From IMG/VR virus record IMGVR_UViG_3300037069_001617, positions 1 through 34,956 of that record: a DNA stretch of 34,956 nucleotides, one strand, 5' to 3'. A program made the translations under genes and the position numbers. Shown here piece by piece: positions 1 to 34,956 of the stretch (within the stretch, counting starts at the first letter, position 1; each line of letters begins with the position of its first letter). The notes under the pieces are model-generated. The model was not told the DNA's origin and made no database searches. It was given only the letters and a program-made list of their open reading frames with translations. The stretch is from a virus.

Positions 1-153
1 AACGCAATCGCATTCAGACGCTAAGCCATTGAAATTACTACGTTTCCACGTTACCCGAGGGTGACGTAGTGCAATGTAGTAGCATTGTGCTGGGGATTTT
101 CGTCTCTGAGTGCTTGGGGCGCCGTCCCCCGGGAGGGTGCTGGCGCAAGCGAG

Positions 154-182
154 TGCTACTATAACGACGAAACGTAGTAGCA
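154..182. repeat. Inverted repeat TGCTACTA / TAGTAGCA
   Basis: Perfect 8-bp arms at 154-161 and 175-182 enclose a 13-nt loop. The left arm continues into TGCTACTATAAC, which resembles an extended -10 promoter element (TGn-TACTAT). The same nine bases TGCTACTAT recur at 480-488. It could be an operator overlapping a promoter. Confidence 0.5.
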
Positions 183-212
183 AAAGGCTATCGCGTATCA
201 TTAGAAATGAAC

Positions 213-240
213 AATGCTAATATAATAATATAATAGCATT
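213..240. repeat. AT-rich inverted repeat AATGCTA / TAGCATT
   Basis: Arms at 213-219 and 234-240 are exact reverse complements. The 14-nt interior contains only A and T, so the 28-bp element is an easily melted cruciform or unwinding candidate in otherwise GC-rich DNA. A role as DNA-unwinding element is inference. Confidence 0.45.
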
Positions 241-479
241 CTTGAGGGGTAATAGATGAAACCGGCCAAGTGCTACTAGGTCTTAAATCCTATACCCACA
301 GAATCAAGCACTTAGCAACGAAGTGGCCAAGTGCACCAGATTGGCGCGCATTGCAGCGCTATCATAACAACCCGGTAACGTAGTAGTGCCGAGACCTGGC
401 GCGCGATCGGCGCCGGCCGGCCACCCCTCCTCAACAGTCAATAGCTAAGTGGCAAGGTGCGACGCGGCGCCGCATGTCA

Positions 480-506
480 TGCTACTATATTGTACCGTGT
501 CACAGT
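480..506 (+). promoter_or_regulatory. Possible extended -10 promoter with GTCACAGTG element
   Basis: TGCTACTAT at 480-488 fits an extended -10 (TGn plus TACTAT); no good -35 is visible at the usual distance. It is followed by GTCACAGTG at about 498-506, a nine-base word that also occurs at about 2019, 2726 and, reversed, in the spacer of the 22.9-kb minus-strand promoter. It lies upstream of the first early gene and may serve it. Weak evidence. Confidence 0.3.
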
Positions 507-572
507 GCTTTTTCGCTTGCATTGCGTTGTGTCATGGTGCCTTATGGTGGCGCAGTGACAGGGAGAGACGCT

Positions 573-764
573 ATGACAGTGACACCCGAGGGTTTTAATC
601 CGGTGCAGGGCTATGAGCTCAAAGTGCACCGGGGCGCGCGGGCCGGCGAGGTGCACCACTACTCCCCCAAGCAGCGCACCAGGGCCCGCCGCTTTGCCGA
701 TCGGCTGGACCAGGAATATGGCGCCATCTGCTGCACCGTGCGGCCGATTTTCGAGACCGTCTAG
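573..764 (+). CDS. Small early protein, unknown function (63 aa)
   Basis: First gene of the rightward early block. ATG 573 is preferred over upstream in-frame starts because GGGAGAGA lies 5 nt before it and the upstream codons cover repeat/promoter-like DNA. The product is basic and rich in Arg/His in the middle (HYSPKQRTRARRFADRL), with no membrane segment or recognised family. The high Arg content would suit a small nucleic-acid-binding or host-takeover protein, but this is a guess. Followed by a 92-nt spacer with two hairpins before the DUF932 gene. Confidence 0.55.
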   Translation: MTVTPEGFNPVQGYELKVHRGARAGEVHHYSPKQRTRARRFADRLDQEYGAICCTVRPIFETV

Positions 765-779
765 TGGGGTGCCAGTCCC

Positions 780-818
780 AGCCCCGTCTAGGCGGGGTTG
801 TGGCGGACATCATGTCCG
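780..818 (+). promoter_or_regulatory. Leader with two inverted repeats upstream of DUF932 gene
   Basis: CCCCG 782-786 pairs with CGGGG 793-797 (7 bp if the outer A-T and G-T pairs form). Immediately downstream CGGACAT 804-810 and ATGTCCG 812-818 form a perfect palindrome with one central base. There is no T-tract, so a terminator is unlikely. The palindrome may be an operator or an mRNA leader structure. Confidence 0.35.
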
Positions 819-856
819 ACAACCGGCCGCAACGGCCACACTTAGGAGATAGGGTA

Positions 857-1891
857 ATGGCTCACAACATTGATATGACGAACGGCCGCGCGAATATCGC
901 TTTCCTTGGCGATCGCGCCGACATTTGGCACAGGCTTGGCCAGGAAATGCAGGACGGTATGTCCATCCCGCAATGGGCTGCAGCCGCCGGGCTGGACTGG
1001 ACGGCCATCAAGGTGCCGGCACTGGCCGCCTTGTCGGGCCCGTTGTTTGACCACCTGGACGCTTCCACCCGGATGCGCGTGGTGGAGGAGCGCAAGTTTG
1101 TGGTGCGTTCCGACAATGGCCGGCCCCTCGGCTATGTCTCGGACCAGTACCAGCCGGTGCAGCCGGTGGAGGTGCTGGAGTGGTTCCAGCAGTATATCGG
1201 GGTGGACGAGCGCTTTAAGCTGGACGTCGCGGGATCGCTCAAGAATGGCGAAATCATTTGGGCAACGGCCAGCTATGCCGACTCCCTGAATATCGTGGGG
1301 GAGGAGCATAAGGCCCGGCTGCTTATGACCACCACATTCGACGGTAGCGGCGCCACGATCAACAAGGCCACCATGACGCGGGTTGTTTGCAATAACACCC
1401 TGGACGCGGCTTTGAGCGACAAAAAGGCCACTATCCGCACGCGCCACAATACCCGCTTTGACGCGGTGCGCGTGGGCCGCGAACTGGCCACGATCGCGGC
1501 CGGCTTTGAACACTATAAGGCCATGGCCGAGGGAATGGTGGCGATCCAGCAGAGTCAGGCGGATGTGTCCAATTTCTTTAAGGCGATGCTGGACATCCCC
1601 TTTGATGCGAAGCAGCCGGACATCAGCACGCGCAAGATGAACCAGTTTAAAGAGCTGGGACAGGCCTACAGAGAGACCGTGGCCGAGGGAACGCAGCCCG
1701 GCACGGCATGGACCGCCCTGAACTCTATCACCCGGTGGGTGGACCATGAAAAGAGCGTGCGGGGTGAGAATAAGGTGGAGGCTCAAGTGCTGTCCGCCAA
1801 TTTCGGAACCGGCGCCGCTATGAAGGCCAAGGCGGTTGGGCTGCTTATGCCTGACCTGCGCCAGCCGGAAATGGCATTGATCGCCGCCTAG
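857..1891 (+). CDS. DUF932 phage/plasmid-like protein (344 aa)
   Basis: The protein resembles the DUF932 (TIGR03299 phage/plasmid-like) family. It has an N-terminal region with WHRLGQEM, the segment RPLGYVSDQYQPVQPVEVLEWF around residues 90-115, then a mixed alpha/beta body including MTRVVCNNTLDAAL and RHN, typical of these proteins. The biochemical role of the family is unsettled; members sit in early regions of phages and on plasmids and have been linked to DNA replication or recombination. ATG 857 is chosen because GGAGATAGGG precedes it; longer in-frame starts lack a ribosome site. Length is normal for the family. Confidence 0.75.
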   Translation: MAHNIDMTNGRANIAFLGDRADIWHRLGQEMQDGMSIPQWAAAAGLDWTAIKVPALAALSGPLFDHLDASTRMRVVEERKFVVRSDNGRPLGYVSDQYQPVQPVEVLEWFQQYIGVDERFKLDVAGSLKNGEIIWATASYADSLNIVGEEHKARLLMTTTFDGSGATINKATMTRVVCNNTLDAALSDKKATIRTRHNTRFDAVRVGRELATIAAGFEHYKAMAEGMVAIQQSQADVSNFFKAMLDIPFDAKQPDISTRKMNQFKELGQAYRETVAEGTQPGTAWTALNSITRWVDHEKSVRGENKVEAQVLSANFGTGAAMKAKAVGLLMPDLRQPEMALIAA

Positions 1892-1896
1892 TGGTT

Positions 1897-1936
1897 TCAA
1901 GGCTGGGGCCCTGCAGAACGCGGGCCCTGGACTTGA
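1897..1936 (+). promoter_or_regulatory. Intergenic hairpin after DUF932 gene
   Basis: TCAAG 1897-1901 pairs with CTTGA 1932-1936 and GGGCCC 1906-1911 with GGGCCC 1922-1927, giving an interrupted stem of 11 bp over a 10-nt loop. There is no T-run, so it may be an mRNA-stabilising or processing structure rather than a rho-independent terminator. Confidence 0.4.
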
Positions 1937-1954
1937 GACCATGAGGAGCACGCC

Positions 1955-2161
1955 ATGAGAGAGGGATTTAGAGCCGAGTTGCACGCGCGCCGCGATCGGC
2001 GGGCGGCCTTTGGGCCCGTCACAGTGGAATTCAGCGTAACAGGTGCACCGCGCGCATTGGACTGGCGGGAGCAAACGACGGCCGCAGTTCAGGCCGCCAA
2101 GGGATTCGGATTCGAGGTGGCGTGGGTTAAGACCGTCACGCGGCGCGAGGTGGTGATATGA
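1955..2161 (+). CDS. Small early protein, unknown (68 aa)
   Basis: ATG 1955 follows AGGAG with good spacing. The N-terminus is Arg-rich, followed by an alpha/beta pattern with GPVTVEFSVTG and FEVAWVKTVTRREVV strands. No family recognised. The last codons overlap the next start (ATGA at 2158), so the two are probably translationally coupled. It heads a run of nine closely spaced small genes reaching 4430. Confidence 0.6.
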   Translation: MREGFRAELHARRDRRAAFGPVTVEFSVTGAPRALDWREQTTAAVQAAKGFGFEVAWVKTVTRREVVI

Positions 2162-2340
2162 GACCCATGACCTACACCCCGCGCGTGGCCAATACCCGCG
2201 CCATGAGATACGCGCTAACCCGGGCCCGCGATGCGGCGGCCGATGCAGCTTGCGCCGCGTCCACCCTCACAGATTTGAAGGCCGGCGGGCTGTGCTTTGC
2301 GGCCGCCTTTGTGTTCCTTCTAGCCTTGGGGGTGGTGTGA
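2158..2340 (+). CDS. Small single-pass membrane protein (60 aa)
   Basis: Starts in an ATGA overlap with the gene before and ends in a TGATG overlap with the gene after. The N-terminal two thirds is basic and helical; the last 20 residues (AGGLCFAAAFVFLLALGVV) form one clear transmembrane segment ending at the C-terminus, so it is likely tail-anchored with a cytoplasmic N-terminus. Function unknown; small early phage membrane proteins often affect host envelope or superinfection, which here is only analogy. Confidence 0.55.
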   Translation: MRPMTYTPRVANTRAMRYALTRARDAAADAACAASTLTDLKAGGLCFAAAFVFLLALGVV

Positions 2341-2852
2341 TGGCCCGCAACAAAATGGTGCGCGTACTGATGGGCGACGGCGTGCCCACCCTTCTGAACT
2401 TCAAGCCTAGCTCGCCCATGCTGGCCGCCATGCGCGCGGCCATGAGCACAAGCCGGGCCTATGTCCAGGAGCATGAGGAGGCCACGGCGCTGGCCTACGC
2501 CACTTGGCTGGCCAAGCGGGACGGGGTGGAAGTTCCCAAGGTGGATGGCACGCGGCCGGCCCGGTCCTATAGCTGGAGCTGCAGCGGCCGCGATGGCGTC
2601 CTAGTGTTCTTTGAATGGGATTGGGTGGAGGGCGAACGTCGCGCCCGCGTGCGGGCTGTCCGATGGGAGTCCGGGAGCTGGGCAGAGTACCGGGACGTGC
2701 AGCGCATGAGGCGCGGAAAGCCTGTCACAGTGTCCCAGCGATGCGAACCCTATTGGGTGACAGGGCGCGAGGTGCTGCGCATTGACATCCCAAATTGGGA
2801 TCATGTCGCCACAGCCACAGAGCTGGCGCAAAGCGGGGAGCTGGCAGCATGA
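2340..2852 (+). CDS. Early protein, unknown (170 aa)
   Basis: ATG 2340 is coupled to the preceding stop by TGATG. The product has an Ala/Met-rich helical N-terminal half and a Trp-rich C-terminal half (YSWSCSGRDGVLVFFEWDWVEGE) with alternating strands suggesting a small beta fold. No catalytic motif or known family recognised. It ends in an ATGA overlap with the next gene. Confidence 0.6.
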   Translation: MARNKMVRVLMGDGVPTLLNFKPSSPMLAAMRAAMSTSRAYVQEHEEATALAYATWLAKRDGVEVPKVDGTRPARSYSWSCSGRDGVLVFFEWDWVEGERRARVRAVRWESGSWAEYRDVQRMRRGKPVTVSQRCEPYWVTGREVLRIDIPNWDHVATATELAQSGELAA

Positions 2853-3040
2853 CAGCCCGGCTGTATCTCTGGGCCCGCGTGGGCGCTGGGTCATGGGCGG
2901 CCGTCCGGCCCGGCCTCTTGACCTTTGCCGACGAAAAAGAGGCTGAGCCGGTGGCCGCGCGGTATCGCCTGGCCTACCCGCGCCTAGACTTCAAAGCAGG
3001 AATCACGCCTCCAACAGGAGCAGACCATGACACAGGCTGA
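2849..3040 (+). CDS. Small early protein, unknown (63 aa)
   Basis: ATG 2849 overlaps the stop of the previous gene (ATGA). The N-terminal 'LYLWARVGAGSWAAVRPGLLTFADEKEA' pattern looks like two short strands and a helix. The stop lies 14 nt inside the following gene. No family recognised. Confidence 0.55.
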   Translation: MTARLYLWARVGAGSWAAVRPGLLTFADEKEAEPVAARYRLAYPRLDFKAGITPPTGADHDTG

Positions 3041-3230
3041 GCAGGATTTTGTGCGATGGCTGGCGATCGCCCAGCCTGGCCAGGAGCGCCCATACCCCGA
3101 CTCCGTTGAGCCGCTGGCCGGCCGCGCCGCGCGGGCTGGGCTGGTGGCGCGCGGATGGAATGAGCGGATGGGCCGCTATGCCACCCGGATAAACTACAGA
3201 ATCGGAGAGGGACTTAACAATGAACCCTGA
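3027..3230 (+). CDS. Small early protein, unknown (67 aa)
   Basis: ATG 3027 follows CAGGAGCAGACC, a good ribosome site embedded in the end of the preceding gene. Basic protein beginning MTQAEQDFVRWLAIAQPG, probably helical at the N-terminus. The 3' end overlaps the next start by 11 nt. No known family. Confidence 0.55.
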   Translation: MTQAEQDFVRWLAIAQPGQERPYPDSVEPLAGRAARAGLVARGWNERMGRYATRINYRIGEGLNNEP

Positions 3231-3786
3231 GAACCTGAGACTTAAAAGCGCTGTATCCACCGCCCTGGTGGCGATCATGGACCACATGCGCGAGGCGGCC
3301 GACAGCATCGCCGCGGACTTTAACCTGGAGAACGGGACAGCCCTGCAACTGCTGGGGCGTGGCATTGCCGACCAGTTCCAGGAGCCGATGGCCGGCGGGG
3401 TGATGGACGGGCGGACAGCGAAATGGCGTTGCCGGTTCCGTATCTACTCAGCCCAAAAAATGGATGAGCCGGTAGCAGACACGGACCCTGAGCAGACGGC
3501 CGGCGAGCCCGGAACCATGGTGATAGCGGGGCTGCCCAATGTGGCCACCACCCTGGCCCAGATTGCCGTCCAGTTCCACGGAGAACGCGCCCTATCCGGC
3601 CTGAGCACGGAGGAGTTAAACCGCAGGCTGCGGGGCCTGCGTCCTACCCTGAGCCGGCGGGGTGGCGAGGCGACGTGGCGCATTCCCTATGATAGCCTGG
3701 AAACCTTTGACTCGCGCAGCCTGACACGCGGCTGGCTGATGCGGGTGGATATCTGCCGCGAGATGGAGCGACACAATGCAGCCTGA
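3220..3786 (+). CDS. Early protein, unknown (188 aa)
   Basis: Start ATG 3220 has GGAGAGGGA 9 nt upstream. The N-terminal third (DHMREAADSIAADFNLENGTALQLL) is helical; the rest is mixed with a Gly/Pro-containing linker near residues 85-105 and a basic segment RRLRGLRPTLSRRGG. No enzyme motif, Cys cluster or membrane segment. It overlaps the following gene by 11 nt, in keeping with a single transcript. Confidence 0.6.
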   Translation: MNPENLRLKSAVSTALVAIMDHMREAADSIAADFNLENGTALQLLGRGIADQFQEPMAGGVMDGRTAKWRCRFRIYSAQKMDEPVADTDPEQTAGEPGTMVIAGLPNVATTLAQIAVQFHGERALSGLSTEELNRRLRGLRPTLSRRGGEATWRIPYDSLETFDSRSLTRGWLMRVDICREMERHNAA

Positions 3787-4015
3787 GACCATGGACACGA
3801 CCACCCCGATGCAGCGGGAACCCGTCAAATCCCGGCCGCTGCCCATAGCCTTGGCCCATGAGCTGGCCCGGGTTAAGGTATCGGACCAGCACCGCCAAGA
3901 GGTTTTGGGGCGGATTTTCCGGGCCCTGGCGCCGGGCGACCAGTTCAAGTGCCGGTTTGAGCTGATGCAGTGCCGGGCCGCCCGTCGTGGCGAGCTGTTG
4001 GCGGAGGTGAGCTGA
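3776..4015 (+). CDS. Small early protein, unknown (79 aa)
   Basis: Starts inside the end of the previous gene (GAGCGACACA then ATG 3776; weak ribosome site, probably coupled). Mostly helical with LAHELARVKVSDQHRQEVLGRIF and a C-terminal stretch containing two Cys. Stop and next start share bases (TGATG at 4013-4017). No family recognised. Confidence 0.5.
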   Translation: MQPETMDTTTPMQREPVKSRPLPIALAHELARVKVSDQHRQEVLGRIFRALAPGDQFKCRFELMQCRAARRGELLAEVS

Positions 4016-4215
4016 TGGAGCGCCAAATTCGGTTCCGACAGGGCGGGCAGTGGACCCCCTGGTTCAAGGATAGCGAGTCGCTGCCCTGGCTGAACAACGC
4101 CAGTATTGAGGCGGTGGAAGTGAACGAAACCATGACGCGCGCCGAATTCGAGCGGAGCTTTAGTGGCCGCAGCATCGTCGCACGGCGTGGCGAGTTTCCG
4201 CCGGAGAAAAGCTGA
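4015..4215 (+). CDS. Small early protein, unknown (66 aa)
   Basis: TGATG-coupled at both ends. The beginning (MERQIRFRQGGQWTPWFKDSESLPWL) suggests a short beta sheet with several Trp; a helix with MTRAEFERSF follows. No known domain. Gene spacing and codon use match its neighbours. Confidence 0.55.
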   Translation: MERQIRFRQGGQWTPWFKDSESLPWLNNASIEAVEVNETMTRAEFERSFSGRSIVARRGEFPPEKS

Positions 4216-4430
4216 TGAAGTTCTATAGAACGGCCGTCAAGACGGACGAAGGCTGCAGCGCAGGATATGAGTTCCATACCAGCGAGGCCGCCGCCCGCAT
4301 GTTCTGCGCGAAGTGGCGCGGAAATCACCCGGAAGGCACCGCGGTAACTGAGCCTATTGAGGTAGCACCCACGAAAGCCGGCATTCTGGCAGCCCTGAAT
4401 CGCTATGCCGCGCACGCGGACAATGGGTAG
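4215..4430 (+). CDS. Small early protein, unknown (71 aa)
   Basis: Last gene of the first early block, coupled by TGATG to its predecessor. Alpha/beta pattern: MKFYRTAVKTDEG strand, helix TSEAAARMFCAKWRG, strand TAVTEPIEVAP, helix KAGILAALNRYAAH. This resembles a compact beta-alpha-beta-alpha fold but no family could be named. A promoter for the replication block starts just after its stop. Confidence 0.55.
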   Translation: MKFYRTAVKTDEGCSAGYEFHTSEAAARMFCAKWRGNHPEGTAVTEPIEVAPTKAGILAALNRYAAHADNG

Positions 4431-4434
4431 CGCC

Positions 4435-4464
4435 TTGACATAGCGCTGTGACAGTCTCTAGGTT
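4435..4464 (+). promoter_or_regulatory. Sigma70-type promoter TTGACA-N18-TAGGTT
   Basis: Perfect -35 hexamer at 4435-4440 and a -10 TAGGTT at 4459-4464 separated by 18 nt, in the only 66-bp gap of this region. It would start transcription around 4471, giving a short leader before ATG 4497. Two similar elements occur at 15978 (+) and 22901 (-). Confidence 0.6.
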
Positions 4465-4496
4465 GGCCCTTCAATCGGGGCCAGAGACACAGCACC

Positions 4497-6665
4497 ATGC
4501 AGCCGGCGGCCACAGCGGACCTTGCCCGTTCCGGGATTAGTGAGCAGGACGCAGCTACTTGCGGTCTGTTTGACGTGGAGGATGCGAGCACCGTTTACCC
4601 GGACTTTGAGCCGGGGCCGGCGCTGGTGATCCCCTACTATCATCCCACCGGCGAGCTGATGACGTTCCAACGCGGGAACGAAGCCCTGCCGTTCTGCCGC
4701 ATCCGGCACATGGACCCCAAGAACGCAGGCAGCGGCTTTTCCAAGCCCAAGCCACGGCGATATTCCCAGCCCAAGGACTCCGGCACCCGCGCCTATTTTT
4801 GCCCGCTGATAGACTGGCCGCGCGTCCTGGCCGATCCGAAAATTCCAATCATCATTACTGAGGGCGAAAAGAAGGCCATTGCCGGCTGCGCACTGGGATA
4901 CCCGGTGATCGGGCTGGGCGGTGTGTTCAACTTCACCAACGGCGGCGAGGAGCTGATGCCAGAGCTGGCGGCCGCTGAGTGGCGGGCCCGCAAATTCTAC
5001 ATGTGCTTTGACAGCGACGCGGCCACTAACCCCAACATTCTCACAGCCGAGTCCCGCCTGGTTGACGAGCTGCAGCGCAAACGCGGCGCGCAGGGATTTC
5101 TCCTCCGCCTCCCGCCCGACGGGGACAAGAAGGTGGGCCTGGATGATTTCTTGCTCACCTACGGGCCCGAGGCCTTTGACGGACTGGTGGAGAGCGCGCC
5201 CTTCCTCGGCGCCCTGGACGCCAAGGTGGTGAGCCTGAATCAGCATGTGGCCTGGATCGAAAAGGACGGCATGGTTTGGGATTTGGAGGAGTGCGACTGG
5301 ATCAAGAAAGACAACTTTATGAACGGCTCCCGCTATTCCGCCCTGACTCATATCGGCGTGGGCGGGAAGCAGCGCAGCGATCCCAAGAAAATCAGCGTGG
5401 CCGCGGAATGGCTGCGCCACCCGCACGCCCAGCGCTATGGCCAGCTCCTATTCCGGCCCGGCGGCGATCGGGTGGTGCGATCGGAACAGGGAACGCCGGC
5501 GCTGAACATGTGGACCGGCTGGCAAGGCCAAGAGCCGGGCGACGTCAAGCCGTTCCTAGACCTAACGGAATTCCTTTTCCAAAACCTGCCGGCCGCGCAC
5601 CGCGATTTGCCGCTGAAACTCATGGCCTACAAGGCTCAAAACCCACAAGAGAAATTCGCGCTGGCGCTGGTGCTGCTGGGACCACAGGGCTGCGGAAAAA
5701 CCATGTGGGGCGACATACTGCGCAGGGCGATGGCGCCTTACTCCACAGTGGTAAACCCGGCCGCCTTCAAGGGTGTGTTCCAGGGCTGGATGGAGAAATC
5801 CCTGCTGGTGGTGGTGAATGAAGCCAAGGGACAGGACATAGAGGAGGCCAGCGAGGAGCTGAAAAGCCTAATCTCCGACGAGCGCCGGGACATGAACGAG
5901 AAATTTAGGCCGGCCCGCCAGATTTCGACCTATTTCCAATTTATCATCACGTCCAACAAGCGCGCGGTGGGCAGTTTCTCGCAGGACGACCGGCGCATGA
6001 TTGTGGTGGACTGTCCCAAGCCCCGCGAGGAGTCGTTTTATCTGGACTATCTGGTGCCCTGGCGCGATGCCGGCGGCCCCAAGTGGTTGCTGGACTACCT
6101 GCTGAACCTGGACCTTAAAGGCTGGCGCCCGCCCGCCCACGCGCCTATGACGGCGGAAAAGCACCTGGCCTATACCGAGTCCCTAACGGCCGTTCAGCAA
6201 ATCGCCAATGAAATGCGATCGGGCGGTGAGCACACCCTTATGCTCTGGCTGGACCAAGCTGTGGCGTGGGCGCAAGCGGCGCTGCTGAACAATAACACCA
6301 TGTTGCACGGCGCGGCCAACGCGACGCTAGAGGGAATTAAAGCCCTACAGATTCGGCCGTGGTACGAGCCGCGCGAGCTGGCCATGATTTTCCCCAATCT
6401 GGTGGCGTCGCAACTCGGCACCCGGTACGACAAGAACACGCCGCCCGGGCAGCTATCGCGCCAACTCCGCGATGCCGGCGTGCCGTACCTGGTTTGCAAG
6501 GACGATCCCCGCGGGTTTTTCTGGCACGGCCAATTCCGCCAATTCCTGGTGGTGGCGGACTTTGACGAATGGGGCGAGGCCCTCAGTCAGGCAGACTTTG
6601 AGCGCCTGATGCAGCACTGGCCGACCTATGCCCAGCTCCGCCAGCCCAAGGGGAGGGTGGCATGA
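4497..6665 (+). CDS. Phage replicative primase/helicase: Toprim (DUF3854) + SF3-like ATPase (DUF5906)
   Basis: Bifunctional replication protein of 722 aa. Residues ~110-230 form a Toprim-like DUF3854 domain: IIITEGEKKAIAG (Glu 122/124) and CFDSD (171-174) carry the metal-binding acidic residues. Residues ~385-510 form a helicase ATPase of the DUF5906/SF3 type: Walker A GPQGCGKT (395-402), Walker B-like LLVVVNEAKG (436-445), motif C FIITSNKRA (482-490) and an arginine-finger-like DDRRM (497-501). It should unwind and/or prime phage DNA during replication, acting with the family A polymerase at 10179. No strong ribosome site precedes ATG 4497 despite the short leader. Length and domain order fit phage homologues. 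Confidence 0.85.
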   Translation: MQPAATADLARSGISEQDAATCGLFDVEDASTVYPDFEPGPALVIPYYHPTGELMTFQRGNEALPFCRIRHMDPKNAGSGFSKPKPRRYSQPKDSGTRAYFCPLIDWPRVLADPKIPIIITEGEKKAIAGCALGYPVIGLGGVFNFTNGGEELMPELAAAEWRARKFYMCFDSDAATNPNILTAESRLVDELQRKRGAQGFLLRLPPDGDKKVGLDDFLLTYGPEAFDGLVESAPFLGALDAKVVSLNQHVAWIEKDGMVWDLEECDWIKKDNFMNGSRYSALTHIGVGGKQRSDPKKISVAAEWLRHPHAQRYGQLLFRPGGDRVVRSEQGTPALNMWTGWQGQEPGDVKPFLDLTEFLFQNLPAAHRDLPLKLMAYKAQNPQEKFALALVLLGPQGCGKTMWGDILRRAMAPYSTVVNPAAFKGVFQGWMEKSLLVVVNEAKGQDIEEASEELKSLISDERRDMNEKFRPARQISTYFQFIITSNKRAVGSFSQDDRRMIVVDCPKPREESFYLDYLVPWRDAGGPKWLLDYLLNLDLKGWRPPAHAPMTAEKHLAYTESLTAVQQIANEMRSGGEHTLMLWLDQAVAWAQAALLNNNTMLHGAANATLEGIKALQIRPWYEPRELAMIFPNLVASQLGTRYDKNTPPGQLSRQLRDAGVPYLVCKDDPRGFFWHGQFRQFLVVADFDEWGEALSQADFERLMQHWPTYAQLRQPKGRVA

Positions 6666-6796
6666 TACTCCTCGCATTCATCCGCTATGCGCTGGCCGCC
6701 ATTGGCTGGGGTGCAGAAATTCACCGAAACAGCGAATTAGTGGCAACGGACTTGCACGGTGTGCGCTACCGTATCACGGTGACACCATGCGAATGA
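6662..6796 (+). CDS. 44-residue small protein, unknown
   Basis: ATG 6662 overlaps the primase/helicase stop (ATGA) and follows GGGAGGGTGGC, an excellent ribosome site. Reading gives 44 codons to TGA 6794-6796, where the stop overlaps the start region of the DnaJ-like gene. The N-terminus MILLAFIRYALAAIGWGAEI is hydrophobic and could be one membrane segment; the C-terminal half is polar (HGVRYRITVTPCE). Position and ribosome site support a real coupled gene; function unknown. Confidence 0.6.
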   Translation: MILLAFIRYALAAIGWGAEIHRNSELVATDLHGVRYRITVTPCE

Positions 6797-7098
6797 CCCC
6801 TGTTGAAGCCCGCACCATTTTAGGCCTGGACAAGGCCGCCTGTGACTTGACAGAGGCAATAATTACAAGGGCTTACCGCCGGGCGCTGGTTACGCACCAC
6901 CCGGATACGCGCATCGCCCTGGAGGACGCCCCCGTGATCCTGCCTCGCCAGATTAAGGAGGCGCGCGAGGTGCTGCGGCAAGCTGCCACAGGGGAAAATA
7001 ATGCTTGTGCACAGTGCCGCGGACGTGGCAAGGTGCCATCTAGGGTTGGCGCTGTGACATGTGGCGCCTGTAAGGGAACCGGAGACGCAGGACTATGA
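6787..7098 (+). CDS. DnaJ-like J-domain/zinc-motif protein (103 aa)
   Basis: A miniature J-protein. Residues 1-68 look like a J domain with helix II-III around the diagnostic HPD (38-40, in THHPDTR). Residues 74-81 (CAQCRGRG) and 92-99 (CGACKGTG) are two CxxCxGxG motifs, half of the four found in DnaJ, enough for one zinc site. It may recruit host DnaK to the replication machinery, as lambda P/DnaJ systems do; that is inference. Start could be ATG 6787 or ATG 6793; the second overlaps the preceding stop as ATGA. It ends in an ATGA overlap with the next gene. Confidence 0.75.
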   Translation: MRMTPVEARTILGLDKAACDLTEAIITRAYRRALVTHHPDTRIALEDAPVILPRQIKEAREVLRQAATGENNACAQCRGRGKVPSRVGAVTCGACKGTGDAGL

Positions 7099-7595
7099 AA
7101 CTCTCACGCCAAAGCCATGTGGCCGCGCCGGAGCACGTTGCAGCCCAGCAGACGCGCAACGAGGAAGCTAAAGCGGCTGTGGAAACGCTGGACCCGCTGG
7201 CGCTGGGCTCCCCGATGCCCAAGAGCCTCGGCCGGTGCGCGGACCTTTTCCACGATGTGCGCGAGCTGCGCCTTATGATGGAGAAGGAATGCGAGGCGAT
7301 CAAAGCCCGCGAGACCGAGATTCAGGAACACATTATCCGCACGCTGCCCAAGGGCGACACGGGCGCCAGCGGCCTGCGCTATCGCGCACAAATTAACACG
7401 GACACCAAGCCCCAAGTCTCCGATGAAAAGGGCGGCTGGCCGGCGGTGTGGAAATTCATCAAGCAAAATGACCGCTTCGATTTGCTCCAAAAGCGTCTGG
7501 GCGAAAAGGCCATCACAGACATGTGGGCGGACGGGGTGGAAGTGCCCGGCGTCGCCAAGGTGCACGTCCCGAAACTCTCTATCACGAAAATCTAG
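7095..7595 (+). CDS. Conserved-type phage protein, coiled coil (166 aa; Gp157-like?)
   Basis: ATG 7095 overlaps the DnaJ-like stop. Residues ~50-85 (LFHDVRELRLMMEKECEAIKARETEIQEH) form a strong heptad helix, followed by a beta-rich part with LRYRAQINTDTKPQV and a WPAVWKFIKQNDRFDLLQKRL segment, ending VPKLSITKI. The layout recalls phage Gp157/Gam-like proteins found beside single-strand-binding genes, but no diagnostic motif allows naming. Between a J-protein and a Cys-rich DNA-binding candidate, a role in recombination or replication is likely. Confidence 0.6.
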   Translation: MKLSRQSHVAAPEHVAAQQTRNEEAKAAVETLDPLALGSPMPKSLGRCADLFHDVRELRLMMEKECEAIKARETEIQEHIIRTLPKGDTGASGLRYRAQINTDTKPQVSDEKGGWPAVWKFIKQNDRFDLLQKRLGEKAITDMWADGVEVPGVAKVHVPKLSITKI

Positions 7596-7604
7596 GAGCA
7601 ACCC

Positions 7605-8423
7605 ATGTCTGACAATCGCAATCTGCCGGTGGACATTTCCAAAAAGTGGGAGGAGCAAGCCACCAAGGCGGCCGCTGAAATCCCCGCAACTGGTGGCACC
7701 TTCCTCTCCACCAAGGGCGGTATTCTCACCTTTGGCGAGGAGAAAATGCCGGGCAATCAGGTGTGCGTCATTGTCCTGGACGCGATCCTGGAAAATACCG
7801 CCTATGAGGGCAAGTACGGCCCGGACAGCAAGCAGCCTCCGCGCTGCTATGCCTTCGGCCGCTTGGATGAACAGAAGGAAATGGCGCCGCATCCGTCCAT
7901 GGACGCCTTCCCGGACTATTTCGTCCCGCAATCAGAGAGCTGCGCAACCTGCCCGCTGAATGAGTACGGATCGGCGGAGACCGGCCGCGGCAAGGCCTGC
8001 AAGAACAGGGCCCGCCTGGCGATCCTGCCGGCCGGCTACTACATGCCCAAGCGCAACAGCAAGGACATGGATTTGGAGATTTTCACCGATCCCGCCCACT
8101 TCAAAACGGCGGACATTGCGCAGCTCAAACTCCCGGTGCTGAGCGTGAAAAACTACTTCAAATTTGTGTCCGACGTCGCGGCCACGCACCGCCGCCCGCC
8201 ACACGGCGTCATTGCTCGGGTGTTCATTGAGCCCGATGAAAAGGCGCAGTTCAAAGTCTGCTTTGAAATGCTGGAGGTGGTGCCGAACGAAATCGCGGAA
8301 ATCATCATGGAGCGCCACGACGCCCAGATGGCCGCGAAAATCGGCGGCTACCAGCCCCCGCAGGAGAAAGACCAGCAGCAACAGAACAAGCCGGCCGGGC
8401 TGCGCGGGCTGCGTCGCGCGTGA
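7605..8423 (+). CDS. Cys-motif phage DNA-metabolism protein, SSB candidate (272 aa)
   Basis: ATG 7605 is preceded by TAGGAGCAACCC. The central part holds a Cys cluster, CATCPLNEYGSAETGRGKACKNR (C113, C116, C132, with C81 nearby), a pattern seen in a family of podo/siphovirus replication-region proteins and suited to zinc binding. The N-terminal 100 residues and residues 160-240 look beta-rich, as in an OB-type fold; the C-terminus is Gln/Pro-rich and ends basic (RGLRRA), without the acidic tail of classical SSBs. Best guess is a single-strand-binding or recombination accessory protein. It is followed by a strongly structured spacer. Confidence 0.65.
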   Translation: MSDNRNLPVDISKKWEEQATKAAAEIPATGGTFLSTKGGILTFGEEKMPGNQVCVIVLDAILENTAYEGKYGPDSKQPPRCYAFGRLDEQKEMAPHPSMDAFPDYFVPQSESCATCPLNEYGSAETGRGKACKNRARLAILPAGYYMPKRNSKDMDLEIFTDPAHFKTADIAQLKLPVLSVKNYFKFVSDVAATHRRPPHGVIARVFIEPDEKAQFKVCFEMLEVVPNEIAEIIMERHDAQMAAKIGGYQPPQEKDQQQQNKPAGLRGLRRA

Positions 8424-8478
8424 GACCAGCACTAGCCGAGGCGCTGCGCCTGCCGGGCCTCGGTCTCAACATAGCCCA
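8422..8478 (+). terminator. Structured spacer, possible weak terminator
   Basis: CCGAGGC 8436-8442 is the exact complement of GCCTCGG 8457-8463; GAGACC 8422-8427 and GGTCTC 8462-8467 are a second, competing outer pair. A TTTTT run occurs only about 10 nt further (8474-8478), so as a terminator it is imperfect. It may slow transcription or protect the upstream mRNA. Confidence 0.35.
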
Positions 8479-8506
8479 GCGTCAATTTTTAATAAGGAAC
8501 ACCGCC

Positions 8507-8737
8507 ATGCAAACCGCCCAGCCCGGCCCCGCCCATCAGCAGTACAGCGACAACTTCACCAAGGCCGGCGCCGATGGCCTGGCCGGCCGCATCCAAGCCT
8601 ATTGGGCTGCGCGCGGCCTGTATCCGAAAGTCTGGGTGGAGTTTGAATTCCTCGGCCAGTGGATCGCCGCGGGCACGCAGGGCGGCGTCTATGTGGTCAA
8701 GTCCGACATGATCGGCGGGAGACCGCGGCCGTGCTGA
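8507..8737 (+). CDS. Small protein, unknown (76 aa)
   Basis: ATG 8507 has AAGGA with good spacing; an upstream in-frame GTG at 8420 would run through the hairpin and is less likely. Residues 20-70 (FTKAGADGLAGRIQAYWAARGLYPKVWVEFE, then a Gly-rich strand and YVVKSDMIGG) suggest an alpha/beta fold with a surface WAARG helix. The pattern YVVKSDM...GRP resembles small phage proteins of unknown role. Stop overlaps the GTG start of the next gene. Confidence 0.6.
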   Translation: MQTAQPGPAHQQYSDNFTKAGADGLAGRIQAYWAARGLYPKVWVEFEFLGQWIAAGTQGGVYVVKSDMIGGRPRPC

Positions 8738-9102
8738 ACCTGCTGGAGCTCGCAAAGAAGTGGTTTGCGCTGAACGCAGCCGGCCACACCCCGGAGGAGC
8801 CCGGGGAAATCGCGGAGCGCGAGGCCTTCAATAAGCGCGTGGGCGAGCTCTGGCTGGCATATCACGACCAAGAGCCGTGGGCCAAAGTGAAGCTGGCCGC
8901 CGGCCTGCGTCTCACGCCCGAAGCCGTTGTTTACATGGAGCGGGAAGTGACCGCCCGCAAGCTGGCCGAAGCGGCCCGCCTCAAGAATCTGGAGCCCGAC
9001 AATGACCAAAACCAAAACAGTGCTGTTAGTGGGGACCAGCGGTCTAGCACTGGCGGGAGCGATCGCGCGGAGCCAGCAGGCAGCATTCCGCAAGGAAGTT
9101 GA
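8731..9102 (+). CDS. Protein of unknown function (123 aa, GTG start)
   Basis: GTG 8731 overlaps the preceding stop (GTGCTGA). The first ~90 residues are helical (LNLLELAKKWFALNAAG ... VTARKLAEAARLKNLEP); the last ~33 (NDQNQNSAVSGDQRSSTGG...) are low-complexity and overlap the next gene for 101 nt. The tail may be a by-product of missing stops in the second frame. No family recognised. Confidence 0.5.
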   Translation: MLNLLELAKKWFALNAAGHTPEEPGEIAEREAFNKRVGELWLAYHDQEPWAKVKLAAGLRLTPEAVVYMEREVTARKLAEAARLKNLEPDNDQNQNSAVSGDQRSSTGGSDRAEPAGSIPQGS

Positions 9103-9190
9103 GGACTTCTGTAACGCGAATCCCAAGCGCGCCAAGGAACTGTCCGACCAATACGCCCGCGAGACCGGGCAGCCGATCGCCAAGGGCTAA
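9002..9190 (+). CDS. Small membrane-anchored protein (62 aa)
   Basis: ATG 9002 follows CTGGAGCCCGACA. MTKTKTVLLVGTSGLALAGAIA is a basic start plus hydrophobic stretch, fitting a signal anchor; the remainder (FRKEVEDFCNANPKRAKELSDQYARETG) is an amphipathic, charged helix. It is read in a different frame from the C-terminal tail of the preceding gene, overlapping 101 nt. Function unknown. Confidence 0.5.
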   Translation: MTKTKTVLLVGTSGLALAGAIARSQQAAFRKEVEDFCNANPKRAKELSDQYARETGQPIAKG

Positions 9191-9194
9191 GCCT

Positions 9195-9413
9195 GTGGCC
9201 AACCCTACCGATGAGCTCTTGGCCGCACTGCCCGAGGTGGGGCTGCGGCTGGTTACGCTGGGCGAGCACCGTGGCGCCGCCCTGTGGGGCGCGATGCTGG
9301 CACAGCGAGGGTGGGAGCCTGGAGATACGATTTACGACGGACACGGCGACACGCCGGCCGCTGCCCTGATAGCCGCCCTTAAAGAGGCCGGCGTGGACGT
9401 GTCCGATGAGTGA
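9195..9413 (+). CDS. Small protein, unknown (72 aa, GTG start)
   Basis: GTG 9195, four bases after the previous stop, with only a weak AAGGG upstream. Helical N-terminus (NPTDELLAALPEVGLRLVTLGEHRG) and an ALIAALKEAGVDVSDE end. No family recognised. It overlaps the next gene (ATG 9406) by 8 nt. Confidence 0.5.
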   Translation: MANPTDELLAALPEVGLRLVTLGEHRGAALWGAMLAQRGWEPGDTIYDGHGDTPAAALIAALKEAGVDVSDE

Positions 9414-9582
9414 GTCACAAAAAGCTCCTGGCCGCAGCGTCGCCCCGGCTCGGCAATCTACCGCTATTGAAAGCCCTACTTTTTCACCCCCTAAGCACGC
9501 CGCGGACTGTGACTGGCACCTAGACCAGTACCCGTGGGAGTGCACCTGCGGCGCCATCCGTCAGCAGAAACCTACTTTTTGA
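9406..9582 (+). CDS. 58-residue Cys-containing small protein
   Basis: ATG 9406 lies within the end of the previous gene and reads 58 codons to TGA 9580-9582. The first 30 residues are Pro/Ser/Ala-rich; the end has DCDWHLDQYPWECTCGAIR, with Cys 35, His 38, Cys 46 and Cys 48, a plausible small zinc site. Next gene follows after 10 nt with its own GAGGAG. Upstream ribosome site is weak, so translation is probably coupled. Confidence 0.5.
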   Translation: MSESQKAPGRSVAPARQSTAIESPTFSPPKHAADCDWHLDQYPWECTCGAIRQQKPTF

Positions 9583-9592
9583 GGAGCCTGAA

Positions 9593-10036
9593 ATGGGATG
9601 CGACATTCATAGCCAAGCTGAGAAGCGGATCAACGGGAAATGGGAAGTCATACCCGACCTGCATCCATTCGATTGGCGACAGTACGGCATGTTCGGCTTT
9701 CTTGCCGATGTGCGTAACTACTCCGCTGTGCCGCCGCTGTCTCAGCCTCGCGATCTACCGGAAGGCAGCCCGTCAGACGGCGAGGATTTGGGCGACCACT
9801 CCTATTCGTGGTTGTCGGTCGAGGAACTAACCGCCTTCGATTACGACCAGCCGATGGAGGATCGCCGCGTCACTCGCCAGATTGCCCCCAACGTGACCAG
9901 CGGGGCTGTCACATGCGAACCGGGCGAAGGCGAGAAAACCACCTTTCGGGAATTTCTCGGCCCCGCGTTTTTCAAAGATTTGGAAGAGCTGAAGGCGGCG
10001 GGCGCAGAACGCGTCGTCTTTGGCTTCGATAGCTGA
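9593..10036 (+). CDS. Conserved 'MGCDIH' phage protein (147 aa)
   Basis: ATG 9593 follows TTTTGAGGAGCCTGAA. It belongs to a widespread phage/bacterial family of unknown function recognised by its start MGCDIHxxxE, then W.V..., a central FGFLADVRNY, and SYSWLSVEEL. Acidic, soluble, about the usual length. The invariant Cys-Asp-His at the N-terminus suggests a metal or active site but no activity is established to my knowledge. Confidence 0.65.
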   Translation: MGCDIHSQAEKRINGKWEVIPDLHPFDWRQYGMFGFLADVRNYSAVPPLSQPRDLPEGSPSDGEDLGDHSYSWLSVEELTAFDYDQPMEDRRVTRQIAPNVTSGAVTCEPGEGEKTTFREFLGPAFFKDLEELKAAGAERVVFGFDS

Positions 10037-10055
10037 CACCAAGGGAGCGATTTTC

Positions 10056-10166
10056 GTGAAGTCTGAGCATCAGTACCTGATGGAAGATTTCATCTGCTGG
10101 CTTGTCTGGATAAGCAGCGGCGTCTTTCTAGTCGCGCTGATCCTTCACTTTTTTGAAGTTATCTGA
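10056..10166 (+). CDS. 36-residue single-pass membrane protein
   Basis: GTG 10056 is preceded by AAGGGAGCGATTTTC, a good ribosome site. Thirty-six codons run to TGA 10164-10166. After a polar start the segment FICWLVWISSGVFLVALILHFF is a clear transmembrane helix. It fills the gap before the polymerase gene, whose GAGGAG site overlaps its stop. Function unknown. Confidence 0.6.
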   Translation: MKSEHQYLMEDFICWLVWISSGVFLVALILHFFEVI

Positions 10167-10178
10167 GGAGCGTTTCCT

Positions 10179-12104
10179 GTGATCCCCGCCGAATGGGCCA
10201 CGCTGGACTTTGAGACCTTCCCGATAAAGCAGCGGCCGGAATATCCGCCGCGGCCGGTGGGGATGGCCCTGCGCGCCCCTTGGCTGCCGGAGCGCTATTT
10301 CGCTTGGGGCCACCCGACGGCGAACAACTGCACCCCGGAGGATGCCCTGCGCGAGCTCGGCCGCGTCTGGGACAGCGGAATTCCGATCCTGTGCCACAAC
10401 GCGAAATTTGACGTGGAGGTGGCGACGGAATGGTTTGAGCTCCCCATGCTGCCATGGGACCGGCTCCACGACACGCAGTTTCTCGCCTATCTGTGCGATC
10501 CGCACGCGCGCCACCTCGGCTTGAAAGAGCTGGCGGAGGATTTGCTGCAGTGGCCGCCCGAGGAAAAGGACGAAATGGCGGCCTGGATCATGGAGCGCAG
10601 CGCCCAGCTCCTCGCCGCCTATCCGTGGAATCGGGAGTGGGACAAGGCCGCCGGCCGATTCAAAACCCCCAAGAAAATCACCAAGACCAAGACCGGCATG
10701 TGGATTTTCGCCACGCCGGGCGACATCGCCGGCAAGTACGCGGTGGGCGACATACAGCGCACCGACGGGCTGTTTCGCCACCTGGCGCCGCTGGTGGTGG
10801 ACCATGGAATGGAGCCCGCCTATGACCGCGAGCGCGAGCTTATGCCCATCCTGCTGGCCAACGAGCGCGAGGGGATGCGGTGCGACGTGGACCGGCTCCG
10901 CGTGGACGTGGGGCTTTACCAGAGCTGTTTCCGCAAGGCGGAGGACTGGCTGCGCAAAGAGCTTCTGGCGCCGGCGCTGAACTTCGACGCGGACCAGGAC
11001 GTGGCGCAAACCCTGTCCCGAATGGGGATTGTGAAGGATGAGGACTGGCAGACCACCAAAGAGGGCGGCCTGTCCATGTCAAAGGACAATCTCCTGCCGC
11101 GCATGTTCACCGGGCCCAACGGCGCGGCGATCGCCAGTGCGCTGGGCTACCGCAACCGGCTCAAAACCTGCCTGCGCATGTTCATGGAGCCGTGGCTGGC
11201 GCAAGCGGAGGGCAACCGCGGCCACATTACCACCAACTGGAACCAAGTCCGTGACCCCGAGGGCGGTACGCGCACCGGCCGGCCTAGCACCGACAAGCAC
11301 AATTTCCTGAATATCAGCAAAGACTTTGAGGGCCGCACCGACGGCTACCTGCACCCCGAATTCCTGGATGTGCTAAACCTGCCGCTGTGCCGGCGCTATG
11401 TGCTGCCGGACGAGGGCCACACCTTCCTCCACCGGGACTTTGACGGCCAGGAAATGCGGGTGTTCGCCCATTTCGAGCAGGGCCGGCTCTGGAGCGCCTA
11501 CGAAGCGGACCCGGCCATTGACCCGCACGCGGTGGTGGGCGCGGAGCTCCTGCGTCTCACCGGCCAAGAGCTGGAGCGCACCAAGGTAAAGGTGCTGAAC
11601 TTCCAGGCGATCTATGGCGGCGGCGTCCCGGCTGCACAGAAGAAACTCAACTGCAGCTACGCGGAGGCCAAGGCTTTTAAAGCCTTCCATGAGAAGGGCC
11701 TGCCAGGCCGCAAAATCCTGAACGATGAAATTCTTAAAATTGTCCGGGCTGGCGAGCCCATCCGCACATGGGGCGGGCGACTCTACTATCCCGAGGCGCC
11801 GCGTTTCGACAAAGAGCGCGGCCGGATGCAGAGCTATGAATACAAGCTGATAAATTACGCTGTGCAGGGCAGCGCGGCGGACCTCACCAAAGAGGCCATA
11901 ATCCAGTGGAACCGTGTCAAGGAGCCACAGGCGCGTTTCCTGGTGACAGTCTATGACGAAATCAATATCAGTGCGCCATCCGAGGAGAAAGAAAGGCACA
12001 TGGCGCTATTGCGTGATGCCATGGAGGCTAGTAGGTTGACGGTGCCGATGCGATCCAGCGGCAAAGAGGGACCGAATTGGGGGACTTTGAAAAAATGCGC
12101 CTAG
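10179..12104 (+). CDS. Family A DNA polymerase with 3'-5' exonuclease
   Basis: Replicative polymerase, 641 aa, GTG start with GAGGAG 8 nt upstream. N-terminal DnaQ-type exonuclease: Exo I DFET (D10, E12), Exo II HNAKFD (N74, D78), Exo III YAVGD (Y187, D191). Polymerase palm/fingers: motif A RDFDGQEMR (D420, E425), motif B RTKVKVLNFQAIYGG (R467, K471, Y479), motif C VYDE (D593, E594). No 5'-3' nuclease domain. Catalytic Asp residues are all kept, but motif C has Tyr where His is usual in VHDE, and motif A departs from DYSQIELR. It should copy phage DNA with the Toprim-SF3 protein at 4497. Confidence 0.92.
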   Translation: MIPAEWATLDFETFPIKQRPEYPPRPVGMALRAPWLPERYFAWGHPTANNCTPEDALRELGRVWDSGIPILCHNAKFDVEVATEWFELPMLPWDRLHDTQFLAYLCDPHARHLGLKELAEDLLQWPPEEKDEMAAWIMERSAQLLAAYPWNREWDKAAGRFKTPKKITKTKTGMWIFATPGDIAGKYAVGDIQRTDGLFRHLAPLVVDHGMEPAYDRERELMPILLANEREGMRCDVDRLRVDVGLYQSCFRKAEDWLRKELLAPALNFDADQDVAQTLSRMGIVKDEDWQTTKEGGLSMSKDNLLPRMFTGPNGAAIASALGYRNRLKTCLRMFMEPWLAQAEGNRGHITTNWNQVRDPEGGTRTGRPSTDKHNFLNISKDFEGRTDGYLHPEFLDVLNLPLCRRYVLPDEGHTFLHRDFDGQEMRVFAHFEQGRLWSAYEADPAIDPHAVVGAELLRLTGQELERTKVKVLNFQAIYGGGVPAAQKKLNCSYAEAKAFKAFHEKGLPGRKILNDEILKIVRAGEPIRTWGGRLYYPEAPRFDKERGRMQSYEYKLINYAVQGSAADLTKEAIIQWNRVKEPQARFLVTVYDEINISAPSEEKERHMALLRDAMEASRLTVPMRSSGKEGPNWGTLKKCA

Positions 12105-12280
12105 TGTCACCCTGCCGCTGTTGCGAACACCACCCAGAGCTGGACAAGCGCCGGCGCGGGATTCCGCTGAGCTCGGGCGAGGGCTTGAGCGCCGACGCGC
12201 AAGAATACCGCTGCCAGGAAACCCTCCGCTACAAGGGCCTGCCGCTGGTGAACGAAGTGGAGGAGCGGCTGTGGGCCTGA
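12095..12280 (+). CDS. Small Cys/His-rich protein (61 aa)
   Basis: ATG 12095 lies inside the polymerase end (10-nt overlap); GGGGG about 11 nt upstream may serve as ribosome site. A TTG six codons earlier is a less likely start. The N-terminus has SPCRCCEHH and a later YRCQE, enough for one zinc site. The rest is charged. It ends in an overlap with the next GTG start. Unknown role, perhaps DNA-linked from its position. Confidence 0.5.
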   Translation: MRLVSPCRCCEHHPELDKRRRGIPLSSGEGLSADAQEYRCQETLRYKGLPLVNEVEERLWA

Positions 12281-12483
12281 GGCACGAGTGGAAATGCGGC
12301 TGCGGCACCTGGCTGCCCATGGGGCTGTTCAAGCATGTGCACATTGAAGGCCGCGCGCCCACCCTGGCGCAGATGCTAGACGCCCGATCGGCCGGGGTGG
12401 ACATCACCGGGGACAGCGACGTGGTGACTTATGAGCGCTGGACCGCGGAACACGAAAGGCGACAGGTGCCAGATGGCCAATAA
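12271..12483 (+). CDS. Small Cys-ribbon protein (70 aa, GTG start)
   Basis: GTG 12271 has GGAGGAG immediately upstream. The start VGLRHEWKCGCGTWLPMGLF has one CxC pair and Trp residues; no second Cys pair is present, so a full zinc ribbon is not certain. The C-terminal half is an acidic helix. It overlaps the nuclease start at 12473 by 11 nt. Function unknown. Confidence 0.5.
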   Translation: MGLRHEWKCGCGTWLPMGLFKHVHIEGRAPTLAQMLDARSAGVDITGDSDVVTYERWTAEHERRQVPDGQ

Positions 12484-13147
12484 ATTCACGGCTTGGAGCT
12501 ACAGCCGGCTGCATCAGTGGGAGGAATGCCCGCTGCTGGCCAAGGAAAAGTTCATCACCAAGAGCATCCCGACGGATGACACGCCCGCGATGAAACGCGG
12601 CAAGGATTTGCACGACGGGATCGCCAATTTCCTGCAGGGCAAGGCGGACGGCGTGCCGCGCGAGGCGCTGGTGTTCCCGCGCATGGAAACGATCATTAGC
12701 GAAATCAGCCAATTCCCCGACAAGGTGGTGGAGCAACAGTGGGGCTTTACCGCCAACTGGCAGCCTACCGGCTGGTTTGGTGGCGACACATGGTTTCGCA
12801 GCATTCTGGACGTCGGCCTGATCTATCAGGACAACACGGCCGAGGCTGTGGACTGGAAAACGGGCAAGAAATACGGCTCAAACATGGACCAGATGAAATC
12901 GCAGGCGGTGGCCATGTTCGGCCGCTACCGGATGCTTACCCATGTCACTGTGCGCCTCGCCTACCTGGACAACGGCGAGGAGGAGATAGCCGAAGTCCGC
13001 AAGGACGAGGTGCCCAGCATCAAAGCGGACTTTGAAAAGCGCGTGGGCAAAATGTTCAGTGACACGATCTTTGCACCGCGACCTAACCAGAGGTGCCGTT
13101 TTTGCCCCATAGCGAAGTCCCGGGGCGGAAAGTGTGCTTTCGGGTAG
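12473..13147 (+). CDS. Cas4/RecB-like PD-(D/E)XK exonuclease with Fe-S Cys set
   Basis: 224-aa nuclease of the PDDEXK_1 (Cas4/AddB) type. Signature start ANKFTAWSYSRLHQWEECP, then GKDLHDG (His 47), ILDVG (D113), DWKTGKK (D127, K129) and the Q motif MDQMKSQ (Q140/Q144). Cys 19 near the N-terminus plus C208, C211 and C221 (CRFCPIAKSRGGKC) match the four cysteines that hold a 4Fe-4S cluster in Cas4 and AddB. It probably resects DNA ends for recombination or replication with the polymerase just upstream. ATG 12473 is chosen over a longer frame by alignment to the conserved start. No cas genes or CRISPR array are nearby. Confidence 0.85.
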   Translation: MANKFTAWSYSRLHQWEECPLLAKEKFITKSIPTDDTPAMKRGKDLHDGIANFLQGKADGVPREALVFPRMETIISEISQFPDKVVEQQWGFTANWQPTGWFGGDTWFRSILDVGLIYQDNTAEAVDWKTGKKYGSNMDQMKSQAVAMFGRYRMLTHVTVRLAYLDNGEEEIAEVRKDEVPSIKADFEKRVGKMFSDTIFAPRPNQRCRFCPIAKSRGGKCAFG

Positions 13148-13162
13148 CACCATGACAAAGAA

Positions 13163-13181
13163 ATGTGTTAATTTAACACAT
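13163..13181. promoter_or_regulatory. 19-bp perfect palindrome, candidate operator
   Basis: ATGTGTTAATTTAACACAT: 9-bp arms about one central T. It stands in the 113-bp gap upstream of a small HTH gene, is the most AT-rich spot of the neighbourhood, and has the size of a dimeric repressor site. No strong -35/-10 pair is seen, but a promoter overlapping the palindrome is likely. Confidence 0.6.
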
Positions 13182-13260
13182 GTTATGCCGATTTGGCTTG
13201 CTTCGTGCGTTTCACCGAGGTACGACGCTGCACTGCGTCAACCAGAAGGAGAGACAAGAC

Positions 13261-13656
13261 ATGAAGAAAAAGCGCGTGAAGGGCGAGACCGCCAACCCGG
13301 TCAACGTCCTGCACCTCATGGAGAAAATCGGTGTGACGAAGGCCGCCAAAGAGGTTGGCACCAGCACCACGACGCTGCACAAAGCGCGTCAAAATGGGAT
13401 TGTTTCAAAGACAGTAGAAGTGGCCGCTGGTGCCGTTCTGGAACACCTTGGCGACGTCTCCACCTCGGCCGCGCCGCGCGCCGTGGCGGCGTCTCCGACC
13501 ATCACCCAGCCCATCACGCCCAAGGCACAGCGCGCCGCTGTGACGGAGGAGGCCACAACGCTGGTGCTCATGGAAATCCCGCTGAAAAACGAGGCAATGG
13601 CCCGCACGATCGCGGAGTCCATGCTGCAAGCCAAGAAAATTGTCTTTACGAATTAG
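13261..13656 (+). CDS. Small helix-turn-helix DNA-binding protein (131 aa)
   Basis: ATG 13261 follows GAAGGAGAGACAAGAC. Residues ~15-45 (LHLMEKIGVTKAAKEVGTSTTTLHKARQNG) form a helix-turn-helix: VTKAAKEVGTS is the recognition-type turn and TTLHKARQ the second helix. The middle is an Ala/Pro/Thr linker and the C-terminus a helix (EAMARTIAESMLQAKKIVF) that may mediate oligomerisation. With a 19-bp palindrome in its leader, it is a good candidate for an autoregulated phage repressor or activator. No CI, Cro or CII family could be assigned. Confidence 0.65.
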   Translation: MKKKRVKGETANPVNVLHLMEKIGVTKAAKEVGTSTTTLHKARQNGIVSKTVEVAAGAVLEHLGDVSTSAAPRAVAASPTITQPITPKAQRAAVTEEATTLVLMEIPLKNEAMARTIAESMLQAKKIVFTN

Positions 13657-13674
13657 GAGCGCTATGCTCCGGGC

Positions 13675-14046
13675 ATGTCAACGCCCGAGGCCAAGGTACG
13701 CGATCCGGTGGTGCGCTGGGCCAAGGGGCTCGGCGTCGAGCACCAGCGCATGTCATTTCGACCAGGGGTGAAGCGGGCCTTCCCGGACGATATGTTTCTG
13801 ATTCCGGGCGGGCGTCCGCTGTTCTGGGAATTCAAGGCGCCGGGCAAAGAGCCCACGCCGCTGCAGGCTCACCGCATCCAGCGCCTCGCGGAGCTGGGCT
13901 ATGACGTGGGCTGGAGCAGCGATAGCGACGCGGCGCGCAGCGCCATCCTACTCGCACTGGACGCCGCTGCCCTACATGGACCGGGCGGCGGATTTCCTCG
14001 CCACGCGGTACTCCGCGGGGCTGCCACTCCGCCCGGGCGGCCGTAA
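13675..14046 (+). CDS. VRR-NUC domain nuclease (123 aa)
   Basis: Standalone VRR-NUC protein. The core reads FRPGVKRAFPDDMFLIPGG, then FWEFKAPGKEPTPLQAHRIQRLAELGYDVGWSSD, giving the PD...(E)xK arrangement (PDD, EFK) and the Q that marks the fold. Such enzymes act on branched DNA and are common next to phage helicases. The upstream GGAGC (13656-13660) can pair with GCTCC (13666-13670), so the ribosome site may be masked. The last ~145 nt overlap the helicase frame; the domain itself finishes near AARSAILLALDAAA, so the final ~25 residues may be unconstrained. Confidence 0.75.
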   Translation: MSTPEAKVRDPVVRWAKGLGVEHQRMSFRPGVKRAFPDDMFLIPGGRPLFWEFKAPGKEPTPLQAHRIQRLAELGYDVGWSSDSDAARSAILLALDAAALHGPGGGFPRHAVLRGAATPPGRP

Positions 14047-15964
14047 AACCTCCATCACGCTTGAGGCATTCTGCAGAGTCCGGGAGCGCGATCCCGAGGC
14101 CACGATGCTCGTCATTGCGCCGTTGCGCGTCTGCCGCCAGCAGTGGCGCCAGGAGGCGCTCAAGTGGGAGCAGTTCCGGCACCTCAAGTTCAGCCTGCTG
14201 CACGGCCCCAAGAAGGATGAGCGGCTGAACGATGACGCGGACATTTGGCTGATAAACCCGGAGGGCGTGGACTGGCTTTGCGCCAAGTATTTCGGCCGCA
14301 ACCTGCCCTTTACAATCGTCACGATTGACGAGCTCACCAAATTCAAAAACAGCGGCTCGGAGCGAAATAAGAAGCTGCGGCCGCGGATCGAAAAGACGCC
14401 ATACCGCTGGGGCCTGACAGGATCGCTCGCGCCCAACGGCTATATGGACCTATTCGGCCAGCAGCTCATGCTTGACGATGGCGCCGCGCTCGGCCGCTAC
14501 GTCACCCACTACCGGGACAATTACTTTACGCTGGGCTGGGACGGCTTCACCTATGACCTCATGCCCGGGGCAGAGCGCCGCATCCTGGAGCGCCTGGCGC
14601 CCTACTGGTTTGAAATGCTGGAGGAGGATTATGCCCAGCTCCCGCCGCTGGTGGACGTCACCCACGAACTGCTTTTTGAGCCCGCCGGCCGGAAGCTGTA
14701 CGACAAAATGAAGCGGGACATGATCGCCACCCTGCCGGAGGGTATCGTGACCGCGGCGAACGCGGCGGCCTGCTACAGCAAGCTGTCCCAGATGGCCAAT
14801 GGTGCCGTCTATGTGGGCGATGACAAGGAAGCGGTTAGCTTCGTCCATGACGAAAAGCTGGATGCCGTTGAGGACTTGCTGGAGGAGCTGAACGGCGAGC
14901 CTCTGCTTATCGCCTATGAATTCAACCACGATTTGGAGCGCCTGCGCGAGCGCTTCGGCGTGGTGGACCCCAAGACAAAACAGAAGGTTATTCCCTACCT
15001 CGGCAAAGGCACCACGTCGAAGCAGGAGACCGCCTGGATAGCCGCCTGGAACCGGGGCGAGCTGCCGCTGCTGTGCGCCCACCCGGCCAGCGCCGGCCAC
15101 GGGCTGAACATGCAGGGCGCCTCAGCGGCAAATGTGTGCTGGTTCGGGATTACTTGGGACTATGAGCTTTACGACCAGTTTATTCGCCGCATTTGGCGCG
15201 ACGGCACGCGCGCTGTGCAAGTGTTTAACCACCTATTGGTGATGCAGGATACCATAGATGAGTTGAAATACGCGGCACTGTGCAATAAAGAAATGACGCA
15301 GAGCAGCTTGCTACGCGCTCTGAACGCTGAAATTCGGCGGAATGCCGAAACCCTGGCAGCTCGGGGAGACGCTGCACCGAAGAAACAGGAGACTTGCGTG
15401 GTTATGAAACTGTCCCGCCCTGGAGCGGCCGCACCGGCGGAGACCGGCCACCAGCAGACACAGGAAACTGCAGCCCCCGCGCCGCGTCGTGGCTGGGGTG
15501 CCCCGGTCGGCAATGCTGCGCCGGCCAACGATGCCGCGGACAATGCCGTGGACGGCCAGCGCGAGCGGATCGCCGCCCAGCTCACCGGGACTCGCTCGGA
15601 CGAGGCGCGCGGCGCCTTCTCCGGCGGCGTCGCCAAGCTGCGTGAAAGCATTCAGCAGGAGCACGGCCAGGAGCCGGCGCCGGAACACAGCAACGGCGTC
15701 CGCACGGACCCGGAGCCTCCGGCGCCCGTGGAAGCCAAGACCCGCCGCAGCCGCACCCCCGCGCCCGCACCGGAGGCGATCCACGGCACGCCGCATGTGA
15801 CCCATGTGGAAGCTGTGAAGGTGCCGGACACGTCGCACGCCCGCCTTGTGGCGGCCCGCGTGGCGCTGCTGGGTATCGTGGCGCCGATCGCGGAAAGCCC
15901 GGAACAGGCCATTGAAGTGGCAGAGCAGTTCTGGGCTTGGGCCTCCGACGTCAAGCCTTTCTAG
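13901..15964 (+). CDS. SNF2/SF2-type DNA helicase with long C-terminal extension
   Basis: 687 aa. Helicase part (1 to ~490): conserved W-T-P-x-P-Y motif before residue 26, motif I region LRPGGRKTS (43-51), motif Ia VIAPLRVCRQQW, motif II IDELTKFKN (DELT 143-146), motif III LTGSLAPNG (173-175 TGS), motif V CAHPASAGHGLNMQGA and motif VI QFIRRIWRDGT. Walker A is abnormal: G-G-R-K-T where G-x-G-K-T is expected. Residues ~500-687 are Ala/Pro-rich with no helicase relation and begin at an in-frame GTG (15398) with an ideal AGGAGA. ATG 13901 is chosen since conserved residues precede the next ATG (13976). It probably remodels forks or recombination intermediates. Confidence 0.8.
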   Translation: MTWAGAAIATRRAAPSYSHWTPLPYMDRAADFLATRYSAGLPLRPGGRKTSITLEAFCRVRERDPEATMLVIAPLRVCRQQWRQEALKWEQFRHLKFSLLHGPKKDERLNDDADIWLINPEGVDWLCAKYFGRNLPFTIVTIDELTKFKNSGSERNKKLRPRIEKTPYRWGLTGSLAPNGYMDLFGQQLMLDDGAALGRYVTHYRDNYFTLGWDGFTYDLMPGAERRILERLAPYWFEMLEEDYAQLPPLVDVTHELLFEPAGRKLYDKMKRDMIATLPEGIVTAANAAACYSKLSQMANGAVYVGDDKEAVSFVHDEKLDAVEDLLEELNGEPLLIAYEFNHDLERLRERFGVVDPKTKQKVIPYLGKGTTSKQETAWIAAWNRGELPLLCAHPASAGHGLNMQGASAANVCWFGITWDYELYDQFIRRIWRDGTRAVQVFNHLLVMQDTIDELKYAALCNKEMTQSSLLRALNAEIRRNAETLAARGDAAPKKQETCVVMKLSRPGAAAPAETGHQQTQETAAPAPRRGWGAPVGNAAPANDAADNAVDGQRERIAAQLTGTRSDEARGAFSGGVAKLRESIQQEHGQEPAPEHSNGVRTDPEPPAPVEAKTRRSRTPAPAPEAIHGTPHVTHVEAVKVPDTSHARLVAARVALLGIVAPIAESPEQAIEVAEQFWAWASDVKPF
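15398..15964 (+). CDS. Possible internally initiated C-terminal protein of the helicase gene (188 aa)
   Basis: Same frame as the helicase. AGGAGA (15387-15392) stands 5 nt before GTG 15398, followed by VVMKLSRPGAAAP; ATG 15404 is an alternative. Everything after this point looks like an independent protein: Pro/Ala/Gln-rich linkers, RRGWGAP near the start, and a helical end (RLVAARVALLGIVAPIAESPEQAIEVAEQF). The opening MKLSR is the same as that of the 166-aa protein at 7095. It may be a nested gene or a former separate gene fused by stop loss. Confidence 0.4.
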   Translation: MVMKLSRPGAAAPAETGHQQTQETAAPAPRRGWGAPVGNAAPANDAADNAVDGQRERIAAQLTGTRSDEARGAFSGGVAKLRESIQQEHGQEPAPEHSNGVRTDPEPPAPVEAKTRRSRTPAPAPEAIHGTPHVTHVEAVKVPDTSHARLVAARVALLGIVAPIAESPEQAIEVAEQFWAWASDVKPF

Positions 15965-15977
15965 GCGACACGTCACA

Positions 15978-16007
15978 TTGACACGTCAAGGCCCCGGGGC
16001 GTATGTT
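15978..16007 (+). promoter_or_regulatory. Promoter TTGACA-N18-TATGTT before lysis genes
   Basis: TTGACA 15978-15983 and TATGTT 16002-16007 with an 18-nt spacer, the same geometry as the 4435 promoter. It begins with TTGACACGTCA, identical to the start of the minus-strand promoter at 22901. GACACGTCA is repeated directly at 15967 and 15980. Its -10 lies in the loop of the adjacent terminator hairpin. Confidence 0.5.
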
Positions 16008-16021
16008 CCGGGGCCTTTTCG
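15988..16021 (+). terminator. Rho-independent terminator after helicase gene
   Basis: AAGGCCCCGG (15988-15997) and CCGGGGCCTT (16008-16017) form a perfect 10-bp stem over a 10-nt loop, followed by TTTTC. It closes the replication transcript just before the holin gene. Confidence 0.8.
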
Positions 16022-16033
16022 TTTGGACCCGCT

Positions 16034-16297
16034 ATGCTCGGCCGCCGGCTCACCGATGATGCCCATGAGGCCTGGAAGTGGGGAAGTATGCGCTTCCTCG
16101 CGCTGGGCGGCTCCATGCAGGCCGCTGTCCTGGCGGCCGATCGCACCGGCCTGTCCGTCCACCTGCCGGCCTGGATGCTAAGCGCCGCGTCCGGTGGCGC
16201 CTTCGTCTGCCTCATTGCCGCCGGCGTCAGCCGCGTAACCGTGAAAGATGGAGACTCCGATGTTCGGAATTCCGACGCCTCAAACCCTGGCAGCTAA
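16034..16297 (+). CDS. Holin-like membrane protein (87 aa)
   Basis: Two hydrophobic segments (FLALGGSMQAAVLAA at ~21-35 and SAASGGAFVCLIAAGVSRV at ~50-68) separated by a short loop, with a charged N-terminus MLGRRLTDDAHEAWKWGSMRF. This is the pattern of phage class II-type holins in which an Arg/Trp-rich start precedes two helices. It would form the inner-membrane lesion that times lysis. Position directly ahead of the spanin pair strongly supports the call. The ribosome site is weak (TTTGGA). It overlaps the spanin gene by 38 nt. Confidence 0.7.
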   Translation: MLGRRLTDDAHEAWKWGSMRFLALGGSMQAAVLAADRTGLSVHLPAWMLSAASGGAFVCLIAAGVSRVTVKDGDSDVRNSDASNPGS

Positions 16298-16832
16298 GGC
16301 CCTCATTGCCCTGGTGGGCGTGGCGATCGTGGCCGGCGCTGGTGCTTACGCCGGCTACCGTTTCGAGCTGGGCGCCTATGAAAAGCTGGTGGCGGCCGAC
16401 GCCAAGGCCATGACGGTGGCGGTGCAGGCCGCGGCCGCGAAGCAAACCAAAATTGACAGCGCAAACCAGGCCGACGCAGTGGCGCAAGCCTACCTGCGCG
16501 GGAAGCTGGACGCGGTGTCCGTCAATTTCAAACTGGAGGCCCCCGCCAATGTCACCGTTACACAGGATCAACAGGCTGCCACTGCTGTTCATGCTGGCTG
16601 CATCACTTATGGCTTTGTTCGGATGCTCACCGCCGGGGAGCGTGGTATCCCCGCCGATAGTCTCCCCATCCCCAGCGGCGAATCTCCTGACGCCTGCACA
16701 GCCTATGAACCGTCTGCCCTGGCCACCGCCCTCGCGCAAGACCTCGCCGCCGGCTTCGGCAACGGCCAGCAGCTAGATTCGCTGATCGCGGCCGTCAAGC
16801 GCAACGATGCGATTGCAGCCGCCCCCAAGTGA
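16260..16832 (+). CDS. Rz: i-spanin, Rz-like (190 aa)
   Basis: ATG 16260 has GGAG 6 nt upstream. A single N-terminal membrane helix (AKALIALVGVAIVAGAGAYAGYRF) is followed by a long Ala/Gln-rich periplasmic helix (residues ~40-100), the layout of an inner-membrane spanin subunit. The gene fully contains, in another frame, a lipoprotein with a lipobox, which is the classical Rz/Rz1 arrangement. Together they should fuse inner and outer membranes at the end of lysis, implying a Gram-negative host. Confidence 0.75.
   Translation: MFGIPTPQTLAAKALIALVGVAIVAGAGAYAGYRFELGAYEKLVAADAKAMTVAVQAAAAKQTKIDSANQADAVAQAYLRGKLDAVSVNFKLEAPANVTVTQDQQAATAVHAGCITYGFVRMLTAGERGIPADSLPIPSGESPDACTAYEPSALATALAQDLAAGFGNGQQLDSLIAAVKRNDAIAAAPK
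16549..16776 (+). CDS. Rz1: o-spanin lipoprotein, Rz1-like (75 aa)
   Basis: Nested entirely inside the i-spanin gene in the +1 frame. ATG 16549 follows CTGGAGGCCCCCGCCA. The signal sequence NRLPLLFMLAASLMALFGC ends in a lipobox with Cys 26; the mature part is short and Pro/Ser-rich (SPPGSVVSPPIVSPSP...), exactly as in Rz1 outer-membrane lipoproteins. Very likely the partner of the surrounding i-spanin. Confidence 0.8.
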   Translation: MSPLHRINRLPLLFMLAASLMALFGCSPPGSVVSPPIVSPSPAANLLTPAQPMNRLPWPPPSRKTSPPASATASS

Positions 16833-16847
16833 TTCTAGCCTGCCTGG

Positions 16848-16997
16848 ATGCGCGAATATCCATGGGACTGGATACTGATTGGCCTCGCCGTGGCGTTGGT
16901 CATCGGCTTCGCTTGGCAGGGCGTAGGCCGCTGCGAGGGCGCCTGTGTGGACAACACGCCCCCGAAGTGCCTTGCAATGCAAGGCCGTTGCGAGTGA
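16848..16997 (+). CDS. 49-residue Cys-rich membrane protein
   Basis: Read from ATG 16848 to TGA 16995-16997, last gene of the rightward strand. WDWILIGLAVALVIGFAWQGV is one transmembrane segment near the N-terminus; the rest holds four Cys (C29, C33, C41, C48), which could form two disulfides if periplasmic. No obvious ribosome site apart from CCTGG. The final codons lie in the left attP palindrome. Function unknown; a lysis accessory is possible from position. Confidence 0.45.
   Translation: MREYPWDWILIGLAVALVIGFAWQGVGRCEGACVDNTPPKCLAMQGRCE
16969..16985. repeat. Left attP-flanking palindrome GCCTTGCA-A-TGCAAGGC
   Basis: Perfect 8-bp arms about one central A, 48 bp to the left of the tRNA-derived attP core. 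The identical arms recur on the other side at 17152-17169. Probable binding site for integrase, excisionase or a host protein (inference). Confidence 0.6.
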
Positions 16998-17003
16998 CTC
17001 GCG

Positions 17004-17030
17004 CCTTGAAATGACGCTAAGTCCTTGAAA
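17004..17030. repeat. Direct repeat CCTTGAAA x2 beside attP
   Basis: CCTTGAAA at 17004-17011 and 17023-17030, 19 bp apart, both between the left palindrome and the core. Short direct repeats at this place are typical of integrase arm-type sites. The same octamer also occurs at 27528-27535. Confidence 0.4.
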
Positions 17031-17033
17031 ACA

Positions 17034-17078
17034 TGGTGCCGTAGGTGAGAATCGAACTCACGACCTATCCCTTACCAA
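17034..17078 (-). other. attP: attP core: 3' half of tRNA-Thr(GGU)
   Basis: On the minus strand this is a tRNA 3' half: anticodon loop TTGGTAA with anticodon GGU (complement of 17074-17076), 3' anticodon stem, T arm GTGAG-TTCGATT-CTCAC with a perfect 5-bp stem, acceptor CTACGGC, then A and CCA ending at 17034. The 5' half of the tRNA is missing, so it is not a gene. Immediately beside a tyrosine integrase, it is the identity block of an attP that regenerates the tRNA on integration. The host site should be a tRNA-Thr(GGU) gene whose acceptor begins GCCGTAG. Confidence 0.88.
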
Positions 17079-17145
17079 GACACGGCGTTACGCGGAAATG
17101 CTGGGAAAAAGCCGCACAAACCGCCGCAAATGGAAGCCGCTGGAG

Positions 17146-18117
17146 CTATTTGCCTTGCAACTGCAAGGCGCCCACGGCGCCGCGGAGATACTCGGGTGCG
17201 TGCTTGGCATAGACGCGCTCCACCGTGGCCTCCGTGTCGCCCAACATCCGCGCCACCTGAGCGAGCGGAACGCCGTCCATCACCGCCCAAGTGGCCGCTG
17301 TGTGGCGCAGGACGTGGGGCGTGACGTCCACCAGCCCGGCACGCCGGCACGCCGCAGCAAAGCCCGTCTTGACCGTCCGCACTGGCAGCCCGCGGAACTC
17401 CACAATGGAGTCGGAGCAGGCCACCGCCTTGGCGCCGCGGAGCGTCAGCAGCAGCTCCGGGTTTATGGGTACGATCGCCCGGCGCTTGTTCCCGTGGCCC
17501 CGGCCGAAGCTGAGCACCCGCCGGTCCCAATCCACCTGGCTCCAGCGGGCCTCTAAGATGGCGCCTGTCCGGGCGGCCGTCATCAGGGCCAGCGTTATGA
17601 ACACCCGCATGTGCGGCTCCCGGCAGGCCTCCAGCAGCGCCCTGGCCTCGGCCTTGGTGATCCAGCGTTCCTTGGCCGGCGGGATTTTCACCGGGTTGGA
17701 GATTTTGGGCAGCTCGTCAATCCACTGGTGCTCTACAGCCCACGCCAGGGCGGCGCGGAGCACGCCCACCTCGCGGAGCACCGTTCCGTCGGCCACGCCG
17801 CGGGCGGCCGCCCAGCGCCCTATAACAGGCGGGGTGAGCTGTGTGGGGTAAAGGTCACGAAGTGGGGCGAGGCCCAGCACGGCGAAACGGATGGATTCAG
17901 GAGCCCGTACTTTTACAGCCTTGGCGGTGTAGTACCCGTCAAGGACCGCGCCGACGGTCACTCGCTCGCCGGTGTGCTCGCCTTCGGTGGCGATGAATCG
18001 CGCAAGTGCCTGTTCGGCGTGCCGGCGATCCTTAGAGCCCGTGGAGATTTGCCGGCGCAGCCGCGGCCCGTGGAGGATGTACCAGACGCCATTTGGCCGT
18101 TTCCAGAGCTGGTGCAT
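17146..18117 (-). CDS. int: Tyrosine-family phage integrase
   Basis: 323-aa site-specific recombinase. N-terminal part (1-50) is an arm-binding-type domain (VWYILHGPRLRRQISTGS), residues ~55-145 a SAM-like core-binding domain, and ~155-320 the catalytic domain. Catalytic residues: R183 (TAARTGAILEARW), K211 (HGNKRRAIVPI), H268 and R271 (HVLRHT), Y303 (VERVYAKH). The position usually filled by His in LGH is Asp 294 (MLGDTEA). It integrates the genome at tRNA-Thr through attP immediately downstream. Its gene start is overlapped by the excisionase-like frame. Right attP palindrome lies inside its last codons. Confidence 0.93.
   Translation of the reverse strand: MHQLWKRPNGVWYILHGPRLRRQISTGSKDRRHAEQALARFIATEGEHTGERVTVGAVLDGYYTAKAVKVRAPESIRFAVLGLAPLRDLYPTQLTPPVIGRWAAARGVADGTVLREVGVLRAALAWAVEHQWIDELPKISNPVKIPPAKERWITKAEARALLEACREPHMRVFITLALMTAARTGAILEARWSQVDWDRRVLSFGRGHGNKRRAIVPINPELLLTLRGAKAVACSDSIVEFRGLPVRTVKTGFAAACRRAGLVDVTPHVLRHTAATWAVMDGVPLAQVARMLGDTEATVERVYAKHAPEYLRGAVGALQLQGK
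17152..17169. repeat. Right attP-flanking palindrome GCCTTGCA-AC-TGCAAGGC
   Basis: Same 8-bp arms as at 16969-16985 but with two central bases. It encodes the integrase C-terminal ALQLQG while matching the left site, which suggests selection on the DNA as well as on the protein. Centre-to-centre distance of the two palindromes is about 183 bp with the tRNA core between them. Confidence 0.6.
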
Positions 18118-18263
18118 GATTTCTCGTAACCTTCCACCTGTTCCCGGGTGAGCCTAACCAGGCCGCCAAGGCGGAGACAAGGGAGTGCGCCGGACTTTAT
18201 GCGGTTTTGCACGGTGCGGGCGGAGCATTCCCAGTGCTGGGCCACCATGCCCACCGTGTTCAT
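17958..18263 (-). CDS. Excisionase-like HTH protein (101 aa frame)
   Basis: The first ~50 residues are a MerR/HTH_17-type winged helix: TVGMVAQHWECSARTVQNRIKSGALPCLRLGGLVRLTREQVEGY, as in phage excisionases and torI/AlpA-like proteins. It stands directly before int, the usual place for xis. ATG 18263 lies 1 nt after the stop of the upstream gene; ATG 18275 is an alternative. The domain ends near position 18110, but the frame stays open 160 nt into int, giving a Ser/Pro-rich tail that may be incidental or may reflect a real overlap. Confidence 0.65.
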   Translation of the reverse strand: MNTVGMVAQHWECSARTVQNRIKSGALPCLRLGGLVRLTREQVEGYEKSCTSSGNGQMASGTSSTGRGCAGKSPRALRIAGTPNRHLRDSSPPKASTPASE

Positions 18264-18264
18264 T

Positions 18265-18636
18265 TCACGAAGCATTGGCTTCCACGGCGGTCTTTGCGAT
18301 CGCCAGCCCGTCCCCCATGCCGGTCTTATAGCCGGCGTTGAATCCCAGCTTATAGCCCGCGCCGTGGTGACGGCTCGCAATGCCGTAGTAGGCCAGGTGG
18401 CCAAGCCACGTCAGGTTCACCACCGTTATGGCGATCCCGGCCCACCAGGACACGGGGAGGTGCAGGGCGCTGTAAAACCAGAGATTATAGAGTCCCCACG
18501 CGGCAAAGAATGCGGTGGGCGCCCAATGGACGCCGGCGATACTCTTGGACCGGCGGACGGCGCGGATGTTCAGCAGCCCGAAGCACGCGCTGCCAAGTTC
18601 CCAACCGGCTTGGGTATAGTCGGGGGAGAGGATCAT
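18265..18636 (-). CDS. Conserved phage multi-pass membrane protein (123 aa)
   Basis: ATG 18636 overlaps the stop of the preceding small gene (ATGA). Three hydrophobic stretches (AGWELGSACFGLLNI, PTAFFAAWGLYNLWFYSAL, WWAGIAITVVNLTWLGHLAYYG) with the motif NIRAVRRSKSIAGVHWAPTAFFAAWG match a family of small phage membrane proteins of unknown function. The C-terminal tail repeats GYKLGFNAGYKTGMGDGL. Being beside lysozyme it could influence lysis, but it may equally be a lysogenic-conversion or exclusion protein. Confidence 0.6.
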   Translation of the reverse strand: MILSPDYTQAGWELGSACFGLLNIRAVRRSKSIAGVHWAPTAFFAAWGLYNLWFYSALHLPVSWWAGIAITVVNLTWLGHLAYYGIASRHHGAGYKLGFNAGYKTGMGDGLAIAKTAVEANAS

Positions 18637-18806
18637 TCGACATGCCCCGCCCTGACGACATACCACTTATCCCAGCAGGCCACGCAGCCGTCACCTCCAT
18701 GACAATATGGCTGCATGAGGCCTTGGTAGCGCTTCACCACCTCCGGCGGGCAGTTCGGGTTTTTCGCCGCGGCCCTATAGATTTTCTCGCGTCCAGAGGC
18801 GGTCAC
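18633..18806 (-). CDS. 57-residue Cys-rich small protein (GTG start)
   Basis: GTG 18806 overlaps the lysozyme stop (GTGA) and the TGA overlaps the next ATG (ATGA), so it sits exactly coupled between two genes. Residues 1-33 are basic and helical (REKIYRAAAKNPNCPPEVVKRYQGLM); then C35, C41 and C44 in YCHGGDGCVACWDKW, with C19 upstream, form a probable zinc knuckle. Gene packing makes it convincing despite its size. Function unknown. Confidence 0.65.
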   Translation of the reverse strand: MTASGREKIYRAAAKNPNCPPEVVKRYQGLMQPYCHGGDGCVACWDKWYVVRAGHVE

Positions 18807-19276
18807 GCCACAGCCCTCGCCATGTTATCGTTGCCGGCGAAATGCTGGGCCTCCGCGACGCGGCGTTTCTCCAGCCCGGCCAGCTCTTTGCCGGCCTGGC
18901 GATCCCACCGCTTGAACTCGGCGGCCGCGCCCACATAGTCCCCGGCGTTCAGCTTGGTGCCGAGGGTCTTGTGCAGAGGATCGGGGCCGGCGTTGAACAC
19001 CAGGGACACCAGGGCGTCAAACTGCGCCTGCGTCAGGGCCACCGTGACGATGTTCTTAACCGCTAGCACCGCGTCGCGTAGGTCTTGCCGAATCCAGCTT
19101 TCCGCTAGTGGCGTGTCGCACGTCGTGAACTGAGAGACGCCGGCGGTGTGGCCCCAGCCGCACGTCCACTTATCGTTGGCGGTGGGCTTGTAAGCCGTCG
19201 GGCGGAAGCGCTCGTACAGCTTGACGAAGTTTATAAGCCAGGGCGACGGCTGCAGATTTGCGTTGGCGGGGTTCAC
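18803..19276 (-). CDS. Phage lysozyme (GH24, T4-like muramidase)
   Basis: 157 aa, GTG start overlapping the preceding stop (GTGA). The N-terminus has the GH24 active site: LYERFRPTAY (general acid Glu), NDKWTCGWGHT with Asp and Thr of the E-D-T set, then LTQAQFDALVSLVFNAGP and a helical C-terminal lobe (FKRWDRQAGKELAGLEKRRVAEAQ). The Asp is three to four residues later than in T4 lysozyme, as in some other phage endolysins. No SAR or signal sequence is present, so release needs a holin; the holin candidate is on the other strand at 16034. Confidence 0.88.
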   Translation of the reverse strand: MNPANANLQPSPWLINFVKLYERFRPTAYKPTANDKWTCGWGHTAGVSQFTTCDTPLAESWIRQDLRDAVLAVKNIVTVALTQAQFDALVSLVFNAGPDPLHKTLGTKLNAGDYVGAAAEFKRWDRQAGKELAGLEKRRVAEAQHFAGNDNMARAVA

Positions 19277-19839
19277 AGGTTCACCGTCTTGAAGGTGCCC
19301 GGCACTGGAGCGCCGTCCTTGATTTCGTTTCCGATGCGGCATTCCACGCGGCCGCTTTTCAGGGCCAACTCCAGCTCCGCCATGGCGTTCCAGGCCTTGT
19401 GGGCGAGGTGCGCTAGGTCACTTTCGCTGTCATAGTCGCCCTCAGTCTTTGTTTTGAGACGGTGGCGGCCGTCGGCGTTGGCAAATCGGCGCTCGCCTTG
19501 CGGCACGTTCTGCCACCCAAGGCTGTAGTGGTTGGGCGCCTTGGCATATTTGCGGTCCCCGTACTCGCTCACATAGGAAACGGCCACGATGGCGCGGGCG
19601 AAATAGTCCAGGAAGCCCTCAACAATCGGCGGTTTGCCCATGTCCAGCTTCCGCGCCTCCTGCGTGTCGCCAGCTTGGGCGGCGCCGAAGCCAGCCGGTG
19701 ACAGCCGATCGGCGCCCACCATGCGCTGGGCGTTGGCCGTAGCAGGACAGCCGGCGGCGTGAATAAGAGCTCCGCCAATGTCCCCTTTGCAGCGGCACTC
19801 CATCGCACGGCGCTTTTCGTCATCGGTCATCATGGCCAC
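19273..19839 (-). CDS. DUF5664 / MazZ-like dATP/dGTP pyrophosphohydrolase (188 aa)
   Basis: Residues ~62-160 match the DUF5664 family (dATP/dGTP diphosphohydrolase, MazZ type): RKLDMGKPP, EYGDRKYAKAPNHYSLGW, then RH (125-126), EGDYDSESDLAHLAHKAWNAMAELEL with the acidic/His metal ligands. Family members such as S-2L MazZ cleave dGTP/dATP to monophosphate, feeding 2-aminoadenine synthesis in PurZ phages, but the domain also occurs in phages with ordinary DNA. A Cys-containing N-terminal extension (ECRCKG...AAGC) of ~55 residues is unusual. GTG 19839 follows GGGAGATTAGCC; ATG 19833 is an alternative. Adjacent to an HD phosphohydrolase. Confidence 0.75.
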   Translation of the reverse strand: MAMMTDDEKRRAMECRCKGDIGGALIHAAGCPATANAQRMVGADRLSPAGFGAAQAGDTQEARKLDMGKPPIVEGFLDYFARAIVAVSYVSEYGDRKYAKAPNHYSLGWQNVPQGERRFANADGRHRLKTKTEGDYDSESDLAHLAHKAWNAMAELELALKSGRVECRIGNEIKDGAPVPGTFKTVNL

Positions 19840-19841
19840 GG

Positions 19842-20519
19842 CTAATCTCCCTTGTAGAGGCTGTAAAAACGGACGAGGAATTCCTGGCGAGCGCGGCGCG
19901 GATGCCATGGCTCAATCACCAGGTCTTTCCAGAGCTCTGGCAGCGTGCCCCAATCCACCTCGCCAGTGACGTGCTGGAGCTGGTGGTGTTCTGTGGCGAC
20001 GGCGAGATAGTCCTGCTGTTTCACGTCCGGGTGCATTTGATCGGACAGCCCGTAGCGGCGGCGCACGGCCACCTCCAGCGGGTGCTCCAGCAGCTTCCAG
20101 TCAAAGCCCAGCTTTTTGAGATTCAGCTTGAGGGGCTTGAGCAAGTCCGGGATATAGGCTTCGTGCGCGTCATGCAGGAGACCCTCCAGCCGCAGCTCCG
20201 GCGGGCAATGGTCGCTCACATGACAGCAGTGTTGGGCGACGCTGAAAAACTCCACGTCATCCCGCAGGGCGCCGCCGAAGCGACACACCCGGCTGAGCTG
20301 CTGGGCAATGTCGTAAATACGGATGTCCTCCGGCCGCACGTCCAGCACCCAGAAGGGCTTTCCGCTGGCGGTGCTCTGGTTGTGGCCGCGGCCGTGGTCG
20401 GTGCCGGCCATCTTGCCGGTGTCCCAATGGGCCATGGATCGGTTATAGTCCGCGTCATCGCGCGCCATGGTGACGCCCAAAGGGCCAAACGCGCTGGGAA
20501 TGAGTTTTCCTTTTCCCAT
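19842..20519 (-). CDS. HD-domain deoxynucleotide phosphohydrolase, YfbR/DatZ-like (225 aa)
   Basis: Residues ~55-220 form an HD-domain fold: VRPEDIRIYDIAQQLSRVCRFGG, SVAQHCCHV (H97), LLHDAHEAYIPDLLKPLK (H116, D117) and a distal Asp 170 (KQQDYLAVATEHH) complete the H-HD-D metal site. The pattern RFGG...SVAQH...LLHDA.EAYI.D is that of YfbR-like 5'-deoxynucleotidases and of the phage dATPase DatZ. It could remove dATP or salvage dNMPs. ATG 20519 is coupled (TGATG) to the sulfotransferase. The gene and its MazZ-like neighbour form a nucleotide-pool pair. Confidence 0.78.
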   Translation of the reverse strand: MGKGKLIPSAFGPLGVTMARDDADYNRSMAHWDTGKMAGTDHGRGHNQSTASGKPFWVLDVRPEDIRIYDIAQQLSRVCRFGGALRDDVEFFSVAQHCCHVSDHCPPELRLEGLLHDAHEAYIPDLLKPLKLNLKKLGFDWKLLEHPLEVAVRRRYGLSDQMHPDVKQQDYLAVATEHHQLQHVTGEVDWGTLPELWKDLVIEPWHPRRARQEFLVRFYSLYKGD

Positions 20520-21124
20520 CAGACGCACTCCAGGTTCATTTCCAATTCCCAGAGCATGTGAGCCTCCAGGTGCTTGGATATGTTTTTGGTGAGCTCCGGC
20601 ATGGCCAGCCGGTGCGTGGTCTTGTTCAGGTGCGTGGCCGGGATGCCGAGGTGCTGCATCCAGTTCGCCAGGTCCGCGAAAGGCAGTATCTCGGTGCCCA
20701 AGTCCGGGCGGAGATAGTGCCACTGGCTCTTGGTGGTCTCGGGCATGTAGTGGCGCTGATACAGGCCCGGGTGGCCGGTCATGGCCGGCAGAAACAGCTC
20801 CTCGTTATGAAGCAGCCAGGTCTCAAAGGTCTTGCCCTGGACGCTTTCCAGCAGCGTCATAACCTGGCCCTGCGCCCACGTCGCGCTTTTCTCTGGGTCA
20901 AGCTGGCAGAGGAATTTATAGAGGCTCCACATGCGCGCCAGGGGATGGCGGACGAAGCCAAATACCTTGAAGGCTTCAAAGCCCGGCGGGATGGCGTCGC
21001 GTTCTGCGTGCCGATACAGCAGGATGCTGAGCGGGCAGACGTCGCGGATAGCGTAGTGAAGGGTGGTGCTCCCGGTGCGCGGCGGGAAAATGAAAATCGC
21101 GTTGTGCTCTGGAACTATAAGCAT
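20519..21124 (-). CDS. Sulfotransferase-like protein (201 aa)
   Basis: N-terminal AIFIFPPRTGSTTLHYAI (10-26) matches the 5'-phosphosulfate loop and FGFVRHPLARMWSLYKFL (56-71, R59 and S67) the 3'-phosphate site of PAPS-dependent sulfotransferases of the carbohydrate type (Sulfotransfer_2). The protein is short but has the expected LRPDLGTEILPFADLANWM near the end. Substrate unknown: host surface polysaccharide, a phage glycan, or a small molecule. ATG 21124 follows GGGGAGACACC. Unusual cargo in a phage early operon. Confidence 0.65.
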   Translation of the reverse strand: MLIVPEHNAIFIFPPRTGSTTLHYAIRDVCPLSILLYRHAERDAIPPGFEAFKVFGFVRHPLARMWSLYKFLCQLDPEKSATWAQGQVMTLLESVQGKTFETWLLHNEELFLPAMTGHPGLYQRHYMPETTKSQWHYLRPDLGTEILPFADLANWMQHLGIPATHLNKTTHRLAMPELTKNISKHLEAHMLWELEMNLECV

Positions 21125-21141
21125 GGTGTCTCCCCGCGCCC

Positions 21142-21483
21142 CTATTCGCCGTCGGCTTCGGATTGCTTTCGCTCCGCGGCCTCGGCGGCCTGAACGGCCT
21201 CCTCGTATGTGTCCAGCAGAGCGTCAGCCTCCACGCGGTCGGCGGTGTCCATGGCGCGGCGCCGGATAACCTGGCGCATTATCTTGGTGTCGAAGCCCGT
21301 ACCCTTGGCCTCCTCCATGACTTCGCGCTGGTCCGCGCCGAGGGCTTCCTTTTCCTCCTGCAGGCGCTCATAGCGCTGCACGAAGCTGTAGAGCGCCGCG
21401 CGGGCGTTGCCACCAGGGCGCATGTCCTCGGCCGTCTTGGGTTCAACGCTTTGAGTTTTCAGTTTCGGCACGGGGGCCTCCAT
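21142..21483 (-). CDS. GapR-like nucleoid protein (DUF2312)
   Basis: Residues ~25-100 fit DUF2312: ALYSFVQRYERLQEEKEALGADQREVMEEAKGTGFDTKIMRQVIRRRAMD, then EADALLDTYEEAV. GapR of Caulobacter tracks overtwisted DNA, stimulates gyrase and topoisomerase IV and is needed for replication; the family is characteristic of Alphaproteobacteria. A phage copy could support replication-fork progress or replace/compete with host GapR. ATG 21483 is the first ATG; a TTG at 21495 is possible. The start is overlapped by a 56-codon membrane protein gene in another frame. Confidence 0.85.
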   Translation of the reverse strand: MEAPVPKLKTQSVEPKTAEDMRPGGNARAALYSFVQRYERLQEEKEALGADQREVMEEAKGTGFDTKIMRQVIRRRAMDTADRVEADALLDTYEEAVQAAEAAERKQSEADGE

Positions 21484-21613
21484 TTGCGATTTCAAGGACT
21501 GTGACGATCGCGGCGGACAACAGCGCGGCGGCGATCCATGTGTGACCGCTGGTCCCGAAGGCGAGCGCGCCCCCGATTTCCCAAGGCAGACAGCAGAGGG
21601 CGAGCACCAGCAT
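21443..21613 (-). CDS. 56-residue membrane protein
   Basis: ATG 21613 is coupled to the phosphoesterase stop (TGATG) and reads 56 codons to TGA 21443-21445, overlapping gapR by 41 nt. Two hydrophobic stretches, MLVLALCCLPWEIGGALAF and TWIAAALLSAAIVTVLEI, predict two membrane helices with a polar tail. No family recognised. Coupling on the upstream side supports a genuine gene. Confidence 0.55.
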   Translation of the reverse strand: MLVLALCCLPWEIGGALAFGTSGHTWIAAALLSAAIVTVLEIANGGPRAETENSKR

Positions 21614-22845
21614 CAGCCCACCAACGTCAGGGGCTTGATGTCCACGACGCCACGCTTTGCGTGGTGATAGAGGAGGAACTGCTGAGGCGGGCTGGGCCGC
21701 ATCCGGTACTGCTTGGCGTACTCGGAATAGCCGGGCAGGCAGCCGTTGGAGAGCACCCAGCCCATGTAGCCGGGGGTGTGGAAATGGCCATGATCCACGC
21801 GGTCAATCTTGAACCCGAGGGCCATCTGTTCCGCGATCACCTTTTGAGCGCCGCGCATGATGGTGGCCATGGGACCGATGAAGCCCTGCCCGCCGGAGCT
21901 GCCCATACGGTCGCCGTGCGTCAGGAGAATGTTCATGTCGTAGATCGGAAACCGGACGTCAAAGGATTCGCTCGTCTGGAACGTCACCCGCTTGTCGGTG
22001 CGGAAGTGGTGGGCCAGCATGAAGGCGATAAGGGAGTCGTAGCTGTGCGCCTTGGTGCCCTTGGTGCGCGGCTTCATGGTGGTGCGGTCGTGATTGCCGG
22101 CGCCGCCAGGGGTTTTCACCTCCACCTTGCCGAAGGCCTCGGCCAGCTTTTCGATACCGGCCGACTCCTCCTCAAAGACGCACTGCACCGCCTCAATGGG
22201 CGTCATGTCGTCTGTGTCGCGGAGCTCCTCATGGATGCCGCCGCTGATGGTGTCGCCGCCGCGGGCATAGATGATGCCGGGATAAACCCAGCCCTGGCCG
22301 CCGTGGTTGAAGGAAAGATAGATTGTGGTGTCAATCATCCGCCGATAGCGCTGGCGGAAAATCTCGGAGTCGTAGCCGTAGCCCGCCTCGGTCTCCTCGG
22401 CGCGAATGACTTCACCGGCCTGGAAATCGGACGTCAACAAATAGGGCATGTGCTCGCGCTTGCGATCGCTGCGCGGCGTCAGGGTCCACTCGGCGGGATC
22501 AAACGAGGCCTTCGCGCCCCATTCCAAATCCTTGATACGGTCCTCCAGCTCCGCGATGCGCTTGGCAGCGTCCTTGAGCCGGGCCTGCGACATGCTGGCG
22601 GCGCTGGTCGCGCGGTGCAGCTTGACGTCGTGGTCTAGGGTCGGTTCCGGCTGCGGCTTCTGGCCGCCCGTGGCGAGAGGGAATTCCTTGAATAGCTTTG
22701 GATAGCGGCCTTTGCCGGCACTGACGCGGCCAATCAGCGTGTTTCGATTGATACCGGAGGCCGACGCGGCCTTGAAAACGTTGCCTTTGTGCTTGTTGTA
22801 GAGGGCTGCGGTCGCCCGGACTTGGGCGTAAGTGAGCTTGGCCAA
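21613..22845 (-). CDS. Calcineurin-like metallophosphoesterase with N-terminal HTH (410 aa)
   Basis: TTG start preceded by GGGAGACACCA. Residues ~12-42 are a Fis-type helix-turn-helix (YNKHKGNVFKAASASGINRNTLIGRV), ~85-108 a coiled coil, and 134-400 a metallophosphoesterase with all metal motifs: SDFQAGE (D140), GGDTISGG (D198), GNHDR (250-254), LLTHGD (H310) and GHFH (353-356). Homologues are widespread in phages and are thought to act on nucleic acids or nucleotides; the HTH suggests recruitment to DNA. First gene after the minus-strand promoter at 22901. Confidence 0.82.
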   Translation of the reverse strand: MAKLTYAQVRATAALYNKHKGNVFKAASASGINRNTLIGRVSAGKGRYPKLFKEFPLATGGQKPQPEPTLDHDVKLHRATSAASMSQARLKDAAKRIAELEDRIKDLEWGAKASFDPAEWTLTPRSDRKREHMPYLLTSDFQAGEVIRAEETEAGYGYDSEIFRQRYRRMIDTTIYLSFNHGGQGWVYPGIIYARGGDTISGGIHEELRDTDDMTPIEAVQCVFEEESAGIEKLAEAFGKVEVKTPGGAGNHDRTTMKPRTKGTKAHSYDSLIAFMLAHHFRTDKRVTFQTSESFDVRFPIYDMNILLTHGDRMGSSGGQGFIGPMATIMRGAQKVIAEQMALGFKIDRVDHGHFHTPGYMGWVLSNGCLPGYSEYAKQYRMRPSPPQQFLLYHHAKRGVVDIKPLTLVG

Positions 22846-22871
22846 TGGTGTCTCCCGTTGTGATGGGGGAG

Positions 22872-22901
22872 ACGCTATGCTGTGTCACTGTGACGTGTCA
22901 A
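22872..22901 (-). promoter_or_regulatory. Minus-strand promoter with central palindrome
   Basis: Reading the minus strand: TTGACA (22901-22896), 18-nt spacer, TAGCGT (22877-22872). The spacer contains GTCACAGTGAC (22894-22884), an 11-bp palindrome that would place a repressor between -35 and -10. It opens with TTGACACGTCA as does the promoter at 15978. It should drive the phosphoesterase-to-integrase operon. Confidence 0.6.
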
Positions 22902-23122
22902 GCGGCCTTGTGATGCGCCTTGCGCCGGCGGCGGATTGCCCTGATATGCCGACGGCGGCGCCATGCGGTCGCGGTGCGGCTTTCCCATATCTGCAGGGCG
23001 TACCAGCAGAAGGCGCCAAAGGCTGCCAGGGGAGGTAAAAACCCAGCAAAAGCGGCCAAAATCGCCAGAGCGGACACGGTGTCAGCCGCGTGAATCAGTA
23101 CCTTGACGTGAGATTCTTCCAT
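22898..23122 (-). CDS. Holin-like small membrane protein (74 aa)
   Basis: ATG 23122. After MEESHVKVLIHAAD comes a hydrophobic hairpin TVSALAILAAFAGFLPPLAAFGAFCWYALQIWESRT and a strongly basic tail (RRRRHIRAIRRRRKAHHKAA). The motif FLPP.AA....WY.L.IWES.T is common in small podovirus membrane proteins, often annotated as holins because they follow ejection protein genes. Two holin candidates thus exist (see 16034). The stop codon is within the -35 of the next promoter. Confidence 0.55.
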   Translation of the reverse strand: MEESHVKVLIHAADTVSALAILAAFAGFLPPLAAFGAFCWYALQIWESRTATAWRRRRHIRAIRRRRKAHHKAA

Positions 23123-23135
23123 GACACGGTGCGCC

Positions 23136-25043
23136 TTACTGCTGCATTGTGCTGGCCGTGTTCGCTCCAGCACTGGTGCTGAGCGCAACGGCGAGTTTGC
23201 GGATTTGGTCATCCTTCGCGCCGGCACGGCGGAGGAGATTTATCCCCTGTTGTGTCATCTGCGGGTTGAGCAGATAGCGCGCTACCTGCGTCTGCACCGG
23301 CTGGGACAGCTTCGTGAAAGAGGGAATGGCGCGCGAGAGGTGAAACAGCATTCCGCTGGGGCTGTGAGACGCAGCCGCGCCGACAGCTTGCGCCGCCTGC
23401 TTGCCACTGAACCCGTCATCCTCGGGCGACACGCGGCCGCTGATTTCCGACAGGTTTTTAGCGCTCTGGGACTCGGCCGCGGCGGCGCGCTGGACCGGCG
23501 CAAAGCGGCTCTGGCCGATCGCGCTGCGTAGCGTGGCGGTGTCACCGCCGGCGCCTTCGGCCAGGTCTGCAGCCGTGCGCGTCGCGCCAGCATTGGAGGA
23601 GCCCGCGGCGTCGCCAACGCGCGTTGCGATGCCGGCTTGATGGCCGGCCTGGCCCTCGGGCGTGTCCAGTGAAGCGCTAAGGTCCGGGCGGTCGGCCTCA
23701 CCGATGGTCTTGCCGGCGCGGCCGTGTTTGAAGCCCTCAACATAGTGGGAATCGCGCTCGAATTGCTCCAAAGCGTCCTGATAACGTGTATCTGCGGAGG
23801 TGCCCAACGCGGCGATATTGTCCGCCAAATCGCCAAACTGAGACGCGATGTGGGGGTTAAGGCGCGGATTGCTGGGGTTGAGGTAAGCGGTCTGCTGGCC
23901 GCGAATGCTCTTGCGGATACTGTCAATGTCGTTAATCGTCAGGATGTCGCTCTGGCCGTTGTCGCGCACCTCCTGGATGGCGTCGCGCACCCGCTGGGAC
24001 AAGTTCGGATCGGCACGAATTACACTCCGCACGCGCGGATCGCTGAGAAGGCCCACGTCGTTGGTATCCACGCCTACGTTGGTGTCGCGGATCGGGTCCA
24101 TGGCTTGCGTCATGCGGTCTCGCCGCGCGTCGGTGAGCTGTTTCACCTCTTGAGGCGGTCCACCGCTGTTCTGGTCCACGATAGCGCCGAGGGATTGCGG
24201 CCGCTGGCTGCTGGCGGTGTCGGCTGCCTCATTGGCGGCCTGCTGAATGACCGGGTTATTCTGCGCGAGCTGGCGGAGCTCGCCGGTGGACTTCATGCCC
24301 ACCAGCTCCGCCATGGTCGGCACGCGGCCGGTGGCGGCGTTGAAATTGTCATAGGCGCGCTGGAGCACGCCGGGCGTTTCGCCCAGCTTGTCGGCCAGCA
24401 GCATCATGGCCTTGGTGCTGGAGCTCTGCACGCCGCGCACAAGGGCGGTGCCGATCTTGGAGACAGCGGGCGCGACAGCGGCGCCGACAACGGCATTTGT
24501 GGCTATATTTTCCGGGTTCACGTCGCCATTGCGAATCGCGTCATCCGCGGCGGTGTAGGCCCCCGCGCCGGCCGCGCCGGTAGCGGCGGACTTGAGCACA
24601 TTGGTCACGGGGGACCGGGCGACAGGCTGCAGCGCTTCGGTGAGCGCACTGGCGCCAGGGATCAACTTGGCAGCTCGCGCGATGCCTCCAGCGCCCAGCC
24701 CGATGCCTGCGACGTCGCCCACCAGCGCCGAGCCGGGGTTATTGGCACGCAGCTTGGCGTTATTGGCCTGGATGCGGCCGTAAGCCTCCTCAAAGCTGAG
24801 TGGCTTGCCCGTCATAGGGCTGATAGCGGAGGCGAGCCCGGCGCTGGCCTTATCGGCCAGGCCAAAGGTGGCCGTGTCCGCGGCGCTGTGCAGCGCGGTG
24901 AAAAGCATTTGGCCAGCGTCCTGGAGCAGGCTTCCGCCGTCCGTTCCGCCGCCTTGCGGCGGCTGCTGTTGCGGCTGGGCCGGCTGGGCGGAGCTGGGAT
25001 CGAAGCCGTTAAGAGGCTGAGCTGTTGAAGCGTCGAAAGGCAT
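23136..25043 (-). CDS. Ejection / internal virion protein, P22 gp16-like (635 aa)
   Basis: Large Ala/Gly/Gln-rich protein, last of three overlapping ejection genes. Starts with a Pro/Gln-rich flexible stretch (QPAQPQQQPPQGGG), then long Ala-rich helices with GDVAGIGLGAGGIARAAKLIPG and TAATGAAGAGAYTAADDAI that may insert in membranes, and a helical C-terminal half. Such proteins are packaged in the capsid and injected to form a DNA conduit across the host envelope. Named by position, composition and the P22-like context, not by a strong motif. Confidence 0.65.
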   Translation of the reverse strand: MPFDASTAQPLNGFDPSSAQPAQPQQQPPQGGGTDGGSLLQDAGQMLFTALHSAADTATFGLADKASAGLASAISPMTGKPLSFEEAYGRIQANNAKLRANNPGSALVGDVAGIGLGAGGIARAAKLIPGASALTEALQPVARSPVTNVLKSAATGAAGAGAYTAADDAIRNGDVNPENIATNAVVGAAVAPAVSKIGTALVRGVQSSSTKAMMLLADKLGETPGVLQRAYDNFNAATGRVPTMAELVGMKSTGELRQLAQNNPVIQQAANEAADTASSQRPQSLGAIVDQNSGGPPQEVKQLTDARRDRMTQAMDPIRDTNVGVDTNDVGLLSDPRVRSVIRADPNLSQRVRDAIQEVRDNGQSDILTINDIDSIRKSIRGQQTAYLNPSNPRLNPHIASQFGDLADNIAALGTSADTRYQDALEQFERDSHYVEGFKHGRAGKTIGEADRPDLSASLDTPEGQAGHQAGIATRVGDAAGSSNAGATRTAADLAEGAGGDTATLRSAIGQSRFAPVQRAAAAESQSAKNLSEISGRVSPEDDGFSGKQAAQAVGAAASHSPSGMLFHLSRAIPSFTKLSQPVQTQVARYLLNPQMTQQGINLLRRAGAKDDQIRKLAVALSTSAGANTASTMQQ

Positions 25044-26335
25044 TATTTTGCCGGCACAAATTTAGTGCCGTCCCATGTTGCGACGTTACCCTTGGCGTCC
25101 TTGTACTGCTGGCCGGCGACATACTGAGGCGAGGCCACGCGCGCACCGCCGCCGGTGGCCCGGGCCCGCGCAATTTGCGAGTCCAGAGCCGTGATGGTGC
25201 CTTTGTAGGTGTTCTGGACGCGCTGGAGATTGCCGCGGATCATGGCGGGGTCCAGGCCCAAGTCAGTGTTGGCGATCGCGTTTGCCGAGGCGGCGAATTC
25301 CGCCAGATTGGTGCGGCCGAGCGACAGCCCGCCCTCGCGCAGTGAGCGCAAATCGTCCAAGGACAAGTTGCCCTGAATCTGGTGCGCAATGGCGTTGAAC
25401 TGATATTCCGGCGTGCCGGGGATTGCGGCCTTAGCCTTGCGCACGGTGGCGAGGCTGGACATTTGAGGCAGCAAATCCAAGGCCTGCTGTGTCAGGTCCG
25501 GCACCGCGGCGATGCGCTGGCGCGTGAACTGCAGCCCGTCGGCCAGGTTCATTTGGCCTTGGCTGAATTTCAGCATGTTGAGCGCCCCGGTGGCGCCCTT
25601 GCCGCCGGCGGCCTGCAGGTTGGCGGCCTGAATCGCGGTGCTGAGTTTGTTGATTGTGCCCGTCGGGTCCGCGACAAGCTGGGCGCGGAGACCCTGCAGG
25701 TGGTCGGGCGTAACGCCCTCGTACTGCGCAATGAGCGGCGCCACCTTGTCGAAGGCTGCGCCAATGTCGCCGTTATTGGCGGCCGTGTCGGACAGGCCGG
25801 CCAGCAAGCCCATGGCGGTGGTGCGCTGCTGGGCAGCCTGCGCCGTGTTCAGCGTGAAATTGGACTGTGCCGTTTCCGCCTTGGTGTGCGCGGTCTCTGC
25901 GCCGGTCAAGCCGGTCTGCGCGCGGGTAAGCCCGGTCTGGGCGGTCTGTTGCGTCAGCTCGCCAGGCAGGAGTGCGTTGGTGCGGTTGGTATTGGCCTTT
26001 GTCTGGGCCGTGGTGGCTTCGGTGTTCGCGTTGGCGTCGGACAAGGCTGTGAGTTTAAACGGATCGGCCAGCGCGTTGAATTTGTTGCTTTCCGTCTTGC
26101 CAGCATTTTCCAGGTCAGTGCCGGCGAGCGTGGATTGTGCCTGTTTTACCGCGATCGGGTTGGTCTGTTCGCGCTGGGTGAATTCCTGGTCTTTCAGCGC
26201 GGTGTCGGGATCGCCGGCCAGGGCCACGCCATAGGTATTCGACAGCGCGTTGTAGGCGGCTGTTTTGCGCTCGTCATTGGTAAGGCCCCGCTCAAACTCG
26301 GCGCCCTGATTCAGGGAATTGGTGATGTCAACCAT
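25043..26335 (-). CDS. Ejection / DNA transfer protein, P22 gp20-like (430 aa)
   Basis: Stop and next start share bases at 25043 (single-base overlap). Gln/Thr/Ala-rich; residues ~110-170 contain a run of short repeats (QTGLTRAQTGLTGAETAHTKAETAQ) forming a long amphipathic helix, as in gp20-type transfer proteins. C-terminal half is helical and ends with a small beta motif (QYKDAKGNVATWDGTKFVPA), like a carbohydrate- or peptidoglycan-binding tag. Function inferred from position between gp7- and gp16-like genes. Confidence 0.65.
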   Translation of the reverse strand: MVDITNSLNQGAEFERGLTNDERKTAAYNALSNTYGVALAGDPDTALKDQEFTQREQTNPIAVKQAQSTLAGTDLENAGKTESNKFNALADPFKLTALSDANANTEATTAQTKANTNRTNALLPGELTQQTAQTGLTRAQTGLTGAETAHTKAETAQSNFTLNTAQAAQQRTTAMGLLAGLSDTAANNGDIGAAFDKVAPLIAQYEGVTPDHLQGLRAQLVADPTGTINKLSTAIQAANLQAAGGKGATGALNMLKFSQGQMNLADGLQFTRQRIAAVPDLTQQALDLLPQMSSLATVRKAKAAIPGTPEYQFNAIAHQIQGNLSLDDLRSLREGGLSLGRTNLAEFAASANAIANTDLGLDPAMIRGNLQRVQNTYKGTITALDSQIARARATGGGARVASPQYVAGQQYKDAKGNVATWDGTKFVPAK

Positions 26336-26338
26336 GGC

Positions 26339-27016
26339 TTAGGACCAATTAAATGCGGGGCCGGAGGTCTGTCCGACGGGGGCTGCAGGCTTCGGCGCGA
26401 AGAAGTTATTTGCAGCGCCGGCGGCGATACCTGCCGCGCCCGCGATCGCGCCGCCCATAGTATTGGCGCCGTTCTGTGCTGCTGTGCCCGCTGCCACGCC
26501 GCCCGAGCTGCCGGCGCCGGCCGCCGCGGATACCGCGTTTTGCCCCTGCGTCGCGCTGTTGGAGGCCTGCGTGTTCAGGCCGCTGAGCTGGCCAAGGTAA
26601 TTGTTGAAATAGCTGGCGCCAAGGCCCTGGCCAAAGGACGTGAGCGCCTTGGCGGTGCTGCCGCTATTCAGGATGCCTCGCGCGGCGGCGGAGCCGGTGA
26701 TGGCCCGCTGTCCCTGGTCCATCTGGAAATTGTAGCCGGTGCTGCCCAGATAGTTGTTGAAGGCAGTTTTAGCGGCGGCTGGATCGCCACCAACGCCCAA
26801 CAGGTCGGCTTGGGTGCCCTGGAGGCGCTGGGAAGTGTTGGAGCCGGCCACGCCGTTGGCCGCGGCTGTGTTCGTGTAACCAGAGCCAGCGCCCGACGTC
26901 AGATAGTTGTAGCCGGTGAGGTCTAGTTTCTGGGCTGCACCCGCGCCAGATTGCGCCGAGGAGCCGCCAAACAGGCTTCCCGCTATACCAATCGCCGGTC
27001 CAATGAGTGATGCCAC
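26339..27016 (-). CDS. Ejection / DNA transfer protein, P22 gp7-like (225 aa)
   Basis: Gly/Ala/Ser-rich with two hydrophobic ends (LIGPAIGIAGSLFGG and AGAAGIAAGAANNFF). The central segment GYNFQMDQGQRAITGSAAARGILNSGSTAKALTSFGQGLGASYFNNYLGQLSGL is characteristic of the P22 gp7-type DNA transfer proteins. It should be ejected with the DNA and contribute to the trans-periplasmic channel. Its start overlaps the 3' end of the GNAT-like gene by 34 nt. Confidence 0.75.
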   Translation of the reverse strand: MASLIGPAIGIAGSLFGGSSAQSGAGAAQKLDLTGYNYLTSGAGSGYTNTAAANGVAGSNTSQRLQGTQADLLGVGGDPAAAKTAFNNYLGSTGYNFQMDQGQRAITGSAAARGILNSGSTAKALTSFGQGLGASYFNNYLGQLSGLNTQASNSATQGQNAVSAAAGAGSSGGVAAGTAAQNGANTMGGAIAGAAGIAAGAANNFFAPKPAAPVGQTSGPAFNWS

Positions 27017-27429
27017 GACGCGCGCTCCAGCCTGTATTTGATGCAGGACCGTCCCGCCGTGTCGGTCGCTTCTCCGACAGGAACGAGACCGAGGGCGCGG
27101 TTAAAGGCGCGGGCGCCGAGGTTGGCGCGTGGGGTCACACCGTTAATAGCCGAAGCACAGTGCGTTGTAAAGAGCTCCTTGATAGCACGCCGCGCCAGCT
27201 TCATGGCGTCACGCCGCGCCAGCGTGTCGGTGAACAGGTAATGGCCCTCATAGATGCCGTCACCCAGATAGTTGAACATCAGCACGCCATGCTCGTCCCC
27301 GAAAATGAGCGTGTTGGGCTTGGCGGAGAGGGAGCTTAAATCCACCCCCGTATAGCCCGGCGCGATTCCGCAAATCACTTCGGGTTGATTTGCGACGTAG
27401 TTTAAAAGTTCTGAACGGCTATGCAGCAT
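26983..27429 (-). CDS. GNAT-fold protein, T7 gp13-like virion/assembly protein (148 aa)
   Basis: ATG 27429 follows AAGGAACTGGGCAA. The sequence GVLMFNYLGDGIYEGHYLFTDTLARRDAMKLARRAIKELFTTH, then INGVTPRANLGARAFNRALGLVPVGEATD has the strand-helix-strand layout and N-x-x-A/aromatic-helix end of GNAT acetyltransferases. Podoviruses such as T7 carry a GNAT-like gene (gp13) next to internal virion protein genes. An acetyltransferase activity is not proven; the acetyl-CoA loop is not clear. Confidence 0.65.
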   Translation of the reverse strand: MLHSRSELLNYVANQPEVICGIAPGYTGVDLSSLSAKPNTLIFGDEHGVLMFNYLGDGIYEGHYLFTDTLARRDAMKLARRAIKELFTTHCASAINGVTPRANLGARAFNRALGLVPVGEATDTAGRSCIKYRLERASWHHSLDRRLV

Positions 27430-27580
27430 TTGCCCAGTTCCTTACGGTCAAGCCCCTAACACAGCTCAACCTATGATTTAAAAATGATGGAACCCTTTAA
27501 GGACTTGGAATCAATTTGAACGAGTCACCTTGAAACGTCACCTTGACTCATTTGTCGCAGATAACTGTACGAAGCTGCAC
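27430..27580. other. 151-bp intergenic region with repeats between virion genes
   Basis: Largest gap in the virion cluster. It holds a direct repeat GTCACCTTGA at 27524-27533 and 27537-27546 (13-bp period) enclosed by GAGTCA (27522-27527) and TGACTC (27544-27549). The segment near 27475-27490 is A/T-rich with TTTTTAAATCATAGGTT on the minus strand, whose TAGGTT equals the -10 of the 4435 promoter, though no -35 is apparent. Probably a minus-strand control region for the ejection genes. Confidence 0.4.
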
Positions 27581-28312
27581 CTATCCCACCTCAATCATGG
27601 GAATAGCCGCGCCCTGGCTGCTGGCATAGTTGGCCGTGACCGTGTTGACGCCCTGCGCCGGTGCCGTGACTTTGAACGGCTGGACTGTGCGGCTGCCGCC
27701 CTGGACCGCGGCCCCCAGCATCGTGGCGTTCGTGATGGAGGTGGGAGCAACGGCCGCGGAGCGATTTGAGGCAACGCCCAGAATAATGCCGCTTTTGGAC
27801 TTGGCGGCGGTGATGGAAGCTGCGATCGCCGTTCCGCTAAGGTCCACATTGTTGGCGAATAGAGCCGCCGGCGTCGCATTGTTCAGTTCAAAGATGGTGC
27901 AGCTCCCGGTGCTGAGGCCGGTAAGAGGCGTTTGCGTCGCGCTTTCGCTTACGCCGGCCACTTTCCAGAAGAAGCCGGAACCGTCGTTAGCGGCGGAGGT
28001 GAAACTTATTTTAGTCCACCCGGCCGACGCGGTTTCACTGGTTCCAAGGTCGGTGGTGATGGCCAACAGCAAATTGCCCTGCGTCGGCGCCGCGCCGAGC
28101 GTCACGGAATTGGTGTTCACCACGGCTTTCTGCTGAATCAGCGTCGGGGCGCCGCTCACAATGTCATGCCAGGCGCCCCCGGCGTACACGGACAGAATGT
28201 TGGTGTCGGTGGAATACCAGAAGCCCGCGGCGCCGGTGACAAGGGTGGGCGTGGCCGGGCGCGCGGCCAGCAGGCCTTGGCCGATATAGGAGGTTAGAAC
28301 CGTGGCGGTCAT
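27581..28312 (-). CDS. Tail fibre/adhesin-type protein (243 aa)
   Basis: Begins with TSYIGQGLLAARPATPTLVTGAAGFWYSTDTNILSVYAGGAWHDI, a short beta module found at the tips or attachment parts of phage tail proteins and repeated in the neighbouring 51-aa gene. The rest is Thr/Ala/Ser-rich beta structure without Cys or catalytic motif, as in receptor-binding or decoration proteins. Likely exposed on the virion. Exact role unknown. Confidence 0.6.
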   Translation of the reverse strand: MTATVLTSYIGQGLLAARPATPTLVTGAAGFWYSTDTNILSVYAGGAWHDIVSGAPTLIQQKAVVNTNSVTLGAAPTQGNLLLAITTDLGTSETASAGWTKISFTSAANDGSGFFWKVAGVSESATQTPLTGLSTGSCTIFELNNATPAALFANNVDLSGTAIAASITAAKSKSGIILGVASNRSAAVAPTSITNATMLGAAVQGGSRTVQPFKVTAPAQGVNTVTANYASSQGAAIPMIEVG

Positions 28313-28321
28313 GGTGGCACC

Positions 28322-28477
28322 TTAGATGCTGTGCCACGCCCCGTTGGCGTAGCAGTAGAGTGAGAGGGTGTCCGTGGCGTAGTAGAGTGCCATGCAGCCG
28401 GCGGCTACCAGCGGCGTGGCTGGACGGCTCGCTAGGGTGCCGGCGGCGAAATAGGTGGTGACGTTGGGCGAGGCCAT
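28322..28477 (-). CDS. Small fibre-type module (51 aa)
   Basis: ATG 28477 follows GGGGGAGTGACGCC. The whole protein (VTTYFAAGTLASRPATPLVAAGCMALYYATDTLSLYCYANGAWHSI) is one copy of the module that opens the 243-aa gene downstream. The two genes are 9 nt apart, so one may be a truncated duplicate of the other or a deliberately separate cap protein. Confidence 0.55.
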   Translation of the reverse strand: MASPNVTTYFAAGTLASRPATPLVAAGCMALYYATDTLSLYCYANGAWHSI

Positions 28478-28481
28478 GGCG

Positions 28482-28640
28482 TCACTCCCCCGCGAGCTGC
28501 GCGCGGAGCGCAACTATTTTTGCGTCAATGTCCTTGAGGCGCGCTAGGGCGGTGGCGTCGCCCAGCAGATATTCGCGGACGGCGCGGGCCTGCTGCACTT
28601 CAAGGTCGCGTATCTGCACATAAATGGGTTGGTCGCTCAT
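28482..28640 (-). CDS. 52-residue coiled-coil protein
   Basis: ATG 28640 lies two bases after the tail-fibre stop (TGACCATG) and reads 52 codons to TGA 28482-28484. Almost entirely helical: IRDLEVQQARAVREYLLGDATALARLKDIDAKIVALRAQLAGE with heptad spacing. Similar tiny helical proteins between fibre genes can act as fibre chaperones or trimerisation partners; this is inference. Confidence 0.55.
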   Translation of the reverse strand: MSDQPIYVQIRDLEVQQARAVREYLLGDATALARLKDIDAKIVALRAQLAGE

Positions 28641-28642
28641 GG

Positions 28643-29959
28643 TCAATCCAATAACGGGTCAATCCAGCCCGCAGTTACGAGATTCAAGGTGACACCGGCA
28701 TCAGAGAAGTTAGTGCGGGATCGCACCTGTCCGCTGGTGTTGGTCGGTATGTGCGTTAGAACGAAGGTGCCGCCCGCCGTCGCGCCTGTAACGGCGCCGG
28801 TCATCGTGGCCGGGAATGATGGAGCCAAGTCTGGAACAACTATTGGCGAGATCAAGAATGTGATACTGCCGTCCACCACCCAGTTCACGGTGAGCATCGG
28901 AAACACAATGATGCCGAGAGGGACAGAGAGGGCCGTAGTTATTGCTGACGTGCCGGGGTTTACACTGTGCAAGTCTTGGACCGAGGCCGCCAGATTAAAA
29001 TTCTTATCGTTCTGGATGTAAGCCAGAAAGTGCGCGGAGCCGTCCGTGCGGTGAGAGCCGACACGGCGGAAATACAGATAGCCGCTGGGCAGCGTCGGCG
29101 CGGTCGGGCTGGTGGAAAGCAACGATGCTGTGGTGCCATCTGCTTTCTGGATCACGAAGGAGAAATAGCTGGTGGTGTTCGCCAGGGAGCCGGCGTCCAG
29201 ACCGTTCGCGCCAACCGCGGCGGCGTCGATGGTGAGCGTCCCAGCCGTCTTTATGTTGACCGTATCTGTGCTATCGCGGCCGGTAAAGGCAGCAATATCA
29301 ATTTTTGTGTTCGGCGTGCCAGCATTGTTGGAAGTGGTGCCGCCGCGCCGGTAGCCGGTCGGATACGGCACTGCCGCCGGGATCGCCGCGGGCGGAAACG
29401 TCTCCGGCAAAAACACCGGGTCGCCGGCGCCGTCCAAAATGAGCTGCCCGTTCGCGTCCATCAGGGCGATATAGAAATTCGTCCCATCATCATTTACGGA
29501 GGACACCGCCGCGCCGCCGCCAGCGGCAGGGCTCCATGTGGGATCGGCGCCGGCGCCGGCCGAGGTGAGCACATTGGTTGCCGTGCCGGGCGCCAGCACA
29601 GCCCAGCCGCCCGCACCGCGGAATAGAATATCACCCCGCGCGCTGCCCAGCGTGTCAAGCAGGCTGCTGAGTGAGGACCAAGCCGGGTCTGAGCCGGTGG
29701 AGGACAAAATCGTGTTGGCGCCGCCGATCGCCAGCGGGCCCCATGCGCTTGCGCCGCGCGCCAGGATGCTCCCGCGCGTGCTGCCGATTTCGTCCAGCAC
29801 AGCCGACACCTTGGCCGCGGTGGTGAGGTCCGGGATGCTGCCGTTAGTGCGCGCCTGCTGTTCCCATTTGAGCTGGAATTCCAGCGTCGCGCGGCCGAGC
29901 TTGTCCACAATCGGGACGTTCCAGCTTAGCGGATTCACGCTGTTTGTGAGGTCCGCCAT
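28643..29959 (-). CDS. Tail fibre / receptor-binding protein (438 aa)
   Basis: Residues 1-45 are a conserved-looking attachment segment (WNVPIVDKLGRATLEFQLKWEQQ). Two copies of a fibre repeat follow at ~53-94 and ~101-142 (LDEIGSTRGSILARGASAWGPLAIG and LDTLGSARGDILFRGAGGWAVLAPG, each ending in DPxWS). The rest is Thr/Ser/Ala-rich beta structure up to the C-terminus. This repeat is common in tail fibres of Gram-negative phages. It should mediate host recognition. Confidence 0.75.
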   Translation of the reverse strand: MADLTNSVNPLSWNVPIVDKLGRATLEFQLKWEQQARTNGSIPDLTTAAKVSAVLDEIGSTRGSILARGASAWGPLAIGGANTILSSTGSDPAWSSLSSLLDTLGSARGDILFRGAGGWAVLAPGTATNVLTSAGAGADPTWSPAAGGGAAVSSVNDDGTNFYIALMDANGQLILDGAGDPVFLPETFPPAAIPAAVPYPTGYRRGGTTSNNAGTPNTKIDIAAFTGRDSTDTVNIKTAGTLTIDAAAVGANGLDAGSLANTTSYFSFVIQKADGTTASLLSTSPTAPTLPSGYLYFRRVGSHRTDGSAHFLAYIQNDKNFNLAASVQDLHSVNPGTSAITTALSVPLGIIVFPMLTVNWVVDGSITFLISPIVVPDLAPSFPATMTGAVTGATAGGTFVLTHIPTNTSGQVRSRTNFSDAGVTLNLVTAGWIDPLLD

Positions 29960-29961
29960 GA

Positions 29962-31770
29962 CTAGGCCCCGTCGCCGGCCGGCGGCTGCTCGTCAAAATT
30001 GTCAATGTTCGCGTCGGCGCCATCAATGCGCAGGAAGGCACCGGAGTCGGAAATTTTAAACACCCGCCCCGGGTTGGCGAATGATCCCAAAGACGTCCAG
30101 GCAATCTCCTGATCGCTCGCGCCAGTTAGCGCGATTGTGTCCATGGTCTGCCAGGTCACGCCCTGGTCATCGCTGAAAGACAGCGTGACGGTGGCAGAGC
30201 CAGGCGCCATGAGCGACTTGACAGAAGCGGCCAGCGTGAAGGATTCCACCGAGTGGAAAATGCGGTTGCGCGTGGCAATTCCGCCCGACACCACATGCTC
30301 AACCACCGTTGCTGTGTTGTCGAATAGCGAGCCGGGATTCATTTCCCAGACGTCGGTGCTGATCTGGTCCCCGGCCACGATACGCTGGCCCCACATGCAG
30401 CCGTTGCAGAAGTTCCAGGCCGTGTAGCCTTTAGTGATAAACTGCGCCCACTCGTTGGTGGTCTTGTCCCAAGCGAACGTTCCTTCCTGGCCAAGGTCCA
30501 GGACATAGAAGGTGTGACCGTCCAGCGTGAAGGTCCAGGCGCGCTTGCGGTTGGTCGAAACTGCCTGGTTAAACGTGCTGGGCGCGGGGCTTGGGACACC
30601 GTTGGGCCAGAATCGCCAGCCGGTGTGGTTGGCCGTGTGAATGCCTTGAACGCCGCAGTAATTGCCGAGATAAACCGGGTCTATCGTGTTCGGCGTAAAG
30701 CCGCCGTACCACAGGATTGAGTTAGTGACGTCCTCCGACATTTGATGGCCATTGATGCTTTCCGGCCCGGCCGCCGGGTCTAGGATAGTCTCGCTGGCCG
30801 TGCCGGCGATCGTGTCAATGGTCCAAAGGCTCTTTGCGTCGGTGCCGAAGTAGTAAATCCGGCCATTTTTAACGACATTTTTTGACATGTCCTCGCGGCC
30901 GTAGGCAATGCCGCCCGAACTCCCGGCGACAGCTATGTTCCACATAATCGCGCCTGTTACGGCGTTGAACTTCACAAATCGGCCTTGGTGGGCCACCGCG
31001 TCCGTGGTCTCAAAGCCGCAAATGGGATTCCCATCGGTCTGGTCCACCGTGACGCCGTAAACTGTGGTTACGTTCGTCCAAGTGGCATCAATGTCAGCCG
31101 GATTCACAGACGCGATCGTGGTCATGGTCATGCCGCCGATGGCCTGATTACTGCCGTGGATTTTGTAGAGGTGCATAGGGTAGCCGTTGCCCCAGCCCAG
31201 CACCCAGACGCAATCACCAGAGCCATCCGGCACAGAGCCGAGGACAGCTTTGTAGTCAGTGGCGTTAAACTTTAGGTTGGTCTTTTGGCCCCAGCTTATC
31301 GTGTTGAGCTCAGCGCCGCCGGTCAAACTGCCGGACATGATCGGTGTAGCTACCACAATGTCGTTGCCGTGCAGGTCCAGGAAGGCAGCAAGCTGAGACG
31401 AGGCCAAGATGCGGTAAGGGCCGGAGTTGGTCACGTCGGAGCTGTTCACGCCAAACGTGCCATTCCAGGTCAAATCTGTGAGATTGAAGGCATAGAGGGC
31501 CGCTGTGTTGGATATGCCGGCGCTCACCACGAACTGCGACGCCCGATAAATCTGGCACACCGGATTATTGAGCGTAGGACCGCCGAGGTCCGCCAAGGTG
31601 CGTACGCGAACCTCCGCGCCGTTCGGCCACGCATCCCACTTTCGCAGGCCGGCCGGGCTGCTGCAAAGCCCGTACACGTTGCCAAAGCGGCCGTCATAGA
31701 AAAAGCCTATGTCAGTGACACCTACGGCGGTATTCTGGTGGGGATAGCCCATGAGGGCGCCGCTGGTCAT
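29962..31770 (-). CDS. Tail hub protein, gp10 C-part with inserted beta-propeller-like region (602 aa)
   Basis: Starts by ATGA overlap with the preceding gene. Residues ~400-592 resemble the C-terminal half of P22 gp10: GHTFYVLDLGQEGTFAWDKTTNEWAQF (compare HVLVYDASSSQNGPQW), GDQISTDVWEMNPG, and TVTLSFSDDQGVTWQT...WTSLGSFANPGRVFKI...LRIDGADANI at the end. Residues 1-395 do not: they hold repeated strand units of the form LYAFN...W, LYKIHG, FVKFNAVTGAIMWNI, LWTIDTIAG, reminiscent of PQQ-type propeller blades. It presumably forms the tail hub with the 296-aa product. Confidence 0.55.
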   Translation of the reverse strand: MTSGALMGYPHQNTAVGVTDIGFFYDGRFGNVYGLCSSPAGLRKWDAWPNGAEVRVRTLADLGGPTLNNPVCQIYRASQFVVSAGISNTAALYAFNLTDLTWNGTFGVNSSDVTNSGPYRILASSQLAAFLDLHGNDIVVATPIMSGSLTGGAELNTISWGQKTNLKFNATDYKAVLGSVPDGSGDCVWVLGWGNGYPMHLYKIHGSNQAIGGMTMTTIASVNPADIDATWTNVTTVYGVTVDQTDGNPICGFETTDAVAHQGRFVKFNAVTGAIMWNIAVAGSSGGIAYGREDMSKNVVKNGRIYYFGTDAKSLWTIDTIAGTASETILDPAAGPESINGHQMSEDVTNSILWYGGFTPNTIDPVYLGNYCGVQGIHTANHTGWRFWPNGVPSPAPSTFNQAVSTNRKRAWTFTLDGHTFYVLDLGQEGTFAWDKTTNEWAQFITKGYTAWNFCNGCMWGQRIVAGDQISTDVWEMNPGSLFDNTATVVEHVVSGGIATRNRIFHSVESFTLAASVKSLMAPGSATVTLSFSDDQGVTWQTMDTIALTGASDQEIAWTSLGSFANPGRVFKISDSGAFLRIDGADANIDNFDEQPPAGDGA

Positions 31771-32657
31771 GGCGTGAACCCCTGTTCCATGCGGAGCTGG
31801 GTGCGGATTCGCTCCTCAATGCCGTTGGTGGAAATGCGCTGGACGCCGTAGCCGCCGTAGCCGCCCTCGCCGCCCGCGTCACCAATGGTATAAACTTTGC
31901 CGTCATTGCCCACCAGCACACAGGTATCATCCACCAGGACGGGCGTTCCCTCCACGATTCCGCGGGCATATACGCGGCCCTTGATCGGCGCAAAGGGCGC
32001 GTTGAAATCGCTGGTGGCGTACCAGCTCTCCGTGGAGCCGTTGCCCATGATAAGCGTATGGTCGCCCACCGTGAGCATGTCCAGCACATTGTCCGGCGCG
32101 CTTTCCTTCTCAAAGAAGTTGAGCGGGTCAATCACCACCGCGCCAGGCTCAATGAAATAAACCTTCTGGCTGTTCGCCACCGACACCAGCACGAAGCCGG
32201 AGACCGTGGCCAGCGCCTTCGGCAGCTCGCCGCCGCCCATGCCGGTGACGGCTGTTAGAGCCGTGTCGCCAACGGCTGCATAGCGCAGCGTCGAAGCATC
32301 GGAAATGAACACATACTCATACCCAATGCCCTTCATCCAGGTGAGGTAGGGGTTATTGTCGCCGGCGATCGTGCCGGTTATCTGGGTTGCGGCAGCGGTG
32401 ACGGAATCAATGCGCCAGAGGTTGTGGCCGCTCACCGTCAGCAAATCGCCGTTGAACAGGCCTAGCTTTGAATAGTTGCCGCGAATCGTGCCGCCGGCGG
32501 CCTGCACCAGGCTGTCAGAGCCCGGGCGGGTGATGAGCGCCGTTCCCTCCACCAGATTGGACGGGTCTTTTTCGACATAACGATTTTGCAGGATGATTTC
32601 CGGCTCGCCGGCGTACGTCCGCTTGTAGGCGTTCTTGCCCAGAGGGATGTTGACCAT
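31767..32657 (-). CDS. Tail hub protein, P22 gp10-like N-terminal part (296 aa)
   Basis: Resembles the N-terminal portion of packaged-DNA stabilisation protein gp10: NRYVEKDPSNLVEGTALITRPGSDSLVQ (start of the domain), RGNYSKLGLFNGDLLTVSGHNLWRI, DHTLIMGNGSTESWYATSDFNAPF (compare DFIVCFGSSTIEYFSL), and VLVGNDGKVYTIGDAGG...RISTNGIEERIRTQ (compare SVYIIGSGQASPIATASIEKIIRS). It stops where gp10 would continue, and the next gene carries the remaining part. It should bind gp4 at the portal side and plug the DNA exit. Confidence 0.7.
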   Translation of the reverse strand: MVNIPLGKNAYKRTYAGEPEIILQNRYVEKDPSNLVEGTALITRPGSDSLVQAAGGTIRGNYSKLGLFNGDLLTVSGHNLWRIDSVTAAATQITGTIAGDNNPYLTWMKGIGYEYVFISDASTLRYAAVGDTALTAVTGMGGGELPKALATVSGFVLVSVANSQKVYFIEPGAVVIDPLNFFEKESAPDNVLDMLTVGDHTLIMGNGSTESWYATSDFNAPFAPIKGRVYARGIVEGTPVLVDDTCVLVGNDGKVYTIGDAGGEGGYGGYGVQRISTNGIEERIRTQLRMEQGFTP

Positions 32658-33470
32658 TTAACACCACCACGGGCCTGCGGCGAATGACTGATAGCCGGCC
32701 GGGAAGTTCTGGGAGCCGTAAACGGTCGGCGCCTTCTGCCGGTAGCGGGCCTTGAGGCGCTTGAGGGCGGCCGTCGCGGCGGCGACAGTCTCCTGCGCCA
32801 CCACCTTTCCGTAGCGCGGCGCGAAGCGGATCATTACTCCGCAGACAAAGAAATCGTCATAGTCCTTGGGGAACGGCAGCGGGTCCGTCAGAATCATGTC
32901 CTTGCGGAGAATCCACTGCGCGAGGTCATCCCGATAAAACCACTCCTGCGCCGCGAAGTTGGACGCGCTGGTGAGCGTGATGCTGGCTTTGAAACTGCTA
33001 TCAGCCGGGTCTTGAATAAAGCGGCCGTTGGCGTCCAGCGTGATGATTTGGCCGGCAGAGCCGGAGTCGCCGGCGCCGGAGCCCTGCACAATGCCCATGC
33101 GGCTGCCCGGGTCGGGCGCCTCGGGGAAATAGAGCGTGCCGGTGGTCTGTCCCCACACGATGCGGCTGTTCTTTGGCGGGTAGGGCGTCCACTGCGTGTT
33201 GGTCAAGGTGCCAAGCGACAGCGGGTCGCTGATACCGTCCCAGCCGCCAGGTAGCTGCGGATAATTCGCCGCAACAGGGGCGGTGCGCTGCGGCGCCGGA
33301 TAAATCCAGTCCGCCAGGTTTTCGCCCAGCTCATAGCCGAAAATGCCGTTCACCAGCGCGTTGAGTCGGGTGAGCGCCTCCGTCTGCTGGTTGGTGCTGG
33401 GGGACGATCCCACGGCGATCAAATTACCTTCGCGGTAGGCGTCGGAGATAATGTTGGCCGCCGTGGTCAT
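32658..33470 (-). CDS. Head-tail adaptor, P22 gp4-like tail accessory factor (270 aa)
   Basis: The N-terminus MTTAANIISDAYREGNLIAVGSSPSTNQQTEALTRLNALVNGIFG is the typical helix pair of P22 gp4-like adaptors, which form the ring under the portal. The C-terminal helix CGVMIRFAPRYGKVVAQETVAAATAALKRLKARYRQ also fits. A beta-rich insertion (~90-190) is longer than in P22. The gp10-like genes directly downstream agree with the order gp4-gp10. The stop abuts the next start. Confidence 0.7.
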   Translation of the reverse strand: MTTAANIISDAYREGNLIAVGSSPSTNQQTEALTRLNALVNGIFGYELGENLADWIYPAPQRTAPVAANYPQLPGGWDGISDPLSLGTLTNTQWTPYPPKNSRIVWGQTTGTLYFPEAPDPGSRMGIVQGSGAGDSGSAGQIITLDANGRFIQDPADSSFKASITLTSASNFAAQEWFYRDDLAQWILRKDMILTDPLPFPKDYDDFFVCGVMIRFAPRYGKVVAQETVAAATAALKRLKARYRQKAPTVYGSQNFPAGYQSFAAGPWWC

Positions 33471-33476
33471 GTCGGG

Positions 33477-33830
33477 TTACTCGTCTTTGGGCTTCACCAG
33501 GGCCAGCAGGGCGGGCACGTCGGCGTCATCCGCCACGTCCACCTTCTCGGCCGCAAAATGATCGCGCAGGCTCTTTTCAAGCAGCGCATACAGGTCTTTG
33601 TCCTTGGCCTTGGCCTTGAACGGGATTTCAAAATCCGCCAGCGCCTTGGTGATTTCGTCCCGCGACATCGGGAGCGCGGTGGCGGCGGGCTTCTCGGCTT
33701 CGGGCGCCTTGGCCTTCACGTTGTCGGGGTGGGTGTGCAGCCAATCGCTGGGCACTTCATCGGGATGGTTGAAAATCTGGTTTTCACCCGTTTTCGGGTG
33801 CCACGCCATGGTGGGCTGGTGCTTGCTCAT
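33477..33830 (-). CDS. Small head-region protein with LEM/HeH-like helix pair (117 aa)
   Basis: ATG 33830 follows CTGGAGACCCAC. First third has HPKTGENQIFNHPDEVPSDWLHTHPDNVK, a His/Pro-rich segment found in small phage proteins following capsid genes. The middle MSRDEITKALADFEIPFKAKAKDKDLYALLEK resembles a HeH/LEM helix-extended loop-helix unit. C-terminus acidic. Role unknown; possibly capsid-portal joining. Confidence 0.55.
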   Translation of the reverse strand: MSKHQPTMAWHPKTGENQIFNHPDEVPSDWLHTHPDNVKAKAPEAEKPAATALPMSRDEITKALADFEIPFKAKAKDKDLYALLEKSLRDHFAAEKVDVADDADVPALLALVKPKDE

Positions 33831-33850
33831 TGTGGGTCTCCAGTGGATGT

Positions 33851-33887
33851 GAAAAGAGGCGACATAGCACAGTGCCATGCCGCCTCT
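33851..33887 (-). terminator. Minus-strand intrinsic terminator
   Basis: AGAGGCG (33855-33861) pairs with CGCCTCT (33881-33887); inside, CAT/ATG and GCAC/GTGC continue the stem through G-T pairs to a tiny loop. On the minus strand a TTTTC run follows (33855-33851). It sits between the 112-aa and 117-aa genes and should reduce, not abolish, distal expression. Confidence 0.75.
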
Positions 33888-33909
33888 GGTCATGCAAGGG
33901 GTGGTGGCG

Positions 33910-34248
33910 TTACGCCACTTTCCAGTTGGTGCCGTTCCAGATAACGGCCACCTGGACCGCACCGGCGCCGGCCACCGTGGAGCCCAGCGCGGGCGTGGTG
34001 GCGTCGGAAACAACCGCCTCGCTGCCTGTGATGAGGTTGGCGGTCGGCAGGTTGGCGACAGTCACCGGCTTGAACTGCATCAGCAGCTCATAGGCAGCGC
34101 CGCCGGCGTGGGCCGGATTCAGAATGTAAACGGCGTTGGTGTCGGTGGCGTAGTAGATTTTCGGCAGCGGGCCGTCGGCGTCGCTGTCCACTGTTGGCAG
34201 GTTGGCGATGAGGCCGGCCTGCAGGATGCTGAGATAACCGTTGCGCAT
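33910..34248 (-). CDS. Small virion protein, head decoration candidate (112 aa)
   Basis: ATG 34248 follows CTGGAGTAACGCAC. The stretch GLIANLPTVDSDADGPLPKIYYATDTNAVYILNP shares the xYYATDTxxxY element with the fibre modules at 28322 and 27581. The second half is beta-rich with Ala/Thr/Val (VTVANLPTANLITGSEAVVSDATTPALGSTVAGAGAVQVAVIWNGTNWKV). Flanked by two terminators right after the capsid gene, so it is likely made at its own level; capsid decoration or stabilising role is inferred. Confidence 0.55.
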   Translation of the reverse strand: MRNGYLSILQAGLIANLPTVDSDADGPLPKIYYATDTNAVYILNPAHAGGAAYELLMQFKPVTVANLPTANLITGSEAVVSDATTPALGSTVAGAGAVQVAVIWNGTNWKVA

Positions 34249-34280
34249 GTGCGTTACTCCAGAATTTCGGTGAATGTCGG

Positions 34281-34318
34281 TGAAAGGAAAGGCGCCGCCC
34301 CATGAGAGACGGCGCCTT
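34281..34318 (-). terminator. Minus-strand terminator after capsid gene
   Basis: AAGGCGCCG (34289-34297) is the exact complement of CGGCGCCTT (34310-34318) over a 12-nt loop. On the minus strand the stem runs into TTTCCTTTC. It lies just behind the capsid stop. Confidence 0.75.
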
Positions 34319-34323
34319 GTCCA

Positions 34324-34956
34324 TTACTGTCCGCAGACTCGGGTGCCCAAGAAGGGGTCCAGGACGTCCGCGCCGTACATCATATCCCAGCGGTGGATAT
34401 GCGCGCCGGTCTGGATGTCGGAACCGCGCCAGTAGCGCACGGCCAGCCCGGTTTCCGGGTCGGACGTGAAGCTGGCAACGCCGGTAAACGGCATCTGCAG
34501 GCGGGTGGAGACGAGCGAGATAGCCCGCTTCTGGAACGCCGCCTTGACGCGCATCTTGGCGGACGCCGCACCAGCGAACTGGATAAAGGCGTTGTTCGCC
34601 GGAACCGAGTCCACAGTGCCGAAGGCATTGTTGGCGTCGGTGCTCACACCGTCATTGGTGCCGGCCGCGATGATCGCCGGGCTGATGGACAGCGTTCCGG
34701 CGCCCGAGCCGTCCAAGGTGACATCCGCCAGCACGGTGAACTGCTGGAGATAGTCCAAGGCCTGCTGATTCCGCCAGTCCCACGCAAAGCAGTTCTGGAT
34801 GGTGAACACCTCGCCAGCCTTGATGGTGGCAGCGGCGCCGCCGCCAGTGATGACGAAATTCTGCGTCATGCCCTTGGTGCCAGCCGAGCCTTTCACGGTG
34901 CGGTAGTTCACGTTCTGGTTGGCGCCACTCACCTGCGCGCCGGCCGCGGAGCCGTC
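34324..34956 (-). CDS. Major capsid protein, P22 coat (gp5)-like, 3' part
   Basis: Partial: the frame is open to the window edge, so only the C-terminal 210 residues are present. GEVFTIQNCFAWDWRNQQALDYLQQFTVLAD near the middle and the end ETGLAVRYWRGSDIQTGAHIHRWDMMYGADVLDPFLGTRV match the end of P22-type coat proteins (RYWRDYD...RxDxLYG). It is the HK97-fold shell protein of the procapsid. No start codon should be assigned here; a GTG at 34932 is internal. Portal, scaffold and terminase genes probably lie beyond the window. Confidence 0.85.
   Translation of the reverse strand, partial: DGSAAGAQVSGANQNVNYRTVKGSAGTKGMTQNFVITGGGAAATIKAGEVFTIQNCFAWDWRNQQALDYLQQFTVLADVTLDGSGAGTLSISPAIIAAGTNDGVSTDANNAFGTVDSVPANNAFIQFAGAASAKMRVKAAFQKRAISLVSTRLQMPFTGVASFTSDPETGLAVRYWRGSDIQTGAHIHRWDMMYGADVLDPFLGTRVCGQ

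What the first reader, a model, noticed from the sequence alone, without database searches (positions are those of the whole stretch)
19273..20519. DatZ-like and MazZ-like nucleotide-pool enzymes side by side in a P22-like phage
An HD phosphohydrolase with the YfbR/DatZ signature (H97, H116-D117, D170) is followed 2 bp later by a DUF5664 protein of the MazZ type. Together with PurZ these two enzyme classes make the 2-aminoadenine (Z) DNA of S-2L-type phages. No PurZ is in the window and both families also occur in phages with normal DNA, so this may instead be a pool-control pair (dATP/dGTP removal). The window is incomplete, so PurZ could lie outside. The family A polymerase with 3'-5' exonuclease and an altered motif C keeps the idea open.
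Basis: partly seen in the sequence, partly recalled or inferred. Interest (0 to 1): 0.62.

Follow-up and report, generated by a model that had tools for sequence, protein, structure and literature searches.

The report
Phage nucleotide-pool enzymes, ordinary DNA likely
A temperate phage carries, just before its lysozyme gene, two enzymes that probably break down DNA building blocks in two steps; they resemble parts of the machinery of phages that replace adenine with 2-aminoadenine, but family tests and many relatives indicate that this phage has ordinary DNA.

Summary
The two genes are real. An HD phosphohydrolase (225 aa) is followed after 2 bp by a PF18909/DUF5664 protein (188 aa, GTG start), in a tightly packed run: sulfotransferase-like, HD, DUF5664, lysozyme. 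The labels "DatZ-like" and "MazZ-like" do not hold as family membership. The HD protein belongs to PHROG 318 (YfdR/Atu1052), misses the YfbR-like Pfam model and the dATP-triphosphohydrolase PHROG that true DatZ proteins match, and has Gly where DatZ has its 2-amino-excluding Ile22. The DUF5664 protein lacks the DUF550 half that defines MazZ-1. No PurZ is in the record (a 35-kb fragment), in a nearly complete relative with the same pair, in 16 structural relatives or in 50 phages with the same polymerase clade; the same models do find real PurZ+DatZ phages. The polymerase is not DpoZ, and its altered motif C is shared by relatives without the HD gene. Best reading: a purine-dNTP breakdown module (dNTP to dNMP, then nucleoside) in a phage with normal DNA. 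The DUF5664 slot before lysozyme is nearly fixed in this phage group; the HD gene is an add-on. Side finding: PurZ-like genes beside these same enzyme classes in other contigs.

The parts
19842..20519 (-). HD phosphohydrolase of PHROG 318 (YfdR/Atu1052 type), 225 aa; predicted 5'-deoxynucleotidase
19273..19839 (-). Standalone PF18909/DUF5664 protein, 188 aa (GTG start); predicted purine-dNTP pyrophosphohydrolase; no DUF550 domain
18803..19276 (-). Phage lysozyme (PF00959); its probable GTG start overlaps the DUF5664 stop by four bases (GTGA); an alternative ATG lies upstream at 19342
   Evidence: start choice is inference
20519..21124 (-). Sulfotransferase-like P-loop protein, 201 aa; its stop overlaps the HD start by one base (TGATG); conserved upstream neighbour in most relatives
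   Evidence: PF03567 sub-threshold at 15.5 bits
21142..21495 (-). Conserved small protein that marks the upstream edge of the variable slot
17146..18117 (-). Tyrosine integrase downstream of the lysozyme: a temperate phage
10179..12104 (+). Family A DNA polymerase with exonuclease domain, of the Axeltriavirus-related clade, not DpoZ

Best explanation
The two genes encode consecutive steps of deoxynucleotide breakdown in a temperate, P22-like phage with ordinary ATGC DNA. The DUF5664 enzyme splits purine dNTPs (dATP above all, also dGTP and dUTP, by analogy with the Wayne enzyme) to dNMP and pyrophosphate; the HD enzyme then removes the 5'-phosphate of the dNMP to give the nucleoside. Together they would do in two steps what DatZ does in one. 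They are probably made late, in one tightly packed run with the lysozyme. Shown: gene order, overlaps, families, catalytic residues, absence of PurZ in the record and its relatives. Inferred: substrates, the coupling of the two steps, late expression, and purpose (trimming or clearing the purine dNTP pool late in infection).
For: DUF5664 protein: PF18909 57.6 bits, single domain like Arthrobacter phage Wayne's enzyme, shown to turn dATP, dUTP and dGTP into dNMPs with kcat tenfold higher for dATP than dGTP (PMC12884076). HD protein: PHROG 318, named 'deoxyribonucleoside 5' monophosphate phosphatase', 1e-49; AlphaFold model closest to Atu1052 (Z 21.9) and then DatZ (8.6), YfbR (7.9) and OxsA (7.6), the latter at superfamily level; metal and catalytic positions kept in 38 of 38 aligned sequences. 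Translational overlaps in the run. The nearly complete relative G009 keeps the whole order w21142, sulfotransferase-like, HD (62% identical), DUF5664, lysozyme, integrase. A PF18909 gene or domain lies directly before the lysozyme (or another cell-wall hydrolase) in five relatives (G009, G003, G008, G016, L236). PurZ: 0 of 16 structural relatives, 0 of 50 polymerase relatives, none by sensitive search in four 42-44 kb relatives; positive controls L290, L297 and L303 with PurZ plus DatZ were found by the same models.
Against: No activity of any PHROG 318 HD protein from a phage was found in the literature searched; E. coli YfdR is reported to have much lower nucleotide affinities than YfbR (PMC4776307). 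The HD gene is usually absent where the DUF5664 gene is present: in this phage group the full pair is seen only in the window and G009, and HD lies within about 6 kb of DUF5664 in only 7 of 80 DUF5664 contigs (5 of them one related group, on the opposite strand) and in 0 of 80 HD contigs. The DUF5664 proteins of the window and G009 are very distant (31% over 62 aa, E 0.003), so co-evolution is not evident. The DUF5664 model found no known fold match.
Confidence: 0.6

Rival explanations
1. The phage makes 2-aminoadenine DNA: HD acts as DatZ, DUF5664 as MazZ, and PurZ lies in the unsequenced part.
For: Both enzyme classes occur with PurZ elsewhere: DUF5664 beside PurZ0 in Wayne, PurZ-like next to a PHROG 318 HD in L101 and next to standalone DUF5664 in L204/L205/L207. 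The record is a fragment.
Against: No PurZ in the window, in G009, which has the same pair and nearly all structural and replication genes, or in 50 phages with the same polymerase clade. HD fails the DatZ models and has Gly at the Ile22 position. No DUF550 domain. Polymerase scores 98 bits against the DpoZ model (cut-off 500), below the generic PolA model at 121.
Confidence: 0.03
2. Two independent accessory genes in a cargo slot before the lysozyme; the DUF5664 enzyme trims or cleans dNTPs on its own and the HD protein has an unrelated target.
For: HD comes and goes while DUF5664 stays; in G016 the place is taken by a DUF4406 gene and in L236 by an 85-aa membrane-like protein. Pairing in other contigs is rare.
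Against: TGATG and 2-bp spacing in the window put HD and DUF5664 in one tightly spaced run; G009 keeps the order although its DUF5664 is very distant; L194 and L147 also have the two next to each other. dNMP is the product of one family and the predicted substrate of the other.
Confidence: 0.25
3. The HD protein is a YfdR-like inhibitor of host chromosome initiation that acts by binding DnaA, with nucleotide hydrolysis secondary.
For: Phage proteins annotated YfdR (mEp460, VW-6B) match the window protein at about 38-42% identity; E. coli YfdR binds DnaA and its gene cluster blocks initiation when overexpressed (PMC4776307).
Against: All catalytic residues are invariant in 38 of 38 aligned sequences, which points to selected catalysis; the slot genes found here are not of the yfdQ-yfdS-yfdT kind.
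Confidence: 0.1

Closest known systems
YfdR / Atu1052 HD proteins (PHROG 318, 'deoxyribonucleoside 5' monophosphate phosphatase')
   Same: Same PHROG (1e-49), about 36-42% identity to phage members, best fold match 2gz4 at Z 21.9, all catalytic positions.
   Different: Has an N-terminal extension (residues 1 to about 45, shared in part with G009) and a 3-residue insertion near residue 87; sits beside DUF5664 in a lysis-side slot.
DUF5664-1 of Arthrobacter phage Wayne (gp51)
   Same: Standalone PF18909-type protein without DUF550; predicted purine-dNTP to dNMP activity.
   Different: Wayne's gene lies next to purZ0 and the polymerase, this one next to a lysozyme with no PurZ; relationship too distant to place in a tree.
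MazZ of SH-Ab 15497 and PMBT28 (DUF5664-DUF550 fusions) and MazZ of S-2L
   Same: Shares the PF18909 domain with the two fusions.
   Different: Lacks PF04447/DUF550, which carries the MazZ-1 core; not in a datZ-mazZ-purZ cluster.
DatZ of cyanophage S-2L (6ZPA) and relatives (phrog_7076, PF12917)
   Same: Same HD superfamily; metal ligands and phosphate-contacting Arg and Lys positions conserved; Z 8.6.
   Different: Not detected by PF12917 or phrog_7076 and only 2.9 bits with a DatZ profile; Phe for Trp20 and Gly for Ile22.
Phage T5 Dmp
   Same: Would do a similar reaction, dNMP to deoxynucleoside.
   Different: No detectable homology: no match to the HD profile; a different protein family (phrog_415; DLDGT motif).

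Membership tests
DatZ (dATP triphosphohydrolase of Z phages) | Match to YfbR-like PF12917 above cut-off and to phrog_7076 | tested here: not met
   No match for the window protein; DatZ of S-2L, SH-Ab 15497 and PMBT28 all match both
DatZ (dATP triphosphohydrolase of Z phages) | HD metal ligands and second-metal acid (H34, H66-D67, E70, D119) | tested here: met
   H97, H116-D117, E120, D170, invariant in 38 aligned sequences; shared by the whole superfamily
DatZ (dATP triphosphohydrolase of Z phages) | Trp20 and Ile22 that select deoxyribose and exclude the 2-amino group | tested here: not met
   Phe81 and Gly83; Gly in 38 of 38 (DatZ roles from PMC8065100). Correspondence rests on the sequence alignment R-aromatic-x-I/G
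DatZ (dATP triphosphohydrolase of Z phages) | One-step dATP to deoxyadenosine plus triphosphate | not testable with these tools
   needs enzyme assay
PHROG 318 HD phosphatase (YfdR type) | Profile match and fold | tested here: met
   1.1e-49; 2gz4 Z 21.9 over 177 residues
MazZ | DUF550 / MazG-like core (PF04447) | tested here: not met
   Only PF18909 found; SH-Ab and PMBT28 MazZ show both domains
MazZ | Gene between datZ and purZ | tested here: not met
   neighbours are HD and lysozyme
Standalone DUF5664 (Wayne type) | PF18909 domain alone, above cut-off | tested here: met
   57.6 bits, cut-off 27
Standalone DUF5664 (Wayne type) | Same clade as Z-phage DUF5664 | tested here: inconclusive
   Tree of 77 rows on 119 columns poorly resolved; window does not group with the SH-Ab, PMBT28 or Wayne domains
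Z-DNA (2-aminoadenine) system | purZ present | tested here: inconclusive
   absent from the 35-kb fragment; absent from a nearly complete relative with the same pair and from 16 and 50 relatives
Z-DNA (2-aminoadenine) system | DpoZ polymerase | tested here: not met
   98 bits, cut-off 500, below generic PolA model; 23% identity to DpoZ, 38% to Axeltriavirus-type PolA

The most novel reading that the evidence does not exclude
The HD-DUF5664 run is a two-enzyme dATP-clearing module, a two-step counterpart of DatZ in a phage with ordinary DNA, made with the lysozyme to starve host or superinfecting-phage replication of purine dNTPs late in infection.
Probability: 0.12. Interest if true: 0.5.

Novelty: new member of a known kind. 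Interest (0 to 1): 0.27.

Why it matters
It removes a candidate from the short list of 2-aminoadenine phages and shows which tests separate true DatZ/MazZ from look-alikes: PF12917 or phrog_7076 for DatZ, PF04447 for MazZ-1. It also shows that a purine-dNTP pyrophosphohydrolase-type gene is nearly fixed in front of the lysozyme in one group of temperate phages, which asks why a phage would want to lower dNTPs at the end of infection. The PurZ-like contigs met on the way are better candidates for new Z-DNA phages than the window itself.

Tried and rejected
HD single-sequence scan of viral contigs: no hits; scan of genome contigs with the HD pair alignment: no relative; the same alignment on viral contigs found only G009. 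phmmer and profile searches of the PDB with DUF5664: nothing; its AlphaFold model (mean pLDDT 74.6, core above 90) had no meaningful fold match, so no active-site comparison with MazZ structures was possible. DUF5664 tree too short and long-branched to place the window protein. T5 Dmp as a homologue: rejected. DUF4406 of G016 as a DmtZ relative: no sequence support. Promoter and terminator scan around the run: no more than in shuffles.

Full report
What is there. The window is one whole IMG/VR record of 34,956 bases, a fragment of a phage genome. On the minus strand it carries P22-type head and connector genes (phrog_283, phrog_578), then a compact run of four genes: a sulfotransferase-like protein, the HD protein, the DUF5664 protein and a lysozyme, followed by a tyrosine integrase. 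Start and stop codons touch or overlap in the run: TGATG between the first two, 2 bp between HD and DUF5664 with a good ribosome-binding sequence, and probably GTGA between DUF5664 and lysozyme.

Which families. The HD protein matches PHROG 318 at 1e-49. Its only clear relative among solved structures is Atu1052; an AlphaFold model with 85 mean pLDDT aligns with Atu1052 at Z 21.9 and with DatZ, YfbR and OxsA at 7.6-8.6. With the same tools, DatZ of S-2L, SH-Ab 15497 and PMBT28 match PF12917 and phrog_7076; the window protein matches neither, and a profile of the three DatZ proteins gives it 2.9 bits. In DatZ, Trp20 selects deoxyribose and Ile22 keeps out the 2-amino group (PMC8065100); the aligned positions are Phe81 and Gly83, and the Gly is invariant in 38 sequences. 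So it is an HD protein of the YfdR type, not a DatZ. PHROG 318's name is an annotation; YfdR itself was reported to bind nucleotides weakly (PMC4776307), so the substrate is inference.

The second protein has PF18909 only. In Z phages with PurZ, MazZ is DUF550, often fused to DUF5664 (PMC12884076; domains confirmed). A standalone DUF5664 from phage Wayne splits dATP, dUTP and dGTP to monophosphates (PMC12884076), which is the best guide to the function here.

Is it a Z phage. PurZ is absent from the window. The relative G009 (41.6 kb) has homologues of most of the window's structural and replication genes, ORFs that look like terminase, portal and scaffold by size and order, and the same run in the same order, with HD 62% identical; it has no PurZ. 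None of 16 contigs with the same head-closure protein and none of 50 contigs with the same polymerase clade, about 30-78% identical, has an adenylosuccinate-synthetase-like gene (three contigs are in both sets). Many of these are fragments, but they include many of 35-57 kb. The same models picked out true PurZ plus DatZ phages (L290, L297, L303), so the search works. The polymerase is not a DpoZ, and the Tyr in motif C is shared with close relatives that lack the HD gene. The published survey also finds DUF5664 in phages with canonical genomes (PMC12884076). Probability of Z DNA: about 3%.

How the slot behaves. Comparing relatives, the stretch between the small marker protein (21142-21495) and the lysozyme is variable. 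Window and G009: sulfotransferase-like, HD, DUF5664. G003: sulfotransferase-like, DUF5664. L236, the closest relative by polymerase (77% identical): sulfotransferase-like, a small membrane-like protein, DUF5664. G008: sulfotransferase-like and DUF5664 fused in one ORF, then a cell-wall hydrolase instead of lysozyme. G016: an unassigned ORF, a DUF4406 protein, DUF5664. G011: a DUF6378 protein. G001 ends inside an HD gene in the slot. So the DUF5664 gene is nearly fixed and HD is optional. Outside this group the two are seldom neighbours.

Mechanism. The simplest joint reading is serial breakdown: dNTP to dNMP plus pyrophosphate (DUF5664), dNMP to nucleoside plus phosphate (HD). Order, spacing and families are shown; substrates, coupling and purpose are inferred. 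Rivals are two unrelated cargo genes (25%) and a YfdR-like replication inhibitor (10%).

Novelty. Both proteins are new members of known families in a known kind of setting. The arrangement is mildly unusual.

Noticed in passing
L101:4257-6579 (contig IMGVR_UViG_3300005841_000071): A PurZ-like gene (best NCBIfam model PurZ at 201 bits, cut-off 300; phrog_1211; Ser in place of the catalytic Asp13, motif YGSSGKG) with a PHROG 318 HD gene 600 bp downstream, a family B polymerase and a nucleotide pyrophosphohydrolase, and no PF12917 match above cut-off in the record: a possible Z-DNA phage with a different HD enzyme in DatZ's place.
   Followed up: partly
L204:4704-6297, L205, L207 (contigs 3300043117_000303, 3300036943_000417, 3300035041_000055): PurZ-like gene (Ser in place of Asp13, motif AGSEAKG, PurZ model top at about 172 bits) whose 3' end overlaps the start of a standalone DUF5664 gene, the same order as purZ0-DUF5664 in phage Wayne.
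   Followed up: partly
L290, L297, L303: Contigs with strong PurZ (441-474 bits) and DatZ (100-116 bits) matches by home-made profiles: likely further Z phages, met through a distant polymerase search.
   Followed up: no
L039:16991-17944 (G008): Sulfotransferase-like protein and PF18909 domain fused in one 317-aa ORF.
   Followed up: partly
L042:3051-3769 (G016) and L046:12304-12852 (G011): The same slot before the lysozyme holds a DUF4406 gene plus an unassigned ORF in G016 and a DUF6378 gene instead of DUF5664 in G011.
   Followed up: partly
PHROG 5033 and 2252; e.g. NC_048055 gp21, PQ867854 ORF42: The name 'endolysin; inhibits RNA polymerase' of these PHROGs is attached to PF18909 proteins and appears on DUF5664 genes in GenBank; in this phage group DUF5664 lies next to the lysozyme, a possible source of the error.
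   Followed up: partly
window:19273-19839 and L036:6669-7163: The DUF5664 proteins of the window and G009 sit in the same place but are only 31% identical over 62 aa, while the flanking HD proteins are 62% identical: replacement or very fast change.
   Followed up: partly
L243, L248, L264, L269-L270, L273-L278, L280, L287: Phages of the same polymerase clade with a DatZ/YfbR-like HD gene but no PurZ.
   Followed up: no
L003, L005 (Stenotrophomonas phage AXL_3, Pseudoxanthomonas phage PW916): Named phages with the nearest polymerases are annotated with a thymidylate synthase or deoxyuridylate hydroxymethyltransferase, dCMP deaminase and NTP pyrophosphohydrolase, which suggests thymine modification there; such genes were not seen in the window proteins scanned.
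   Followed up: no
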